Made by a program: the position numbers and the translations under genes
Notes under the pieces: model-generated
The model's database searches: none
What the model was told of the DNA's origin: nothing
What the model saw: the letters and a program-made list of their open reading frames with translations, nothing else
Shown: positions 1-64,000 of the stretch, in pieces
Layout of the letters: each line of letters starts with the position of its first letter
How positions within the stretch are numbered: the stretch's first letter is position 1
Source: Sphingobium sp.
GTDB taxonomy: Bacteria; Pseudomonadota; Alphaproteobacteria; Sphingomonadales; Sphingomonadaceae
DNA: 64,000 bases
NCBI GenBank assembly: GCA_009360885.1
Contig: SPEL01000005.1
Span: 1 to 64,000, forward strand
Direction: 5' to 3'

Positions 1-63
1 CACCCTCAAAACAGAAAAGCTATCCTACCCTGATAATCATACCAGGGGAAAATCTCATTCCCG

Positions 64-125
64 CTAGAGGCAAACCGCCGTGGTGAGAAACAGTGTCGCT
101 CACCGCTGCGGTGACACCCCTCTAG
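64..125. repeat. Nested inverted repeat at left edge of window
   Basis: CTAGAGG (64-70) is mirrored by CCTCTAG (119-125), and inside it CACCGC and GCGGTG form a tight hairpin flanked by GTGTC and ACAC. The structure lies between the window edge and the flippase gene at 230. It could be the terminator of an upstream gene outside the window or a leader hairpin. No T-run follows, so a classical terminator is not clear. Confidence 0.4.
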
Positions 126-229
126 GCGTGCCTCCTGATTCCGTCAAACACTTTTTGCATTTTTATTTCATATTTTTTCGCTTTCTCGGTCTATGAACGT
201 TCCCAACATAGCAAAAATGGCAGTTTTCC

Positions 230-1714
230 ATGAGTTTCGACCATAATGACATCAGCGCGCAGGATGCCAGCGCACAGGACAAAGGCTTTGCGGCCAAGGT
301 TCGCACCGCCATATTCTGGCGATCAGGCGGGCAAATCATCGCCCAGATGGTCAGTTGGACCTCGACTCTGCTGGTCATGCGCCTGCTCACGCCTGGCGAC
401 TATGGTCTGTTCGCTATGACTCAGGTGCTGTTGAACTTCATGCAGTTCCTGAACGGCTATGGTCTGGTCAGCGCATTGGTGCAGACGAAGTCGCTAACGA
501 GTCATCAGGTGCGTCAGGCCTTTGGCATCATGCTGCTGCTCAACGGAACGCTGGCGGCGCTTCAATTGATAATAGCACCTTTCGCTGCTGATTATTATGA
601 CCAGCCGCTGATTGCCGATTTGTTGAGGGTGCAGGCACTCATTTATCTTTCCACGCCCTTTATCGCGATTCCCGAAGTGCTGATGGCCCGCAAGCTGGAT
701 TTCAGAAGGCCCGCAATAGTGGGGCTGATCTCTTCGATGGTGGCCGCACTGGTCGCCCTGACCGGTGCTTTTCTGGGTTGGGGCGTGTGGACACTGGTGT
801 TCGCACCGATTGCTGGATTTTATGTGCGGGGAATCGGTTACCTCATCATCAGTGGCTTTGTTCCTATTCCCAGCTTCAATTTCCGGGGAACCGGATGGAT
901 GATCGCCTTTGGCGCGCCTTTGCTCGGCAGCCAGTTCCTCATCATGGTGCAGACACAAACCGATATAATAATCGGCGGACGGATGCTGCCCGCGCATGAG
1001 CTGGGCCTCTATGCCGAGGCCCTATTCCTGACGCAGATATTCGTCGCACGCGTTTTACCGCCGCTGAATGACGTGGCCTTTCCGGCTTATGCACGCATGC
1101 AGGAAGACAGAGCGGCGCTGAATCATGCCTTTTGCCGGGCGACACGCCTTATCATGATGCTGGCCTGCCCGGTCTATCTGGGCATGGCCGTCACGGCACA
1201 GCCGCTGGTGCTGACATTATTTGGACCGAAGTGGGCGGCGATGGTGCCCTTTGTGGCCATCATCGCCGCCTCCATGCCCTTTTATACGCTGCAACAATTA
1301 CTGAACCCGGCGATGAACGCCATTGGCCGTCCCGGCTTATTGATGCGAATCGCCGCCATTGGTGCGGTGGTTATGCCGCTGGCCTATTTTGTCGGTATCC
1401 AGATTGGTGCCATCGGCCTCGCATGGGCATGGGCCGTGGGCATACCTATTTTGGCACTGGTCGCCACGCGAATCGCCACCAGCGCAATGGATATGGATAT
1501 GGCCGACTTGCTGAAGGCGATGATTCCCGGTTTCTCCGCCGCTGCAATCATGGCCCTGTGTGTGTGGGCTGTGGATCAGCTATTGCCTAGGACATGGGCA
1601 ACACCATTGCATCTGGGCGCATTGGTGGCGACCGGCGCAGCGGTATATACAGGCGTGGTTTTGCTAGCCTTTCCCGCAGTGATTCGCGATTTTAGGGACA
1701 TGCTGCGTAAATAA
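230..1714 (+). CDS. Oligosaccharide flippase family protein (MOP superfamily, Wzx-like)
   Basis: A 494-residue polytopic membrane protein. After a short polar N-terminus (about residues 1-28) come a dozen or more hydrophobic segments, starting with the typical MOP/Wzx pattern of a first helix containing W-R-S-G-G-Q followed by a second helix with L-L-V-M-R-L-L-T-P-G-D-Y-G. Family members flip undecaprenyl-linked or other polyisoprenoid-linked oligosaccharides across the inner membrane for LPS, O-antigen or exopolysaccharide assembly. The ATG at 230 has only a weak ribosome site. A glycosyltransferase-like gene lies convergently downstream, and another flippase of the same superfamily is at 18.2-19.7 kb. 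The substrate cannot be told from sequence. Confidence 0.85.
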   Translation: MSFDHNDISAQDASAQDKGFAAKVRTAIFWRSGGQIIAQMVSWTSTLLVMRLLTPGDYGLFAMTQVLLNFMQFLNGYGLVSALVQTKSLTSHQVRQAFGIMLLLNGTLAALQLIIAPFAADYYDQPLIADLLRVQALIYLSTPFIAIPEVLMARKLDFRRPAIVGLISSMVAALVALTGAFLGWGVWTLVFAPIAGFYVRGIGYLIISGFVPIPSFNFRGTGWMIAFGAPLLGSQFLIMVQTQTDIIIGGRMLPAHELGLYAEALFLTQIFVARVLPPLNDVAFPAYARMQEDRAALNHAFCRATRLIMMLACPVYLGMAVTAQPLVLTLFGPKWAAMVPFVAIIAASMPFYTLQQLLNPAMNAIGRPGLLMRIAAIGAVVMPLAYFVGIQIGAIGLAWAWAVGIPILALVATRIATSAMDMDMADLLKAMIPGFSAAAIMALCVWAVDQLLPRTWATPLHLGALVATGAAVYTGVVLLAFPAVIRDFRDMLRK

Positions 1715-1741
1715 GGCTGTTGGGGTGCGATAAAACGCACC

Positions 1742-2725
1742 CTATGCCTGACGCAGCGCCTTAATCTCCGCCCATGACCGGCGAACATATTCCAGCCCGC
1801 GATGGCGGAATGAACCGATGAAATGGATCATCCGCGGATCAGCAGGCAAAGGCATATCCCAGAAATTCGTGTAATATTCCGGCGGTAACACCCGAGCGCC
1901 GGGATCATTAGCGATCACAAAGCTGGATGTGACCTGCTCCGTCCCCCATTCAGCCCACCGCTTATTGCCCAGCAAAGCGCTTGCAGCCTGCGAAAAAGAC
2001 TCTGCCAGCGCCCGGCCATTCCCGCCACTGGCAAAGCCGGTAAAGCCCGAACAACCGCGGATATAGTGTGGGTCCAGGCAGCCATTGATAGAAAGCTGCG
2101 TCAGCGATGCCTCGATCAGCCCCTGTACATGGCCCTGATACGCGCCGGTGTCTGGCACACCCTTCGTAAAATATCGGCGGGCGAACTCCGCCACCGGCAG
2201 GCTCTCTGTAATGTCACCATCCGCCCCCAATAAGGTGAAGCTGACATTATCATCAATCGCCAGCGCGACATCCGGCACTGGTCCCACGGTCACCGTATCC
2301 GAATCAAGCTGAATGACATAATCATCCCGCCGCAAATCCAGCAAAGTCAGCAGCCTTTCCCATGTCCCCCCCTTTGGGCAGGGGCCGACATCGACATCAT
2401 GGATGGATATGATGCGGGGGTTGCCCAGATGCCGGGCCAGCACGGCCTTATCCTCTGGCGTCAACGTGCCGTCATCCAGCAATATGACCCGGCCACGGCC
2501 CAGATGGCGATGAAGGGATTTCACAGCAACCAGATAAGGAATGACGACAGCCGTGCCGATCATCGAAAACAACACCACGCCATCATCCTTCGGCTGAAGC
2601 GGCGGCGTAGAGAGTATCCCACGGCACAGCGGCGTGTGTACCCGTTCCATTACATGTTCGGCTATCGTCTCAATCACGCCCATATCTTTACCGTTGCAGA
2701 TCAACGCAGCATCATGCCGCACCAA
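1742..2725 (-). CDS. Putative glycosyltransferase (GT-A-like, DSD motif)
   Basis: About 327 residues. The core opens with a beta-strand region (VVLFSMIGTAVVIPYLVAVKSL), then an acidic Q-L-D-S-D-T stretch about 140 residues in that resembles the DxD metal/nucleotide-sugar site of GT-A glycosyltransferases. No membrane helix or signal peptide is clear, so a cytoplasmic enzyme is likely. The start is uncertain: the frame opens at TTG 2725 followed directly by GTG 2722, with no good Shine-Dalgarno, and an internal ATG at 2683 is also possible. It converges with the flippase gene, which suggests a surface-glycan role. The family is poorly characterised and the sugar donor is unknown. Confidence 0.55.
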   Translation of the reverse strand: MVRHDAALICNGKDMGVIETIAEHVMERVHTPLCRGILSTPPLQPKDDGVVLFSMIGTAVVIPYLVAVKSLHRHLGRGRVILLDDGTLTPEDKAVLARHLGNPRIISIHDVDVGPCPKGGTWERLLTLLDLRRDDYVIQLDSDTVTVGPVPDVALAIDDNVSFTLLGADGDITESLPVAEFARRYFTKGVPDTGAYQGHVQGLIEASLTQLSINGCLDPHYIRGCSGFTGFASGGNGRALAESFSQAASALLGNKRWAEWGTEQVTSSFVIANDPGARVLPPEYYTNFWDMPLPADPRMIHFIGSFRHRGLEYVRRSWAEIKALRQA

Positions 2726-2808
2726 TGTTAATTTTCTAATATGTCATCATCAGGGCCGGAACCAGTGTTTGACCAACCAGAACCAGCCCTGTCTATCAAC
2801 CAGTACCC

Positions 2809-2824
2809 TAGGGTCCTGACCCTA
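2809..2824. repeat. Intergenic near-palindrome TAGGGTCCTGACCCTA
   Basis: Seven-base arms TAGGGTC and GACCCTA flank a 2-base centre. The same core (GGGTCAGGAC on one strand) recurs at about 18137-18152, 23463-23479 and 31408-31427, each time at a gene end or between genes. It is a candidate dispersed short repeat or binding site; see findings. Confidence 0.5.
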
Positions 2825-2840
2825 ATGTAAGGCACCCGTA

Positions 2841-3269
2841 TCAGGCACCCTGTATATAGTCTCTCATCGCGGCGGCATCTGCCTCAATGCGGTCGATACG
2901 ATATTTGACAAGATCGCCGATAGAAACAAAGCCCGTCATTTGTTCCTGCTCTATCACCGGCAGATGGCGGATACGCCGACGGGTCATCAGGGACAGGGCC
3001 GTAATAACCGCAACATCAGGTGACACCGTCACTGCGGGGCTGGTCATCCATTCCCCAACCGGGCGATCAAGCGCCTCAGCTCCGCCCTCCCCTATGGAAC
3101 GGACCACATCCCGTTCCGATAATATTCCGATAACCCGGCCATCCTCTATTACCGGCACACAGCCAATGCGATGCTGCGTCAACAGGGCGGCAGCCTCCCG
3201 CATCAATGCAGAAGGGGCAATATAGGTAACTTCCTGTCCTTTCACATTTAATATGGCGGCGATGGTCAT
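2841..3269 (-). CDS. CBS domain-containing protein
   Basis: A 142-residue stand-alone protein made of two CBS motifs, about residues 8-65 and 75-132. The hallmarks are the strand-helix pattern ending in G-C-V-P-V-I-E-D-G-R-V-I-G-I-L-S-E-R-D in the first and I-R-H-L-P-V-I-E-Q-E-Q-M-T-G-F-V-S-I-G-D in the second. Paired CBS motifs form a Bateman module that binds adenine nucleotides (AMP, ATP, SAM or NADH) and usually acts as an energy or redox sensor. A GGGAGAG ribosome site precedes the ATG at 3269. The partner protein is unknown; no transporter or kinase lies next to it. Confidence 0.88.
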   Translation of the reverse strand: MTIAAILNVKGQEVTYIAPSALMREAAALLTQHRIGCVPVIEDGRVIGILSERDVVRSIGEGGAEALDRPVGEWMTSPAVTVSPDVAVITALSLMTRRRIRHLPVIEQEQMTGFVSIGDLVKYRIDRIEADAAAMRDYIQGA

Positions 3270-3385
3270 GGCACATCTCTCCCTCTTATAGCCGGTCTAT
3301 GCCAGCCAGAGGATGTTCCCACGTTCCGGCCTCACTGTCTATCCGGTTCAGTGCAATACCCGCGATTCCATGCCCTCTTACCGGG

Positions 3386-5002
3386 TCATTGCTCCCTCAG
3401 TCGCAAATCAACACTGGCACGGCCACCCGCCGGAACCGTGACCGCCCATAGATAATTGCCATCCTTTTCGCTCACCCCCGCAGGAAGCTTCAGCCGATAC
3501 TCATCCATCCGGGGAATGAGCACCTCGACCAGAGCCTTATCAGGCCGCGCATTGCTGAGGGTCAGGCGCAGGAGCTTTTCCTTCGCCTTACCGGGCAGGC
3601 TTTCTTGTATCAGCAGAATCTGGTCGCTGGTTCCGGCGTTGATTTCCACTTTCTCACCAATGGCGCGATCAGCCATGCTGCTATCGGAAAGGAGGAGTTC
3701 CTGCTGCCCGTTTCTTTGCATCACCATTACCGAACCGGCAGGCAAAGGCAGCCCTAGCCCTTCCTTCTCCCGGTTTTGCAACCGCAGCATGTTGGTAACA
3801 GGCAAAGTGATTTCGCCTTCATTCCATGGCTGTGCGCTCACCGAATAGAGCCGGGTCACGGGCACTGCTTCGCGTTGAAACAGGGCAACCTGCTTCTGCC
3901 CGTTAGGCACGACATCCACCCGCACCGGCACACGATATAGCTTCAGATCGCCCAGATCTTCCTGCTGCGCCATCACGGCGGCTTTAGACATGCGGGCCAT
4001 CGGCGCAGAAGCCATCACAATCATATCCATTCTCTCCGCCATAGGCGCAGGAGGGGGCGGAGGGGGCGGGGGTGGCGGCGGAGCAGTCAGACCAGTAGTG
4101 GTATCGCCCATTGGCCAGCAGGAGAGGTTGAGGACAGGCGATTCCTGCCCCTGCACCAAACTACCAAAATCGCTGGTGCGATTGGGCTTGCCCGCAATGG
4201 CGAGAAGCTGCGTCTGGTCATAAGAGGCGCCGTTGCCGTTGGCGACCGTCAGCCATGAAAACAGGTCCAACGTTTTGCCATCTTCGGCCACTGTTGCAAC
4301 ATAGCTCGCGCCCCAGTCAAAGCCAGTGGCGAGATACGTCAGCGTCACCTCTGCCTCACCGCCCTGGGGACTGACTGTATTGACCGAGAAGGTCGGTTTT
4401 GCGGACAGACCCTCTGGCACGCTATCATATATCAGCGTTTCGGGAAGGCCGCTGCATTGATAGGCCTCTATGCCTTCTGGCGTTTCCAGCACCACCGCAT
4501 TTTCAGGGCCGGAACGGATGATCGCTTCTGTTTCGCTGACCCGCCCGGTTGCGGGGTTCGTCCGTCGGACCAGCACCCGGTTACCAAGCCGCCCATCCAG
4601 CAAAGCCGCAGGGGACAGCAACCGCGCATCGCGGTTTTTCTCGTCCACGCCGCCGGGCAGGCCCGTGACCACGGCGCTAACCGAAATCATGCCATCAGCC
4701 ACACCTTCGAACCGCACGGTCGATTCGCCCGCAGGCAAAGTAATTCGTCGGGTTTCTGTAATCAGCGCATAACCGCGCAACCAACGCAGATTAAACCCAC
4801 CTTCGCCGCGCTCCCCCTCTCGGTAGATGGTGACGGATGTCGAAGACGGCGCAGGGGAAACAACAATCTGCCCCCTGCCCGCCTGCGTAACGGCAGCCAG
4901 TCCGGGCTGCGCACAGGCGGAGGCCGCAGCGAAGCCATAGCACCCAATAAGCGTGGCAGAGGCCAGTGCGAGCCAGTTGGTTTTCTTATAAAGGCGTGTC
5001 AT
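3386..5002 (-). CDS. DUF4139 domain-containing secreted protein (downstream paralogue)
   Basis: 538 residues with an N-terminal signal peptide (cleavage likely after about residue 32, A-C-A-Q), then a DUF4139-type beta-rich protein (V-T-I-Y-R-E-G near the N-terminus, Y-L-A-T-G-F-D-W-G-A-S-Y-V-A-T mid-protein). An uninterrupted run of 11 prolines sits in the middle (encoded near 4045-4085), followed by a Met-rich segment; it would be expected to need EF-P for translation. It lies 20 bases after the related gene at 5023-6456, apparently in one operon. Family function is not established; a cell-envelope or secreted role is inferred from the signal peptide. Confidence 0.8.
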   Translation of the reverse strand: MTRLYKKTNWLALASATLIGCYGFAAASACAQPGLAAVTQAGRGQIVVSPAPSSTSVTIYREGERGEGGFNLRWLRGYALITETRRITLPAGESTVRFEGVADGMISVSAVVTGLPGGVDEKNRDARLLSPAALLDGRLGNRVLVRRTNPATGRVSETEAIIRSGPENAVVLETPEGIEAYQCSGLPETLIYDSVPEGLSAKPTFSVNTVSPQGGEAEVTLTYLATGFDWGASYVATVAEDGKTLDLFSWLTVANGNGASYDQTQLLAIAGKPNRTSDFGSLVQGQESPVLNLSCWPMGDTTTGLTAPPPPPPPPPPPAPMAERMDMIVMASAPMARMSKAAVMAQQEDLGDLKLYRVPVRVDVVPNGQKQVALFQREAVPVTRLYSVSAQPWNEGEITLPVTNMLRLQNREKEGLGLPLPAGSVMVMQRNGQQELLLSDSSMADRAIGEKVEINAGTSDQILLIQESLPGKAKEKLLRLTLSNARPDKALVEVLIPRMDEYRLKLPAGVSEKDGNYLWAVTVPAGGRASVDLRLREQ

Positions 5003-5022
5003 GCACCCCTCCCTCTTTCCCG

Positions 5023-6456
5023 TCAGTAACGGGTTTCAAAGGTGGCCGTGACGACCGCATTACCATTGGCGGGAACCGAAACTTTCCACAGCGCCGCATT
5101 AGAATTTTTCCGCTCGCTTTTGATCGACTCAGCGGTGATTCGCGTGTCTGCCCAGCCAAAATCCAGCCCGCTCTGCACCAGATCAATCGTCACAGGTTCC
5201 GCCTTCGCATTGGAAAGCTCATACCGCATGGTTGTGCGCCATTTGGTGTCAGACAGGCGCTGGCGCTGTTCAACCACCGGCTTTACCTTCACGTCAAAGG
5301 CCTGCCCGGTCGCCAGAGAAAGCTCGCTACCCATGGGCGTATGGCCAAGCTGATTCTCACCAATGAACTGGGGCGCACCGCTGGCGTCCTTCATATAGAA
5401 ACGCACCGTCCCGGCAGGCAAAGCATCGCCCAGCCCCCCGGTTCGCGAGGAGGAAAAGCGCACGACGCTGTTGGCGCTCTGGGCCTCATCGCTGGAGTTC
5501 AGCCAGTCATTCACATATTCATAGCCCGCCTGCGCTGGCACATTCTGCACATCAAGGAAGCTGACCTGCTTGGTCTGGTTGGTCGCGATCGTCGTACGCC
5601 CCGCTATGGGGTAGAGATAGAAATCGCCAAGCTGCTCACGGTTCGCCGTTTCAACGCCGGGGGTGCGAATGGGGCTGGCCATCACACCGGGCCGGGACGG
5701 GCGGCCCGTATAAGAAGAATTACCCTGATTCACGCTCCCCGCGACCAGAACTGTATTGGCGTTCGTGTACGTCGTGCCGCTATTATTGGTAAGCGTCACC
5801 CACCCCTGCACATCGACCTTGCCTGCCTTTGCATCAAAAAGGGCGACATAATCGCTCGACCAGCCAAGGCCTGGCGTCAGATAGCGAATAGAGGCCGGAC
5901 GCGTTCCGGCACGGTCGCTATCGACCCGCACGGACAAGGTCGGACGCGCGCGCAGATTATTCGGCACCTTGTCGAACACCACCCGGACCGGCAGCTTATC
6001 ATCGCGCAGCACCTCAATGCGGTTACCAATCTGCATGACTACGCCGCCATTGACCGCGAGGATTTTTGCTTGCTCCCGCGTTTCGCTACCCGTTGCGGGG
6101 TTGGTGCGAACGATGGTGACAATCTGGCCCACCGATTTTTCCATCATCTTAGCAGGGCTAAGCAGATCATAATCGAAATTCTGTTCGATTATCGCCGCAC
6201 CATCTGCCGCGAAGGAGAGTGTTTCCGGGCGAATCTGCGCCGATACATCGGCAAATTCAATCCGGCTGATACCGCGCGCAATATTGAGCTGACGCACATC
6301 CTGCACCAGCGCCAGATTATCATTATAGATGGTAACGGAGACGTCGCCCTGCGCGCTGACATCCTGCGCCTGTGCGGAGACAGAGGCCCCGCCTGCTATC
6401 AGCGCCAGCAACGACGCCGCCAGAGAAACGCCTGACAATGATAAACGAACGGCCAT
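5023..6456 (-). CDS. DUF4139 domain-containing secreted protein (upstream paralogue)
   Basis: 477 residues from the ATG at 6456, chosen because AAAGGAG stands just upstream and the next residues form a clean signal peptide (M-A-V-R-L-S-L-S-G, hydrophobic core, cleavage near A-Q-A-Q-D). The frame is open 87 codons further upstream, but that part has no signal and lies in a promoter-like region. The mature part shares with the next gene the opening D-V-S-V-T-I-Y-N-D-N-L-A-L-V and the central Y-L-T-P-G-L-G-W-S-S-D-Y-V-A-L-F-D signature of DUF4139 proteins. The pair looks like an old tandem duplication. No enzymatic motif is evident. Confidence 0.82.
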   Translation of the reverse strand: MAVRLSLSGVSLAASLLALIAGGASVSAQAQDVSAQGDVSVTIYNDNLALVQDVRQLNIARGISRIEFADVSAQIRPETLSFAADGAAIIEQNFDYDLLSPAKMMEKSVGQIVTIVRTNPATGSETREQAKILAVNGGVVMQIGNRIEVLRDDKLPVRVVFDKVPNNLRARPTLSVRVDSDRAGTRPASIRYLTPGLGWSSDYVALFDAKAGKVDVQGWVTLTNNSGTTYTNANTVLVAGSVNQGNSSYTGRPSRPGVMASPIRTPGVETANREQLGDFYLYPIAGRTTIATNQTKQVSFLDVQNVPAQAGYEYVNDWLNSSDEAQSANSVVRFSSSRTGGLGDALPAGTVRFYMKDASGAPQFIGENQLGHTPMGSELSLATGQAFDVKVKPVVEQRQRLSDTKWRTTMRYELSNAKAEPVTIDLVQSGLDFGWADTRITAESIKSERKNSNAALWKVSVPANGNAVVTATFETRY

Positions 6457-6779
6457 TATATGCTCCTTTTCACCGCACCACTCCTGATAACAGGGATGCG
6501 GCATAGTGCGGACAGTTACAAGACGGGATTGATATTTCCACGATAGCAATCCCGCTATGATCGTCCCTGCCCCTCCAAAGTGACGGGATATATTTCCTAT
6601 GCCCCTGTCATCGCCGAACCGAGATGATTGCAAGATGAACGGGAAATGGCCTTCTCTTTTGATCTGTTCAGGACCATCCAAACCAATAGGCCAAATCAAA
6701 GAAAAAGGCGGGACCATGCCCGCCTTCTTGCTAATGTAAAATTACCTGCGCGCTATGCAGGACCGCGTATGGGGCTGCT

Positions 6780-7718
6780 TCATTCAGCCGCCGCTTCGGC
6801 CTCTATCTCTGCCTTGGGGCGACGCCCGCGGCGACGCGGTGCTGGCTTTTCTTCTGCCGCTTCCACCATATCTGCCGGTTCACTTTCTGCACGGGATATG
6901 GCTGGGGGCAGAGCTGCAAGATCAAGGCCACCTTCACCAGCCTCATCCACCTCTACTCGGCGCGGCTTACGTCCGCGAGGGGCCCGCTTTGCAGGGGCCG
7001 CATCTTCCTGACCAGAAAAGTCAACATCAGCGGCAGCAGCTACAGGAACAGAAACATCATTCGCAGCGTCATCAGATGGCTGATCCCGCCGGGTCACGAC
7101 GATTTTTTCAGCGCGACGGGCCTGACGGCGGATGCTGCTTTCTTCCGTTACCGGCTCAGCGCCATCACCATCGGCAGTTTCCTGCACGGCCATAGGACGT
7201 GGCTGACGACCACGGCTCTGACGCGGGTCTTGACGCGATTGACGATCATCCCGGCGGTCGTCGCGATTGTCCCGGCTGTCCCGATTATAGCTGTCCCGGT
7301 TATAGCGGTCATCCCTGCTATAACGCTCATCACGATTAAGCTGACCATCCCCGCCTTCTGCGGCAAAGGCTGCGCCGGTTTCCTCAGTGCTTTCACCAGC
7401 CGGATCACCCATATCATCCAACGGTTCGTCATTGCGACGGAACCGGGCCTGATGTTCTTCCTGACGGGCGCGGTTATCGGCGATGATACGGAAATAATGA
7501 TCTGCAAATTGCAGATAATATTCGGTATTGACGCGATCCCCCGCAAGCTGCGCATCCCGTGCCAGATTGCGATATTTTTCCAGCAGCTGAGGGGCATTGC
7601 CCCGTGCGCGACTATCAACGCGGTTGCCATTGTCGCCGCCGCCACGGTTTCCACCGTTCTGGCGACCATTGTTCCGGCCCCTATTATTGCGGCGACCGGC
7701 CTGACGGTTATTTATCAA
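6780..7718 (-). CDS. DUF4167 domain-containing protein
   Basis: 312 residues if started at TTG 7718, which follows AAGGA at good spacing and begins L-I-N-N-R-Q-A-G-R-R, the usual N-terminus of sphingomonad DUF4167 proteins; the open frame extends 14 codons further without a ribosome site. The DUF4167 domain (about residues 30-95, with N-A-P-Q-L-L-E-K-Y-R-N-L-A-R-D-A and Y-Y-L-Q-F-A-D-H-Y) is followed by a low-complexity Arg/Asp/Asn-rich middle and a charged tail. The basic N-terminus (R-R-N-N-R-G-R-N-N-G) suggests nucleic-acid binding. It lies downstream of prmC after a gap of about 280 bases. Confidence 0.85.
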   Translation of the reverse strand: MINNRQAGRRNNRGRNNGRQNGGNRGGGDNGNRVDSRARGNAPQLLEKYRNLARDAQLAGDRVNTEYYLQFADHYFRIIADNRARQEEHQARFRRNDEPLDDMGDPAGESTEETGAAFAAEGGDGQLNRDERYSRDDRYNRDSYNRDSRDNRDDRRDDRQSRQDPRQSRGRQPRPMAVQETADGDGAEPVTEESSIRRQARRAEKIVVTRRDQPSDDAANDVSVPVAAAADVDFSGQEDAAPAKRAPRGRKPRRVEVDEAGEGGLDLAALPPAISRAESEPADMVEAAEEKPAPRRRGRRPKAEIEAEAAAE

Positions 7719-8000
7719 TGGTGGATCCTTGCCTTCAATGCCATCCTTAATGCACTGCAACCGGCGAGCAAATATCTCACCGGCTCGGACCAGTTCACTG
7801 ATCCGGGCTTCCTGTCTTGTGCAAGGCGGGTTTCAAACCATCACCTGACCAGATGGGGAGCCGATACCACATGGACGCTTACCATGCGATAGCGTCCCCC
7901 TGTTAGCTCGCCTGCGACAAGAAACCAAGAAAATTCGTTCAGACTGGCCAGCGATTTTTCATGCCTGATCGCACTCGCCCGATCACCAGTGCTAAAAAAC

Positions 8001-8870
8001 TCAACGGCGCAGAATAAGGCAGCGCGCCCGCCCGGCCATATCGCGCCGCAGCGTGGCGGAAAAACCGTGGGCCGTGAACAGATCAGCCGCACTTTGCCCC
8101 TGATCGAAACCAATTTCCATCAAAGCAATGCTGCTATCCGTCATAACGTTCGCAAGGCTGGCCGCTATGTCTCGATAGGCATCCAGCCCATCCTCCCCGC
8201 CAAACAGAGCAACATGCGGTTCATACTCCATCACATCGCGCGGCAACAACGCATGGGGGGTGATATAGGGAGGATTCGCCAGAATAAGGTCAAAACGCTC
8301 CGCTATGCCATCGCACCAGTTGCCGGGGCGGAACTGGGCGCGCTCCTCCATACCACATAATCGGGCATTGTTCCGGGCGACAATCAGGGCCTGAGCGCTG
8401 ATATCCACACCAAGGCCAGTGGCCCCACGCCATTCATCCAGCGACGCAAGCAATAGCGCGCCAGATCCCGTGCCAAGGTCCAGCACCCTGTGCGGGCCAG
8501 CAGTTCCGGCATAATGCTCAACGGCTGCCTCTATCAGCGTTTCACTGTCGGGGCGCGGGGTGAGGACATGGGAAGAAACCCGCAGCGTCAGCGTCCAGAA
8601 ATCGCGCGTGCCGGTGATATGGGAAACAGGTTCCTGCTGCATCCGCCGGTCAACAAGGCCCGCAAAACCATCGGGCACCGGCAAATCACGAAGCCGCAGA
8701 ATCAGCTCCTCACGGCTGAGGCCTGCCGCATGGGCCATCAACAGCTCCGCATCCAGCCGTGCCGTATCGCTGACAGCGGAAAGGCGCTGCGCCGCATCAC
8801 GCAAAGCCTGCGCGGCTGAAGGAGACACCCCTTCAGCCAGATTAGCCGCATTCATGCCTATGTCGGCCAT
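8001..8870 (-). CDS. prmC: Peptide chain release factor N5-glutamine methyltransferase
   Basis: 289 residues. PrmC (HemK) methylates the Gln of the GGQ motif in release factors RF1 and RF2 using S-adenosylmethionine. The N-terminal helical substrate domain (about 1-85) is followed by a Rossmann methyltransferase domain with the SAM loop D-L-G-T-G-S-G (131-137) and the catalytic N-P-P-Y (199-202). The start at 8870 lies two bases from the stop of prfA, whose product is its substrate, so the two are almost certainly cotranscribed and translationally coupled. Confidence 0.95.
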   Translation of the reverse strand: MADIGMNAANLAEGVSPSAAQALRDAAQRLSAVSDTARLDAELLMAHAAGLSREELILRLRDLPVPDGFAGLVDRRMQQEPVSHITGTRDFWTLTLRVSSHVLTPRPDSETLIEAAVEHYAGTAGPHRVLDLGTGSGALLLASLDEWRGATGLGVDISAQALIVARNNARLCGMEERAQFRPGNWCDGIAERFDLILANPPYITPHALLPRDVMEYEPHVALFGGEDGLDAYRDIAASLANVMTDSSIALMEIGFDQGQSAADLFTAHGFSATLRRDMAGRARCLILRR

Positions 8871-8872
8871 AG

Positions 8873-9958
8873 TCAGTTCACGCCATCCAGTTGCGCAAGG
8901 CGGGCCGCCTGATCTTCGGCGATCAGGGCAGAGATAATCTCATCCAGCCCGGCCCCTTCCAATATTTCCGGCAAGCGATGGAGAGTGAGGCCAATGCGAT
9001 GGTCCGTCACGCGCCCTTGCGGGAAATTATAGGTACGGATGCGTTCGCTGCGGTCACCGCTGCCCACCATGGCCTTACGCGCACCAGCCTGCTGGCTATG
9101 GGCGCGTTCGCGTTCCAGCTCATACAGGCGGGTGCGTAGAACCTTCATCGCCTTGGCCTTATTTTTGTGCTGTGATCGTTCATCCTGCTGCGTCACGACA
9201 AGGCCGCTGGGCAAGTGAGTGATGCGCACCGCGCTGTCGGTGGTGTTCACATGCTGACCACCCGCACCGGATGCACGGTAAATGTCGATCTTGAGGTCAT
9301 TATCGTTGATCTCAACATCCACATCCTCTGCCTCTGGCAGGACCGCAACGGTCGCTGCGCTGGTATGGATGCGCCCGCCGCTCTCCGTTGCCGGAACACG
9401 CTGAACCCGGTGGACCCCGCTCTCAAACTTCAACCGGGCAAACACGCCAACGCCGTTAATGCCGGCGATGACTTCCTTAAAGCCGCCCGCCTCCGACGCG
9501 CTGGCGGAGATGACCTCAATCTTCCAGCCCTGCGTATCGGCATAGCGTTGATACATGCGCAGCAGATCGCCCGCGAACAGCGCCGCTTCATCCCCGCCTG
9601 TTCCGGCACGAATTTCCAGCATGGCGGGGCGGGCATCCGCCGCGTCTTTGGGCAGCAATTGCAGCGCAAGGGCGTGTTGAGCATCAGGAATCTGCGCCTT
9701 AACGGCCTGCAATTCCTCCTGCGCAAAGGCCCGCATTTCCGCGTCAGCCTCCCCGCCGGAAAGCATCGCCTCCAACTCAGCGCCCTCATTGGTGAGCGCA
9801 GAGACCGCCCGCGCCGCCTTCACTACCGGCTCCAGCTCGGCATATTCGCGGGACAGCTTCACAAACTCTTCGGGCGCAAGGTCAGGGCGCGCCATGGCGG
9901 CCTCTGCCTCCTCATAGCGACGCTCTATCTGCGCAATACGGTCTGGCGAAATACGCAT
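8873..9958 (-). CDS. prfA: Peptide chain release factor 1
   Basis: 361 residues, full length for RF1. It terminates translation at UAA and UAG. The stop-codon recognition tripeptide P-A-T is at 189-191, identifying RF1 rather than RF2 (SPF), and the peptidyl-tRNA hydrolysis motif G-G-Q is at 233-235 within [15 protein letters not shown]. Its ATG overlaps the TGA of hisS by one base (TGATG), and prmC follows two bases after its stop, giving a tight hisS-prfA-prmC operon. Confidence 0.97.
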
Positions 9959-11202
9959 CAGAGGAGAGGTTTCAGCACCGATTCGGCCTGCGCCGGGATC
10001 ACCCCTTCGCCCCGCACACCCAAATGCGGCGCACCGTCCCGTACCGACAGAGACACCAACGCCCCCGCCGGAATCTTCGCGGCCTTGTCATAGCGTTTAC
10101 GCGGAGACCCGCTGGCGACCAGTTCCGCCGACAGCCCCTGTTCCCGCAGCGCCCGCAAACCGGAAAGCGCAGTAGAAAGCAGCGCGTCATCCTCCAGCGC
10201 GATGACCACATCTATCGGCTGCACACCCGTTTCATCGAGCAGCATCGCCAAGCGCTCAATCCCCGCCGCCCAGCCGACTGCCGGGGTTGCGAGGCCGCCC
10301 ATATTCTCGATGAGGCCATCATAGCGTCCGCCGCCCAATACGGTGCCCTGCGCACCCAGACGATCGGTAATAAATTCAAAGGCGGTGTGGCGATAATAAT
10401 CAAGGCCGCGCACCAGCCGGTCATTACGCTGCCATGCGACGCCAGCCGCCTTCAGCCCATCTGTCACCTTCTCGAAAAACGCGGCGGCTTCGTCACTCAG
10501 ATACGCATCTATGCCCGGCGCATTAGCCACCACGGCCTGATCTCCGGCATCCTTACTATCAAGGATACGCAGCGGATTACGGCCAAGGCGATCAAGGCTA
10601 TCCTCTGATAGCTGATCCCGGTGCCCTTCAAAATGCGCAACCAGCGCATCGCGCCATGCATCGCGGCTCTGCGCATCGCCCAGCGTATTGAGGGTCAGCG
10701 TAACCCCTTCATTAACGCCCAGTTCGCGCAGAAGATGATCGGCAAAGCACAATAATTCCACGTCAGCCAGCGGTTCAGCCGCGCCAATAATCTCGGCGTC
10801 AATCTGGTGAAACTGACGGTAACGTCCCTTTTGCGGGCGTTCGTAGCGGAATAACGGGCCGTGAGTCGCAAGGCGAACCGGCGCATATTGCTGCCACCCT
10901 TCAGTAATATAGGCGCGGGCGAGGCCAGCGGTAAATTCCGGGCGCAGCGTCAGGCTGTCTCCGCCGCGATCCTCGAAACTATACATTTCCTTGGAAACGA
11001 CATCGGTGCTTTCCCCAAGGGACCGCGCGAAAACCGCCGTTGCCTCAAACACGGGAACCTCTGCCCGACGAAAACCATAAAGTTTCCGCACCCGGTCAAA
11101 AGTGCTGACCACATGGGAAAAGCGATCAGCCATATTATCGGGCGTGCCGCCCAGCATATCCTGCGTGCCCCGAACCGGGCGTGGGGTTTGAATCTTTGCC
11201 AT
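9958..11202 (-). CDS. hisS: Histidyl-tRNA synthetase
   Basis: 414 residues, class II aminoacyl-tRNA synthetase. Visible signatures are motif 2 ([16 protein letters not shown]), the histidine-specific loop L-V-R-G-L-D-Y-Y and motif 3 region [11 protein letters not shown], followed by a C-terminal anticodon-binding domain from about residue 320. It charges tRNA-His. It is the first gene of the operon with prfA and prmC, overlapping the prfA start by one base. It is divergent from the M61 peptidase gene. Confidence 0.97.
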
Positions 11203-11374
11203 GCGCGCCCCTCTAACCTTATTTCGCGCGCAAGGGAACAGAGGACACGCACGATCAGTTGTGCGCCATCAGGGGTGGACGGAATGACGCCAAAAGGTCA
11301 TGATGTTTTCTTTCATCCTTACGCCGTCTGGTCAGTCGCCAGACGACCGACACCATATTAATCAAGGCAGGATT

Positions 11375-13330
11375 ATGCGTCGCCCCCTCATTCTATCCGT
11401 CCTTCTTTCCACCGCCGTCATCGCGTCGCCAGCGATCGCACAGGGCGCATCGCAGGCAGCAAGCGGCCCCGGTGCGCCCGGAAACAGCGCCCCGACGGCC
11501 ATGCCGATCGTCGATAGCATCGCCGCGCCACAGGACATTGCCTATCCCGGCACCATGCAATTGACGGTTGATGCAACGGATATCAACCAGCGCATCTGGC
11601 GGGCGAAGCAGGTCATCCCGGTGGTCTCTGCCGGTCGGATGACCTTGCTCTATCCGGAATGGTTACCGGGGAAGCATGCCCCGCGCGGACAAATGGATAA
11701 GCTCGCTGGCATCAGCTTCACTGCTGGCGGAAAAAAGCTGGGCTGGAAACGGGATCCGCTGGATGTCTTCGCCTTTCATGTGGATGTGCCGCAGGGCGCA
11801 CGCGAAATCGTCGCGGAGTTTCAATTCCTTAACCCCACGGTCGCGAATCAGGGCCGTATCGCCGTTACCGATGCGATGCTGAACCTTCAGTTTGAGGCCG
11901 TTTCGCTCTACCCGGCGGGCTATTATACCCGCCGCATCCCGGTGCAGGCTACAGTCACCTACCCACAAGGCTGGACCGCCTATACCGCCCTGCGCGGCAA
12001 ACAGAGCGGGGCCACCATCCGTTATGACGTGACCGATTATGAAACGCTGATCGATTCGCCGGTGTTCGCCGGTCGCTATGCCCGCTCGGTCGATCTGGGC
12101 AATGATGTGAAGCTCAACATCGTTGCGGACGCGCCAACAGAACTGGCCGCTACGGACGAACAACTGGAAATGCACCGCAAGCTGGTGCGCGAATCGCTCG
12201 CCCTGTTCGGTGGCAAGCATTTCGATCATTATGATTTCCTGTTCGCCATCACCAACGACATGGGCGGCATTGGTCTCGAACATCACCGCAGCAGCGAAAA
12301 TGCCGTGGAAACCGGTTATTTTACCCGCTGGCATGAGGGGCCGGGGCGCCGCAACCTGTTGCCCCATGAATTTGTGCATAGCTGGAACGGCAAATTCCGC
12401 CGTCCTGAGGCATTGTGGACCCCCGATTTCCGCACAAAAATGCAGGGCGAATTGCTGTGGGTTTATGAAGGTCAGACCCAGTTCTGGGGCTATGTTCTGG
12501 GCGCGCGCTCCGGCCTCTACAGCAAGGAGCAAACGCTCGATGCGCTGGCGTCTATCGCAGCACGCCTCGACACCGCAAAAGGGCGTGAGTGGCGGCCAAT
12601 GGTTGATACCACGCTGGACCCGATCATCTCCGCCCGACGCCCAAAGGGGTGGAGCAACTGGCAACGATCAGAAGATTATTATAATGAAGGGCTGATGATC
12701 TGGCTGGAGGCGGACGCCATCCTCCGCCGGGAAAGCAAGGGTAAGCAGGGCCTTGATGATTTCGCCCGCGCCTTTTTCGGCGCCCGCCCGAATGACTGGG
12801 GGCAGCTCACCTACACCCGTCAGGACGTCCTCAATACTCTGCAGGCGCTTCAGCCTTATGACTGGGCCAGTTTCTTCGACACTTATGTGGAACGCACCAC
12901 CACCGAAACCCCCAAAGGCGGCTTTACCCTTGGCGGCTATATGCTGGAATATCGGGACACCCCGAATAGCACCACCAAAGAGGTAGAAAAATCTCTGCGC
13001 GGCGTGGACCAGACCTATGGCATTGGCCTTGCAGTGCAAAATAATGGCGAAATTCTCTCCGTCATATGGGACAGCCCAGCCTTTAACGCAGGCCTTGCCA
13101 CCGGCATGACTATCGTTGCGGTAAATGGCGGGGAATTTTCCGTCGACCAGTTCCGTTCCGCGCTAACCCAAGCAAAGTCATCGCGCAAACCCATCGAAAT
13201 GATCGTCAAGCAAGGCAAAGTATATCGCAACATTATGCTCGATTATTCGGGCGGGTTGCGCTATCCGCACCTACGAAAAACGGTCGAAGGGGAAGGCAGC
13301 CTAGACAAGCTGCTGGCCCCCAGAGGCTGA
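11375..13330 (+). CDS. M61 family metallopeptidase with C-terminal PDZ domain
   Basis: 651 residues from the ATG at 11375, preceded by AAGGCAGG and giving a clear signal peptide (M-R-R-P-L-I-L-S-V-L-L... A-I-A-Q); the open frame upstream is not used. The zinc-binding motif H-E-F-V-H-S-W-N starts at residue 331 with a downstream Glu in the L-L-W-V-Y-E-G-Q-T-Q segment, typical of M61 glycyl aminopeptidases. A PDZ-like domain occupies roughly the last 110 residues (Y-G-I-G-L-A-V-Q-N-N-G-E-I, A-G-L-A-T-G-M-T-I-V-A-V-N-G). It is predicted to be a periplasmic peptidase, and is probably monocistronic or weakly linked to ppa 36 bases downstream. Confidence 0.92.
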   Translation: MRRPLILSVLLSTAVIASPAIAQGASQAASGPGAPGNSAPTAMPIVDSIAAPQDIAYPGTMQLTVDATDINQRIWRAKQVIPVVSAGRMTLLYPEWLPGKHAPRGQMDKLAGISFTAGGKKLGWKRDPLDVFAFHVDVPQGAREIVAEFQFLNPTVANQGRIAVTDAMLNLQFEAVSLYPAGYYTRRIPVQATVTYPQGWTAYTALRGKQSGATIRYDVTDYETLIDSPVFAGRYARSVDLGNDVKLNIVADAPTELAATDEQLEMHRKLVRESLALFGGKHFDHYDFLFAITNDMGGIGLEHHRSSENAVETGYFTRWHEGPGRRNLLPHEFVHSWNGKFRRPEALWTPDFRTKMQGELLWVYEGQTQFWGYVLGARSGLYSKEQTLDALASIAARLDTAKGREWRPMVDTTLDPIISARRPKGWSNWQRSEDYYNEGLMIWLEADAILRRESKGKQGLDDFARAFFGARPNDWGQLTYTRQDVLNTLQALQPYDWASFFDTYVERTTTETPKGGFTLGGYMLEYRDTPNSTTKEVEKSLRGVDQTYGIGLAVQNNGEILSVIWDSPAFNAGLATGMTIVAVNGGEFSVDQFRSALTQAKSSRKPIEMIVKQGKVYRNIMLDYSGGLRYPHLRKTVEGEGSLDKLLAPRG

Positions 13331-13366
13331 ACCACGAATATTCAACACAACAAAGTCAGGTCATTC

Positions 13367-13903
13367 ATGGATATTTCCCTTATCCCGGTTGGTGATAATC
13401 CGCCCGAAAGCCTTAACGTCATCATCGAAGTTCCCGTTGGCGGTGAGCCGGTTAAATATGAATTTGACAAGGCATCGGGCGCTCTGTTCGTGGATCGCAT
13501 CCTGCACACCCCGATGCGCTATCCCGCCAATTATGGTTTCGTACCGCACACTTTATCTGACGATGGCGACCCGATTGACGCACTGGTCATTGCCCGCGTG
13601 CCGTTTATCCCCGGCTCCGTCGTACAGGCCCGCCCAATTGCCGTGCTGCATCTGGAAGATGAAAAAGGCGGCGATGAGAAGCTGGTGTGCGTACCCGTAA
13701 AGTCTACCTCGCCTTATTACAGCGAAGTGTTTGAAAAAGACCATCTGCCCGACATCATCTTTGCGCAGATCGAACATTTCTTCACCCATTATAAGGATCT
13801 GGAAACCGAAAAATGGGTTCGCGTTGGCAAATGGGGTGATGCAACCGAAGCACGCCGCCTGACCATCGAAGCGATTGAACGCTACGAAGCGACCAAGAAA
13901 TAA
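13367..13903 (+). CDS. ppa: Inorganic pyrophosphatase (family I)
   Basis: 178 residues, the usual size for bacterial soluble PPase, which hydrolyses pyrophosphate to phosphate and so drives nucleotide polymerisation reactions. The signature D-G-D-P-I-D-A-L is at about residues 65-72, after the R-Y-P-A-N-Y-G-F-V-P substrate segment, and K-S-T-S-P-Y-Y lies further on. No signal peptide; cytoplasmic. A strong rho-independent terminator follows at 13933-13966. Confidence 0.96.
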   Translation: MDISLIPVGDNPPESLNVIIEVPVGGEPVKYEFDKASGALFVDRILHTPMRYPANYGFVPHTLSDDGDPIDALVIARVPFIPGSVVQARPIAVLHLEDEKGGDEKLVCVPVKSTSPYYSEVFEKDHLPDIIFAQIEHFFTHYKDLETEKWVRVGKWGDATEARRLTIEAIERYEATKK

Positions 13904-13932
13904 GCGATCAGCATAGCTGAATGGGTAAAGAG

Positions 13933-13966
13933 AGGGGCGCAGGAAACAAATTCCGCGCCCCTTTTT
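13933..13966 (+). terminator. Rho-independent terminator after ppa
   Basis: AGGGGCGC and GCGCCCCT form the stem, extended by GGAA/TTCC around a small A-rich loop, and the stem is followed directly by a run of Ts. It lies 30 bases past the ppa stop. Read on the other strand it also stands beyond the queF stop (14023). Confidence 0.85.
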
Positions 13967-14022
13967 CTATATCGGCCAGTCAGGAAGCAGGCCGGACGTT
14001 AAGGTCTGTACCTAAGCCTTGC

Positions 14023-14469
14023 TCACCCCCGGCCACGATATCCCGCAACGCCCTGTTCCGGCACCCACACATCTGCCGGGGCCGCGCCTGATTGCCAGAA
14101 CACGTCAATGGGAATGCCGCCACGCGGATACCAATAACCGCCAATGCGCAGCCAGATCGGCTTCATCTCATCAAATAAGCGCTGGCCGATTCCAACGGTA
14201 CAATCTTCGTGAAAGCCCGCATGATTGCGGAATGAACCCAAAAACAGCTTTAGAGATTTCGATTCGACGATGGTTTCATCCGGCACATAATCAATCACCA
14301 GATGCGCGAAATCCGGCTGGCCGGTCACGGGGCAAAGCGATGTAAACTCCGGCGCGGCAAAGCGCACCATATAGCGCACGCCCTTGCGCGGGTTGGGGAC
14401 ATAATCAAGCACCGCCTCATCAGGAGAGGCGGGCAGCGCGCTGGTCTGGCCAAGATGTAATGGTTGCAT
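14023..14469 (-). CDS. queF: NADPH-dependent 7-cyano-7-deazaguanine reductase
   Basis: 148 residues, type I (short) QueF. It reduces the nitrile preQ0 to the amine preQ1 in queuosine tRNA-modification synthesis. Seen in the sequence are the catalytic Cys46 in [11 protein letters not shown] with Asp53, the QueF NADPH motif E-S-K-S-L-K (69-74), and H-E-D-C (87-90). No other que genes are in the window. It converges with ppa and is divergent from the sulfurtransferase gene. Confidence 0.95.
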
Positions 14470-14530
14470 GGCTTGCCTATAAGCGAATCACACGCCCCAT
14501 GCAAAGCAGAAGCCTGCCTCCGCAAAATCG

Positions 14531-14648
14531 TATAATCTTTATCAAAGGAGGGTGGAAAGCTGCACCCATAAGGCCTAATGTCATGCCCAGATTTTCGCTT
14601 CGACGGTCCCAGTGACCTTCGCCGAGGCCCCGCAAGAAAGGCATAGTG
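14531..14648 (+). promoter_or_regulatory. Candidate promoter and structured leader of the sulfurtransferase-metC operon
   Basis: A TATAAT at 14531-14536 is a good -10 box for a GC-rich genome and would give a leader of roughly 105 bases. The leader holds a hairpin GGGTG/CACCC (14550-14554 with 14563-14567). A second domain is closed by GGCCT/AGGCC (14572-14576 with 14625-14629) around GGTC/GACC (14605-14608 with 14614-14617). The ribosome site AGAAAGG ends at 14641. I could not match it to a known SAM or SAH riboswitch consensus, so a regulatory function is inferred from position and pairing only. Confidence 0.35.
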
Positions 14649-15491
14649 ATGGATTTGCTGGTAAGCACGCAGTGGCTGGCGGACAATATGAGCGCCAGCG
14701 ATGTTCGCATCGTTGACGCGACCGCCTTCATTCCCGGCATGGGCCGAGATGCCGCCGCCGAATATGCAGGACAACACATCCCCGGTGCTGTTTTCCTGAA
14801 CGCGCCGGATATAGCGGACGACAAAGACCCCCGCCCCAATATGGCTGCCCCGCCGGAAAAATTCGCCAGCAGCATGGCGGCGCTGGGACTGAGCGATGGG
14901 TGCCGAATCATTCTGTATGACAACAGCCCTTTTTACAGCTCCGCCCGCGCATGGTGGATGTTTGAGCTTTATGGCATCACCGATGTAGCAATATTGGACG
15001 GCGGCCTTGCCAAATGGCTGGCCGAAGGACGCCCCATAGAAAGCGGCGCAGTGACACCCCGCCCCGGTGAGTTCACCATCCGCCGCGATGGTCGGCCCGG
15101 CATTGCTACGCTGGACGATGTGCTGGCCAATATCGGGAGCGGCGAAAAACAGCTTGTCGATGCACGCGGCCCGGGCCGTTTCACCGGCGAAGAAAAGGAG
15201 CCCCGGCCCGATATGGCATCCGGCCACATCCCCGGCGCACGCAATCTGCCTTATTCCCGGCTGCTCAATGCTGATGGCACATGGAAGCGCGGCGAAGATC
15301 TGCGCACAGCCTTTGAGAATGCAGGGATTGATCTCTCCAGCCCGATCATTGCCACCTGCGGCAGCGGGGTCACCGCCGCTGACATTGTGCTGGGTGCCCG
15401 TCTTCTGGGGAAAACAGATGTCGCCCTCTATGACGGCAGTTGGAGCGAATGGGGCGCCCGCCCCGACACGCCCAAGGCAACCGGCCAGTAA
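14649..15491 (+). CDS. sseA: 3-mercaptopyruvate sulfurtransferase (two-domain rhodanese)
   Basis: 280 residues from the ATG at 14649; a GTG directly before it is in frame, but the ribosome site AGAAAGG spaces better to the ATG. Two rhodanese domains are visible: an N-terminal one (about 5-130) with the D-A-T-A-F-I-P-G-M-G-R-D-A segment, and a C-terminal catalytic one with Cys237 in C-G-S-G-V-T-A. That loop is typical of mercaptopyruvate sulfurtransferases rather than thiosulfate:cyanide enzymes (C-R-x-G). It transfers sulfur from 3-mercaptopyruvate to thiols or cyanide. The metC gene follows 64 bases later on the same strand, fitting a sulfur amino-acid operon. Confidence 0.9.
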   Translation: MDLLVSTQWLADNMSASDVRIVDATAFIPGMGRDAAAEYAGQHIPGAVFLNAPDIADDKDPRPNMAAPPEKFASSMAALGLSDGCRIILYDNSPFYSSARAWWMFELYGITDVAILDGGLAKWLAEGRPIESGAVTPRPGEFTIRRDGRPGIATLDDVLANIGSGEKQLVDARGPGRFTGEEKEPRPDMASGHIPGARNLPYSRLLNADGTWKRGEDLRTAFENAGIDLSSPIIATCGSGVTAADIVLGARLLGKTDVALYDGSWSEWGARPDTPKATGQ

Positions 15492-15555
15492 GTAACGCGC
15501 CCGTAAACACATCATCACACATGGTCCTCAGGGCCTCAGAAGGTATCATTAAAGC

Positions 15556-16788
15556 ATGGCGAACTCGCATAAAAACGGGCAGCAGCCCGATGGCCGCAGC
15601 ATCGAAACAAAACTGACGCAGGCAGGACGCCGCCCGGAATGGACAGGCATCCCCGGTCAGCCCGGCGGCATCGTCAATCCGGGTGTATGGCGCGCCTCCA
15701 CCATCATATATGAAGATGTCGCGCACATGATGTCCGCCCGTATATCACAAGAAGACAGCCGGGGCCGCTGGTTCTATGGCCGCAAAGGCACGCCGACCAG
15801 TTGGGCACTGGCCGAAGCCTTAACCGAGCTGGAACCCGGCGCGGAAGGCACGATGCTCTATCCTTCAGGCCTTGCGGCGATTAGTTGCGCGCTGATGGCG
15901 GTGCTAAAACCCGGCGATCATTTGCTGATGGTCGATAGCGCTTATGATCCTACCCGCATTTTCTGTGAAAAAGTGCTGCGCCCTATGGGTATTGAGACCA
16001 TTTATTATGATCCGATGATCGGTGCAGACATTGCCAGCCTCATCACCGACAACACCCGTGCGATCTTCATGGAAAGCCCCGGCAGCCTGACGATGGAGGT
16101 ACAGGATGTGCCCGCCATTGTCGCTGTGGCCAAGGCACGCGGTATCACGACGCTCATCGATAACACATGGGCGACACCCCTGTTTTTTCAGGCACTGGCG
16201 CAGGGCGTAGACATTTCCATCATTGCCTGCACAAAATATATTACCGGCCACAGCGATGTTATGATGGGCAGCGTCACCGCAACCTCTCAATATTGGGAGG
16301 CTATTCAATCCATGGCGTGGCTGTTTGGGCAGATGAGTAGCCCGGATGATTGCTGGCTGGCGCTACGCGGCCTGCGCACCCTTGGCGTTCGCCTGAAACA
16401 ACAGGAAGAAAGCGCGCTTACTATCGCTCGCTGGCTCAAAGCACGGCCAGAGGTTGGTATTGTACGCCATCCGGCTCTGCCCGATTGCCCAGGCCACGCC
16501 ATATGGCAGCGCGATTTCACCGGATCATCCGGCCTGTTCAGCTTCACATTGAAGGGCGTTGATGAGACCGTGCGCGCTCGCCTGATTGACAGCCTGCAGC
16601 ATTTCGCCATTGGATATAGCTGGGGCGGCTATGAAAGTCTGGCTTTGCCGGTGGACCCCGTCAATATCCGCACGGCGACCCAATGGGCACCGGACGGGCC
16701 GCTGATCCGGCTAAATATCGGCCTGGAAAAAACCGAAGACCTGATTGCCGATCTCGAACAAGCATTTGCGGCCGCTTTTCAGGGATGA
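15556..16788 (+). CDS. metC: Cystathionine beta-lyase (PLP-dependent)
   Basis: 410 residues, Cys/Met metabolism PLP enzyme. The Schiff-base lysine is predicted at Lys227 in A-C-T-K-Y-I-T-G-H-S-D-V-M-M-G; upstream are the cofactor Y-G-R-K-G-T-P-T and Y-P-S-G-L-A-A loops and the D-N-T-W-A-T-P motif. The W-G-G-Y-E-S-L near the C-terminus matches the MetC branch. It cleaves cystathionine to homocysteine, pyruvate and ammonia. Other gamma-synthase/lyase family activities cannot be fully excluded. It is probably cotranscribed with the upstream sulfurtransferase. Confidence 0.88.
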   Translation: MANSHKNGQQPDGRSIETKLTQAGRRPEWTGIPGQPGGIVNPGVWRASTIIYEDVAHMMSARISQEDSRGRWFYGRKGTPTSWALAEALTELEPGAEGTMLYPSGLAAISCALMAVLKPGDHLLMVDSAYDPTRIFCEKVLRPMGIETIYYDPMIGADIASLITDNTRAIFMESPGSLTMEVQDVPAIVAVAKARGITTLIDNTWATPLFFQALAQGVDISIIACTKYITGHSDVMMGSVTATSQYWEAIQSMAWLFGQMSSPDDCWLALRGLRTLGVRLKQQEESALTIARWLKARPEVGIVRHPALPDCPGHAIWQRDFTGSSGLFSFTLKGVDETVRARLIDSLQHFAIGYSWGGYESLALPVDPVNIRTATQWAPDGPLIRLNIGLEKTEDLIADLEQAFAAAFQG

Positions 16789-17152
16789 GCTGAAACCGAC
16801 AGATAAAAGAGGCGGGTAAGGCCGGGTAAAAGAGGCGGGTAAGGCCGGGCTGCTATCAATATTCGATAGAAAAAGCCGCTATCCCGCCCCTTGCCCGCTG
16901 TTGCTATCGCGGCATCAAGCACCTGCGCGATCTTAACGATTGTGACATTAACGCAACAATCACATTCTTATCATGAATTCGCTGCACATTTTCCCTCTTG
17001 TGCGGCGCACTATATCGCGCCATCCTTCCATTGTTCGTGGTGACAGGCCCCAGATAGGACAGACCAGCCCGCTGGTCCCGAAAACAGAGAGGCACCGACC
17101 CGAATGCAGGTGGGACGATCTTGTTTGATCGAACCAACGAAGGGAAATATCT
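16789..17152. other. 364-base intergenic region metC-porin
   Basis: No credible gene. It holds a 23-base tandem duplication (16804-16849), then a hairpin built from GGCT-CTATC and GATAG-AGCC around an AT-rich loop (about 16848-16880) that could end metC transcription, and an inverted repeat GATTGT (16938-16943)/ACAATC (16956-16961). The last hundred bases should contain the porin promoter, but no strong boxes are obvious. Confidence 0.5.
16804..16849. repeat. Two exact tandem copies of a 23-base unit
   Basis: The unit TAAAAGAGGCGGGTAAGGCC plus GGG occurs at 16804-16826 and again at 16827-16849, starting 15 bases after the metC stop. The exactness suggests a recent slippage duplication. Confidence 0.9.
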
Positions 17153-17902
17153 ATGCGCAAATTGTTTCTGGGCACGTCAGCATGCTTGCTGGCGACCATG
17201 ATTGCGCCAGCTCATGCACAGGAAGAGGTTTCAGACGGTTTCTCCGTTAGCGGCAGTGCCGCCATTGTTTCCGATTATCGTTTCCGCGGCCTTTCCCAGA
17301 ATGGCGAAGAAGCAGCCATTCAAGGCGGGGCAACCATCAGCCATGATAGCGGCTTTTACGTCGGTTTCTGGGGGTCCAGCGTTGATTTCAGCTCCACCAA
17401 CAAGGACGGTAGCCCTTCCAATCAGTCATCTGAAATAGACGCGATTGTCGGCTATTCTACCGAGGTTTCGCCCGGCCTCACTATTGATGGCGGCGTCACT
17501 TATTATATGTATCCGGGCGGCACCAACGCCGCGACCGATTATTTTGAACCTTATCTCTCGCTTTCCGGTGCGGTTGGCCCGGTCACGGCGAAGGTGGGCG
17601 CGGCCTATATGATTGATGGGCAGAACGCTCTGGGCGGTAAAGATAATATATATGTCTATACCGATCTCGCCGCAGCGATCCCCAACACCCCCCTCACGCT
17701 GAAGGGCCATTATGGCTATAGCGACGGCATTTATGGCGCGGGCGGCAACTATGCCGATTATTCCATAGGCGCAGAGGCGAGCTGGAAGGCCCTGACCTTC
17801 GGTGTTTCCTACATCAATACGACGGGTTACGGCAATCAGGCGGTGAAGGAAGCCGCCGGGGCCGATGGCACAGTGTTATTTTCGGTGACAGCTGCGTTCT
17901 GA
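17153..17902 (+). CDS. TorF family putative porin
   Basis: 249 residues with a signal peptide (M-R-K-L-F-L-G-T-S... A-H-A-Q, cleavage near residue 22). The mature protein is rich in alternating aromatic/small residues of beta-strands and shows the family's opening G-S-A-A-I-V-S-D-Y-R-F-R-G-L-S-Q. It ends in a terminal Phe (T-A-A-F), the outer-membrane insertion signature. AAGGG stands upstream of the ATG. The family (conserved hypothetical TIGR02001 type) is predicted to form outer-membrane channels; the solute is unknown. A terminator follows at once, so it is probably monocistronic. Confidence 0.88.
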   Translation: MRKLFLGTSACLLATMIAPAHAQEEVSDGFSVSGSAAIVSDYRFRGLSQNGEEAAIQGGATISHDSGFYVGFWGSSVDFSSTNKDGSPSNQSSEIDAIVGYSTEVSPGLTIDGGVTYYMYPGGTNAATDYFEPYLSLSGAVGPVTAKVGAAYMIDGQNALGGKDNIYVYTDLAAAIPNTPLTLKGHYGYSDGIYGAGGNYADYSIGAEASWKALTFGVSYINTTGYGNQAVKEAAGADGTVLFSVTAAF

Positions 17903-17924
17903 CGTAGCCTTGCCCTGAAAAAGG

Positions 17925-17960
17925 AGAGACCCGTTCGCCCCATGGCCGGGTCTCTTTTTT
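17925..17960 (+). terminator. Rho-independent terminator after the porin
   Basis: AGAGACCCG (17925-17933) pairs with CGGGTCTCT (17947-17955) and is followed by a T run to 17960, 22 bases after the porin stop codon. Confidence 0.9.
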
Positions 17961-18136
17961 CATGCCCAATGTGGCGTGACTGGATAATCCTTCAGCATAA
18001 TCAGGCACGACCCTTAAAGCCATTTTCGCTCATTCGGGATTATCCGAATCAATATAAGGCTTTATTTTACCGCAATTGAACGGCGCCGAACTGCGGTTTG
18101 TCACCAGCAGAGAGCCAACAGCATGGGGAATTACCC

Positions 18137-18152
18137 CAGAGTCAGGACCCTA
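18137..18152. repeat. Copy of the GTCAGGACCC dispersed motif
   Basis: CAGAGTCAGGACCCTA matches the near-palindrome of 2809-2824 (read on the other strand) at 14 of 16 positions. It overlaps the stop codon of the flippase gene at 18150. Confidence 0.4.
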
Positions 18153-19667
18153 GCTCGTCAGATTTCCCCGCCGAGACCGGGTGAACAACTCACGGTCATC
18201 AGGCCCAAAACCAAAGCGCCAGATGATAATACCGTAAACAAACAGGATAACCGGCACACCAATCACCAGTTCAACCCACTCATAACTGCGCGGCAGGCTG
18301 ACGAACACCATGCCCACAATCACCGCAACACTCGATGCCGCAAGCAATGCTGGCCGCCATGTAGCAATGCGATGCTTCAACAGATATTGTAGCAGATTGG
18401 ATTTAACGATCGAACTGAACGCCAGCGCCAGCGCCAGCGCCAGCGCAGGGGCAGCGGCCATGACTTCATCGCTATAACCTGCCTGACGCACCATCAGGAT
18501 CAGCACAAAGCTCAGACCCGCCTGTAGCCCGATCATCCCTAGCGAAATCATCAAATTCCGATGCCGGGCGAGATAAACCAGCGCGCTTTCGCTTACCACC
18601 GCAGTCGCCGCCACGACTTCGGCCAGTAACAGGAAGCCCAGCGCTAACGTGCCATCGACAAATTGCGGACCAACCAGCCCCATCACCGCCTGCCCCGGTA
18701 TGCCCAGCGCCAGCGCGATGCCAGCCTGAGCGGCAATGATCCAAAAGCCAACCTGGCTGACCTGCCGGGCGATGGCCGCATAGTTATTTTCGTTGAGATT
18801 ACGGGTGATAACCGGTCCCAATATCGGTTCAAAGCTGGTCTTGAGCTTTTGCGGCAGGGACGCGACCTGCTGCGCCACATAATAAATGCCAACCACCGCT
18901 GGGCTAACGAACAGGCCCAGAATCGCAAGATCCAGCCTGCGTGATCCCCATTCCACTGCATCTGCCGCCGCTAGCGGCATATTGATGCGGGTCATCCGCC
19001 ACAGACGCATCAGATCGGGCTGCCAGCCGCGTGGCAAGCCAAAATGACGAAACATAGGCCAGAGCGACGCCAGCATGGCCGCAATCATCGACAATAAATA
19101 AGAAAGGATGAGGCCATCGCGCAGCGAATAATAAGACAGCACCCATGCAGCGATACTGATGGTCCACGGTTCAATGATCGCCCGTGCCCGCACGGTAGCA
19201 GATATGTCATAGCGCCATGCGCAAGCCGCCAAGGCAACATCCGACCCTGCCACCGCCAATATAATCAGCGGTAGCCAGTGATCCAACCCGTTTAGGCCGC
19301 TATTGGGGAACATCGCGTGCGGAAACAGCATCAGCAGCCCAGCCGCCATCAAAGAGAACAGCACAGTCAGCACCATTGCGTCGGCCACAACATGATTTTC
19401 TGGCCGCTTCGTCTGCGCCAGCGCCCCGGCAAGACCACGTTTCAGCCCAAGAGTTGCGATTTGCGCGGCGAATTCGATCACCAAGATCGCATAGGCAAAG
19501 CGTCCCAGTACCTCCGGCCCATATATACGCCCGGCAATGAACAGAAACGGCAGGCGCGCGGCCAGACGCAGCAAAAAGCCGAAAACATTGGTCCGCCCAC
19601 CTTTAGCGAGGGCAGCTATATCCTGATCTTCGCGCGCTTTTGGGTCCGGCGCTGTTTCGATGGTCAA
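18150..19667 (-). CDS. Oligosaccharide flippase / lipopolysaccharide biosynthesis protein (MOP superfamily)
   Basis: 505 residues from TTG 19667, which has AAAGAGGA seven bases upstream; the frame runs nine codons further to another TTG without a ribosome site. A polar N-terminus of about 25 residues is followed by 12-14 hydrophobic segments with the Wzx/MOP pattern. It probably moves lipid-linked glycans across the inner membrane, like the gene at 230, from which it differs clearly. Near the C-terminus a run of GCCAGC hexamers encodes repeated Ala-Leu in a membrane helix. No other glycan genes adjoin it; gpsA is upstream on the same strand. Confidence 0.85.
   Translation of the reverse strand: MTIETAPDPKAREDQDIAALAKGGRTNVFGFLLRLAARLPFLFIAGRIYGPEVLGRFAYAILVIEFAAQIATLGLKRGLAGALAQTKRPENHVVADAMVLTVLFSLMAAGLLMLFPHAMFPNSGLNGLDHWLPLIILAVAGSDVALAACAWRYDISATVRARAIIEPWTISIAAWVLSYYSLRDGLILSYLLSMIAAMLASLWPMFRHFGLPRGWQPDLMRLWRMTRINMPLAAADAVEWGSRRLDLAILGLFVSPAVVGIYYVAQQVASLPQKLKTSFEPILGPVITRNLNENNYAAIARQVSQVGFWIIAAQAGIALALGIPGQAVMGLVGPQFVDGTLALGFLLLAEVVAATAVVSESALVYLARHRNLMISLGMIGLQAGLSFVLILMVRQAGYSDEVMAAAPALALALALAFSSIVKSNLLQYLLKHRIATWRPALLAASSVAVIVGMVFVSLPRSYEWVELVIGVPVILFVYGIIIWRFGFGPDDRELFTRSRRGNLTS
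18421..18444. repeat. Hexanucleotide tandem repeat (GCCAGC)x4 inside the flippase gene
   Basis: Four perfect copies of GCCAGC (read on the minus strand as GCTGGC) encode Ala-Leu repeats in a hydrophobic segment. Slippage would add or remove two residues without breaking the frame. Confidence 0.85.
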
Positions 19668-19725
19668 GCGGCTGTCCTCTTTAAACCTGTGCAATCATAG
19701 GCCAGAGCGCCCCCCAAGTATATCG

Positions 19726-20700
19726 TCATTCGCATCGGAGTGGCCGGGAGAGCAGCGCATCCACCATCGCCTGCACATTCATATTCCCCTCCAGCAACGC
19801 ACAAACTCCCTCAACAATCGGCATTTCAACCGCAACACGGTGGGCAGCATCACGCAAAACCGGCGCGGTAAAGGCACCTTCGGCCACGGTACGACGATTG
19901 GAAAGCAAATCCGCCGCACTGCGTCCTTCCCCTAATCCTTTGCCCAGCGAAAAATTCCGTGAACTGGTCGAGGAACAAGTCAGTACCAAATCACCAAGGC
20001 CAGAAAGGCCGGATAATGTTTCCCTTTTCGCGCCCAATGCCCGACCAAAGCGGGTCATCTCGGCAAAGCCCCGGCTGATGAGGGACGCCCGCGCATTAAG
20101 GCCCAACCCCGCGCCATCCGCGACACCGCAGGCAATGGCCAGCACATTTTTGACCGCACCACCAACCTCTGCCCCAATCACATCATCGGAACAATAAGGC
20201 CGAAATTCCGGCTGGGCGATGCGCTCCACCAGCCTCTGCCCCAGTGCATCATCAGCGCAGGCAAGGGTAACAGCCGTCGGCAGACCGGCGGCCACTTCAT
20301 GCGCGAATGTGGGGCCAGATAAGACCGCGACCGGGGCATCAGGCAGCGCATCTTCCACCACCTGCGACATCAGCATACCCGTCCCCGCCTCTATCCCCTT
20401 GGCACAGAGGACCAGCGGCACATCCCGCCGGGGAAGCTGCGCGACGACGCCGCGCAAATGCTGCGCCGGAACCACCACCAGCAAGGCATCGCAGTCCGCC
20501 AGAACCGCCATATCGGTGCTGGCATGGATGGTGGGGGACAGCACCACACCGGGCAGATAGAGGCTGTTTTCATGGGCGCTGTTGATGGCGTCCACGACCT
20601 CTGCCTCATAGGCCCAGACCGGCACCTCATCCCCACTGGCAGCGGCGACCTGCGCCAGGGCACTGCCCCATGCACCTGCGCCCACGACACCGATTTTCAT
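19726..20700 (-). CDS. gpsA: Glycerol-3-phosphate dehydrogenase [NAD(P)+]
   Basis: 324 residues from the ATG at 20700, which has AAGAGGA seven bases upstream and begins with the dinucleotide fold M-K-I-G-V-V-G-A-G-A-W-G-S-A-L-A. It reduces dihydroxyacetone phosphate to sn-glycerol-3-phosphate for phospholipid synthesis. K-N-V-L-A-I-A-C-G and the G-L-N-A-R-A-S-L-I-S-R-G-F-A-E-M segment contain the catalytic Lys and substrate-binding residues. The gene starts 23 bases after the tsaD stop and is likely in its operon. Confidence 0.96.
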   Translation of the reverse strand: MKIGVVGAGAWGSALAQVAAASGDEVPVWAYEAEVVDAINSAHENSLYLPGVVLSPTIHASTDMAVLADCDALLVVVPAQHLRGVVAQLPRRDVPLVLCAKGIEAGTGMLMSQVVEDALPDAPVAVLSGPTFAHEVAAGLPTAVTLACADDALGQRLVERIAQPEFRPYCSDDVIGAEVGGAVKNVLAIACGVADGAGLGLNARASLISRGFAEMTRFGRALGAKRETLSGLSGLGDLVLTCSSTSSRNFSLGKGLGEGRSAADLLSNRRTVAEGAFTAPVLRDAAHRVAVEMPIVEGVCALLEGNMNVQAMVDALLSRPLRCE

Positions 20701-20723
20701 AGACGGTTCCTCTTGTATATTCA

Positions 20724-21758
20724 TCACGCCTTTACCCCGGCGCCGCGTGCTTTTTCTGCGGTCGGATCAAGCGGCCAGCGCGGGCGCGCCGCCACATCCA
20801 TCGGGTCGGTCATACCCAGACGGAAACGTTCCGCCCCGGCCCATGCGATCATCGCGCCATTATCGGTGCAGAGCCACAAGGGAGGCGCGACAAAGGGCAG
20901 GTCATGGCTGGCGGCAAGCTGCGTCAATGCATCGCGCACCGCACCGTTGGCCGCAACACCGCCCGCGACAACCAGCGCAGTCACGCCGGGGTTGCCTTCC
21001 AGTGCCCGCTTCGTACGATCAATCAGGCAATCAACCACTGCCTGCGTGAAGCTCGCCGCTATATCCTCAACCGAATATTGTCCGGATTGATAGGCGCGCA
21101 TCACCGCGCTTTTCAGGCCCGCAAAGGAAAAATGCGGGTCTGCCGTGCCAACCAGCGGGCGGGGCAACGGCACGGCCTTCGCATTGCCCGCCAACGCCGC
21201 CTGTTCCACCAGCGGCCCGCCAGGATAGCCGAGGCCCAGTAATTTCGCGGTTTTATCAAATGCCTCACCCGCTGCATCGTCAATGGTGGTGGCAAGGCGG
21301 CGATATTGGCCAACGCCATCCACCCGCAATATCTGGCAATGACCGCCCGATACCAACAGCAGCATATAGGGAAATTGCAGGGATTGGTCCGCCAGACGCG
21401 GGGACAATGCATGTCCCTCCAGATGATTGACGGCAATCAACGGCTTTCCTGCCGCATGGGCCAGCGCCTTACCCGTGACCAGCCCCACCATCACCCCACC
21501 AATCAGGCCCGGCCCGGCGGTCGCGGCGATGGCATCTACATCATTCAGGGTCAGCCCCGCCTCATGCAGCGCGCCATCGACCAGCGGCATCAATGCCTCG
21601 GCATGGGCGCGGGCGGCAATTTCCGGCACGACACCGCCATAAGGGCGGTGCTGCGCCTCCTGCGTTGCCAGCTTATGCGCGAGAATCCGCCCGTCATCCG
21701 TCACAAGGGCGGCGGCAGTTTCATCACAACTTGATTCAAGGCCTAATATGATTGTCAT
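20724..21758 (-). CDS. tsaD: tRNA N6-adenosine threonylcarbamoyltransferase
   Basis: 344 residues. TsaD with TsaB and TsaE transfers the threonylcarbamoyl group from TC-AMP to A37 of ANN-decoding tRNAs. It opens with the ASKHA-fold [13 protein letters not shown], has the metal-binding N-H-L-E-G-H (His residues about 111 and 115) and the G-G-V-A-A-N motif in the C-terminal half. It is transcribed divergently from hemC with only 46 bases between starts, and upstream of gpsA. Confidence 0.97.
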
Positions 21759-21804
21759 TTCCGCCTTTCCTCTAACCCCCGTGGCGATTAGAGCAAGGGG
21801 CGAT

Positions 21805-22755
21805 ATGCAAAGCCATCATTCCACCACTTCTTCACTCGCCCGTCCACTGCGCCTCGGCACACGAGCATCTCCGCTTGCGATGGCGCAGGCAAGGCTGACC
21901 GCACAGGCTCTTTGCTCCGCCCATCAATGGGACGAAAGCCAGATTGAAATCATCCCCGTCACCGCCAGCGGAGACAAGGTTCTGGACCGTCCTCTTGCTG
22001 ATATGGGGGGCAAGGCGCTCTGGACCAAGGAGCTGGACCACTGGTTGCATGATGGCACCATAGATATAGCCGTACATTCCATGAAAGATGTGGAGACGAT
22101 CCGCCCGGAAAGCCTGATAATCGGCGCTATGCTGCCCCGCGCGGATGTACGCGATACTCTGGTGGGGGCGGCATCACTGGCGGAATTGCCGCAGGGCGCG
22201 CGCCTCGGCACCAGCTCACCACGCCGCGCCGCGCAGGTAAAACGCCTGCGTCCTGATGTGGAAACGGTGCTGTTTCGCGGCAATGTCGCCCGCCGCCTGC
22301 AACGATTAGCGGATATGGAGGCAGATGCCACTTTGCTGGCAACCGCAGGCCTTATGCGGCTGGGGCAGCAGGAAATCGGCATAGCGGTGCCCGTTGATGT
22401 GATGCTCCCTGCCCCGGCGCAGGGGGCGATTGGCATTGAAACACTGACCAGTAATGCCGCCGTTCGCGCTTTGATCGCCACCATTGATGATGCGAACACC
22501 AGTGATTGCGTGCGCATGGAACGCGCCGTGCTGGCGGGCCTAGGCGGCACCTGCCATTCCCCCATTGCCGCGCTGGCGACCATACAGGCGAATAACACAG
22601 TAGAATTGCGCGCAGAGATACTCTCGCCCGATGGCGCAGAATATCACCGGATCGACCGGGTGCTGCACCGGAGGGATGAAAGAGCAGCCCATGAACTGGG
22701 GCTGGAATTATTATCCCTCGCCAGCCCAACCCTGCGCGCCCTGTTCACTCCATGA
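21805..22755 (+). CDS. hemC: Hydroxymethylbilane synthase (porphobilinogen deaminase)
   Basis: 316 residues from the ATG at 21805, preceded by AAGGGG; the frame is open 19 codons upstream but would overlap the tsaD start. It joins four porphobilinogens into hydroxymethylbilane. Visible motifs are [31 protein letters not shown], and the dipyrromethane-cofactor Cys in [11 protein letters not shown]. Its TGA overlaps the ATG of hemD (ATGA), giving translational coupling. Confidence 0.97.
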
Positions 22756-23447
22756 GCAATACCGCACCCCTGATGCGCCCGGTGCTGATCCTCCGCCCGG
22801 AACCGGGGGCAGAGGCCACAGAAAAGCGGGCGCAGGAAAGAGGGCTGACATCATTGCTTTACCCCCTGTTCGCTGTCCGCCCCCTATCATGGGATGCACC
22901 AGACCCTGCCAATTTCGATGCACTGATGCTGACCAGCGCCAACAGCCTGCGTCATGGCGGCGATGCCATCGCCCTATATCACCATCTGCCAGTATTTGCC
23001 GTGGGAGCCACCACGGCAACCGCCGCCAGAGACCATGGATTTTCCTCCGTCATCACCGCCGGGCCAGATGCACCGGCCATGCTCGCCGCTATCGGTGAAA
23101 CACCCCATCGCCGCCTGTTTCACCCCGGCGGCAAAGATTTCCGCCCCTATGATGCAGGCCCCTTCCACATCACGCGCCGCGCCGTCTATCATGCCGCAGA
23201 AGCAGGGGACGAAGCTGGCCTTGCCCCCTATCTGGCCCAAAACCCCGTGCTGCTGATCCACTCCCCTCGCGCAGGGCGGCGGGTGGCAGCACTGATCCCG
23301 GCGGAGCAGCGCGAGCGATTATCGATTATCACCATTTCCCCGGCTGCACTGGCCGCTGCGGGAGAGGGATGGCGGCAGGCTCTGTCCGCCTCAACGCCGG
23401 ATGATGCGCTGATGCTGGATATAGCGCGACAAATATGCCAAATATGA
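22752..23447 (+). CDS. hemD: Uroporphyrinogen-III synthase
   Basis: 231 residues, normal length. The enzyme cyclises hydroxymethylbilane with inversion of ring D. The family is poorly conserved; support comes from the position overlapping hemC by four bases, the opening P-V-L-I-L-R-P-E-P-G-A-E-A-T, the L-T-S-A-N-S-L-R-H-G motif near residue 60 and the I-H-S-P-R-A-G-R-R segment of the second domain. Cytoplasmic. Confidence 0.9.
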   Translation: MSNTAPLMRPVLILRPEPGAEATEKRAQERGLTSLLYPLFAVRPLSWDAPDPANFDALMLTSANSLRHGGDAIALYHHLPVFAVGATTATAARDHGFSSVITAGPDAPAMLAAIGETPHRRLFHPGGKDFRPYDAGPFHITRRAVYHAAEAGDEAGLAPYLAQNPVLLIHSPRAGRRVAALIPAEQRERLSIITISPAALAAAGEGWRQALSASTPDDALMLDIARQICQI

Positions 23448-23462
23448 CGTGTGGCTCTATGA

Positions 23463-23479
23463 TAAGGGTCAGGACTTAA
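23463..23479. repeat. Copy of the GGGTCAGGAC dispersed motif
   Basis: TAAGGGTCAGGACTTAA lies between hemD and the mitofilin-like gene and shares the 10-base core with the sites near 2.8, 18.1 and 31.4 kb. Confidence 0.4.
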
Positions 23480-23497
23480 ATAACCCCAAGGATTTTG

Positions 23498-24583
23498 ATG
23501 AGTAGCGAAACCCCCGGTCAGACCGATACTTTCGCCCATGATGCCGCCAACTCGGCTGGATATGGGGCATCGCCTTATGCTGTGCCGTCGGGAACAGCAA
23601 AAAAGCGGTCACGGGGCGGGTGGGTGCTGCTGCTGCTGTTACTCGCTTTCGCGGGCGGTATCGCCGCAACCTTATGGGGCGGGCCAAAGATACAGGCATG
23701 GTGGGCCGGGGACAAAGCCCCCCTTGCAGCCATCCCTGATGAAAATACCGACCCCCTTATGAACGGTTCGGCAGATACCCCCGCCACGAGGCCATCAGCC
23801 CCGCCAGCTATCGGCGCTATTGCGGGCAGCATGGATAGTTCCCTTGGCATTGCCGCGCTGGAGGCCCGTCTGGCCGCCGTCGCCGCACGACTGGATGGCA
23901 TTACCGAACAAGCCAATCAGGCTGGCGGTAATGCAGCCCGCGCAGAGGGGTTGATGATCGCCTTTGCCGCCCGCCGTGCGCTAGACCGCGGCGCGCCGCT
24001 TGGCTATCTGGAGGGGGAACTGCGCTTACGCTTTGCCGATGCCCAGCCCCGCGCCGTCGCCACTATCATTAACGCCGCACATGCCCCCGTGACCATTGCT
24101 GATCTTCAGGCCGGGCTGGAGGAAGTCGCGCCGCAACTCCTCGGCACCGGTGGAGCAAAAACCGATTGGTGGACAGCCACCAAGCGGGAACTCTCTAATC
24201 TCATCATCATCCGCAAGGCCGACACGCCCTCCCCTGTTCCGCAAAAGGTGATCGAGCGAGCACGGCTCCTGCTGTCCGTTGGGCGCGTCACATCCGCCCT
24301 TCAGGAAATTGAGCGCCTGCCCGGGCGGGAAAAAGCCGAAAACTGGCTGCAAATGGCGCGGCAATATAATGAGGCGCGCCGCGCGCTCGACGTGATAGAG
24401 GCCGCCGCCATCCTCGAACCGCGCAACATCCCTGCGCACGCCGCACCGCGCCTCGGTAATCCGTCCCTGCAGGTCGCCCCGACGCCAGAGGAAGAGGAAA
24501 GCAATGCCGCCAGCAATGCGGTCCCTGCCACCTCACCCGCAGCAGCCGGTGTTGGGACATCCCCGCTCAGCCCTGCGCGCTGA
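23498..24583 (+). CDS. Mitofilin-like / COG4223-type membrane protein downstream of hemD
   Basis: 361 residues from ATG 23498 (AAGGA upstream; a TTG directly before is in frame). One transmembrane helix at about residues 42-60 follows a basic K-K-R-S-R-G-G stop signal, then a long Ala-rich, probably helical periplasmic part with coiled-coil character near residues 120-150, and a Pro/Ala/Ser-rich tail. Alphaproteobacterial relatives after hemD are named mitofilin-family, after the mitochondrial cristae-organising protein. The placement suggests cotranscription with hemC-hemD; its molecular role here is unproven. Confidence 0.75.
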   Translation: MSSETPGQTDTFAHDAANSAGYGASPYAVPSGTAKKRSRGGWVLLLLLLAFAGGIAATLWGGPKIQAWWAGDKAPLAAIPDENTDPLMNGSADTPATRPSAPPAIGAIAGSMDSSLGIAALEARLAAVAARLDGITEQANQAGGNAARAEGLMIAFAARRALDRGAPLGYLEGELRLRFADAQPRAVATIINAAHAPVTIADLQAGLEEVAPQLLGTGGAKTDWWTATKRELSNLIIIRKADTPSPVPQKVIERARLLLSVGRVTSALQEIERLPGREKAENWLQMARQYNEARRALDVIEAAAILEPRNIPAHAAPRLGNPSLQVAPTPEEEESNAASNAVPATSPAAAGVGTSPLSPAR

Positions 24584-24622
24584 CATCATTAATAAACAGG
24601 GCTGGCAGCGACCTACCTTTCT

Positions 24623-26698
24623 TTATTCGGGCATCTGCCAGAGGACGAAGGCAAATTCCTCTGCCGTTTCCCGCAGGCTTTCAAACCGGCCCGATTTGCC
24701 ACCATGGCCCGCCCCCATATTGGTCTTGAGCAGCAAAATATTGCTGTCGGTCTTGGTTGCCCGCAGCTTCGCCGTCCATTTCGCCGGTTCCCAATAGGTT
24801 ACGCGCGGATCATTCAGGCCAGCCGTCACCAATAATGGCGGATAAGCCTGCGCCCGAACATTCTGATAAGGGCAATAAGAGGCAATAAAATCAAATGCCT
24901 GCGCGTCCTCAATCGGGTTACCCCATTCCGGCCATTCCCCCGGCGTCAGCGGCAGAGTCGCATCCAGCATGGTGTTCAGCACGTCAACAAACGGCACATG
25001 CGCCACCGCCGCGCCCCATAAATCCGGGTCACTATTGAGGACCGCACCCATTAACTCCCCGCCTGCAGACGCGCCGGAAATGCTGATCCGCCCCTTAGAC
25101 GCGAAGCCGCGTTCAATCAGGCCCTTTGCCACATCAACAAAATCGGTGAAGGTGTTGGTGCGCTTATCGAGCTTACCATCCAGATACCATCTCTGGCCCA
25201 GATCATCACCGCCCCGAATATGCGCAATGGCATAGGCAAAGCCCCGGTCCAGCAAGGAAAGCCGGTCGATTGAGAAGCCCGGCTCCATCGCCTGACCATA
25301 AGCGCCATAGCCATAAAGATGCAGGCGGCCCGTTCCATCCATCGGGAAGTCCTTGGGATAGACCACGGATACCGGCACCTGCGTCCCGTCCCGCGCCGTC
25401 ACCATCAGGCGCTGCGTACCATAAAGCGATGCATCATAGCCCGACGGGATTTCCTGCACCTTCAGCAGCTCCCATTCGCCGCTTTCCAGATGATAATCAT
25501 AAATAGTGTCGGGCGTGACCATCGATTCATAACCGATGCGCAGCTTCGTCACATCATATTCCGGGTTATCATCTAGCGACGCCGAATAGCTCGCCTCCGG
25601 GAAGCTCAGCCTTTTGGCGCTATGGGTGGTGTAATCGCGCAGCTCAATCTGATCGAGGCCATCCAGCCGCCCTTCGGTCACGTAAAAATTCTTGAACAGC
25701 GTGAAATCCGTCAGGTAGAAATGCTGATCTGCCGCGATGATTTCTTCCCAGTCATCCGGTGTTTCCAGCGCCGCCTTCACCAGACGGAAATTCGGGTCCG
25801 TATCATTGGTACGAATGTAGAGCGCGCCTTCATGCTCATCCACATCATATTCACGCCCTTGCCTGCGTGCTGAGACAAGGCGCGGGGTGGCGAAGGGATC
25901 ATCCGCCGGAATGAGCCATGCCTCGCTCGTCACATGGTCACCCGTGCTAAGGATGATCCATTTTTCGGACGAGGAGAGGCCGATGGAAACCCGAAAGCCT
26001 TCATCATCTTCGTGAAAAATCTCGCGGTCATCACTGATCGGGCTGCCCAGAACATGTACCCGCGCATTATCGGTGCGCCAGTTTTCATTGGCGAGGCTGT
26101 AGAGAATCGCCTTGCTATCGCTGGTCCATACCAATGCCGAAAGGGTGCCGGGGATGACATCTTCCAGCATTTCGCCGGTTGTCAGGTCACGGATGCGCGC
26201 TTCAAAGCGTTCGCTGCCATCGGTATCGGCGGCAAAGGCGATATAACGCCCGCAAGGGCTAACCGATGCCACACCAAGGCGAAAATACTCATGCCCTTCA
26301 GCCAAAGCGGTTTCATCGAGGATGAGTTGATCCTCGCCGCCCGCAACCGGTTTGCGATACCATTTGCGATATTGCGCGCCGACTTCAAAGGCCCGCCAAT
26401 AGAGATAATCGCCATCCTTTTGCGGCACGGACTGGTCATCTTCCTTGATGCGCCCCTTCATTTCCTCAAACAGCACATCCATCATGCCCTGATGCGGGGC
26501 CATGGCCTGTTCGAACCAGTGATTTTCCTGATTCAGATAGTCCAGCACATCCTTATCCTGCACATCAGGATAGCCGGGATCACGCAGCCAGAAATAGGGG
26601 TCCTCCACGCACCGCCCATGATGCTCTATCTTATGGGGCCGACGGGCAGCAACAGGGGCAGACAGAAGAGGGGAAGCGGAGGTCACACTATCGGTCAT
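24623..26698 (-). CDS. ptrB: Oligopeptidase B (prolyl oligopeptidase family S9)
   Basis: 691 residues from the ATG at 26698; the open frame runs 22 codons further but crosses the promoter region shared with the divergent M24 gene. An N-terminal seven-bladed propeller (about 70-400) gates a C-terminal alpha/beta-hydrolase domain. The nucleophile Ser is in I-S-G-A-S-A-G-G-E-L, the Asp follows in V-T-A-G-L-N-D-P-R-V, and the His is in G-A-G-H-G-G-K-S-G-R. Oligopeptidase B cleaves short peptides after Lys or Arg. There is no signal peptide, so a cytoplasmic location is expected. Confidence 0.92.
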   Translation of the reverse strand: MTDSVTSASPLLSAPVAARRPHKIEHHGRCVEDPYFWLRDPGYPDVQDKDVLDYLNQENHWFEQAMAPHQGMMDVLFEEMKGRIKEDDQSVPQKDGDYLYWRAFEVGAQYRKWYRKPVAGGEDQLILDETALAEGHEYFRLGVASVSPCGRYIAFAADTDGSERFEARIRDLTTGEMLEDVIPGTLSALVWTSDSKAILYSLANENWRTDNARVHVLGSPISDDREIFHEDDEGFRVSIGLSSSEKWIILSTGDHVTSEAWLIPADDPFATPRLVSARRQGREYDVDEHEGALYIRTNDTDPNFRLVKAALETPDDWEEIIAADQHFYLTDFTLFKNFYVTEGRLDGLDQIELRDYTTHSAKRLSFPEASYSASLDDNPEYDVTKLRIGYESMVTPDTIYDYHLESGEWELLKVQEIPSGYDASLYGTQRLMVTARDGTQVPVSVVYPKDFPMDGTGRLHLYGYGAYGQAMEPGFSIDRLSLLDRGFAYAIAHIRGGDDLGQRWYLDGKLDKRTNTFTDFVDVAKGLIERGFASKGRISISGASAGGELMGAVLNSDPDLWGAAVAHVPFVDVLNTMLDATLPLTPGEWPEWGNPIEDAQAFDFIASYCPYQNVRAQAYPPLLVTAGLNDPRVTYWEPAKWTAKLRATKTDSNILLLKTNMGAGHGGKSGRFESLRETAEEFAFVLWQMPE

Positions 26699-26782
26699 TT
26701 TATATCCAGCGATTGAGCCATGGCGCAACGGCGCGCGCGCTCCTATGTTGGGAACATATTGCAATGCTGCAAGGAATATCGA

Positions 26783-28633
26783 ATGTCTACCTCTACTCTC
26801 TCCTCTGCTCCTGTTCTTGCCAAGATTACCGATCGCCTTGCGGCGTTGCGGGAGGAACTAAGACGGCGGAACCTACAGGGCTTCATCATACCGCTGACCG
26901 ATGAATATATGAGCGAATATGTCGGCGATTATGCCCAGCGGCTGCACTGGATAACCGGCTTCGGCGGATCAGCAGGCAGCGCAGCGGTAATGACCCATAA
27001 GACGGATGGAGATACGGGCCCGGAGGCGAAAGGAGCCGCGATTTTCGTTGATGGCCGCTATACGCTTCAGGTGCGCGATCAGGTTGATGACGCGCTGTAT
27101 GAGTATGCCTCCCTCCCCGCCGATCAGCCCGAAAGCTGGCTGGCGGCACGGGTGAAGGCCGGGGACCGTATCGGCTATGACCCATGGCTGCATACACGGG
27201 ACTGGGCGCGGGCAGCCACTGCCTTGCTGGCCGCCAAAGGGGCAGAACTGGTCGCGCAAAGCGATAATCCGATTGACGCCATCTGGGCCGATCAACCCGT
27301 ACCGGGCCTGTCCCCTGCCTATCCGCATCCCGTTACCTATGCGGGCAAGCCCCATGAGGAAAAGCTGGATGACATTGCCGTCTGGCTGAAAGAACGGGGC
27401 GATGACGCCACCATCATCTCCGCGCTCGATTCTGTTGCATGGGTGCTCAATATTCGTGGGGCAGATGTGGATAATACGCCGGTTGCGCTGTCTTATGCCA
27501 TTGCAAAGGCCGATGGTACGGCGGACCTCTTCATCGCGCCGGAAAAGGTGACGGATGATCTGCGCAACCATTTGGGCAATCGGGTATCCCTGCGCGGGCG
27601 GGATGAATTCGCGAAAGCGCTGGCCAATGATTATCAGAGACAGCGTGTTACGATAGACCCACAACGCGCCGTCGCCGCCATTTTTGAGGGGCTGGAGCAA
27701 GGAGGCGCGGTACTGGACGTGGTGCGTGACCCGGTTGTGCTGGCCAAAGCCATCAAGAACCCGGTGGAAATATCCGGCCATGACGAGGCCCAATTACTGG
27801 ACGGGGCCGCCCTCACTCGGTTCCTGCATTGGATGAGCATCGAAGGCCCCAAAGGCACTCAAACGGAACTATCCGCCGCCGAGCGCCTCCATGCCTTTCG
27901 TGCAGAAAATCCTTCCTTGCGGGGCCTCAGCTTTGATTCGATCAGCGGCGCTGGCCCCAATGGGGCGGTCGTACACTATCGCGTCAGCACCGAAACGGAC
28001 CGGCGCATCGAACCCGACATGCTCTACCTCATCGATTCTGGCGGCCAATATCCCGGCGGTACCACCGATATTACCCGCACCATTGCAATCGGCACACCCT
28101 CACAGGAAATGCGGGAACGCTTCACGCTGGTGCTGAAAGGGCATATTGCGCTGGCGTGCGCCCTGTTCCCTGCAGGAACACGCGGTGGGCAGCTTGATGT
28201 GCTGGCGCGGCGGGCATTGTGGGAACAAGGGCTCGATTACGCCCATGGCACCGGGCACGGTGTCGGCAGTTTCCTCGCCGTGCATGAAGGGCCGCAGCGT
28301 ATCGCGACTTTTGGCGGCGGGGATGAGCCGCTGCGCGCTGGCATGATCTGCTCTAACGAACCGGGCTATTATAAGACCGGCGAATACGGGATTCGCATCG
28401 AAAATCTTGTGCTGGTCGAGGACCGCGCTGTGCCGGGGGCAGAGCGAGCCATGCTCGGTTTCCGCACATTAAGCCATGTGCCAATTGACCGGGCGCTAAT
28501 CGTCGCAGAAATGCTATCACCGCAGGAGCGGGAATGGCTCAACGCATATCATAGTGAAACGCTACGCCGCGTCAGTCCGCGCGTACCCCAAGACATGCAG
28601 GACTGGCTCCAGTCCGCCTGCGCCCTCATTTGA
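26783..28633 (+). CDS. Xaa-Pro aminopeptidase family protein (M24)
   Basis: 616 residues from ATG 26783, which follows AAGGA at good spacing. This is the long, three-domain form: two creatinase-like N-terminal domains and a C-terminal pita-bread domain. The dimetal ligands are visible in L-I-D-S-G-G-Q-Y-P-G-G-T-T-D-I-T-R-T, G-T-G-H-G-V-G-S-F, S-N-E-P-G-Y-Y and G-I-R-I-E-N-L. It removes N-terminal residues preceding proline. Divergent from oligopeptidase B, so the two peptidases share an upstream region of about 85 bases. Confidence 0.93.
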   Translation: MSTSTLSSAPVLAKITDRLAALREELRRRNLQGFIIPLTDEYMSEYVGDYAQRLHWITGFGGSAGSAAVMTHKTDGDTGPEAKGAAIFVDGRYTLQVRDQVDDALYEYASLPADQPESWLAARVKAGDRIGYDPWLHTRDWARAATALLAAKGAELVAQSDNPIDAIWADQPVPGLSPAYPHPVTYAGKPHEEKLDDIAVWLKERGDDATIISALDSVAWVLNIRGADVDNTPVALSYAIAKADGTADLFIAPEKVTDDLRNHLGNRVSLRGRDEFAKALANDYQRQRVTIDPQRAVAAIFEGLEQGGAVLDVVRDPVVLAKAIKNPVEISGHDEAQLLDGAALTRFLHWMSIEGPKGTQTELSAAERLHAFRAENPSLRGLSFDSISGAGPNGAVVHYRVSTETDRRIEPDMLYLIDSGGQYPGGTTDITRTIAIGTPSQEMRERFTLVLKGHIALACALFPAGTRGGQLDVLARRALWEQGLDYAHGTGHGVGSFLAVHEGPQRIATFGGGDEPLRAGMICSNEPGYYKTGEYGIRIENLVLVEDRAVPGAERAMLGFRTLSHVPIDRALIVAEMLSPQEREWLNAYHSETLRRVSPRVPQDMQDWLQSACALI

Positions 28634-28718
28634 TTCGCTAATGCGGTGGGCCTCCGAAATTAATGTCATCCCCTGACACAGACGACGAAGCCCACCCCGC
28701 GATTCGAGGGCACAATAG

Positions 28719-28883
28719 TTAATCTGCCCCCCTGATTTCCGGATTCGGCAGTTCCGGACCAGAGGCCGCATCGGCATTACCCCCTTGCGCATCTGCCTCG
28801 CGTGACTGGGCTTTTCTGCGTCGCAAATTGGTGCGCAAAGCCTCTGCCAGCCGCTTTTTTCGTTCATTTTCTGTCTCACTCAT
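28719..28883 (-). CDS. Small conserved basic/charged protein (54 residues)
   Basis: From ATG 28883 the protein begins M-S-E-T-E-N-E-R-K-K-R-L-A-E-A-L-R and continues with a basic R-R-R-K-A-Q block, then a Gly/Ala/Asp tail. Short proteins with this opening are commonly annotated in sphingomonads as hypothetical. The frame continues 12 codons upstream to a TTG, with no ribosome site there. The charged helical N-terminal half suggests RNA or protein binding. Function unknown. Confidence 0.6.
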   Translation of the reverse strand: MSETENERKKRLAEALRTNLRRRKAQSREADAQGGNADAASGPELPNPEIRGAD

Positions 28884-29004
28884 TCCGCACTCATAAGCAA
28901 AATACAGCGAAATGCTCAAGCGCGACTTGACAACCCCCCCAAGTCGAGGCCATAGGCCCGGCTCCGGTCATGTGAAGCGCAGGGCCGTGAAGAGAAATGA
29001 CCGT

Positions 29005-29079
<75 letters not shown>

Positions 29080-29420
29080 TTTCTCCCTCATGCTGCATGA
29101 TTAGGAATATTGGCCATGGCCTCGCCGCCAGCCGATCAGCCCATGTGCATTCTCCCCTCCTGATACCTACCCCTTGCGACCCGCTATTGACGTATCAGTT
29201 CCAGTACCTCGAATCAGCTTTGCCAGACCATCCTTTGGCTCAGCCTTCCTCTAGCTCAACCATCCTGTAGCCATTGGCCATGAAACCTCTGGCATCATGA
29301 TACTGTCAGGCCCTCTCATAAACGCCAAAGGCGTGCCGGAAACATCCTGACACGCCTTCGACATTTTAAGTAATAACGAGCAGTGCGGCACCAACAACCA
29401 CCCTCCTGCGCGAGGGGCTA
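29080..29420. other. 341-base intergenic region after tRNA-Thr
   Basis: No credible gene. The only structure seen is a hairpin AAGGCGTG (29328-29335)/CACGCCTT (29351-29358), with a weak T stretch on the minus-strand side; it could terminate the minus-strand SDR gene that ends at 29421. Confidence 0.5.
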
Positions 29421-30332
29421 TTACTGCTTATTACCGTCTGCAAAAACTTTGGCACGACCAGCCGCCCAATTCGCCAGCGCCTCTGTGCGAATGCGCACCC
29501 CTTCCGGGTCTGTGTCAACCGCAGGAACAGAGTTCACAATATCGGCAAAATGCTGCTCCAGCATGTCCCGGCACTCAGGGTAAGGGATGATATACATCGC
29601 ATCATCCTCTATCCCCTTTAATATTGCTGCGGCGAGCTGCTCCGGCTCCATCCCATGCTGATGGATAGACTGGAGGGAAGCAATCGAATCGGCATTTTCT
29701 ACATAGCCGCTCGTCCCGAACTGGGCCGGGCGCAGCTTGGATGCTTCCGCGATGTTCGATTTGATATTGGCGGGGGCAACCACCGATACACCGATATTAT
29801 ATTTCGCCAGCCCCTGACGATAGCCCTCCATCAGGTTGATCGCACCGGCCTTGGCAGCCGAATAAGGGCCTGCCAGCGCGCTGCCCTGAAACCCACCCAT
29901 AGAGGTAACAGTAACGATATGGCCGGGCTTCCCGCTGGCAATCATGCGCGGAATGAAGGTGACACAGCCATTGATAACACCGTTCAGGTTAACGCCGATG
30001 ATCCAGTCAAAATCATCATAAGTGGTTTTTTCAATCGGGCCGAAACTGTTGACCCCCGCCGTGTTCGACAAAATAGTAGGAGCCTGCCCAAAAACAGCCT
30101 CCACCTCATCCGCCGCCTTGGCATAGGCGTCCCTATCCATAATATCCAGCGTGATGCCATGAGCTTCGATACCTTCGGCCTTTAGCTCAGCCAGAGCCTT
30201 TTCAATGGCTTCGGGACGCACATCGGCGATGACAATCTTTGCACCGGCCCGCCCAAACAGCTTTGCCTGCCCAAAGCCCGCACCTGATGCCCCGCCGGTA
30301 ATGAACGCAAGCTGCCCCTTAAAATCCTTCAT
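29421..30332 (-). CDS. SDR family NAD(P)-dependent oxidoreductase
   Basis: 303 residues from ATG 30332, preceded by GGAGAGG (the frame opens ten codons earlier). Classical short-chain dehydrogenase: cofactor loop T-G-G-A-S-G-A-G-F-G near residue 12, an N-T-A-G segment near 90, a catalytic Ser region V-T-S-M-G-G and Y-S-A-A-K. The C-terminal extension of about 60 residues with Y-I-I-P-Y-P-E-C-R is seen in SDRs acting on larger alcohols or ketones. The substrate is unknown. A MarR-type regulator on the same strand lies about 320 bases upstream, with a repeat region between. Confidence 0.85.
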   Translation of the reverse strand: MKDFKGQLAFITGGASGAGFGQAKLFGRAGAKIVIADVRPEAIEKALAELKAEGIEAHGITLDIMDRDAYAKAADEVEAVFGQAPTILSNTAGVNSFGPIEKTTYDDFDWIIGVNLNGVINGCVTFIPRMIASGKPGHIVTVTSMGGFQGSALAGPYSAAKAGAINLMEGYRQGLAKYNIGVSVVAPANIKSNIAEASKLRPAQFGTSGYVENADSIASLQSIHQHGMEPEQLAAAILKGIEDDAMYIIPYPECRDMLEQHFADIVNSVPAVDTDPEGVRIRTEALANWAAGRAKVFADGNKQ

Positions 30333-30502
30333 AACGACCTCTCCATTTCCGTAATGCTTCATTTATGGAAGGAGTATATTGCCAACAAACGGAAAGCAGC
30401 AAGCATCAAGTTCAATATAAGTGAACTTTGACATTCAATCTATTAAGTAAAATCATGGCAGAAATTATAACTGTTATTCATAGCAACAGGATAATTTCTT
30501 TA

Positions 30503-30572
30503 TAGAGCAATTTCCAAGCAGATGACATCATCTGCTGGTTTAGAAATTGCGGTAAAACAAAATCTTAGAGCG
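30503..30572. repeat. 70-base palindromic intergenic repeat, copy A
   Basis: Starts TAGAGC and ends TTAGAGC. Outer arms GCAATTTC (30507-30514)/GAAATTGC (30543-30550) enclose the perfect inner hairpin GCAGATGA-CA-TCATCTGC (30518-30535), followed by a GGTAAAACAAAA tail. It has the same length and plan as copy B at 32441-32510. This looks like the AGAGC-type palindromic repeat frequent between alphaproteobacterial genes. Confidence 0.65.
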
Positions 30573-30608
30573 GTTCATCCGATTCAAAATGATCGAAAAC
30601 CGCTCTAA
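30565..30608. repeat. Inverted repeat TTAGAGCGGTT / AACCGCTCTAA
   Basis: Eleven-base perfect arms (30565-30575 and 30598-30608) around a 22-base loop, joined to the right end of repeat copy A. Possibly a shortened member of the same family. No T-run on either side. Confidence 0.7.
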
Positions 30609-30652
30609 TCAAACAATGCCATTTGCCTGAAAGCCTTTATCAGGCATTACCT

Positions 30653-31186
30653 CTACGCCCGGTCAACCTCACGCCATTGCTCCAGCCGTTTCACTAGCAC
30701 GGCAATCGTTGGTGCCAGCCCGTCCTCAGCGGCGACATCCATCCCCTGCAGCAAACGATCAGCAATATCGGCCATGTCCGGCACCATATGTCGATACACC
30801 TCCCACCCGGCGGCACTCAGGCGCACGGGACGCAGCCGACGATTGCCAGCCTCTGGCACAGGCTCCGTCCAGCCCCGCTGGCTAAGCGAGGCCAGCGCAC
30901 GGCTGACGTTCATCGGCGGCATTGCCATCATATCGGCAATGGACTGCCCACCAATTGGTCCCTCACCAGACACGCACATCATCACCCGCACTTCGTGAAT
31001 GGTCAGTTGATGCTTCTCGGCCAGATCTGATTGCATTGGCCGGTTTATCAGCGATGCAAATTTAAGTAGGTGGAGCAACGCCTGAACATTAGTAGATAGA
31101 GCCGCCGGATGCACTTTGGCTTGCGGCGGGGCCTGCATCGGGGCCTGCTTCTTGCTACGGCGAGAAGGAGATGGTGTTTGTGTCAT
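30653..31186 (-). CDS. MarR family winged-helix transcriptional regulator
   Basis: 177 residues. A basic Pro-rich N-terminus (about 30 residues) precedes a MarR fold: dimerisation helices, L-T-I-H-E-V-R-V-M-M, recognition helix in P-M-N-V-S-R-A-L-A-S-L-S-Q-R-G-W, and a wing with R-R-L-R-P-V-R-L-S-A-A-G. Such regulators usually bind palindromes in their own promoter and respond to phenolic or oxidative ligands. An inverted repeat ATATG-N9-CATAT at 31264-31282 lies about 80 bases upstream. Likely targets are the flanking SDR genes, by proximity only. Confidence 0.87.
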   Translation of the reverse strand: MTQTPSPSRRSKKQAPMQAPPQAKVHPAALSTNVQALLHLLKFASLINRPMQSDLAEKHQLTIHEVRVMMCVSGEGPIGGQSIADMMAMPPMNVSRALASLSQRGWTEPVPEAGNRRLRPVRLSAAGWEVYRHMVPDMADIADRLLQGMDVAAEDGLAPTIAVLVKRLEQWREVDRA

Positions 31187-31513
31187 ATAAATCGGCCATT
31201 ATCTTGCTTATCCACACTTTTGTAGGGCAGATTGAGCGGAAAGATAGCACAAGCGATGCTACCATATGATAAATGCACATATACTTTGTGGGCGCCACCC
31301 CCCGCTTGTTATACAGATGTATCAAGGGAGATGACATCCGGCAGATCCGCCCTTTCAATTCCACTACACCGTGGCAAGCAAATGTTGGAAAAGCTGAAGG
31401 TGATGATTTAGGGTCAGGACCGAGTTAAGAGCGTTAATGAATAGAAATAGCGGCCTGTGTGCGTCGCCATTTCTTATACTAAACAAAAATAGACATGAAA
31501 AAGAGGTGGATGC
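31187..31513. other. 327-base divergent intergenic region MarR-SDR
   Basis: No gene seen. It contains the inverted repeat ATATG (31264-31268)/CATAT (31278-31282), a possible MarR operator, and a copy of the dispersed motif (TTAGGGTCAGGACC, from 31408). The SDR at 31514 has AAGAGGTGGA just upstream. Confidence 0.45.
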
Positions 31514-32272
31514 GTGACTCGTTTCAAAGATAAGCATATCGTCATTACTGGGGCATCAACAGGCATTGGCCGCGCCACGGCTGATCTCATCGCCAGCGAA
31601 GGTGGCAAGGTCACATTATTGGCGCGCCGGCCCGAAATATTGACGCAGGCCGTTGAAAAAATTCAGACCGCAGGCGGCATCGCCACCAGCTTTGCCGTGG
31701 ATATTTCGGATAAAGCCGCCTTGATCGACTCACTGGATAAGGCCGCACTGACACAAGGGCCGATTGACGGCCTGTTCGTCAATGCTGGCACATCAGGTGC
31801 CTTTGCCCCCTTAGGCAGCTATGATGATGCCTTGTTCGAGGATGTGTTGCGGACTAACCTCATCAGCCCATTTTGGGCCATCAAGCATGTTCTACCCACG
31901 ATGATTGAGCGGAAACAAGGTGCGATATTGGTAACAGGCAGCCTCGCCAGCGAGAGGGGCATGGCCAATAATGCGGGCTATGTCGCATCAAAACATGCGA
32001 TATTGGGCCTTTCACGGGCAACCGCGATAGAGGCCGCCCCCCATGGTGTGCGGGCGAATTGCCTCATCCCCGGCTTCATTGAAACACCGCTGATGGGCAA
32101 TATTGATGATGCCATCGCCGCACAATTATGCAGCAAGATTCCGCAGGGCCGTATGGGTTCCGCCCATGAAACAGCACAAGTGGCGGCCTTCCTACTGTCC
32201 GATCAGGCAAGTCATGTCACCGGCCAGAGTTGGGCGGCCGATGGCGGCGTATTGGGTGGCCTGATGGTCTGA
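31514..32272 (+). CDS. SDR family oxidoreductase
   Basis: 252 residues from GTG 31514 with AAGAGGTGGA upstream (the ATG at 31510 is out of frame). Cofactor motif T-G-A-S-T-G-I-G near residue 12, N-A-G at about 92, catalytic Ser in V-T-G-S-L-A-S, and Y-V-A-S-K. The end D-G-G-V-L-G-G is typical of classical SDRs of FabG type. The R-R basic residues after strand 2 suggest NADP(H) preference. Substrate unknown; it is not the same gene family branch as the SDR at 29.4 kb. Confidence 0.86.
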   Translation: MTRFKDKHIVITGASTGIGRATADLIASEGGKVTLLARRPEILTQAVEKIQTAGGIATSFAVDISDKAALIDSLDKAALTQGPIDGLFVNAGTSGAFAPLGSYDDALFEDVLRTNLISPFWAIKHVLPTMIERKQGAILVTGSLASERGMANNAGYVASKHAILGLSRATAIEAAPHGVRANCLIPGFIETPLMGNIDDAIAAQLCSKIPQGRMGSAHETAQVAAFLLSDQASHVTGQSWAADGGVLGGLMV

Positions 32273-32688
32273 TCCGCCATAAGCTGACACATTCATACAG
32301 GGCGGGCCTCCACACAGTCCCGCCTTTGTTACATCTGGTCACCCGACCCAGCCCGCTTTTTTTTCAAACTTTCTGCCCCAGTTATTGCGCGGCCAATGTT
32401 GAGCGATCATCGCCAGCCCATCATTCCCACTGTCGCCCAGTTAGAGCGTTTTCTAATCAGGTGGCATCACCTGATGACTCGGAAAACGCGGCAAACCAAA
32501 ACTGCTCTAATGGGCGGCATGGAATGCCCGCCTCTCATGGCCGCTTCTCTCTGGTCGGGAGGACGATCCCCGCGCTCACTTTCACAATATCGCCACTCCG
32601 GGGCAACATATTTACAGTACCACACACGCAACCACAAAACCGCACAACCGTCTTAAAAGGGTAACAGCATTAGAATAGCACGCCCATC
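32273..32688. other. 416-base intergenic region before the TonB receptor
   Basis: No credible gene, although short frames are open. It holds palindromic repeat copy B (32441-32510). The rest is likely leader and promoter of the TonB-dependent receptor, but I see no clear boxes. Confidence 0.5.
32441..32510. repeat. 70-base palindromic intergenic repeat, copy B
   Basis: Bounded by TTAGAGC (32441-32447) and GCTCTAA (32504-32510). Inside, GCGTTTTC (32446-32453) pairs with GAAAACGC (32482-32489), enclosing the perfect hairpin ATCAGGTG-GCAT-CACCTGAT (32456-32475), followed by a GGCAAACCAAAA tail. Aligns with copy A over its whole length while the hairpin bases differ compensatorily. Confidence 0.7.
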
Positions 32689-35019
32689 ATGCAAAATCGA
32701 AAAATGGGGAAAACCGTGCTTTCTAATCGAATCATGTATCGCGCATCTTGGCTATCTGCTGCCAGCGGGCTGGCATTACTGGCCGCACCTACCGTGGCTC
32801 TGGCTGGAGAGGAAGCTCCGGCGGCGGATACAGCCATCCACCGCTCTGCGGCGCTAGATGAAATCGTCGTAACAGCACAACGCCGCGCTGAAAACAGCCA
32901 GAAAGTTGCTGTTGCCATTCAGACCGTCACCGGGGAAGCCATTGAAAAAGCAGGCTATACCGATGTGACCGACCTGCAATATTTAACGCCAGGCGTGCAA
33001 TATGACCCAACACAGGGCGCGGCATTCCAGATTCGCGGCGTAGGCACGACATCCTTCGACTTTTCCAATGCCAAATCTGTCAATGTCGTCGTCGACGATG
33101 TCGTGATGGACGGTCAGCGTGCCAACGGCCTTATCGGCATGGTGGATATTGCCACGGTCGACGTACTGATGGGCCCGCAAGGCACGCTTTTTGGTAAAAA
33201 TTCAACCTCTGGCGTGATATCCGTTACCACCACCAAACCGAAACTGGGCATCACCTCTGTTCGCGGCAGCGCCAGCTATGGTGAGCATGATGAGCGTATT
33301 TTGAATGCCACGGTCAACCTGCCGCTCGGCGAATATGCAGCCCTGCGCATTTCCGGCTTCGATCAGGCGCAGGATGGCTTTGGCCGCAACGTCACGCTGA
33401 ACAAGACCGTTGGCGACAAGCATGAATATGGCGGTCGCGCCAAACTTTATGTCGAACCCAATGACGGCTTCAACATCACAGTGTCCGGCGATTACGCCTA
33501 TCATTGGGACAGCAGCGTCCGTACACCTGTATCAGGCCAGTCCGAAGCCGTCACAAAAATGCTCAATGAGCTGGGCGTATTTCCCGGCCCGAAAAGCGCC
33601 GATACTGCCGACGGCATGTTTGGCGAAATCACGACCGAAGAATGGGGCAGCTCCATCCGCATGGCGCTGAAACTAGGCGATCATGAGCTGCGCTCTATCT
33701 CCGCTTATCGTCACACACGCTATGATAACTCCACCCCTGCCAGCCTGCTGCCGCTCGATAAATATGCGTTCATCGCCTATAATCTGGGGCAGTTAGAAAC
33801 GGATAAAGTCAGTCAGGAAGTGCATCTGGCATCGGATGCTGACAAGCCTGTATCGTATATTCTCGGTGCGTTTTACAACCGCCTGAAGGCACGGCAGGTG
33901 CAATATCAGTGGGGCACCATGGGTGCGTCGCCAATATTTGTAAATGGCACGCCGGTTTCCGCCCTGATAACGACCACAGGCGCGATCGGTGAGGCGGGTA
34001 ATGCTTCACAATTTGATGCGGTTAACGAAAGCATCGCGGCATTTGGCCAGATTCAGTTCAAATTGAACGATCAGTTCAGCGTCTCCGTGGGTGGGCGCTA
34101 TACCCATGATAACAATTCACAGGGGCTGACCTATATTTATGTCGATCCCAAGCCAATTACCGGCTTCACGCCTACCTTCATCGCAACGGCTGCTCCGCCA
34201 GTTTATCGCTCTGGCCGGGTGAAGGGCAATAATTTCTCTTACCGCATCGCGCCGGAATATCAGATTACGCCCAATGCGATGCTTTATGCCAGCTTCTCCA
34301 CCGGTTATAAGCCCGCTGGTATCGCCTTTGTTGGCAATAAATATGCGCCTTATGAAGATGAAACGGTCGAAGCATGGGAGATCGGCCTGAAATCAGAATG
34401 GTTTGGTCGTCGTCTGCGGTTTAACATCGACGTGTTCCGGTCAGACTTTAAGGATTTTCAGGCAACCATCCTGACTAACATCCCGGATGGTGTCGGGGGA
34501 ACTATACTTGCCAGCGCCATCGGCAACGCAGGCGGTCTGCGCACGCAAGGTGTAGAAGCAAGCATCGCGGTAAAGCCCACGCCTTCGCTGTCCGTCAGCG
34601 TTGCTGGCACCTATACTGACGCGAAATTCACTGATTATAAATATAACGCCACCACCGATTATACCGACACGCAGCTTCCCAACTCCCCGAAATGGTCAGC
34701 AACAGCGGCGGTGGATTATGAGCATCCCGTCTCCTCCTCGCTGAAGATTAAGGCCCATGCCGATTATGCATGGCGCGATAAGTACTGGACCGTCGTGGGC
34801 CAGCCGAGTTGGTCTTATGTGCCATCTTACGGCCTTGCCAATGCGCGGATCAGCATCGTCACAGCAGATGATCGTCTGGAATTTGGCGCGTATGCCCGCA
34901 ACCTGTTCGACACCTATTTCTCAACCGGCTGGCAGCAATATGGGGCGCTGGGCCTCCTGCACTATACATCCCCTAATGCGCGCCGCACCGCTGGTGTGTT
35001 CGCAAATTTCAACTTCTGA
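32689..35019 (+). CDS. TonB-dependent receptor
   Basis: 776 residues. Signal peptide, then a TonB-box-like L-D-E-I-V-V-T-A-Q-R-R, a plug domain (about 60-180, with F-Q-I-R-G-V-G-T-T and G-P-Q-G-T-L-F-G-K-N-S-T) and a 22-strand barrel ending in the terminal Phe of F-A-N-F-N-F. It imports a ligand across the outer membrane with TonB-ExbBD energy. Candidate starts at 32689, 32704 and 32734 all lack a clear Shine-Dalgarno; the longest is given. A secreted phospholipase C-like gene follows after 21 bases, so the ligand may be a product of lipid or inositol phosphate breakdown rather than a siderophore. Confidence 0.92.
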   Translation: MQNRKMGKTVLSNRIMYRASWLSAASGLALLAAPTVALAGEEAPAADTAIHRSAALDEIVVTAQRRAENSQKVAVAIQTVTGEAIEKAGYTDVTDLQYLTPGVQYDPTQGAAFQIRGVGTTSFDFSNAKSVNVVVDDVVMDGQRANGLIGMVDIATVDVLMGPQGTLFGKNSTSGVISVTTTKPKLGITSVRGSASYGEHDERILNATVNLPLGEYAALRISGFDQAQDGFGRNVTLNKTVGDKHEYGGRAKLYVEPNDGFNITVSGDYAYHWDSSVRTPVSGQSEAVTKMLNELGVFPGPKSADTADGMFGEITTEEWGSSIRMALKLGDHELRSISAYRHTRYDNSTPASLLPLDKYAFIAYNLGQLETDKVSQEVHLASDADKPVSYILGAFYNRLKARQVQYQWGTMGASPIFVNGTPVSALITTTGAIGEAGNASQFDAVNESIAAFGQIQFKLNDQFSVSVGGRYTHDNNSQGLTYIYVDPKPITGFTPTFIATAAPPVYRSGRVKGNNFSYRIAPEYQITPNAMLYASFSTGYKPAGIAFVGNKYAPYEDETVEAWEIGLKSEWFGRRLRFNIDVFRSDFKDFQATILTNIPDGVGGTILASAIGNAGGLRTQGVEASIAVKPTPSLSVSVAGTYTDAKFTDYKYNATTDYTDTQLPNSPKWSATAAVDYEHPVSSSLKIKAHADYAWRDKYWTVVGQPSWSYVPSYGLANARISIVTADDRLEFGAYARNLFDTYFSTGWQQYGALGLLHYTSPNARRTAGVFANFNF

Positions 35020-35040
35020 TCGGGCATGAGGACCATGATG

Positions 35041-36273
35041 ATGAAACGCACAATAATGGCCTATATGGGCGCGGTCAGCGCCCTGTCCCTCACCCCGGTG
35101 GTGGTGGCCCCGACACATGCTCAGCAGGCTGCTACCGCCGGGCAAAAGGCGAAACAGGAAGCCGCCAATCTGCCCGACACTCTACCCCTGAACCGCATAC
35201 AGATATTAGGGACGCATAACAGCTATTCTCAGGGCGTTGACCCCAACATCAAGGCCATGATGGATGCTAACGCCCCATCCATGCACGCCATGATTGGCAC
35301 GATGAACGAAGAAGCCCGCAAGGATTTTCTCCTCGCCCATCCCAATGATGTAACAATGAGCGAAGCACTGAATTATAGCTATACGTCGCTTACCGATCAG
35401 CTCAATCACGGTGTACGCGGGCTGGAAATTGATATTAACGCCGACCCCGAAGGCGGCGCTTATGCCGACCCGGGCGCTTATAAGATGCTGCGCGCAAAGG
35501 GTGTAACCAACCTGCTGCCTTATGATGCCTCTGCCATGCATGCACCGGGCCTCAAGGTTCTGCACATGGCGGATATTGATTTTCGGGCATCCTGCCAGAC
35601 GTTCCGTGCCTGCCTTACCGAAATGAAAGCATGGTCAGACGCCAATCCACGCCACGTTCCACTGTTCATCATGGTAGAGGCAAAGGTTTCTGGCGGAATG
35701 TTCCCACGGGAGAAGCCGGTTCCCTCCTTTACCGACGCCACTTATGATGAAATGGACCAGACCATCATTGACATAATGGGCCGTGACAATGTCATCACCC
35801 CAGATGACGTACTGGGCCGCTATCCCACGCTGGAGAAAGCCGTACTGGCCGGGAACTGGCCCAAGCTGGGCGATGCGCGCGGTAAGTTTATCTTCATGCT
35901 CAGCACTGCAACCGGCAAGGATGGGGCATCGGCCTATCTCAACAATCATGCCGGTTTGAAAGGACGCATGGCATTCCTCGATTCCACGCCGGGGCAGGAT
36001 TATGCAGCCTTCATATTGGATGATAACGCCCTAGTGCGTGGCAAGGAAATCCGTGATCTGGTTGGCAAAGGCTATCTGGTACGGTCCCGCGCAGACATTG
36101 AAACCTATGAGGCAAAGGTCAATGACCTTAGCCGCGCCAAAGCCGCCTTTGATAGCGGCGCACAAATTGTGTCGAGCGACTTCATCAAACCGGGCAATGC
36201 CTATGGCACATCCTATGTCGTTACCCTGCCGGGCGGCGGCGTAGCCCGCGCCATGCCAGCCCCACGAAAATAA
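35041..36273 (+). CDS. Secreted Ca2+-dependent phosphoinositide-type phospholipase C
   Basis: About 410 residues with a signal peptide ending near T-H-A-Q-Q. The core opens I-Q-I-L-G-T-H-N-S-Y and contains L-N-H-G-V-R-G-L-E-I-D-I-N, then C-Q-T-F-R-A-C-L-T-E-M-K-A-W-S and a V-P-L-F-I-M-V-E-A-K strand, the pattern of the PI-PLC-C1 group in the phosphodiesterase TIM-barrel superfamily. The first His and the E/D residues of L-E-I-D would serve catalysis and calcium. GAGGA at 35028-35032 serves three ATGs (35035, 35038, 35041); the last has the best spacing. Close behind the TonB receptor. Substrate specificity is inferred. Confidence 0.8.
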   Translation: MKRTIMAYMGAVSALSLTPVVVAPTHAQQAATAGQKAKQEAANLPDTLPLNRIQILGTHNSYSQGVDPNIKAMMDANAPSMHAMIGTMNEEARKDFLLAHPNDVTMSEALNYSYTSLTDQLNHGVRGLEIDINADPEGGAYADPGAYKMLRAKGVTNLLPYDASAMHAPGLKVLHMADIDFRASCQTFRACLTEMKAWSDANPRHVPLFIMVEAKVSGGMFPREKPVPSFTDATYDEMDQTIIDIMGRDNVITPDDVLGRYPTLEKAVLAGNWPKLGDARGKFIFMLSTATGKDGASAYLNNHAGLKGRMAFLDSTPGQDYAAFILDDNALVRGKEIRDLVGKGYLVRSRADIETYEAKVNDLSRAKAAFDSGAQIVSSDFIKPGNAYGTSYVVTLPGGGVARAMPAPRK

Positions 36274-36352
36274 CACCCATCAAAACGGGTGCTGACTATC
36301 CGGGGCAGGAAACTGTCCCGGATTTGTCATAGGCATAGGGTAGAGAGGAAGC

Positions 36353-37630
36353 GTGTCAATCTGCCTGCCTTATTCCGCAGACCATCGCCATATGCTGATT
36401 GGTTATACCAGCGCCCATTTTGGCAAGAGCCTGCTATGGTCCGGCGAAGATGCGCTGACCCTCTATATACTGATCCGCACCCTCGACCTGCCCCCCGCAA
36501 TGGCTGGCATGGTGTTTTTATCCAGCGCGTTATGGAACGCCCTGTGCGACGGTCTGTTCGCGATGATATTATTGCGGTGGCCCGGCGTCTGGCGATATTT
36601 GCCAGTAGTCACTGTTCCGGCAATCATCGGTGCGGGTATTGGTTTCGCCATTTTACCGATGGTCGCCAAAGGCAGCCTTTTTGCTAGTATCGCCCTGCTT
36701 TTCCTGTTTCGCACCTGTTTCTGTCTGCTCGATATACCCCATAATGCGCTAACCCACGGCCTGGCCATGCAATTCGGCCATTTACCAATGGCGCGCCTTC
36801 GTTCCCTCAGCGCGGGCATTGCTGCGCTCATCATTGGTTTCGTAGGGTTTCAGATTATTCATACCGGGGAATCAACGCATACTATATTGGAAATGTTGAT
36901 ATTTTCTATCGGCGTCAGCGCCTGCCTGCTGATGCTCCCTATTCCTTTCCTGCTAAAGCACAGCCCCCCAGAATCCCCCGCCTCCCATTCTTCTGCTTCG
37001 GATGCCAACGCCCCTCTCAACAAAGGTTTATGGATATATTGCCTCGCCAGCCTGATTGGCCTGTCGGGGCTGGCGGCGTTCGCCAAAGCAATATTACATA
37101 TGGACTTTCGCGCAGAAACTATTGGTGCCGCCGCCCTGTTGTTAATGACTGTTGGCAGGATCGCCGCCATCTGGTTCTGGACACCGCTGGCGCGCAAAAT
37201 TGGCAGCCGTCAGGCGCTCGCCCTATCCTATGTGCTAGGTGGAGGCTCTGTGCTGTGCATGCCGATAATGGCCGGAATGCAGGATCTGCCCTTATTCTTC
37301 TCGTTAATTACCTGCGGCATCCTGGGCGGCGGCATTGCCTATCTTTCATGGGCCGTACTGACGGAAACATTAGGAAATAGCACCAATGTTAGCCGACATG
37401 CGGCGGGATTTGGCCTGTTCACTATGAGCATGAAGATCGGGCTGGGCCTGTCCGCGCTGTTGGTGGGCTGGTGGCTTTCCGCCCGGCAGCCCGTTCAGTT
37501 CATGATGAATGACAGTCTATCCTTGCTGACCATTGCTATACCGGTCATCACCCTGATCGCAGCCTTGCTCATCCTCCTATCGGGCAAATTCAGCGTCAGT
37601 GCAGTGCCTTCACCTCACCCCTATTCCTAA
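36353..37630 (+). CDS. MFS transporter (GPH / melibiose-symporter-like)
   Basis: 425 residues, about 12 transmembrane helices, from GTG 36353 with AGAGAGGA upstream. The pattern S-A-L-W-N-A-L-C-D-G-L after helix 2 and the basic cytosolic loop resemble the glycoside-pentoside-hexuronide cation symporter branch (MFS_2). It follows the phospholipase C gene by 79 bases on the same strand and may import the liberated head group. Its stop codon overlaps tail-to-tail with that of the convergent double-TetR gene. Confidence 0.8.
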   Translation: MSICLPYSADHRHMLIGYTSAHFGKSLLWSGEDALTLYILIRTLDLPPAMAGMVFLSSALWNALCDGLFAMILLRWPGVWRYLPVVTVPAIIGAGIGFAILPMVAKGSLFASIALLFLFRTCFCLLDIPHNALTHGLAMQFGHLPMARLRSLSAGIAALIIGFVGFQIIHTGESTHTILEMLIFSIGVSACLLMLPIPFLLKHSPPESPASHSSASDANAPLNKGLWIYCLASLIGLSGLAAFAKAILHMDFRAETIGAAALLLMTVGRIAAIWFWTPLARKIGSRQALALSYVLGGGSVLCMPIMAGMQDLPLFFSLITCGILGGGIAYLSWAVLTETLGNSTNVSRHAAGFGLFTMSMKIGLGLSALLVGWWLSARQPVQFMMNDSLSLLTIAIPVITLIAALLILLSGKFSVSAVPSPHPYS

Positions 37631-38835
37631 GATCCTGCCCTAAAGAAAGCCTGCCGCATTTGGGCGAGCATATCCAGTGCAGTGACCGACACCTCTTTCT
37701 CTGCTTGTTTTTCATGGGCCTGCGCCGCCAGCGTAGCGCCGATTGTAACCATCACCGCCGCCTGTATCGCGGCCTTATCCGGTTGCTCATCAGCCCTGCC
37801 GGATAAACCCTGCCCCACCGCATCCCACACATTTTCAGCCCGGCGACGACGCATATCCAGCGCAAAAGGCAAAAGCTGCGGATTTCTACAAGCCGCCAGC
37901 GCAATGGAGTGGGTTGCGCGAATGGCGGCCATACGGCGCCGCTCCTCACGACTTTCTGATGTTTCGGATGTAATATGCCGCCGCATTTGCAGGATGAGCG
38001 CCCCCATGCCCGCGTGAAGCAAATCCTCATGAGTACGAAAATGATGCGCGACGGAGGAATTGGAAATACCGGCCTCAGCCGCGACCGCCCGATGGGTCAC
38101 TGCGCTGGCACCAAGGCGGCTGATGACCGTGGCCACATGCGCCGCCAGTTCCGCTTTTTTGGACCCAACCGGTAAATCAACCACGAGGGGGTAGAGCGCA
38201 TCGGTGCTTTTTGTACCGCAGGCCGCAACCAGATGATCGAATGAAACAGCAAGGCCCGTCGCGGGGCCAGCCAGCCCCTCACTCAACCGTTGAATAGTCG
38301 CCGCGCGCAGCAACCGATAATCGGCATTCATCCCAAGGGCGAGGGAGAAGGGCAACTCATCATGGCAATAGCTGGCAACGGCATAACCCAAAGCCCCCGC
38401 CTGTTCGCCGTAGAAGGGTGAGAGCAGCTCCTGCCAGAAAATCGCTTCCCCATCCAGCAACACCCCCATGCCGGGAAACGCTGCCGGGTTCAGCCCCGCC
38501 TCAAGGGAAAGCTCGCACAAGGTAATTGCGGCTTCCCGCGATGCGATGGCTTCATCCAGATAAGCAAGAACCAACATGGCCAATACAGGTGCCTGCCCTG
38601 TCATCAGAATGTTGGCGCGCCTTTTCCACCTGCCATGCACTATCTGTCGTTGCGCGGCCTCTTCGCTAATCAATTGAGCAATCAGCGCATTTTTATCGCC
38701 AATATGATAATTTATCGACCCAACCGAAGTTCCCGCCGCCTGCGCGAGCGAGCGCATGGCGAGGCCCCGAATACCACGGGCAGCAATCAGAGGACGAGCA
38801 ACCGGATAAAGAGCGAATGAAGCAGTGACGGACAT
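37627..38835 (-). CDS. Transcriptional regulator with two TetR units in one chain
   Basis: 402 residues, twice the normal TetR length. A first helix-turn-helix (about residues 26-52, M-R-S-L-A-Q-A-A-G-T-S-V-G-S-I-N-Y-H) and its ligand domain are followed near residue 240 by a second one (T-H-R-A-V-A-A-E-A-G-I-S-N-S-S-V-A-H-H-F) with another ligand-type helical region. Ordinary TetR proteins dimerise; this protein could form a pseudo-dimer on its own or bind two sites. It converges on the MFS gene with overlapping stops (37627-37630), suggesting it controls the receptor-phospholipase-MFS set. Very few tandem TetR proteins are described. Confidence 0.85.
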   Translation of the reverse strand: MSVTASFALYPVARPLIAARGIRGLAMRSLAQAAGTSVGSINYHIGDKNALIAQLISEEAAQRQIVHGRWKRRANILMTGQAPVLAMLVLAYLDEAIASREAAITLCELSLEAGLNPAAFPGMGVLLDGEAIFWQELLSPFYGEQAGALGYAVASYCHDELPFSLALGMNADYRLLRAATIQRLSEGLAGPATGLAVSFDHLVAACGTKSTDALYPLVVDLPVGSKKAELAAHVATVISRLGASAVTHRAVAAEAGISNSSVAHHFRTHEDLLHAGMGALILQMRRHITSETSESREERRRMAAIRATHSIALAACRNPQLLPFALDMRRRRAENVWDAVGQGLSGRADEQPDKAAIQAAVMVTIGATLAAQAHEKQAEKEVSVTALDMLAQMRQAFFRAGS

Positions 38836-39029
38836 GCCCCTGTCTTGAATGGAATTGCGCGCTATTTCAACGTCATCATCATTATTTTACCAAGGCACTT
38901 CCAACTATATTCACCTGCGCATCAGTATTTGCACGCAGTTATCTGATATTTGACGCTGGACCATCAGGAAATAATGCATATCCTTCTTGGTTTAATGGAC
39001 AGAACAGAGAAGCAGGAGAAGGAGGAAAC

Positions 39030-39551
39030 ATGACTATTCCAAAGCCGATTCTGGCTACAGCATTGCTGTTTTCAGGCATGTCATTTGCAGGATCAGCCCA
39101 CGCACAGGCGCTGAGCGCGCCGGTTATCGCCCATAGCGACCCGGAATCCCTGTTCACCAGCCCAGACCCCAAATTACACGCCAATAAGCAGGTCGCCCTG
39201 AAGATTGTGAAGGAGTTGCTTGAGGCTGGCCATTGGGACCGGGCACACCTCTATCTGACCAAGGAGTATATTCAGCATAATCCGCTTGCCGCATCGGGGC
39301 TGGATGCAGTGGTGCATTATTTCGTCAATGTCGCCAAAGTACAGCCCAAACCAATAGCAGACAAAATGCAAACCAAGGTTGTCGCCGTTCAGGCAGAGGG
39401 CGATTATGTAACCGTCAGCTTCGTACGCGAATTACCCGACCCGAAAGATCCATCACGGAAATATACGACAACGTGGTTTGACATGTGGCGTTTCAAAGAT
39501 GGTAAGGCCGATGAACATTGGGACCCAGCAACCCTTCCCCCTGCGCACTGA
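39030..39551 (+). CDS. Secreted SnoaL/NTF2-like protein
   Basis: 173 residues from ATG 39030, preceded by AGAAGGAGGA. A signal peptide ends near A-H-A-Q-A; the mature part has the SnoaL-like alpha+beta pattern (A-H-L-Y-L-T-K-E-Y-I-Q-H-N-P, V-A-V-Q-A-E-G-D-Y-V-T-V, W-F-D-M-W-R-F-K-D-G-K-A-D-E-H-W-D). NTF2-fold proteins are often small-molecule isomerases, hydrolases or binding proteins; the polar H-N-P and H-W-D residues could line a pocket. Periplasmic. Divergent from the double-TetR regulator with 194 bases between, so it may be another of its targets. Confidence 0.82.
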   Translation: MTIPKPILATALLFSGMSFAGSAHAQALSAPVIAHSDPESLFTSPDPKLHANKQVALKIVKELLEAGHWDRAHLYLTKEYIQHNPLAASGLDAVVHYFVNVAKVQPKPIADKMQTKVVAVQAEGDYVTVSFVRELPDPKDPSRKYTTTWFDMWRFKDGKADEHWDPATLPPAH

Positions 39552-39703
39552 TAATCAGGTCGGGACCATATCCTAAATCATGCACAATCATGACAGCCCC
39601 GGCACCAGCTTCTGGGCCAGTATCCAGTCTAGTATCGGGGCCAGTTCATAAATAATGACATCTGCGCTTTGCTCATCGGGCACTGATAGGCTATTCACGC
39701 GTT

Positions 39704-41122
39704 ATGCGTCCTATGTTCAAAACTATATCCGCCGCCGCAACCTTGTTGTCGGCCATCGCTCCCGGCCTGACACCTGCATTTGCGCAGGATACGTCGCCCA
39801 CCGTCCAGCCCACAGCAGCGCCCCCCCAATTGCCTGCGCCAGAGGTGCCCATCCCTCCGCTTTCCGCCGCGCAAAAGGCATTTCTGGCCAAATGGGTGAA
39901 GGGTGGAAGCGCACAGGGCCTTGGGGCCGCACAGCTTGACGATCAGGCTCTTTCTGATTCTGCGCTGATTAAGGCGGCGCTTGACCGCGCCCATGCGCTG
40001 CATAACGGTCGGGTGGCCCCATCTGATTTCCTCGACATATGGGCTTTGCGCCCCTCGGCTTATGACCCGCGCCCCGGCTTTGCCAAGGCCGTCGCCGATG
40101 ACAAAGTGCAGGCATGGGCCGAAAACCAGTCCCCTCCATATGCCGGTTATGAAGGGCTGCGTCTGGGCCTGCAGAATTATCGCCGCATCGCCAGTGAAGG
40201 CGGCTGGCCAAAGCTGGCCGCGGGTGCCAGCGAAAGCGCCATTCGCAAGCGCCTCGCGGTGGAGGATAAGAGCAGCACCGGGCAAAGCCTGACTGCTGCC
40301 CTGCAACAGGCACAGCGCCGCTATGGCCTGCGCCCCACCGGCACGCTCGACACCGCAACGATTGAAGCTCTTAATGTTCCGGTTGAAAGTCGCATTAATT
40401 CCATCATGGCGAATATGGAACGCTGGCGCTGGATGCCCCGTGAAATGCCGGTCAACCGTGTGCAGGTTAATATCGCCGCTGCGGTCCTGACTGTGTTCGA
40501 AGGCGACCAGCCCGTTAATTCCATGCGTGCCGTCACCGGGCGACCGGGCAATGAAACACCCATGCTGGTCAGCACCATTCACTCCATCGTCGTCAATCCA
40601 CCATGGAATGTGCCGACATCCATCGCCAAAAAAGAATTGCTGCCACAGGGCCGTCAGACCCTTATCAACCGTGGCTATCGCTTCATCAAGACAGAAGGCG
40701 GCGGCGAACGGCTGCAACAGGCACCGGGGCCGAATAATTCGCTGGGGCGGCTGAAGTTCGACTTTGACAATCCCTTCGCCGTTTATCTGCATGACACCCC
40801 GGCGCGCGGTAAATTCGCCAGCTATGACCGGCTGGCCAGCCATGGCTGTATTCGGCTGGAAAAGCCGGTTGATCTGGCCGATTTGATGCTAGGGAATAAC
40901 CCGGATTTCAACGGATCTGTCCAGACACTGATTGATGCGGACAAAACACAGCGCGTCTCTCTGTCCCAAAAGGTATCGGTCTATCTGCTCTACTGGACAG
41001 CCTTTGCCGGCAATGACGGGGTCATGAATTTCCGCAGCGATCCTTATGGCTGGGACAGGCTGCTCGCGACCAAAATAGAAAAATCGAGCCAGAGCGCCCG
41101 ATCCAATATTACCGCCTCCTAA
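39704..41122 (+). CDS. L,D-transpeptidase (YkuD type) with N-terminal peptidoglycan-binding region
   Basis: 472 residues with a signal peptide (A-F-A-Q near residue 28), a helical region and a PG_binding_1-like segment (Q-Q-A-Q-R-R-Y-G-L-R-P-T-G-T-L-D), then the YkuD domain with H-D-T-P-A-R-G-K-F and the catalytic S-H-G-C-I-R-L (Cys382). It forms meso-DAP cross-links or anchors proteins in the periplasm, or acts as a WcbD/YcbB-type L,D-transpeptidase. Two in-frame ATGs (39704, 39713) lack a clear ribosome site. The lipoprotein gene follows 11 bases after its stop, with a second, different L,D-transpeptidase further on. Confidence 0.9.
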   Translation: MRPMFKTISAAATLLSAIAPGLTPAFAQDTSPTVQPTAAPPQLPAPEVPIPPLSAAQKAFLAKWVKGGSAQGLGAAQLDDQALSDSALIKAALDRAHALHNGRVAPSDFLDIWALRPSAYDPRPGFAKAVADDKVQAWAENQSPPYAGYEGLRLGLQNYRRIASEGGWPKLAAGASESAIRKRLAVEDKSSTGQSLTAALQQAQRRYGLRPTGTLDTATIEALNVPVESRINSIMANMERWRWMPREMPVNRVQVNIAAAVLTVFEGDQPVNSMRAVTGRPGNETPMLVSTIHSIVVNPPWNVPTSIAKKELLPQGRQTLINRGYRFIKTEGGGERLQQAPGPNNSLGRLKFDFDNPFAVYLHDTPARGKFASYDRLASHGCIRLEKPVDLADLMLGNNPDFNGSVQTLIDADKTQRVSLSQKVSVYLLYWTAFAGNDGVMNFRSDPYGWDRLLATKIEKSSQSARSNITAS

Positions 41123-41133
41123 GGAATAATAGC

Positions 41134-41517
41134 ATGTCTTTCCCCCATCGCCGCCTTGCCCTGACCCTGCCACTGGCGGCTGTCATCGCCCTTGGCGCGT
41201 GCCGCGACCGCGAGCCGGAACAGCCAGAGTTTGAAAATGACACCAACGTCATCGAAGAACAGGTCATGCCGGAAAATTTAACGGCTGCCCCTGAAGCCGC
41301 GCCGGAAAATGTGCAGGCAGAAGTAAAACACGCGCCGCCACCCGTCATACCGGATGAGCAGCAGATATTGGATGATGCTGCCGCGGTTGGTATGACTGCG
41401 CGCATTCCACGGGCAGAGGACATTGTGCCCACCGAAGACAAGCCTGCGGAGCGTAAAAGCGCCGTCGCAGACAAAACGGCAGACAAAGACGATCAGGCGC
41501 TCAACCAAATTTACTGA
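41134..41517 (+). CDS. Putative lipoprotein
   Basis: 127 residues. Signal peptide with a lipobox (I-A-L-G-A-C, Cys about residue 23), then an acidic, Glu/Pro/Ala-rich low-complexity chain with no recognisable domain. A ribosome site AAGGA precedes the ATG. It lies 11 bases after the L,D-transpeptidase and is presumably cotranscribed, so a cell-envelope role linked to peptidoglycan is plausible. An acidic, disordered tether in the periplasm fits the composition. A long hairpin follows. Confidence 0.75.
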   Translation: MSFPHRRLALTLPLAAVIALGACRDREPEQPEFENDTNVIEEQVMPENLTAAPEAAPENVQAEVKHAPPPVIPDEQQILDDAAAVGMTARIPRAEDIVPTEDKPAERKSAVADKTADKDDQALNQIY

Positions 41518-41546
41518 TGCATAACATCCGAATCACCCGATGTTCC

Positions 41547-41605
41547 CCCGATGGTCTTCGCCTTGTCTGCGCCGACAGAATGAGGTGAAGACCGTCGGGT
41601 TCCCT
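41547..41605 (+). terminator. Long imperfect hairpin after the lipoprotein gene
   Basis: CCCGATGGTCTTCGCC (41547-41562) pairs with GGTGAAGACCGTCGGG (41584-41599) with two mismatches, and TGTC/GACA pair inside the loop. A pyrimidine-rich stretch with several Ts follows. Likely terminator of the transpeptidase-lipoprotein operon. Confidence 0.6.
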
Positions 41606-41701
41606 CTTATTTCCCTGTTTCATCGCGGTGAAAACACTCTTTGTCTGACAAAACAGAGTACAGGCTTGGGTTAGGAACGCTGCAACCTTATATCGTCCGT
41701 G

Positions 41702-42388
41702 ATGGATAGAAGAGATTTCACGCGACTAGCTATGACGGGACTGGGGGCAGCTCTATTTGGAGGCTCCACCGCCCGCGCGGCAAATTATATATTCGAGGGG
41801 CAGAAAATGCTCCCCGGCACACCGATCCCCGATGATATAGCGCGCGCCGGTACGGATATATTCACCCGTTCGCACACCCCCTCTTATACCATGTTGCTAG
41901 AACGGGCGAAGGCGGCGCTCAACACCCATAAAGGGCGTATCATACGGCGCGACCGTGTTGCACTGGCTGACTTTGGCGCAGCATCCCATGCGCTGCGTTT
42001 TCACATTGTCGATCTGGAAGGAGGGCGTTCGTCTTCCTATCTGGTCGCCCATGGGAGGGGGTCAGACCCCGGCCATTCAGGATGGCTGCGCAATTTTTCC
42101 AACGGCATTGGTTCCCTCGCCACATCAGACGGGGCCTATGTCACGGGCGACATTTATTATGGGCAACATGGCCAGTCCATGCGTCTGGCCGGTCTTGATC
42201 CGTGCAATAATAATGCCGCTGCCCGCGCCATTGTAATTCACGGAGCGGATTATGTGAGTGAGGATTTTCTCGTTCGCTGGGGTAAGCTGGGGCGCAGCGA
42301 AGGGTGCTTTGCGCTGGCCCGGCATATGGTGCCGGTGGTGATTAGCCAGCTTGGCCCCGGATGCCTGCTCTACGCTGATAAGCCATAA
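41702..42388 (+). CDS. Tat-exported murein L,D-transpeptidase catalytic domain protein (YkuD_2 type)
   Basis: 228 residues from ATG 41702 (an in-frame GTG stands just before). The N-terminus carries a twin-arginine signal, R-R-D-F-T-R-L, then a hydrophobic stretch ending A-R-A. The mature protein has V-I-H-G-A-D-Y-V and G-R-S-E-G-C-F-A-L, the His and Cys segments of the YkuD_2 family, unlike the S-H-G-C-I-R-L of classical YkuD. It is probably a periplasmic peptidoglycan enzyme; the Tat route implies folding before export. It ends seven bases from the convergent UdgX-like gene. Confidence 0.83.
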   Translation: MDRRDFTRLAMTGLGAALFGGSTARAANYIFEGQKMLPGTPIPDDIARAGTDIFTRSHTPSYTMLLERAKAALNTHKGRIIRRDRVALADFGAASHALRFHIVDLEGGRSSSYLVAHGRGSDPGHSGWLRNFSNGIGSLATSDGAYVTGDIYYGQHGQSMRLAGLDPCNNNAAARAIVIHGADYVSEDFLVRWGKLGRSEGCFALARHMVPVVISQLGPGCLLYADKP

Positions 42389-42395
42389 GACCGGT

Positions 42396-43844
42396 TTAGG
42401 CGGGAAGGCTAGCCTGATAGAAGGAAATGCACTGAAGCAGATCAGCCAGCAACTCCTGCCGGGCCTGCTTCTGTCGCGCTGCCCCCGCCATCTGTGCAAT
42501 ATCAGCCGGGTGCCATGACAGCAGCACAGGCGTACCGAGTAACCCTTTCTCGGTTCTACCCCGCCGAAGAGAGAGCGGCCCATCATCCCCCGTCAGTGAA
42601 AAAGCCGCCCCCTCGCCAAGCGCCAGAATGATCCGCGGCTGCACAAAGGCCAGTTCCAGCGCCAGCCATTGCCGACAGGCAAGGATTTCATCACGATCAG
42701 GCGCAACCGGCACGCGATTCTTACCCTGCGGCGTGAATTTATAATGCTTAACCGCATGGGTCATCCATATCTGCGCCGGATCAATCGCGGCCTCAGTCAG
42801 CATATCGCGTACCATCTGTCCATCCGGGCCAGTGAAGGGGCGTCCGGACAGATCATCCTTGTCTTCCGGCTGCCCGGCCACAATCATCAGTGCCGCTTTG
42901 CTATTCCCCTCACCCCATATAGCCTGTGTCGCGGCCTCACACAGGCCGCATTGGTGGCAATGCCGCACAGCAAGACGGGCTTCCTCCATAGTGGCGGGCC
43001 TCTCAACCGGCTTTGGCATGGTCGCCCGATATCGGGTGGATATAGCCGCAGCTCCAGGTCGGGCAATACTGGTTCCCGCAGCGCGCATTCTTTCCACCCG
43101 CGCTTCCGCATCTTTGAGCATGTCCGGGATGAGCCGTGTTTCAGGCAGATTTTTCCAGTATTTCTTCGGCATTTCGGATTGCATAGCGTTCAGCTTGACC
43201 CGCGCCGGGTTGAAAATATTGGCGAAATAGGTGGCCCATAATGCTTCTGATGCATCCTCTGGCAAATCCGGTTGTGGCCCACCGGGGCCGAAACGCAGCT
43301 TTCCTGCCTCATAACAGGCTGTCAGCCGGGGCGTCGCGATCATCCAATCCATATCCGCAAAGCGTTTGACGAAGAAGCGGCTGCCCGGTTCCAGCGTGTG
43401 ATGCTCTGGCTCAAACCATGCAGCGAAGCTACGCCGGTCGCCATGGCCGGGCACCTCCCGAAAGCGAACAAAAGCATGCATTTTATGAATGTCCCGCCCC
43501 ACAGCCTTGGCCATCAGATTGAGCCTGCGGCCCAGCGCATCAGCGGGGGAAATTGGGTTGCCTTCTCGCCTGCTCAACCGCCACAGAGCCTGATAAAGCA
43601 AAGCAAATCGCTCTGGCGCATTGTGCCAGATGACAGACCCCGCGAGCCTCAGAAACGCCTGCGGTACAGTGAACACCGCCGCAGGCGCAGAACCGGCATC
43701 CGGCAATGGACATGCCGGAAACAGTCCTTCCTTCCCTGCCCAGTCAATCTGGTCCGGCGCAATATCATGGCTGATGGCGTTGCGCGCTGCCTGTCGCCAT
43801 GCCTCAAACACGCCGCGATCCGGCAGGGAGACAGCGTATATCAT
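42396..43844 (-). CDS. DUF4130-UdgX-like uracil-DNA binding protein with altered active site
   Basis: 482 residues. The N-terminal DUF4130 domain (about 1-255; R-D-I-H-K-M-H-A-F-V-R-F-R-E, A-W-F-E-P-E-H-H) is joined to a family-4/UdgX uracil-DNA glycosylase domain with Fe-S-type cysteines (Cys296, Cys299, Cys302, Cys390) and H-P at 445-446. In characterised UdgX a Glu in G-E-Q-P-G and a His ending K-R-R-I-H make the covalent link to the abasic sugar. Here the equivalents read A-G-Q-P-E (323-327) and K-N-R-V-P (375-379), so both residues are missing. The ATG overlaps the radical SAM stop by four bases. It is placed after an SOS box. Confidence 0.87.
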   Translation of the reverse strand: MIYAVSLPDRGVFEAWRQAARNAISHDIAPDQIDWAGKEGLFPACPLPDAGSAPAAVFTVPQAFLRLAGSVIWHNAPERFALLYQALWRLSRREGNPISPADALGRRLNLMAKAVGRDIHKMHAFVRFREVPGHGDRRSFAAWFEPEHHTLEPGSRFFVKRFADMDWMIATPRLTACYEAGKLRFGPGGPQPDLPEDASEALWATYFANIFNPARVKLNAMQSEMPKKYWKNLPETRLIPDMLKDAEARVERMRAAGTSIARPGAAAISTRYRATMPKPVERPATMEEARLAVRHCHQCGLCEAATQAIWGEGNSKAALMIVAGQPEDKDDLSGRPFTGPDGQMVRDMLTEAAIDPAQIWMTHAVKHYKFTPQGKNRVPVAPDRDEILACRQWLALELAFVQPRIILALGEGAAFSLTGDDGPLSLRRGRTEKGLLGTPVLLSWHPADIAQMAGAARQKQARQELLADLLQCISFYQASLPA

Positions 43845-45073
43845 AGCAAGGAAAGCTGCTGCGGCGGGGGCGTAAAACGCAGGCGCAACTGGCTGCTATC
43901 CGTAAGATGACCGGGAGACCAGCCGGGCATGGTAATGAAGGGGCTGGCTTTTTTCATTAACGCGCCGATGCGCAGCAAATCCTCATAACGCATGGTGCCA
44001 TGCCGCCGCGCCGCGATAATACGGTCCACCGTCCGCGTGCCAAAGCCCGGAACACGCAGCAGCATTTCACGGCTGGCGCGATGTATATCGAGCGGAAAAA
44101 ACTCACGATGCTGCAACGCCCATGCGAGTTTCGGGTCCACTTCCAGATCAAGATGCCCGGCCTGCGCACCGGCTGCGATTTCCTCCACGCTGAAACCGTA
44201 AAAACGCAACAGCCAATCCGCCTGATACAGCCGATGTTCCCGCAGCAATGGCGGTTTTATGAGCGGCAGGGCCGAAGACGCATCAGGAATGGGCGAAAAG
44301 GCCGAATAATAGACCCGGCGCAACTTATAACCGGTATAAAGGCGCGATGCGCTTCCCAATATGGTAACATCATTGGCGTCATCCGCGCCGATAATCATCT
44401 GGGTGCTTTGACCAGCCGGAGCAAAACGCTTTGGCTTCTTACCACCATGGCTTTTATCCTTCGCCGCTTCTCCGCCCAACCGCACCTGCGCCATGGCCTG
44501 ACGAATAGTTTCCGGTTGCTTTTCCGGTGCCAGCTTTCGCACGCTTGCATCCTGCGGTAATTCGACATTGATGGAGAGCCGATCGGCCCACAACCCCGCC
44601 TCCTGCAACAATTCCGGGGAAGCATCAGGAATAGTTTTGAGGTGGATATAGCCCCGAAACCCATGGTCTTGCCGTAGGCTGCGCACTATGCGTACCATAT
44701 CCCCCATCGTCTGATCGGGCGAGCGGATAATGCCAGAGGACAGGAACAAGCCCTCAATATAATTACGCCGGTAAAATTCCAGCGTCAGCGTGACGACCTC
44801 CTCCACCGAAAAGCGCGCCCGTTCAACATTGGAGGACACCCGATTGATGCAATATGCGCAGTCGAAAATGCAGAAATTCGTCATCAGGATTTTGAGCAGA
44901 GAAATGCAGCGACCATCCGGCGTATAAGCATGGCAGATGCCGTTTCCGCCGGAAGACCCTACACCGCCTTTCCGGGAATCGCGCTTTTCGCCACCGCTCG
45001 ATGCGCAGGACGCATCATATTTTGCAGCATCCGATAGAATCGCGAGCTTTTCCTGAAGAGAGAGTGCAGCCAT
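43841..45073 (-). CDS. Putative DNA modification/repair radical SAM protein
   Basis: 410 residues from ATG 45073, which has GCGGA upstream and begins like relatives (Q-E-K-L-A-I-L-S-D-A-A-K-Y-D-A-S-C-A-S-S-G); an ATG four codons earlier (45085) abuts the SOS box. The radical SAM cluster ligands are C-I-F-D-C-A-Y-C, spaced C-x3-C-x2-C, about residues 68-75 in this numbering. A helix-hairpin-helix DNA-binding motif, L-L-R-V-P-G-F-G-T-R-T-V-D-R-I, lies near the C-terminus. Members of this family nearly always sit beside the DUF4130-UdgX gene, and do here with a four-base overlap. Reaction unknown. Confidence 0.88.
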   Translation of the reverse strand: MAALSLQEKLAILSDAAKYDASCASSGGEKRDSRKGGVGSSGGNGICHAYTPDGRCISLLKILMTNFCIFDCAYCINRVSSNVERARFSVEEVVTLTLEFYRRNYIEGLFLSSGIIRSPDQTMGDMVRIVRSLRQDHGFRGYIHLKTIPDASPELLQEAGLWADRLSINVELPQDASVRKLAPEKQPETIRQAMAQVRLGGEAAKDKSHGGKKPKRFAPAGQSTQMIIGADDANDVTILGSASRLYTGYKLRRVYYSAFSPIPDASSALPLIKPPLLREHRLYQADWLLRFYGFSVEEIAAGAQAGHLDLEVDPKLAWALQHREFFPLDIHRASREMLLRVPGFGTRTVDRIIAARRHGTMRYEDLLRIGALMKKASPFITMPGWSPGHLTDSSQLRLRFTPPPQQLSLL

Positions 45074-45089
45074 GCCGTTCCGCATATAT

Positions 45090-45104
45090 GTTCACGAAAT
45101 GTTC
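45090..45104. promoter_or_regulatory. Alphaproteobacterial LexA (SOS) box, GTTC-N7-GTTC
   Basis: GTTC at 45090-45093 and GTTC at 45101-45104 with exactly seven bases between, the direct-repeat consensus of alphaproteobacterial LexA. It lies 16 bases upstream of the radical SAM start at 45073, where a repressor would block the radical SAM-UdgX operon. Also divergent to the beta-helix gene at 45233. Confidence 0.7.
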
Positions 45105-45232
45105 GTCAAATCCACTCGTCGCATCTTGCGCGGGCAAGGCCGCAGGCTGACGCATAATATATGCTTTCCATCACAAGGCGCCCCCATTACGGATGATCCA
45201 AAGCCACTATAAAACCGCTGAGGTCATCGAAA

Positions 45233-46774
45233 TTGCCTGTCCTGCCCGTAAAATCATACTTGCTGCCTCTTCTTATATCCGTCGCTTTCACCACCACAGC
45301 ACAGGCAGAAACCTATTATATCAACTCCGTAACCGGTGATGACCGTGCTGCGGGAACATCGGAAGACCGCCCATGGCGTTCTGTAGCCCGCATTAAGGAT
45401 TTCCCGTTAAAGGCGGGCGACCGGGTCCTCCTGATGGCGGGGTCTGTCTGGAAAGAACCACTGACCATCACCCGGTCCGGCAAGGCCAGCGCCCCAATCA
45501 TCATCGCCGCGACCGGCACCGGCCCCAGACCACGCATAGATGCCGGGGGTGTATCCTCTTACGCCGTGGCGGTGATGAATGCCGAATATGTCAGCGTCAG
45601 CGGGCTGGAGGTTACGAACGACGCCCCTACCCCGGCGCAACGTTTTGGCGTGCTTGTTTCAGCCGAGAATATGGGCGTCACCCGCAGTATCCGCATTAGC
45701 GATATGTACATTCATGATGTGCGGGGCAATAATGATCGCAAGGATAATGGCGGCCTTGTTTTTCGTGCAACCGGGCAACGCGTGGCGACCCGATTTCGCG
45801 ATCTGGTCATTGAACGCAACATCATATGGCGGGTCGATCGCTCTGGCATTGCGGGCATCAGTGATCGGGTAACGGCCACAAACTGGTTCCCCAGTGATTA
45901 TGTGGTCATCCGTGATAATTATCTGGAGGATATTGGCGGTGATGGCATCGTGCCACGCGGCACCGATGGCGCGCTGATCGAGCATAACATCGTGCGTTAT
46001 GCAGGCAGTCGCGCCCCCGGATATAATGCAGGCATATGGCAATGGAGTACCGATAATAGCTTGATTCAACTTAATGAATCAGCCTTTACCCGCACCCGTT
46101 ATGACGGGCAGGGGTTTGATTCTGATTTTAACTCTCGGCGCACCACCCTGCTCTATAATTACAGCCATGATAATGCAGGCGGGTTCCTACTGATCTGCTC
46201 CCCTAAGCATAACGATCAGGACAATCTCGGCAATCGCGGCACAGTCGCCCGTTATAATGTCAGCCGCAATGATGGCTCCCGCATTTTCCAGCTCGCGGGT
46301 AATATATCGGATGTGCTGATTGAGAAAAATGTCATCCATGTCGGCAAGGCTATGGATGTGCAGATGGTCATCGCCACCCAATGGGATGGCTGGGCAAAGG
46401 ACGTCAGGATCAATGCCAATATGTTCAACGTCGCAGGCACCGCCCGCTATGGCAGCGAAGCAGGACGCCGCGGCCCGGATTATCTGATTAAGCCGGGCTT
46501 TGCATATACTCCGCAAATCCGGTTCAGAGACAATATCTATGCCGGACAGCATATTGACCTGCCAGAGGACGGGGCCGGAAAACCCACCATCGCCTATAAA
46601 GAACAAGCCGCCGACTGGCAGGTGCCGACATTCAACCCGGCCAAACCCGATGGCTTTGCCGAGTTCATGACCCGCCACCGGGACTGGATGCTGATGATGC
46701 TGCGCCGTGAACTGGGCAAGCCCGTGGAATTGCGCCACCCAACGCGCGTATCCATATTCGATACCCGCCGATGA
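45233..46774 (+). CDS. Secreted right-handed parallel beta-helix protein
   Basis: 513 residues from TTG 45233 with GAGG nine bases upstream. A signal peptide ends near T-A-Q-A-E. The mature protein starts Y-Y-I-N-S-V-T-G-D-D and W-R-S-V-A-R-I, the N-terminal cap of pectate-lyase-like parallel beta-helix proteins, and continues with repeated N-x-I/V turns (Y-N-Y-S-H-D-N-A-G-G, L-I-E-H-N-I-V-R-Y-A-G). The fold occurs in polysaccharide lyases, epimerases and hydrolases. No specific catalytic set is recognised, so the substrate is unknown. Confidence 0.8.
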   Translation: MPVLPVKSYLLPLLISVAFTTTAQAETYYINSVTGDDRAAGTSEDRPWRSVARIKDFPLKAGDRVLLMAGSVWKEPLTITRSGKASAPIIIAATGTGPRPRIDAGGVSSYAVAVMNAEYVSVSGLEVTNDAPTPAQRFGVLVSAENMGVTRSIRISDMYIHDVRGNNDRKDNGGLVFRATGQRVATRFRDLVIERNIIWRVDRSGIAGISDRVTATNWFPSDYVVIRDNYLEDIGGDGIVPRGTDGALIEHNIVRYAGSRAPGYNAGIWQWSTDNSLIQLNESAFTRTRYDGQGFDSDFNSRRTTLLYNYSHDNAGGFLLICSPKHNDQDNLGNRGTVARYNVSRNDGSRIFQLAGNISDVLIEKNVIHVGKAMDVQMVIATQWDGWAKDVRINANMFNVAGTARYGSEAGRRGPDYLIKPGFAYTPQIRFRDNIYAGQHIDLPEDGAGKPTIAYKEQAADWQVPTFNPAKPDGFAEFMTRHRDWMLMMLRRELGKPVELRHPTRVSIFDTRR

Positions 46775-46874
46775 TGATTATGGGCTGGACTATTCAGGCC
46801 GAAGGTATGATCTTCCTACAGCACCCTGATTGGCCATCATCAGGGCAGAATGATTTTCAGAAAAGGACATAGCT

Positions 46875-47432
46875 ATGACCGTCAAAGTTGCCGTTCTGGT
46901 CGGAAGCCTGCGCAAAGACTCTCTCAGCGGGGCGTTGGCCCATGCGCTGGCCGAAGTCGCCGGTCCTGAGCTTGATCTTCAGCAAATCACTATTGGCGAT
47001 CTCCCCTTCTACAATCCCGATCTTGATACCGACACCCCGCCTGAACCATGGACCCGCCTGCGTAAGGAAGTGGGTGCCGCGCAGGCCGTTCTCTTTGTAA
47101 CCCCTGAATATAATCGTACTTTCCCGGCGGTTATTAAAAATGCGCTGGATGTCGGCTCCCGCCCTTATGGCAGCAGCGTGTGGGACGGCAAACCGGCGGC
47201 TATTGCCAGCCAGTCACCCGGTGCGACCGGTGGCTTTGGGGCCAACCATCATCTGCGCCAGCCGATGGTGTTCCTGAACATGCCCATGATGCAGCAGCCG
47301 GAAGTTTACCTTTCCCGGTCGGCGGATTATTTTGACGATAAAGGTCATCTGACCAATGATGGCACGCGTGACTTCCTCACCGGCTTCATGAAGGCCTTTG
47401 CCGAATGGATTGAGCGCACTACGCGATCCTGA
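46875..47432 (+). CDS. NADPH-dependent FMN reductase (flavodoxin-like)
   Basis: 185 residues from ATG 46875 (AAAAGGA upstream). The FMN phosphate loop G-S-L-R-K-D-S-L-S-G-A-L-A at residues 10-22 and the isoalloxazine-binding T-P-E-Y-N-R-T-F-P-A-V-I-K-N-A-L-D match the NADPH:FMN/quinone/chromate reductase family. A cytoplasmic homodimer or tetramer that reduces flavin, quinones or nitro/azo compounds at the expense of NADPH is likely. The convergent TetR gene downstream may or may not regulate it. Confidence 0.92.
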   Translation: MTVKVAVLVGSLRKDSLSGALAHALAEVAGPELDLQQITIGDLPFYNPDLDTDTPPEPWTRLRKEVGAAQAVLFVTPEYNRTFPAVIKNALDVGSRPYGSSVWDGKPAAIASQSPGATGGFGANHHLRQPMVFLNMPMMQQPEVYLSRSADYFDDKGHLTNDGTRDFLTGFMKAFAEWIERTTRS

Positions 47433-47465
47433 TTATACGGCCCTGATTATGCGGCCCTGAATGCC

Positions 47466-47498
47466 ATGGTCAGGCTATCTTTTCGTCGGCCTGACCAT
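47466..47498. terminator. Hairpin between convergent FMN reductase and TetR genes
   Basis: ATGGTCAGGC (47466-47475) and GCCTGACCAT (47489-47498) form a perfect ten-base stem with a 13-base loop between the two converging genes. No T-run on either side, so it may be a factor-dependent or bidirectional terminator. An imperfect direct repeat of CCTGATTATRCGG precedes it. Confidence 0.5.
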
Positions 47499-47543
47499 CA
47501 TTCATAAGCGGGTAACAGACCAGCCTCCAGCGCCGTCGATACA

Positions 47544-48149
47544 TTAGAAACTCGGTGCGCCCTGCGCCCGCAGCGTGTCTATGACCCGCTGCATTGCCAG
47601 ATCCAGCGGCGCGTCCTCCCCCAGTAAGGCGAAGCTGCCGCTGAGCGCAAAGGCGCAATGGCCATGAACGCTCGCCACCAATGATCGGGCCAGCCGTGCA
47701 ACCTCATCCTGCTCAACATGAGGCAGAACCGCCGCAATTTCCTGCTCCACCAAAGTCATGAGGCAACCACGCAGCTCGTTATGGGCATCGGGCATAGCCA
47801 TATCCGCAGGCAAGCGATGCTCATAAATGGCGGACCAAAGATTATGATGATGCGCGGCGAAATCAAAATACCCCTGAACGAGCGCGTAGATTCGATCGTT
47901 GCCTGACACACCCGACAGGCGCTCTTCCAGCCATGCTGTCCAGAGGAGGAAGGTCCGGCTGTTAATTGCCAGCACAAGATGGTCCACACTGCTGAACAGA
48001 TGCATGATGGTGCCGACGGAATAGCCGATGCGTTTAGCCACCTCCCGGGCAGAGAAGTGGGCAAAGCCAACCTGCGCCATCAAATTCTGCCCGGCATCAA
48101 GGATCAGGGCTTCCAGTTCTTCCCTGCTATGGTCGGATCGTCTACCCAT
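47544..48149 (-). CDS. TetR/AcrR family transcriptional regulator
   Basis: 201 residues. Helix-turn-helix at about residues 33-52 (F-S-A-R-E-V-A-K-R-I-G-Y-S-V-G-T-I-M-H-L-F), preceded by a basic N-terminus, followed by an all-helical ligand domain with many His residues (F-A-A-H-H-H-N-L-W). Its target is not evident; it converges on the FMN reductase and is divergent from the large DUF2339 membrane protein gene, sharing about 105 bases of upstream DNA with it. Confidence 0.88.
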   Translation of the reverse strand: MGRRSDHSREELEALILDAGQNLMAQVGFAHFSAREVAKRIGYSVGTIMHLFSSVDHLVLAINSRTFLLWTAWLEERLSGVSGNDRIYALVQGYFDFAAHHHNLWSAIYEHRLPADMAMPDAHNELRGCLMTLVEQEIAAVLPHVEQDEVARLARSLVASVHGHCAFALSGSFALLGEDAPLDLAMQRVIDTLRAQGAPSF

Positions 48150-48254
48150 ATGGCATTTCTAGTGCCATTATTGAACAGTGTCTAATTATAAATTGCACAA
48201 CGTTCAATTATTCTGTACCTGTGCCATCAGGCTGACCGGAAAGGGCGCGGCGCG

Positions 48255-51200
48255 ATGATGATTTTGTTTCTGGGCCTAATGATTCTGGCCGCACTTCTCC
48301 ATGATACCCGTAAACGCCTGTCGGCGTTGGAACGGCAATTGCGTGAAGAAACCCCAACCGTCCTCGCCCAGACACGCCGCAGCGCGGTAATCATGGATAG
48401 TCCGCAACAATCACCATGGGCACAGCCTGAGGAGGATGCCGAAAATACCGCGCCTGCGACAGCGAGCACTCCCCCCCACACATCGGCGCCTCAGCCATCC
48501 TTCACTCCAGCGACAGAGCAATTTGCGCGGGCAACAGATGCAGCGCCTGAACCGGCAGCATCCGCATCAGTGCCGCCAGAGGAGGTGCCTGCCCCTGCCC
48601 CTGCGCTTCACGCAACCTCTACGCCAGAGGAAACAGGCAAACCGGCCCGCCTTGCATTCAGCTTTGAGGATTTATTTGGTCGCAAGCTGCCCATCTGGGC
48701 AGGCGGGATTACCCTGCTGGTCGCGGCGGTGCTTCTGGTCAAATATTCCATTGATGCGGGCCTGCTTTCGCCTACGGTAAGGGTCGTGCTTGGCCTGCTA
48801 TTCGGCGGGGCGCTCATCGGCGGGGCGGAACTCGCGCGGCGACGCGCGGAGATTGTACAAGATCCACGGATTAGCCAGTCGCTTGCTGGCGCAGGGCTAG
48901 GTAGCCTCTATGCCGCGACGCTCGCAGCATCCAACCTCTATGGGCTGATCGGCCCGGGCACCGCCTTCGCGGGCCTTGCCGTAATAACCGGCCTTGCCAT
49001 GGCGCTGGCCCTCCGCTTTGGCGCGCCCAGTGCGGTTCTTGGGCTGATAGGTGGCCTCGTGACGCCAGCCGTTATCCAGAGCAACGCACCCAATGTGCCG
49101 TTACTGGCAGGCTATATAGCCGTGGTCATCGGCGGCCTGACCCTACTCTCTCGCCACCAGCGCTGGATGTGGCTGGGCATAAGTGCCCTGATTGGGGGCG
49201 CAGGCTGGAGCCTGCTCATGATTGTGATGGGCGGGCTGGAGCAGCTATCAATGCTGTCGGTCGGCCTGCTCATTCTGGTACTGGGCATCGGCCTGCCTGT
49301 GCTGGCCCCAGACGGCAGCAAGACATTTGCTGTGCGCGGAATTGCAGCCATAATAGCCGCAGGCCAGCTTGCCCTGCTGGTAGCGACGGGCGATTTCGCA
49401 CCACTGAGTTGGGGCCTTTATGGGCTGCTGTCTATCGCGTTTGTCTGGTTAACCGGTCAGGTGCCAGCATTGCGGCGCATGATGGCGGTCCCCCTAATCG
49501 CAGCCTTATTATTGGCAGGCTTTTGGCCGGAGCCGGATTTGACGCTGTTCAGCGCCGTCATCGCTGGCATCCTGCTCATATATGGAGGCGCAGCTTTCTG
49601 GCGCCTGTGGCGGCCCGGTGGAGGCATAATCGAGGCTGGATTGATTACCATCACCGCACTGGGCGGCCAGTTGCTGAGCCTGTGGCATTTCCACATTGGT
49701 GCGCCGGGGCAAGGCGGGCGTTTTGCGCTCCTCTCCATCGGGTTTGCGCTGGTGCCGATGCTGGCAGCAGGTCTGGGCTGGGCCAAAGAACAGCATCGCG
49801 AAGATTTTCGCTTCACCCTGCTCACCTCTGCCGCTGGTCTGCTGCTCGTCATTGCTGCCCAGCTGGGATTGCCGGGCTGGGTCTTGCCGGTGAGCATCGC
49901 CCTTATCGCTACGGCGTTGCTGGCCATCGCTATTTGCGCGCGCGACATACGCTTGCCGGACAGTGCGCTGGTGTTTCTCATATTTGCACTGGTCTCTTTA
50001 TGCGCAAACCGAGCGCATGACATCGAGTTTATCCGCTTCATAATGGCCGAGCCGCATGGGCTGATGGCTCAGGCAATATTGCGCTGGGGCATCGTGATGC
50101 TATCGGTTGGCTTCTTCGCATGGCACCATGCAGGCTCTGTGCGTGGGTCAGTTCTTCAGGGCGTAACCGTGGTGACCGGCTATGGCCTTGCAGCGCAGAT
50201 CATTCCCGCACCCTGGCTGGCGCTGACGGCGGCGGCGGTTCTGCTTATCCTGACGAAGTGGAGTAAGCGTAAGGAAAACCTCCTGCTGTTGCCAGCAATG
50301 GGGACGATTGCCGCTATCATTATTCTGTGGGCAATGGGCCCGTTCACCCGATGGCTCCTGCCCGCACTCGCCTCGCTTGCGGGTGAGCCGATGCTGGCGA
50401 ACGAATTGACCGAGCCGAGCGTGACAATCAGGCTGTTGCTCGCGCCGATGCTAATGGCTGGCTTTGCGCTCTGGTCATTGCGAGAGCGGTTGCCGAGCCG
50501 CCCGTGGATGCTTGCTATGGGGCAGATCGGCATGCTCGCGCTGATCGGTATGCACCTGCTCTACAAACAAGTCTTCGATATCGGTTCGATGGAGGCTTTC
50601 ATCCGTCTGGGCCTCGCCGAACGGACATTATGGGAGGCCGCCCTGCTCGCAACCGGGTTCATCCTATGGCGATTGTCAGGAGAACGCGTCGCCGGACTCG
50701 CCTTTGCCTGTGCCGCTCTCGCCCATAATCTCCTCTATTCAATTGTGCTGCACAATCCGCTCTGGAGCGCGCAAGCCGTGGGTGCGCTGCCGCTGGCCAA
50801 CCTGTTGCTGCCTGCTTTTGGCATCGCATTCGGTGCACCACTGCTCATCACACGCCTCGTGCCGGAGGAGCATGTCCTTCGTCTGCGCCGCCCGATAGAC
50901 ATCCTCCACATGCTGGTGATTCTACTGTTTGCTTATGCCAGCCTGCGCCAGATCTTCACGGGGAGCCTGTTGACGGCTAACCCGGTAGGCCCGGCAGAGA
51001 ATATTGGCTGGTCGGTATTGGCGATTGTTCTTGCCATCGGCTTCCTCGTCTGGGGCATAATGAAGGGCCTGCGTGACTGGCGCATCGCTTCGCTGGTGCT
51101 TATGCTGCTGGCGGTGGGCAAGGTTTTCCTGTTCGACGCTGCGGGCCTTGATGGGTTGCTGCGCATTGCTTCGTTCCTCGCGCTGGGCTTTAGCCTCATC

Positions 51201-51266
51201 GGGATCGGATGGCTCTATAGCCGCTATCTGAAACCTGAGGCTGGCGATCAGCAAGCTGGAACTTAG
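48255..51266 (+). CDS. DUF2339 domain-containing large membrane protein
   Basis: 1003 residues. An N-terminal transmembrane helix and coiled-coil-like segment (L-S-A-L-E-R-Q-L-R-E) are followed by a Pro/Ala/Thr-rich linker (about 55-130), then F-E-D-L-F-G-R-K-L-P-I-W-A-G-G-I, the conserved entry of DUF2339, and more than twenty hydrophobic helices to the end. The family is found in many Gram-negatives and its biochemical role is unknown. No ribosome site stronger than AAGGG is seen. It appears monocistronic. Confidence 0.9.
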   Translation: MMILFLGLMILAALLHDTRKRLSALERQLREETPTVLAQTRRSAVIMDSPQQSPWAQPEEDAENTAPATASTPPHTSAPQPSFTPATEQFARATDAAPEPAASASVPPEEVPAPAPALHATSTPEETGKPARLAFSFEDLFGRKLPIWAGGITLLVAAVLLVKYSIDAGLLSPTVRVVLGLLFGGALIGGAELARRRAEIVQDPRISQSLAGAGLGSLYAATLAASNLYGLIGPGTAFAGLAVITGLAMALALRFGAPSAVLGLIGGLVTPAVIQSNAPNVPLLAGYIAVVIGGLTLLSRHQRWMWLGISALIGGAGWSLLMIVMGGLEQLSMLSVGLLILVLGIGLPVLAPDGSKTFAVRGIAAIIAAGQLALLVATGDFAPLSWGLYGLLSIAFVWLTGQVPALRRMMAVPLIAALLLAGFWPEPDLTLFSAVIAGILLIYGGAAFWRLWRPGGGIIEAGLITITALGGQLLSLWHFHIGAPGQGGRFALLSIGFALVPMLAAGLGWAKEQHREDFRFTLLTSAAGLLLVIAAQLGLPGWVLPVSIALIATALLAIAICARDIRLPDSALVFLIFALVSLCANRAHDIEFIRFIMAEPHGLMAQAILRWGIVMLSVGFFAWHHAGSVRGSVLQGVTVVTGYGLAAQIIPAPWLALTAAAVLLILTKWSKRKENLLLLPAMGTIAAIIILWAMGPFTRWLLPALASLAGEPMLANELTEPSVTIRLLLAPMLMAGFALWSLRERLPSRPWMLAMGQIGMLALIGMHLLYKQVFDIGSMEAFIRLGLAERTLWEAALLATGFILWRLSGERVAGLAFACAALAHNLLYSIVLHNPLWSAQAVGALPLANLLLPAFGIAFGAPLLITRLVPEEHVLRLRRPIDILHMLVILLFAYASLRQIFTGSLLTANPVGPAENIGWSVLAIVLAIGFLVWGIMKGLRDWRIASLVLMLLAVGKVFLFDAAGLDGLLRIASFLALGFSLIGIGWLYSRYLKPEAGDQQAGT

Positions 51267-51383
51267 CTAGAGCGACCCGATACAGCCAAATCAACTCGTT
51301 CGCGCATGTGTCATCGATAACAGCATAGCGCAGGAACGACGCCCAATGGGAACCGCATCTGTCAACACGAGCTCATACAAATA

Positions 51384-52499
51384 TCAGGAGGTTGGAGCTA
51401 ATTTCGGTACGGCCTCTTTCCGCTTCGACAAGCCCAACCACTTACTGACATGAGCCACCATCGGCAATTCAATGAATTTATGAACAAATATGCCGGTTAT
51501 CGTACATCCGGCAACCAGTGCCGCCAATTCTGCCCATATCGGAATATCCAGCTTCAGTTTGCGCAGGATGATACCAGCAAGGTTAAGAACCAATGGGTGG
51601 GTCAGGTAAATTGCATAAGAGGCGTCACCAATTAACTGGCCGACCCGCCAGCGCGAAAAGTCAATCGCCTCTTCTGAGGAAAGGGCAGCCCAGACGATCA
51701 TGATGGCCGGTATACCCCAGTAAAGGGGGCGCAAAATCGAATATGGCCCCGATATGGGGGAGATAATCAGAGCGGCGACCGCAGCTATTATCAGGATAGC
51801 ATTCAGCCAGAGTGGAGTACGGAATCCCTGCACCCAAAGGCGAGCGAGCCATAGACCTGCGACAAATTCGGCGGTGATAGGCAGCAACCATATAGCGAGA
51901 GGAAGCTCTATCTTATTGCCGGGAATCCAATAAAGCGCGCTACCTAATGCTATACCGATTACTATGATGACAGAGGTAATTTGCAGAAACCAGCGCTTAG
52001 GAGCCAATAATAGCACCAAAGTGCATATCATATAGAAATACATCTCAAAGTTAAGGGTCCACCCCAGAACAATTGCTGGGTAAATCCCACCATTCTCGTC
52101 AAAAGATGGAATGAAAAGATAAGATGCAATAGCATTTACAACGGAGAACCCACCATGGGATTTATACCCCCCCATGCTGAAATAAACGGACAGAATGGCG
52201 ACAGACACGGAAATTGTAGTCATCAACCAATAGAGAGGAACAATACGCGCAATACGACGACGAGCAAAAACATACCAATCCAGATGGCGACCTGTAATAA
52301 AAATAACTATGCCGCTAATAACAAAGAAAATATCTACGCCAGATTGCCCCATAGGAAATTGCGCTATGCCAGATCCCTCAAAGGCGATTTTTGAAGAGTG
52401 ACGCACCAATACCATTAATGCAGCAAGACCACGCAAAATCTGCAAGCTGTATATCATCTTCTTTTGTGTAGACGAGAATTGTTCAATGTTATTTGTCAT
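51384..52499 (-). CDS. Acyltransferase family 3 membrane protein
   Basis: 371 residues with about ten transmembrane helices. The family opening I-Y-S-L-Q-I-L-R-G-L-A-A-L-M-V-L-V-R-H-S has the catalytic-type His and Arg, and G-Q-S-G-V-D-I-F-F-V-I-S-G follows. Acyltransferase-3 proteins O-acetylate (or acylate) LPS, O-antigen, exopolysaccharide or peptidoglycan sugars. An internal ATG at codon 15 (M-I-Y-S-L) is an alternative start. The start ATG touches the stop of the upstream fusion gene, so the two acyltransferases share an operon. The GC content is lower than in neighbouring regions. Confidence 0.88.
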   Translation of the reverse strand: MTNNIEQFSSTQKKMIYSLQILRGLAALMVLVRHSSKIAFEGSGIAQFPMGQSGVDIFFVISGIVIFITGRHLDWYVFARRRIARIVPLYWLMTTISVSVAILSVYFSMGGYKSHGGFSVVNAIASYLFIPSFDENGGIYPAIVLGWTLNFEMYFYMICTLVLLLAPKRWFLQITSVIIVIGIALGSALYWIPGNKIELPLAIWLLPITAEFVAGLWLARLWVQGFRTPLWLNAILIIAAVAALIISPISGPYSILRPLYWGIPAIMIVWAALSSEEAIDFSRWRVGQLIGDASYAIYLTHPLVLNLAGIILRKLKLDIPIWAELAALVAGCTITGIFVHKFIELPMVAHVSKWLGLSKRKEAVPKLAPTS

Positions 52500-55136
52500 T
52501 TATCGTCCTGTTACTAGCCAGCTGATTTTGGGGTAACGCGCAACCGCAATGTGCATGCAAATTGGTATTATGACGGCGATAGCAACTCCACCAAAAAGAA
52601 CAATCCAGTCATTCTTAATCGACAGAATGTTAAACGCCTTACGGACAACATCGCTAGCGGCAGGGTGCCATAAATATATGGTGAAAGAGTAGGCAGCGAT
52701 TTTTTCCAGCAAACTAATTCTAGGAAGCATATGCAACAAAGCAACGGTGGCAGCGCATCCACATAGCCATGCGACCAATGAAACCAAAGGTGTCATTTCG
52801 GACGGACGCAATATGCGCCAGTTTATTTCTGGCAGATAGCCCAGCATAGAGGCTTGCTGAAAAGCAAGAGTGCCCAAAGTCGTCAATAGAGCCAAAATAA
52901 GCACCCTGGGTTCTTTCAGGAGATTTTGGTTTCTGTATAACGCAAGACCAAATAAGAAAAATGGAAAAAGAAAGAATGTACTATCAAAGTGAAATACATC
53001 ATCTGTTGATATTGCAGTCGTTAAAACAACACTCATCATTGTCATTGCAATTAACATGAAATTCTTATTCTTGAATACAATATCCGCAACACCAACAATT
53101 ACGAACATAATGAACAATATTTCAAGATACCATAAATGCCTATATCCACCCAATATTGCCCATAAAATATCTTCTTGTCGGCCATCCTTCATATAACGCA
53201 ATGCAATATATACGAACATAACGAAAAGCATGGGAATAAGTAACTGCCGCGCTTTTCGAAGCAAAAACTCGCCATATCGCCCGCGAACAACCGGCATCGC
53301 TCCATAGAGATAGCCCGCAATCACGGTAAATATCGGCAAACGCAACATCACTGTACTATCAATAACATAACGCCAGATTGAATTATCTGGTAGACGCATT
53401 CCGTCTTTAGGGGAGGCTCCAACAAAGTGAAAGGCCACGATTAACAGGCAGGCAAGCCCTCTGACTGTGTCAATTTTCATAATCGGGCTGGTTTTATAGG
53501 AAACATTCGGAACATTATCCGGCTCCGAAGCCATTTCCGTCAGTGTAGCGATGGATAGCGTATCCCATTCTTCGGGAAGTTTCGCAATTAAACGCTCCAG
53601 CGCTAGTGCTGTCACAACATAATTGAGAGAATCCCCACCTAAAGAACGGAAATTCGCTCCTTCATCATCCGCTTTTTCGCCAAAGACAGATCGGTATATG
53701 TCAACGACGGTTTCTGTTTTGTTGGCAGGCTGCGCGCGGGAAAACCATCTGCGCTTTGCTGAGGGATTCGGCAGGTCGACCCCGGGCGGTTGTAACCCTT
53801 TCTTCAGGCTGGCATAATCGGTTTTACCGGATGCAAGCCGCGGATAATCGTCAACCAATTGTATCTGGAAATATTCTTTAGGTAACTTGAGTTCAGCGCG
53901 AATGATGCCTTCTATCGCCTTAGATGCATCAGCATCTCTGGTAACGATCAGCAATTGGTCATCAATTCCTGTAGCAATAGAGTCATGACCTTGCTGGGTC
54001 AGAATGTGCTCCACATCATCCAGCCCGATGCGATTGCCGAATATCTTTACAAAGCGGCTTTTGCGGCCTGTGATACGATAAAAACCATCAGCTGTGCGTC
54101 TGGCAATATCACCCGTTGGCAAGCGTGCGGGTCCTGCTGGCAGGGCCATGTCAGCAGGGCTTAGCGCATAGCCCATCATGACATTGGGCCCTTCATAAAT
54201 GAGTTCGCCATCGGTTTCATCGGCTGATATGACAGCGTCATCATCACCTACCAGACTGAATCGACCACCCGGAACTGCAATGCCTATGCAATCAGGGTGA
54301 TCGCGCAGTTGGGCTGATGGCATATAAGCCATACGTGCTGTAGCCTCGGTCTGCCCGTACATCACAACGAGAGACCAGCCATTTTTTCGGGCGATCTCTT
54401 CGAAATGCTTCACCAATTCGGGTTTCAGTCGCCCCCCCGCCTGCGTGAAATAACGAAGTGTTTTGGGTGCTCTGGCTGCCAGATCCACCCGTTGCAGCAA
54501 TTCATATATATGGGGAACACCCGCAAAGCTGGTTGCGCTATGTTCAGTACAAAAATCCCAGAAAGCGGGTTCGCTAACTGAGCGCGATGTTAAAAGCAGC
54601 CGCCCTCCAGTGTATAAGTGGCTGTTTACGATAGAAAGACCATAAGAATAATGAGTGGGTAAGTTAACTACCCCATGATCTTTTGAAGATAGCCCGAGAT
54701 ATTCTGCGATAGCGGCTGCATTTGCGGTAATGTTTTGCTGTGACAATCTTACGCATTTTGCGCTGCCTGTCGAACCTGACGTCGAAAGCAGCACTGCCAA
54801 ATCTTCGTGTAGAGAAATGGGCTCACGGTCATTTCTATGTACGGCTCGGTACGCGTCTCGGCTGGTAAGCCAGACAGATGGCAAAAATGTTTCGTCCAGA
54901 ACCTGTTGAGGGTGGATATTGCCCGCAGGGAAAATCAAACAAGGGTGGCGCCCAATCAAGCAAGCGACGTAAGCTACCAGCCAGTCGATTGTTTGCCCGC
55001 CCTCCAATAAAATCAGGCGACGCTGTTCCCCGATATCATGAGCCAGCGCAGAGGCCCGACTGACCAATTCGCCATAATTAATTACAGAACCACTGTCATC
55101 TATTGCAGCGATCGCATCGATGGGATGGTGTTGCAA
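52500..55136 (-). CDS. Adenylation-carrier-acyltransferase 3 fusion, 5' end cut by IS element
   Basis: 878 residues remain. Domains: AMP-binding adenylation (1-450; S-T-S-G-S-T-G-S-A-K 118-127, Y-G-Q-T-E-A 260-265, T-G-D 341-343, L-A-S-G-K 434-438); a phosphopantetheine carrier (about 470-540, L-G-G-D-S-L 499-504 with the Ser for the cofactor); and acyltransferase 3 with some ten membrane helices (from about 551, I-D-T-V-R-G-L-A-C-L-L-I-V-A-F-H-F). It suggests acyl or aminoacyl activation, thioester loading and transfer to an extracytoplasmic acceptor in one chain. The only start left is TTG 55136, without ribosome site, and an in-frame stop lies in the IS end. Probably silent; see 56796-56816. 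Confidence 0.85.
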   Translation of the reverse strand: MQHHPIDAIAAIDDSGSVINYGELVSRASALAHDIGEQRRLILLEGGQTIDWLVAYVACLIGRHPCLIFPAGNIHPQQVLDETFLPSVWLTSRDAYRAVHRNDREPISLHEDLAVLLSTSGSTGSAKCVRLSQQNITANAAAIAEYLGLSSKDHGVVNLPTHYSYGLSIVNSHLYTGGRLLLTSRSVSEPAFWDFCTEHSATSFAGVPHIYELLQRVDLAARAPKTLRYFTQAGGRLKPELVKHFEEIARKNGWSLVVMYGQTEATARMAYMPSAQLRDHPDCIGIAVPGGRFSLVGDDDAVISADETDGELIYEGPNVMMGYALSPADMALPAGPARLPTGDIARRTADGFYRITGRKSRFVKIFGNRIGLDDVEHILTQQGHDSIATGIDDQLLIVTRDADASKAIEGIIRAELKLPKEYFQIQLVDDYPRLASGKTDYASLKKGLQPPGVDLPNPSAKRRWFSRAQPANKTETVVDIYRSVFGEKADDEGANFRSLGGDSLNYVVTALALERLIAKLPEEWDTLSIATLTEMASEPDNVPNVSYKTSPIMKIDTVRGLACLLIVAFHFVGASPKDGMRLPDNSIWRYVIDSTVMLRLPIFTVIAGYLYGAMPVVRGRYGEFLLRKARQLLIPMLFVMFVYIALRYMKDGRQEDILWAILGGYRHLWYLEILFIMFVIVGVADIVFKNKNFMLIAMTMMSVVLTTAISTDDVFHFDSTFFLFPFFLFGLALYRNQNLLKEPRVLILALLTTLGTLAFQQASMLGYLPEINWRILRPSEMTPLVSLVAWLCGCAATVALLHMLPRISLLEKIAAYSFTIYLWHPAASDVVRKAFNILSIKNDWIVLFGGVAIAVIIPICMHIAVARYPKISWLVTGR

Positions 55137-55144
55137 TATACTAT

Positions 55145-55162
55145 CTAGCCCGGCTTATTCAC
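55145..55162 (+). repeat. Left terminal inverted repeat and target duplication of the IS1380-family element
   Basis: CTAG (55145-55148, target duplication) followed by CCCGGCTTATTCAC (55149-55162), the exact inverse complement of the right end. Confidence 0.85.
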
Positions 55163-56791
55163 GAGACTGAGGCTCCGGGCTTTTTGAGTGGTGATGCGTT
55201 GTCAGCCATGTGATCTGGACGAGCGCGTCTGGCGGTGTTTCACCGCAGCAGGATCGAGAGGCTTTTAAGGGTTGATGGAGGGGGTCTCGGGGTTCGGCGG
55301 CACGGCCGCGCCAGCTATGTTGGTACTGGCCGAAGACCGGTGGCGACGGCCTTGAACGTGTCGGCATCCGGGCAGGCTGAGGCGAAGGCGATACGGATGC
55401 GTGTAGTCGTCTCGATGACGCGGGCAGCGACCTTGATGAGCCGCAGTCGCAGTGTCGCGAACTCGGCAGCGGCCATCGCGGCGGCCTTGGGGATTTTCTG
55501 TCGGATGCGCCATAGCAGCCAGTAGGCGGCGGTGTGCAGGATGAGGCGCATCTGGTTGGCGTTGGCCGAGCGGCACGAGGTGCGGTCGCTGGCCAGCTGT
55601 GTCTTGTGCATCTTGATCAGGTTCTCGGCCTGTCCCCGTGCGCAGTAGAGCGTGTCGTAGATATACTCGGCCGAGCCTTCGGCCAGCGAGGTGACGACAT
55701 AGCGGATATCCATGCCCAGCGTGCTGGCCTCGATCCGGGCGACGACGCGGCGCTGGCAGTTCCAGCTCTTCGCACCGTAGCGGGTCCCGGCATAGCTGCG
55801 CAGGATCACACGGCCTTCCTCGGCCCGCTTGACCGCACAGGCATCGGCGGCCGTGACGATGACCGGATCGGCTCGCAGCGCGGCGTTGATCGGCAAGCCG
55901 AACACGTAATCAACGCCGTGCACATCGCAGAACGCCATGACCTCGGGCCGGCCATAGTGTCCGTCGCCGCGCATGGTGATGTGGGTATTGGGCCAGTGCC
56001 GGCGGATATGGCGCACCAGGCGCCGGATATGGCCGGTCGCTTCAGCGCCTGACGGTGTCTTGCCGGTGCGCAGCAGCATGGCCACCGGGCGGCCGGTCGC
56101 GGTGTCGTAGACGTGGATCGGCAGGAAACAGCGCTCGCCGTGATGCCCGTTCCAGAACGAGAGCTGCTGGTAGCCATGCACGACATCGCAGGTATCATCG
56201 ATGTCCAGCGTCACCGCCGCCGGTGGGGCGGGATAGCTGGCGCAGTAGATGTCGATCATCGCGGCCAGCATCTTCGCCAACTCGCGCGTGGTCGGCGCAT
56301 TCTCCCAGCGGCTCATCGTCGGCTGACTGGCCAGCCCGGCGCCCGATCCGGGCAACTTGCCCAGCGCCAGGCGGAAGCCTGGATCGTCGCGCAGGGTGTC
56401 GAGATCGTCGGCATCCTCGTAGCCGCAGGCGATCGCGAACACGCGGGCACGCAGGATGTCATCAAGGCGATGGATCACCCGTGTCGGGTCACGCGGATCG
56501 GCGATGCAAGCCGCAAGCCTCCGGCAAATCCCCATCGTGCGTTCGGCCTGCGTCAGCAGCAAAACCCCTCCATCAGAGGTCAGCCGACCACCGTCGAACG
56601 CGGCTGTGACTTTCTTCCCGCCGACTGCTGGGAATCGGAATGAGCTTGCGATATCATCGTTCATGGCGGGTGTGGCCTGTGGCATTTTCTGCCCTGCGGC
56701 AGGTTCGGCTTTGACACCCAGTTCCTAATTCAGATCAGAGGCTTATGCCACTCCCGCCAACCTTCAGACCCCCGCCGGTGAATAAGCCGGG
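55149..56791 (-). mobile_element. Insertion sequence of the IS1380 family (1643 bases)
   Basis: A single transposase gene (55315-56685, minus strand) is bounded by perfect 14-base inverted repeats, CCCGGCTTATTCAC at 55149-55162 and its complement at 56778-56791, both next to CTAG, which would be the 4-base target duplication. Size and repeats fit IS1380. CTAG is its own complement, so one or two bases of the boundary are ambiguous. The insertion split the start of the adenylation-acyltransferase gene. The GC of the IS is clearly higher than that of its flanks. Confidence 0.9.
55315..56685 (-). CDS. IS1380 family transposase
   Basis: 456 residues, apparently intact. DDE-type transposase with the acidic residues in T-L-D-I-D-D-T-C-D, T-M-R-G-D-G-H-Y-G-R-P-E-V-M and the terminal Y-C-A-R-G-Q-A-E-N-L-I-K-M-H-K, the characteristic family C-terminal Glu motif. 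It catalyses cut-and-paste movement of the element around it. Alternative starts exist (M-N-D-D at residue 8). No frameshift or stop was seen, so the element could still be active. Confidence 0.93.
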   Translation of the reverse strand: MPQATPAMNDDIASSFRFPAVGGKKVTAAFDGGRLTSDGGVLLLTQAERTMGICRRLAACIADPRDPTRVIHRLDDILRARVFAIACGYEDADDLDTLRDDPGFRLALGKLPGSGAGLASQPTMSRWENAPTTRELAKMLAAMIDIYCASYPAPPAAVTLDIDDTCDVVHGYQQLSFWNGHHGERCFLPIHVYDTATGRPVAMLLRTGKTPSGAEATGHIRRLVRHIRRHWPNTHITMRGDGHYGRPEVMAFCDVHGVDYVFGLPINAALRADPVIVTAADACAVKRAEEGRVILRSYAGTRYGAKSWNCQRRVVARIEASTLGMDIRYVVTSLAEGSAEYIYDTLYCARGQAENLIKMHKTQLASDRTSCRSANANQMRLILHTAAYWLLWRIRQKIPKAAAMAAAEFATLRLRLIKVAARVIETTTRIRIAFASACPDADTFKAVATGLRPVPT

Positions 56792-56795
56792 CTAG
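56778..56795 (-). repeat. Right terminal inverted repeat and target duplication of the IS1380-family element
   Basis: GTGAATAAGCCGGG (56778-56791) followed by the second copy of CTAG (56792-56795). Matches the left end perfectly as inverse complement. Confidence 0.85.
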
Positions 56796-56816
56796 ACGAT
56801 TGCTCTTTAGAATCAC
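56796..56816 (-). pseudogene. Detached 5' end of the adenylation-acyltransferase gene
   Basis: Removing the IS and one CTAG copy joins seven codons here, GTG ATT CTA AAG AGC AAT CGT, in frame to CTA GAT AGT ATA TTG CAA of the fusion gene. The GTG (56814-56816) has GGAAGG (56825-56830) eight bases upstream, a good ribosome site, giving M-I-L-K-S-N-R-L-D-S-I-L-Q-H-H. This shows the original start and that the IS hit codon 8 or its edge. Confidence 0.75.
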
Positions 56817-57453
56817 AATCCAGACCTTCCCAGAATAAAAAATACTTCATTTCTACTATTAATTTCATAAAACAAACAAGGCCGCACTGGCAAAGTATTT
56901 TATGAATACTGAAAAATCATTAGGTTTCTATGCGAATTACACCTTCGAGATTTATCACTGCTCGAACTCGACTGGCAACACCGTCCCGTTTCTACCGTGT
57001 TTGCGAACCAGATTATAGAACCTTCCGTTATTATCAAACACATCCTATCGAGCTTCCTCACGAATTTTTGCAAGCCCAACGCCCAATAGTCTTTACGCCC
57101 AAGCGATAAGCCTCGAAGGGCGACAAAGCCAACAAGCGCACTGCTCCGGCATTGGCATCAAAGCGGCAGGTATCAAAATCAAGCCAACAACACTGACATC
57201 GTCACGCATGGCCCGCCCCCCCCTGTCCGACCATTTGCGTAAATAATTCTCTTTGCCATTCAGAGAGCAACTTTGATGCCCGTGTATTAAGCCCCTATTC
57301 TAATTACAGCTCTCAAATGGCCATATGACGGACTGCTACCTCCTGGCAAAATGTTAAAGCGCGAACTCAACAATTGGATTGAGTTTGCGTTCAGATCGCA
57401 CATGCACGGTTGGGACGGCTCCGAATAATCTCAGTAACGAAATCCCTTAAACA
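56817..57453. other. 637-base AT-rich intergenic region with no clear gene
   Basis: The part next to the IS should hold the original promoter of the acyltransferase genes. Between about 57050 and 57215, on the minus strand, a 41-codon stretch (L-D-F-D-T-C-R-F-D-A-N-A-G-A-V-R-L) has coding-like composition but is bounded by stops, suggesting a decayed gene of unknown origin. Nothing else was supportable. Confidence 0.4.
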
Positions 57454-57843
57454 TCAAATGTGGGCCTGCGATGGCGCAACCAACTGAGAGCGATGCTCCT
57501 TTCCCCAATCCGCCAGCATAAACACAATTTTTTCCAAAGCCTGCCCTGAAGGCGTCAGCATATATTTTCTGCTTTTGTCCTGTGGGTCTAACCCAGATCG
57601 AGTGATTGCTCCGTTAACCTCAAGCTCACGCAACTCCCGCGAAAGCATCCGCGGAGAAATTGTTGCAAGCAGGCGTTCAATGTCAGCGAAACCCTTCGGT
57701 CCACTTAGCAAAGTGCAAATGATTGCCAGTTTCCATTTGCCGCTGACTACATTCAGTGCATCGCGGATAGCCATGACAAACGCTTTCTTGCACAAGTCAT
57801 GATCTTCGGGTTCCATTTCCATCTGATGGACAAATTTGTTCAA
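57454..57843 (-). CDS. HxlR family transcriptional regulator
   Basis: 129 residues. Winged-helix with the hallmark Cys in D-L-C-K-K-A-F near residue 17, then G-K-W-K-L-A-I-I-C-T-L-L-S-G-P-K-G-F, I-S-P-R-M-L-S-R-E-L-R-E-L-E (recognition helix) and S-R-K-Y-M-L-T-P-S-G-Q-A-L (wing). HxlR/MarR-DUF24 proteins sense quinones or aldehydes, often through that Cys. It is divergent from an NAD(P)-binding oxidoreductase; an inverted repeat lies between them. Confidence 0.9.
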   Translation of the reverse strand: MNKFVHQMEMEPEDHDLCKKAFVMAIRDALNVVSGKWKLAIICTLLSGPKGFADIERLLATISPRMLSRELRELEVNGAITRSGLDPQDKSRKYMLTPSGQALEKIVFMLADWGKEHRSQLVAPSQAHI

Positions 57844-57871
57844 CTTTGGCCTCCTGACTGGCGGAAATCAC

Positions 57872-57889
57872 ACTATACAAGTTGATAGT
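57872..57889. promoter_or_regulatory. Candidate HxlR operator ACTAT-N8-ATAGT
   Basis: ACTAT (57872-57876) and ATAGT (57885-57889) flank ACAAGTTG, which is itself nearly palindromic. It lies in the 98-base divergent region between the HxlR regulator and the oxidoreductase, the expected place for an autoregulatory site. Confidence 0.45.
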
Positions 57890-57941
57890 TATTCATCCCC
57901 CCGACGTTGCTACACCCGATCAATATCGAGTGGAGAATAAC

Positions 57942-58799
57942 ATGATCCTGATTGGCGGTTCAACTGGGCAGCTTGGTAAAGAGGTTGTCGCACAACTATT
58001 GCGTCACAACGCGAAGGAACGTTTCGTAGCGCTGGCTCGTGATCCTGATAAAGCGAAAATCTATATCGATCAGGGCATTGAGGTGCGTTACGGCGACTTT
58101 GATGATCCGGGCAAATTGACGGCGGTCTTCGATGGCATTGACCGTTTTCTCTTTATTTCGACGATGTCAACTAATCGCGGAGAACAGCAGGGCCTCGTCG
58201 TGGATGCCGCCAGAGCGGCCGGTGTCCGGCATATTGTCTACACCGGGTTGGCAATCCGCGACATCGAACGATCAGGCGTCCGCGACTTAATGGCGAGCCA
58301 TTTCGAAACTGAGGACAGAATCCGCGAATCTGGCATGAAATGGACCTTTTTGCGCAATACGATGTACGCTGAGGCCATTGCCCAGATCATCGGACCACAG
58401 GCCCTGAGTGACGGAATATTCCTACCCGGAGGGATAGGACGCGTACCTTATGCTTTGCGTACCGAAATGGGGGAGGCAACGGCCAACCTGTTGTTGCAAG
58501 AGGGGCATGAGGGCAAAATCTATCAGATTACCGGGAATAGCGCATGGAGCTATACTGATATTGCAGCGAGTTTGTCGCGGATGACCGGGAGGAATATCCC
58601 TTATAAGGAAATTTCCGAGGAGGCGCTGGCGGCAACCCTGCGTGCCAGCGGAATGCCTGATTTCCCGATCTGGCTGACACTCGGAACAATCCGCGACATC
58701 CGCAACGGCCAGTATGAAATCACATCACATGATCTGGAGATGCTGCTGGGCAGGGCTCCAAAATCGCTTGACCAGATGCTCAGCGCGATCTTCGCCTGA
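57942..58799 (+). CDS. NmrA-like / NAD(P)H-binding oxidoreductase
   Basis: 285 residues from ATG 57942, with GGAG upstream; the open frame starts 20 codons earlier inside the operator region. Rossmann fold with G-G-S-T-G-Q-L-G-K-E near residue 5, atypical-SDR/NmrA character (A-L-A-R-D-P-D-K-A-K after strand 2, Y-T-G-L-A-I-R near 105) and no obvious YxxxK. It resembles azoreductase/quinone-oxidoreductase type 2 proteins often regulated by HxlR genes. Substrate inferred, not shown. The NTF2-like gene 108 bases downstream may be cotranscribed. Confidence 0.85.
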   Translation: MILIGGSTGQLGKEVVAQLLRHNAKERFVALARDPDKAKIYIDQGIEVRYGDFDDPGKLTAVFDGIDRFLFISTMSTNRGEQQGLVVDAARAAGVRHIVYTGLAIRDIERSGVRDLMASHFETEDRIRESGMKWTFLRNTMYAEAIAQIIGPQALSDGIFLPGGIGRVPYALRTEMGEATANLLLQEGHEGKIYQITGNSAWSYTDIAASLSRMTGRNIPYKEISEEALAATLRASGMPDFPIWLTLGTIRDIRNGQYEITSHDLEMLLGRAPKSLDQMLSAIFA

Positions 58800-58907
58800 C
58801 ATTTTTACAGCAGGTTTCCAATCCAGACAGGGGCAGATTACAGGCTGACAGCCTTGGTGATCTGGAAACCAGCCACATTTTAAATATTTGATAAATAAGA
58901 GGATTAT

Positions 58908-59309
58908 ATGATAAAAAGTTCAAATCGCGCTGTCGTTGACCGGATGTTCACGGCTTTCAACGCCAAAGACCTGCCCGCAGCCCTTACCACTGTTTCCGAT
59001 GATACTCTCTGGATTCACCATGGATCGCAAAAAATGCCTTCGGTACGATTTGAAGGTAAGAGCGGTGCAGAACAATTTTTTGGCACCAGCTTTACGGCGA
59101 TGAAAATTGATTATTTCCGTCCGCTGACTTTCATTGAGCAAGGCGACAAAATCGTAGTGATTGGCGAAGAGAGCTATGAGATGGATGGTATCGATGGCCC
59201 GCTTTCCAACAAATGGGTGCAGGTCTACACAATCACTGGCGGCCTCATCAGCAAGATGGAAGAGTTCGCAACTTCAGCAGATCCGACGTCATATATGATT
59301 GTTAAGTAA
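58908..59309 (+). CDS. NTF2/SnoaL-like protein
   Basis: 133 residues from ATG 58908 (AAGAGGA upstream). Compact alpha+beta barrel pattern: helix with V-V-D-R-M-F-T-A-F-N-A-K-D, then L-W-I-H-H-G-S, F-E-G-K-S-G-A-E-Q-F-F, and strands with V-V-I-G-E-E-S-Y and W-V-Q-V-Y-T-I. Related folds act as ketosteroid isomerases, dehydratases or epoxide hydrolases. No signal peptide. Likely works with the oxidoreductase upstream. Confidence 0.83.
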   Translation: MIKSSNRAVVDRMFTAFNAKDLPAALTTVSDDTLWIHHGSQKMPSVRFEGKSGAEQFFGTSFTAMKIDYFRPLTFIEQGDKIVVIGEESYEMDGIDGPLSNKWVQVYTITGGLISKMEEFATSADPTSYMIVK

Positions 59310-59552
59310 TGAGCAGGGTAAGATCAACGTAAGGGAATCAACATAGCCGCCAGCGGCGAGACCGGTGAACAGGGTGATGCGCCTCATCGCGTCGGCGGCT
59401 TTGCCGTCGGCGTCGGCGTCGGCGGGCACGTCGCGGCCATCCAGTTTGCTGATCCGCAAGGGGCATTCCCTGTTCATTGCGACCCGATCGCCGGTCACTT
59501 GAAACATGCCCACCGAGGACTGCTCAGGTTGTTCCCCTGACGCCACCGGCAT
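59289..59552 (-). CDS. Hypothetical short open frame
   Basis: 87 codons (M-P-V-A-S-G-E-Q-P-E... ) overlapping the tail of the NTF2-like gene on the other strand. The stretch D-V-P-A-D-A-D-A-D-G-K-A-A-D-A is compositionally coding-like, but no family is recognised and it overlaps another gene. It may be a remnant rather than a gene. Confidence 0.2.
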   Translation of the reverse strand: MPVASGEQPEQSSVGMFQVTGDRVAMNRECPLRISKLDGRDVPADADADGKAADAMRRITLFTGLAAGGYVDSLTLILPCSLLNNHI

Positions 59553-59570
59553 GCGAGAGAGGCGGCCCCC

Positions 59571-60176
59571 TCACCCGACATGGGGCGCACCTGCTATTGC
59601 GCGCAGAAATGCCAGGAAGAGCTGGTCGCGCGGAAAGGCTCCGGCAACGGTTCCCTGCACCACCAGACCTGACCAGAGCGCATAAAGGCCGATCGCGATC
59701 TGGAGCGACGGCAGTGCAGGTGTCAGGCCAAAATGCCTAACGACATCGTCTACCAGCAGTGCGAATTCTGTATGATAATTCGTCTTCGCGGCATTATAGG
59801 CGTCGGCGAATTGAGTGTCGCGCTGCGCATGAAGTTGCAGCTCGATCGCCAGAAGCGACCACTGGGTATCTCTGGCCGCGCTGGCGAGACGCCCGGCAAC
59901 AGCCGAAAGTGTGTCGTCCAGCGTGCCCTGTTGTGTGAACTGCACGAGATCGCGCAGAGCTTCGACCTCGGCATGAATATAGTGTTCCATCAAGCTCAGC
60001 AGTAGTTCATCTCGGCTGGCAAAATTCGAATAGAAGGCGCCCTGCGAATAACCGGCTTCTTCGCATATCCCCCGAAGTGAGAGCGCTCCGACTCCATCGC
60101 GCACGATGGCCGCCTGTGCAGAGGCGATCAGGCGCTGTCGTGTCTCCTGCCGGCTTTGTTCCCGTGTCTTGCGCAT
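59571..60176 (-). CDS. TetR family transcriptional regulator (beside oleate hydratase)
   Basis: 201 residues from ATG 60176, nine bases after AGGA (an ATG three codons earlier is in frame but touches the AGGA). Helix-turn-helix at about residues 35-57 (L-S-L-R-G-I-C-E-E-A-G-Y-S-Q-G-A-F-Y-S-N-F), ligand domain behind it. It follows oleate hydratase on the same strand by 76 bases and probably shares its transcript, so it may respond to fatty acids and control ohyA through the palindromes at 62285-62307. Confidence 0.87.
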   Translation of the reverse strand: MRKTREQSRQETRQRLIASAQAAIVRDGVGALSLRGICEEAGYSQGAFYSNFASRDELLLSLMEHYIHAEVEALRDLVQFTQQGTLDDTLSAVAGRLASAARDTQWSLLAIELQLHAQRDTQFADAYNAAKTNYHTEFALLVDDVVRHFGLTPALPSLQIAIGLYALWSGLVVQGTVAGAFPRDQLFLAFLRAIAGAPHVG

Positions 60177-60252
60177 TAATGGCATTCCTGTTCGTTGGCT
60201 ATGATGCCGGGGACGACCAAAGGCCCATTCCCGGCACCACGCCTGTGTTCAA

Positions 60253-62220
60253 TTATTTCTTCAATGTGTTGCGGACCTGTTCCAGCCAGCCCAGAACGGT
60301 CGTTACCGCCTGACTGCCCTTGCCCAGCAAGCCGGACAACTCGGTCTCTGCATGGGCTGCCGCGCTTTCTTTTTCCGGCAGCGGCGGCAGGATATGGGCA
60401 TAATATGTCTTGTCGAGCAGACGGTGTAGCAACCGCTCACCCGGGAAAGGCTCGTTGTTGTTAAGCGCCCGTGCGCCCTTCAGGATATTGCGAATATCAT
60501 ATTGCGTCGGGCTGATATCGGCGACCTGCTTAGGTAGGCCGAGGAGCGTATAGACGCCGATGCGCGCGGTGCGGACGGAGCTTTCCATCGTAAAGATGAT
60601 ATCATTGCTGGTTTCCACAAACTGGCCCAGCAGGGCGAGGTTGGTGCAGCCTTCCGGCACTACGCGGGGGCGGTCGCCTACGGCGCGCGGCATGAACTGT
60701 GCGGTGACATAGGGCATCAGCGCCAGACGAACCTTGGTGTTCGCAACGATGTCGTCGATCTGATCGACAATACCCAGATGATAGCAAAGCTCGGTCAACA
60801 CCTCGCTGCCGGTGCAGGCTGGCATCGGCTTTTTGACGTAGTTGCCATCCTTGTCCATCAACAGGGCATAGACCCACAGCACCAGCACATCGTCAGGCTG
60901 GGTCGGGAAATGCGGCTGGCGGTTGCAGGTGAAGCTCATCACCCAGTTGCTGTCGGTGAAGGTGATGATGCCGCCGGTGACCGTCTTACCTGAGTAAGGA
61001 TCGTTGACGGACAATTCCTTCAGCCGGTCCACCAGAGGAGATGGTTTGCAGGTCAGCGTCGCCGATTCCCACATCGACCCGGCGGGATTGCCGCAGAATT
61101 TTTCCGGCTTGCCGAATACCGGCGACTTTTTCGCAAGGTTTTGCCACAGCGCCCAGTCGCTGCCTTCGCCCGGCGGGGTGAGGCTGCGTTGCAGGTCCGG
61201 CGCGGTATCCATATCACCATAAGAGGTGCCTTCGGTCATCGACCCGGTCAGCGCGAATACGACATCATCAGGCCCGACTGGGATGCTGTCATCCGTATCG
61301 CCCACCTTGCACAGGATTTCGGTAACGGTTCGCTTCCCGCCCTCCTCTGTCAGGGTGAGGTCGTAGGCGCGGGTATTGAACCGCACCTTCACGCCCTTTT
61401 CCTTGAGGAGCCGGGTCAGTGGAACGACGAAACTGTCATACTGGTTATATTTGGGGAACACGAGCGCTGACATGTCCGTCAGCCCGTCGATGGCATCGAG
61501 AAAGCGGTGCATATAGAGCTTCACTTCGAGCAGACTCTGCCAATTCTCGAAAGCAAACATTGACCGCCACAAATACCAGAAATTAGTTTCGAGAAAGCCT
61601 TTGCTGAAATAATCCTCAATGGTGGTATCGTTGAGGTCTTCCTTGCGCATCAGTAGCAGCTTGATGATCTCCCATTGCTGGGACTTACTAAGGCCGAGGG
61701 TCGAGAAATCGCGAATCTCGCCCTGATTGTGCATCAGGCGCGCCTTCGACCAATTGGGGTCATTGTCGTTCACCAGCCGGTATTCATCAAGAACGCTGTA
61801 GCCCTTGGGCAGCTCAAGCGCAGGTACATCCTGAAAAATGTCCCAGAAATTATCATAGTTCCAGTTCATCTCGCGTCCGCCGCGAATGATGTAGCCATCC
61901 TCCGGGTTTCCCGCACCATCGAGCGAGCCGCCAGCGACATCCATCGTGTCGATGATGGTGATGTCCTCTCCCTTCATGCCGCCATCGCGAATCATGTAAT
62001 AAGCGGCAGCAAGGCCAGCGATGCCGCTGCCGATGACCCACGCCTTGCGCCCTTCGACCGGCGTAACCGGCAGGGGACGATTGCGCATATACGGCCCCAT
62101 TAAATCCGGCGGAGGAAGCGTGTCATGGGGTCCTTTTCGCCAGAAGGCTTCACCCACATTGGCTTCGACAGGGATTGCAGATGACGAAAATGGGCGTTGA
62201 TTGGTTTCATGGTCGGTCAT
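60253..62220 (-). CDS. ohyA: Oleate hydratase
   Basis: 655 residues, FAD-dependent. It hydrates the cis-9 double bond of unsaturated fatty acids such as oleate to 10-hydroxy acids. The FAD dinucleotide fold [16 protein letters not shown] is near residue 60, followed by the family-specific [11 protein letters not shown] near 115 and [14 protein letters not shown]. It has no signal peptide and is expected at the membrane face. In other bacteria the enzyme detoxifies host or environmental fatty acids. The promoter holds overlapping palindromes, and a TetR gene follows on the same strand. Confidence 0.95.
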
Positions 62221-62284
62221 GGTCAGCCTCTTTTCTGATGTGGTGATCGGAGTCGTGTCATGTTCAACGATAGAAGTATCAAAC

Positions 62285-62307
62285 GATATTTGAATATCAA
62301 TTGATAT
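62285..62307. promoter_or_regulatory. Overlapping palindromes upstream of oleate hydratase
   Basis: GATATTTGAATATC (62285-62298; arms GATATT/AATATC) overlaps the perfect 14-base palindrome ATATCAATTGATAT (62294-62307), 65-90 bases upstream of the ohyA start. Good candidate operators for the adjacent TetR regulator. Confidence 0.55.
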
Positions 62308-62444
62308 GAATCAAAAGACAGGCAAGTCTCTGTTAACATTTATTTTGAGCAGCCGAAATGTCGGGAATCGGGCATCAATCTGGTGATGCCCCACTGTCGG
62401 GGATTGGACTGTGAAGTATATTAGCAACGACCCACTTGAAATAA

Positions 62445-62459
62445 TAAACGACTGGTCTA
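62445..62459. promoter_or_regulatory. Candidate TetR autoregulatory site TAAACGACTGGTCTA
   Basis: An imperfect dyad (TAgACcAGTCGTtTA on the other strand) ending ten bases before the TetR start at 62470. It resembles the dyads of NemR/AcuR-type TetR operators containing AC-GGTCTA. Confidence 0.45.
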
Positions 62460-62469
62460 TTTTATGTAA

Positions 62470-63090
62470 ATGGCACGAGAACAACTCACCCCAAAAGCGG
62501 AAGCAACGAGACTGAAGCTGCTCGAAACCGGGCACGCGCTGGTGTTAAGCAAGGGTTTCGCGGCGCTTGGATTGCAGGAACTACTGACGGCGGCGGCTGT
62601 GCCCAAGGGGTCTTTCTATCACTATTTCCCCTCAAAGGAGGCATTCGGCACCGCGCTGCTACAGCATTATGTCGAAGATTATGCCGCCCGGCTGGATGCA
62701 CTGCTGGCGCAGCCCGGCAGCGGGCGCGATCGGTTGCTGCGCTACTGGAACGCATGGATCGCTTCGCCGGATGATCCTTCGGCGTCAGGCTGGTCGGAAG
62801 AGTGCCTTGTCGTTAAGCTCGCGGCCGAAGTTGCGGACCTGTCCGAGGATATGCGTCAGGTTCTGGAAACCGGCGTCACTCGATTGATGGCCCGTATTGC
62901 AGGATTGATTGAAGAGGCGCGATCTGACGGATCACTGCCAAAGGGCGCTGATCCTGCCGCATTAGCACAGGTACTTTATCAGATGTGGCTCGGTGCGGCC
63001 CTGCTGGCGAAGCTTACCCGTACCGCTCTGCCAATGCAAAATGCGCTCTTCGCAACAGAAGTGCTGCTGGCATGCAAAGCCACGGCCTGA
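62470..63090 (+). CDS. TetR family transcriptional regulator (NemR/AcuR-like)
   Basis: 206 residues. Helix-turn-helix at about residues 33-55 (G-L-Q-E-L-L-T-A-A-A-V-P-K-G-S-F-Y-H-Y-F-P-S-K), then a ligand domain with a Cys in S-G-W-S-E-E-C-L-V. The P-K-G-S-F-Y-H-Y-F-x-S-K and the later C are typical of the TetR branch sensing electrophiles. It is divergent from oleate hydratase and heads a group with ohr (12 bases downstream) and an MDR oxidoreductase; a dyad close to its start suggests autorepression. The ATG at 62470 has no strong ribosome site. Confidence 0.88.
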   Translation: MAREQLTPKAEATRLKLLETGHALVLSKGFAALGLQELLTAAAVPKGSFYHYFPSKEAFGTALLQHYVEDYAARLDALLAQPGSGRDRLLRYWNAWIASPDDPSASGWSEECLVVKLAAEVADLSEDMRQVLETGVTRLMARIAGLIEEARSDGSLPKGADPAALAQVLYQMWLGAALLAKLTRTALPMQNALFATEVLLACKATA

Positions 63091-63102
63091 AAGGAAAAGA
63101 CC

Positions 63103-63510
63103 ATGAAGATTTTCTACAAGACCCGTGCCACCGCGACCGGTGGTCGTTCCGGCCATACCGAACTGGATGATGGCAGCCTCGCCTTCGATCTGGTGCGGCC
63201 CGGATCGGGTCAGGCCGGGGTCAATCCAGAGCAGCTTTTCGCGCTCGGCTATGCTGCCTGCTTTGACAGTGCCCTTTCGATGGTCGCCGAGCAGAAGAAG
63301 CTGACCGTCACGGCAAAAACCTCTGTCGAGGTCGGGATCGGCCAGCGCGCCGAAGGCGGATATGCGCTGGACATCGACATCTATATCGAGACGCAAGGCA
63401 TCACCGAGGCCGAAGCGCGTAACCTGATCGAGGCTACCCATCAGGTCTGCCCCTATTCCAACGCCACACGCGACAACATCGATGTGCGCCTGCACATCAC
63501 CGCCCTTTGA
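63103..63510 (+). CDS. ohr: Organic hydroperoxide resistance protein (Ohr/OsmC family)
   Basis: 135 residues. Thiol peroxidase that reduces organic and fatty-acid hydroperoxides; the two redox Cys are in Y-A-A-C-F-D-S-A-L (about 54) and V-C-P-Y-S-N-A-T-R (about 118), as in Ohr, with the Arg of Q-R-A-E-G. Length is normal and AAAGGA precedes the ATG. Ohr is usually controlled by OhrR (MarR); here it lies 12 bases behind a TetR gene, and an MDR oxidoreductase follows by 11 bases. Confidence 0.93.
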   Translation: MKIFYKTRATATGGRSGHTELDDGSLAFDLVRPGSGQAGVNPEQLFALGYAACFDSALSMVAEQKKLTVTAKTSVEVGIGQRAEGGYALDIDIYIETQGITEAEARNLIEATHQVCPYSNATRDNIDVRLHITAL

Positions 63511-63521
63511 AGGATATTTCC

Positions 63522-64000
63522 ATGCGTGCAGCACTTCATCACAGTTTCGGCGATCCGGCCAAAGTCCTTGCCCTTGGGGAAAGCCCGGTGCCCCAGCCTG
63601 AAGCGAACGAGGTGCGAATCAGGACGATCCTGTCGCCTATTCACAATCATGATCTCTGGACCGTACGCGGCAGCTACGGCTACAAACCCGAATTACCTGC
63701 TATCGGCGGTTCAGAGGCTGTCGGCATTGTCGATGCGCTTGGAGACGGCGTTACCGGCATCAATGTCGGCCAGCGCGTTTCCGTCGCTTCGGTTCATGGT
63801 TCATGGGCCGAATATTTCCTCGCACCTGCGGGCGGGCTGGTTCCCGTGCCCGATGCCATTTCCGATGAGGCAGCGGCGCAGTTGATCGCCATGCCGTTCA
63901 GCGCGATTTCATTGCTGGATTTTCTGGATGTCCGGGCCGGCGACTGGATCATCCAGAACACCGCCAATGGTGCCGTCGGCAAGACGCTGGGGATGTTGGC
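63522..64000 (+). CDS. MDR/quinone-oxidoreductase-like zinc-binding dehydrogenase, partial at window end
   Basis: The first 159 codons run to the window edge. GroES-like N-terminal domain of the medium-chain dehydrogenase/reductase superfamily: M-R-A-A-L-H-H-S-F-G-D-P, I-H-N-H-D-L-W-T-V-R-G, the conserved G-S-E-A-V-G-I-V and the start of the cofactor domain. AAGGA stands ahead of the ATG, 11 bases after ohr. Catalytic zinc ligands are not evident, so an NADPH:quinone or enoyl reductase is likelier than an alcohol dehydrogenase. The 3' part is missing from this window. Confidence 0.88.
   Translation, partial: MRAALHHSFGDPAKVLALGESPVPQPEANEVRIRTILSPIHNHDLWTVRGSYGYKPELPAIGGSEAVGIVDALGDGVTGINVGQRVSVASVHGSWAEYFLAPAGGLVPVPDAISDEAAAQLIAMPFSAISLLDFLDVRAGDWIIQNTANGAVGKTLGML

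Follow-up and report, generated by a model that had tools for sequence, protein, structure and literature searches.

A described system close to the locus reported here is UdgX of Mycobacterium smegmatis (PDB 6AIL, 6AJO and others), and the residue numbers of this enzyme (E52, N91, H109 and so on) are used below for aligned positions. In one study, the E52A-H109A double mutant and N91A showed no detectable activity and both were folded, H178A was inactive yet folded, and D59A, F65A, K94A and R107A were unfolded; E52A alone partly retained cross-linking, H109A retained slow excision, and cross-linking required that excision occurs first (PMC10776899). According to a second study, single H109 mutants turn into ordinary glycosylases, kcat/Km of H109S/E52N is decreased about 75-fold, R184A weakens the use of substrate, and the physiological role of UdgX is largely unknown (PMC10359453). 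The same study separates UdgX from the family-4 enzymes (1ui0, 1l9g; UdgA), which lack the R-loop signature and carry GE(A/G)PG as motif A together with P107 and N109 (PMC10359453). UdgX-type domains also occur fused to DUF4130, for which PMC3765255 offers a prediction only. Among the papers listed it was the sole one with the word DUF4130, and our literature search returned no experiment on this domain or on its TIGR03916-type radical-SAM partner. Searches on UdgX, DUF4130 and UdgX with SOS, LexA or radical SAM, which mostly left subscription papers outside, gave no listed title on a UdgX inactivated in nature, and no paper turned up on an inactive UDG as pseudoenzyme.

The window, i.e., the whole stretch of 64,000 nucleotides from a Sphingobium genome (8 contigs, 79.6% complete), encodes a DUF4130-UdgX-like fusion (Table 1). 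The protein scored 203 bits with the TIGR03914 'UdgX family' profile (cut-off 189.95, residues 238-470) and 188.5 bits with the DUF4130 profile TIGR03915 (cut-off 112.25), and Pfam placed a UDG domain above its cut-off at residues 311-469. Sequence and structure alignments with solved UdgX chains were concordant, at 33-36% identity over about 200 residues, and by both its TIGR03914 score and its fold the protein groups with the UdgX class. Its structural model, for which the input alignment consisted mainly of canonical relatives, is UdgX-like and indicates a sequence compatible with the UdgX fold; whether the protein actually folds is beyond the reach of the model. H367 is presumably the fourth ligand of the Fe-S cluster. 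The profiles and alignments thus bear out the architecture, the Fe-S cysteines and the H-P motif that a preliminary description had assigned to this gene, and the three motifs it had read, A323-G-Q-P-E327, K375-N-R-V-P379 and H445-P446, lie exactly at these residues. Elsewhere in the window, a single protein with two TetR_N domains is encoded at 37627-38835 (minus strand), and two neighbouring L,D-transpeptidase genes of different families (YkuD, 39704-41122, and YkuD_2, 41699-42388, both plus strand) precede the fusion gene, the second ending 7 bp short of it.

Table 1. Positions of the fusion gene, its domains and active-site residues, and the adjoining operon features within the window.
Feature	Residues	Position	Strand	Remark
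DUF4130-UdgX-like fusion gene (P0001)	482 aa	42396..43844	minus	482 codons; no internal stops
DUF4130 domain	78-235	43140..43613	minus	above Pfam cut-off; clade invariants all kept
UdgX-type UDG domain	283-470	42435..42998	minus	active site lost, fold residues kept
Fe-S ligand positions	C296, C299, C390, H367	42957-42959 (C296), 42948-42950 (C299), 42675..42677 (C390)	minus	all kept; invariant columns
Motif A, AGQPE replacing GEQPG; E52 to G324	323-327	42864..42878	minus	alignment
A69 to D341, DNA contact position	341	42822..42824	minus	alignment
N91 to H363, uracil-contact position	363	42756..42758	minus	alignment
R-loop, KNRVP replacing KRRIH; H109 to P379, R107 kept as R377	375-379	42708..42722	minus	
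Motif B, H-P, H178 equivalent kept	445-446	42507..42512	minus	alignment
R184 to Q451, DNA backbone contact	451	42492..42494	minus	alignment
Radical-SAM partner, TIGR03916	414 aa	43841..45085	minus	583 bits, cut-off 343.5; CxxxCxxC at residues 72-79
LexA-type direct repeat, GAAC-N7-GAAC		45090..45104	minus	4 bp upstream of radical-SAM start

Compared with M. smegmatis UdgX, the DUF4130-fused domain of the window has lost seven active-site or substrate-contact residues (G51 to A323, E52 to G324, G55 to E327, A69 to D341, N91 to H363, H109 to P379 and R184 to Q451) and keeps Q53, P54, D56, D59, F65, P68, K94, R107, H178 and P179. In motif A the Gln is kept and the Glu is lost, the TNAV segment around N91 reads THAV, the UdgX signature of R107 and H109 (as named in PMC10359453) keeps the Arg but has a proline for the His, and motif B, HPS(S/A)(L/V)(L/V)R in UdgX, reads HPADIAQ, with H-P kept and R184 lost. 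With AGQPE, R377 and P379 the domain also departs from family 4. None of the four fold-critical residues D59, F65, K94 and R107 is lost, and the salt-bridge residues D56-D59-R107 together with K94 are present as D328, D331, R377 and K366; three of the four catalysis-only residues (N91, H178, and E52 with H109) are gone. The losses of N91, A69 and R184, like the location on the minus strand, were absent from the preliminary description.

To place these changes, relatives were gathered from the best 80 of 446 named loci, 61 related genomes, 385 class genomes, searches of the genus and the family, and further from Acetobacteraceae searches, a class sample and plasmids. After removal of duplicates 146 distinct fused genes remained, the window's included, a non-random set because most were chosen for resemblance to the window. 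With 'canonical' defined as carrying E52, N91, H109 and H178, 138 were canonical, two were cut by contig ends (L027, L068) and six were degenerate, namely the window and five genes from Acetobacteraceae: L048 (Gluconacetobacter), L064 and L082 (Acetobacter), and L140 and L157 (from the genus of L064), the last two belonging to other subfamilies by sequence. G51, E52, G55, F65, A69, N91, K94, H109, H178 and R184 were invariant in 138/138 canonical genes. The canonical fusions nearest to the window (Cypionkella, Paracoccus, Pleomorphomonas and others; within L031-L063 except L048) share the two-domain protein at 59-69% identity and, where the stretch reaches, the radical-SAM partner and the LexA-type box, but keep the motif A Glu, the Asn and the R-loop His, which the window does not. 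The degenerate Acetobacteraceae fusions resemble the window in having kept the DUF4130 invariants and lost catalytic UDG residues. They differ from it in that L064, L082 and L140 lack H-P and four of the five (L064, L082, L140, L157) lack F65, with K94 also lost in L140 and D59 in L157. The set of six is not uniform: R107 is retained in 6/6, D59 and K94 in 5/6 each, E52 in 3/6, and F65 and H178 in 2/6 each. As in the window, H109 is replaced by proline in L064, L082 and L157, and N91 by His in L140.

Two further observations concern single groups of relatives. Three class sample fusions (L180, L182, L184) keep GEQPG, the Asn, KxRIH and HP and have no Fe-S cysteines; here the loss runs the other way, leaving what looks like a UdgX with a complete active site but no cluster. 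In three Brucella genes (L067, L068, L070; B. tritici and B. pituitosa) the DUF4130-UdgX match starts at residue 95, one of them being split in addition, and the radical-SAM gene was not found in the fetched stretch; L040 (B. pseudintermedia) has both genes.

The damage was confined to the UDG domain. Taking the 37 nearest canonical proteins as reference, with rows L001, L027, L029, L030, L067, L068, L070, L118 and L129 dropped as partial or duplicate, the window was changed at 0/12 clade-invariant positions in residues 1-77, 0/63 in DUF4130, 0/10 in the linker and 14/55 in the UDG domain, against leave-one-out maxima for canonical proteins of 14%, 3%, 9% and 7%, respectively; the contrast of 0/85 outside and 14/55 inside has a p of 7e-7. 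Mean identity to the clade was 0.79 for DUF4130, the same as within the clade, and 0.535 for the UDG domain, compared with 0.685 within the clade. A wider count over positions conserved to at least 95% in the 138 canonical genes (57 before the UDG domain, 43 inside) gave the same contrast in all five degenerate Acetobacteraceae fusions: changes before and inside the domain were 0 and 11 in the window, 0 and 6 in L048, 1 and 10 in L064, 1 and 14 in L082, 1 and 15 in L140, and 1 and 11 in L157. Canonical genes had means of 0.58 and 0.35 and maxima of 11 (in L067, a truncated gene) and 3. Within the window's UDG domain, 7/10 invariants at the active site or in contact with substrate were changed and 7/45 of the others (Fisher p 0.0013), the active-site set being our own choice of 13 positions from two papers, 10 of them invariant, with some DNA contacts named there left unmapped. 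Counting the coupling residues D56, D59, F65, K94 and R107 as active-site gave 7/15 versus 7/40 (p 0.034). All seven other changes were conservative (BLOSUM62 of at least 0), and in a simulated unconstrained decay, which assumes uniform mutation of one relative's codons, the pattern of the window arose in 0/3000 runs. On these alignments, the active-site changes of the window exceed chance.

Since E52, N91 and H109 are lost, and R184 as well, and since the corresponding UdgX mutants are inactive, neither trapping nor useful excision is expected of this domain. Judged from sequence, the UDG domain of the window can very probably neither excise uracil nor cross-link to it, while it sits on an intact SOS-type radical-SAM-DUF4130 core, and new here, very probably, is a naturally inactivated UdgX domain on the known DUF4130-UdgX architecture. 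The preliminary description had already expected no covalent trapping from the missing Glu and His, and the additional losses of N91 and R184 support this expectation. That the domain still cross-links through another nucleophile appears extremely unlikely, as a proline is no substitute for the nucleophile and the domain also lacks the Glu that activates and the Asn that contacts uracil. For such a residual reaction speak an H109E mutant that, by the title of its entry, was crystallised cross-linked to DNA (PDB 6l6s), and the partial cross-linking of E52A, but in the same study excision has to precede cross-linking (PMC10776899).

The preliminary description had also offered a plain glycosylase as an option, which the published mutants do not sustain. 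For a uracil-DNA glycosylase that turns over, as the laboratory UdgX mutants H109S and H109G do, speak the ordinary activity gained by single H109 mutants in PMC10359453 and the H178 and F65 that the window keeps. We nevertheless consider it very improbable: E52, N91 and H109 are jointly lost, with R184 in addition, E52A-H109A and N91A are inactive in PMC10776899, and H109S/E52N is already strongly impaired. The genome, moreover, encodes an Ung by sequence (GQDPYHG), one of four other UDG-superfamily matches, among which by eye one is MUG-like and one family-4-like and no second UdgX with an R-loop, which might supply the lost chemistry, was seen in this 79.6% complete assembly.

The preliminary description had named a conserved Glu and His placed elsewhere in the active site as an observation that would count against it. 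Aligned to UdgX, E327 falls on position 55 and H363 on 91, and its reading therefore does not wholly escape this objection. The pair allows for a re-specialised enzyme whose site has been rebuilt on E327 and H363 and which acts on or binds a base other than uracil. The window (E/H) and L140 (D/H), members of different subfamilies, both combine an acid at 55 with a His at 91, whereas 138/138 canonical genes have Gly and Asn at these positions; the concentration of changes at the active site and the retained H178 fit as well. We still regard this as quite improbable, as the pair is confined to two of the six degenerate proteins and Gly at 55 is kept in the remaining four, L140 has lost H178 too, the DNA contacts R184 and A69 are gone from the window, and a side-chain contact between E327 and H363 has to be assumed. 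There is a slight chance that the acid at 55 and the His at 91 arose together in two subfamilies and that a domain which irreversibly traps uracil thereby became one that reads or processes another base, perhaps one made or used by the SOS-type radical-SAM-DUF4130 pair.

The surroundings of the domain appeared intact. The radical-SAM gene is the first gene of the operon and the fusion gene the second, its start overlapping the radical-SAM end by 4 nt, and both gene order and overlap are shared by plasmid relatives (three annotated regions of four fetched). The window's radical-SAM protein was changed at 3/218 invariant positions, with a canonical leave-one-out median of 0.5% and a maximum of 6%. 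The repeat upstream corresponds to the direct repeat GTTC-N7-GTTC, an alphaproteobacterial LexA operator. One match of this type is expected by chance per window; among relatives with 250 bp upstream, however, a box lay within 20 nt of the start in 77/80, 66 in the orientation of the window and 11 in the opposite one. It was also found in 23/23 checkable loci of the Acetobacter genus, in 15/16 loci of the class sample (window included) and in 10/11 checkable of 59 loci of the window's own genus, where two genomes were counted twice. Control of the operon by a LexA/SOS-type system thus has sequence support, and the conservation of a LexA-type box justifies, at that level, the earlier term SOS-linked for the protein.

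The same operon core also occurs without the UDG domain, as stand-alone DUF4130 beside a radical-SAM gene (TIGR03915 with TIGR03916), with the LexA-type box nearly always present where checkable. In the genus of L064, 24/49 genomes matched the L140 fusion at E 1e-30. In twenty of these, DUF4130 adjoined the radical-SAM gene, and the sequence fetched, some 1.5 kb to either side, contained no UDG-like frame; L169 covers DUF4130 only in part, and the matches of L149, L150 and L152 are interrupted by one or two stops. The other four were fused, all degenerate and none canonical. An even class sample yielded 18 positive genomes among 289, ten fused (the window and nine canonical) and eight without UDG in the same frame. 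Within the window's genus, TIGR03915 matched in 74/94 genomes, nearly all in frames of fusion length, with L030 as one clear DUF4130-only case besides a handful of short or incomplete frames, some running off a contig.

That the UDG domain is usually gone altogether in the Acetobacter genus favours a pure relic, in which the domain has no function and is being cut off while only DUF4130 and the radical-SAM enzyme matter, and argues against the explanation we prefer. The losses of H-P in L064 and L082, of F65 in four Acetobacteraceae fusions, of K94 in L140 and of D59 in L157 point the same way, as does the lowered identity of the window's UDG domain next to an unchanged DUF4130. We consider the relic unlikely, as the window's UDG domain contains no stop and no indel relative to L031, keeps D59, F65, K94, R107 and the cysteines, has only conservative changes at its other invariants and is poorly fitted by unconstrained drift. 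In addition, the degenerate UDG domains of the Acetobacter pair L064/L082 gave a dN/dS of 0.24 (bootstrap 0.15-0.37), well below 1 and indistinguishable from canonical pairs. Selection on the window's own UDG domain was not measurable, as it is known from one genome only, the nearest relative found is 69% identical and dS is saturated.

The usual copy in the window's genus belongs to a different canonical subfamily (38-46% identity), so the window copy is probably, as far as sequence tells, a horizontal arrival. It groups with Rhodobacterales, Hyphomicrobiales, Acetobacteraceae and a few others at 58-69%, some on plasmids, the closest relative among the best 80 of 446 named loci being 69% identical. 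Besides the window, only three matches (45-46%) were obtained in 94 genus genomes at E 1e-108 or better, and no relative in an even draw of 397 family genomes at E 1e-112. Three stretches of viral contigs matched a pattern, none of which encoded a relative. A quick tree on the UDG-bearing columns left the window unplaced; holding it with L064 and L082 gave a lnL higher by 24 (AU p 0.86) and a clade of the window, L064, L082 and L048 with support 69, motif columns having been excluded from both trees, with column 364 mistakenly in place of 363. The same four were joined with support 76 in a quick tree on radical-SAM and DUF4130, and a careful tree on these left the window unplaced. On a single quick tree with 144 DUF4130 rows, where L140 is a long branch of unsure place, parsimony counted four losses, or three if the window, L064, L082 and L048 form one clade. 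The losses in the window and in Acetobacter may have a single origin.

The explanation we prefer, and hold to be rather likely, is a two-gene operon with a LexA-type box that encodes an apparently intact radical-SAM enzyme and, in its second gene, an apparently intact DUF4130 joined to a UdgX domain inactivated in nature. DNA damage would relieve repression by LexA, upon which the radical-SAM enzyme and DUF4130 would be made together and act on DNA, performing the selected work of an SOS-induced DNA modification or repair step. The UDG domain may still fold and bind its cluster, would form no covalent adduct and excise uracil at no useful rate, and would be retained, if for anything, as a passive tether to DNA or to a partner. 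UdgX chemistry has apparently been switched off several times, with hardly any change to the radical-SAM enzyme, to DUF4130 or to the LexA-type box, which suggests that the operon core does not depend on uracil trapping. These genes offer a natural comparison for the role of this core, and for when a suicidal cross-linking domain pays.
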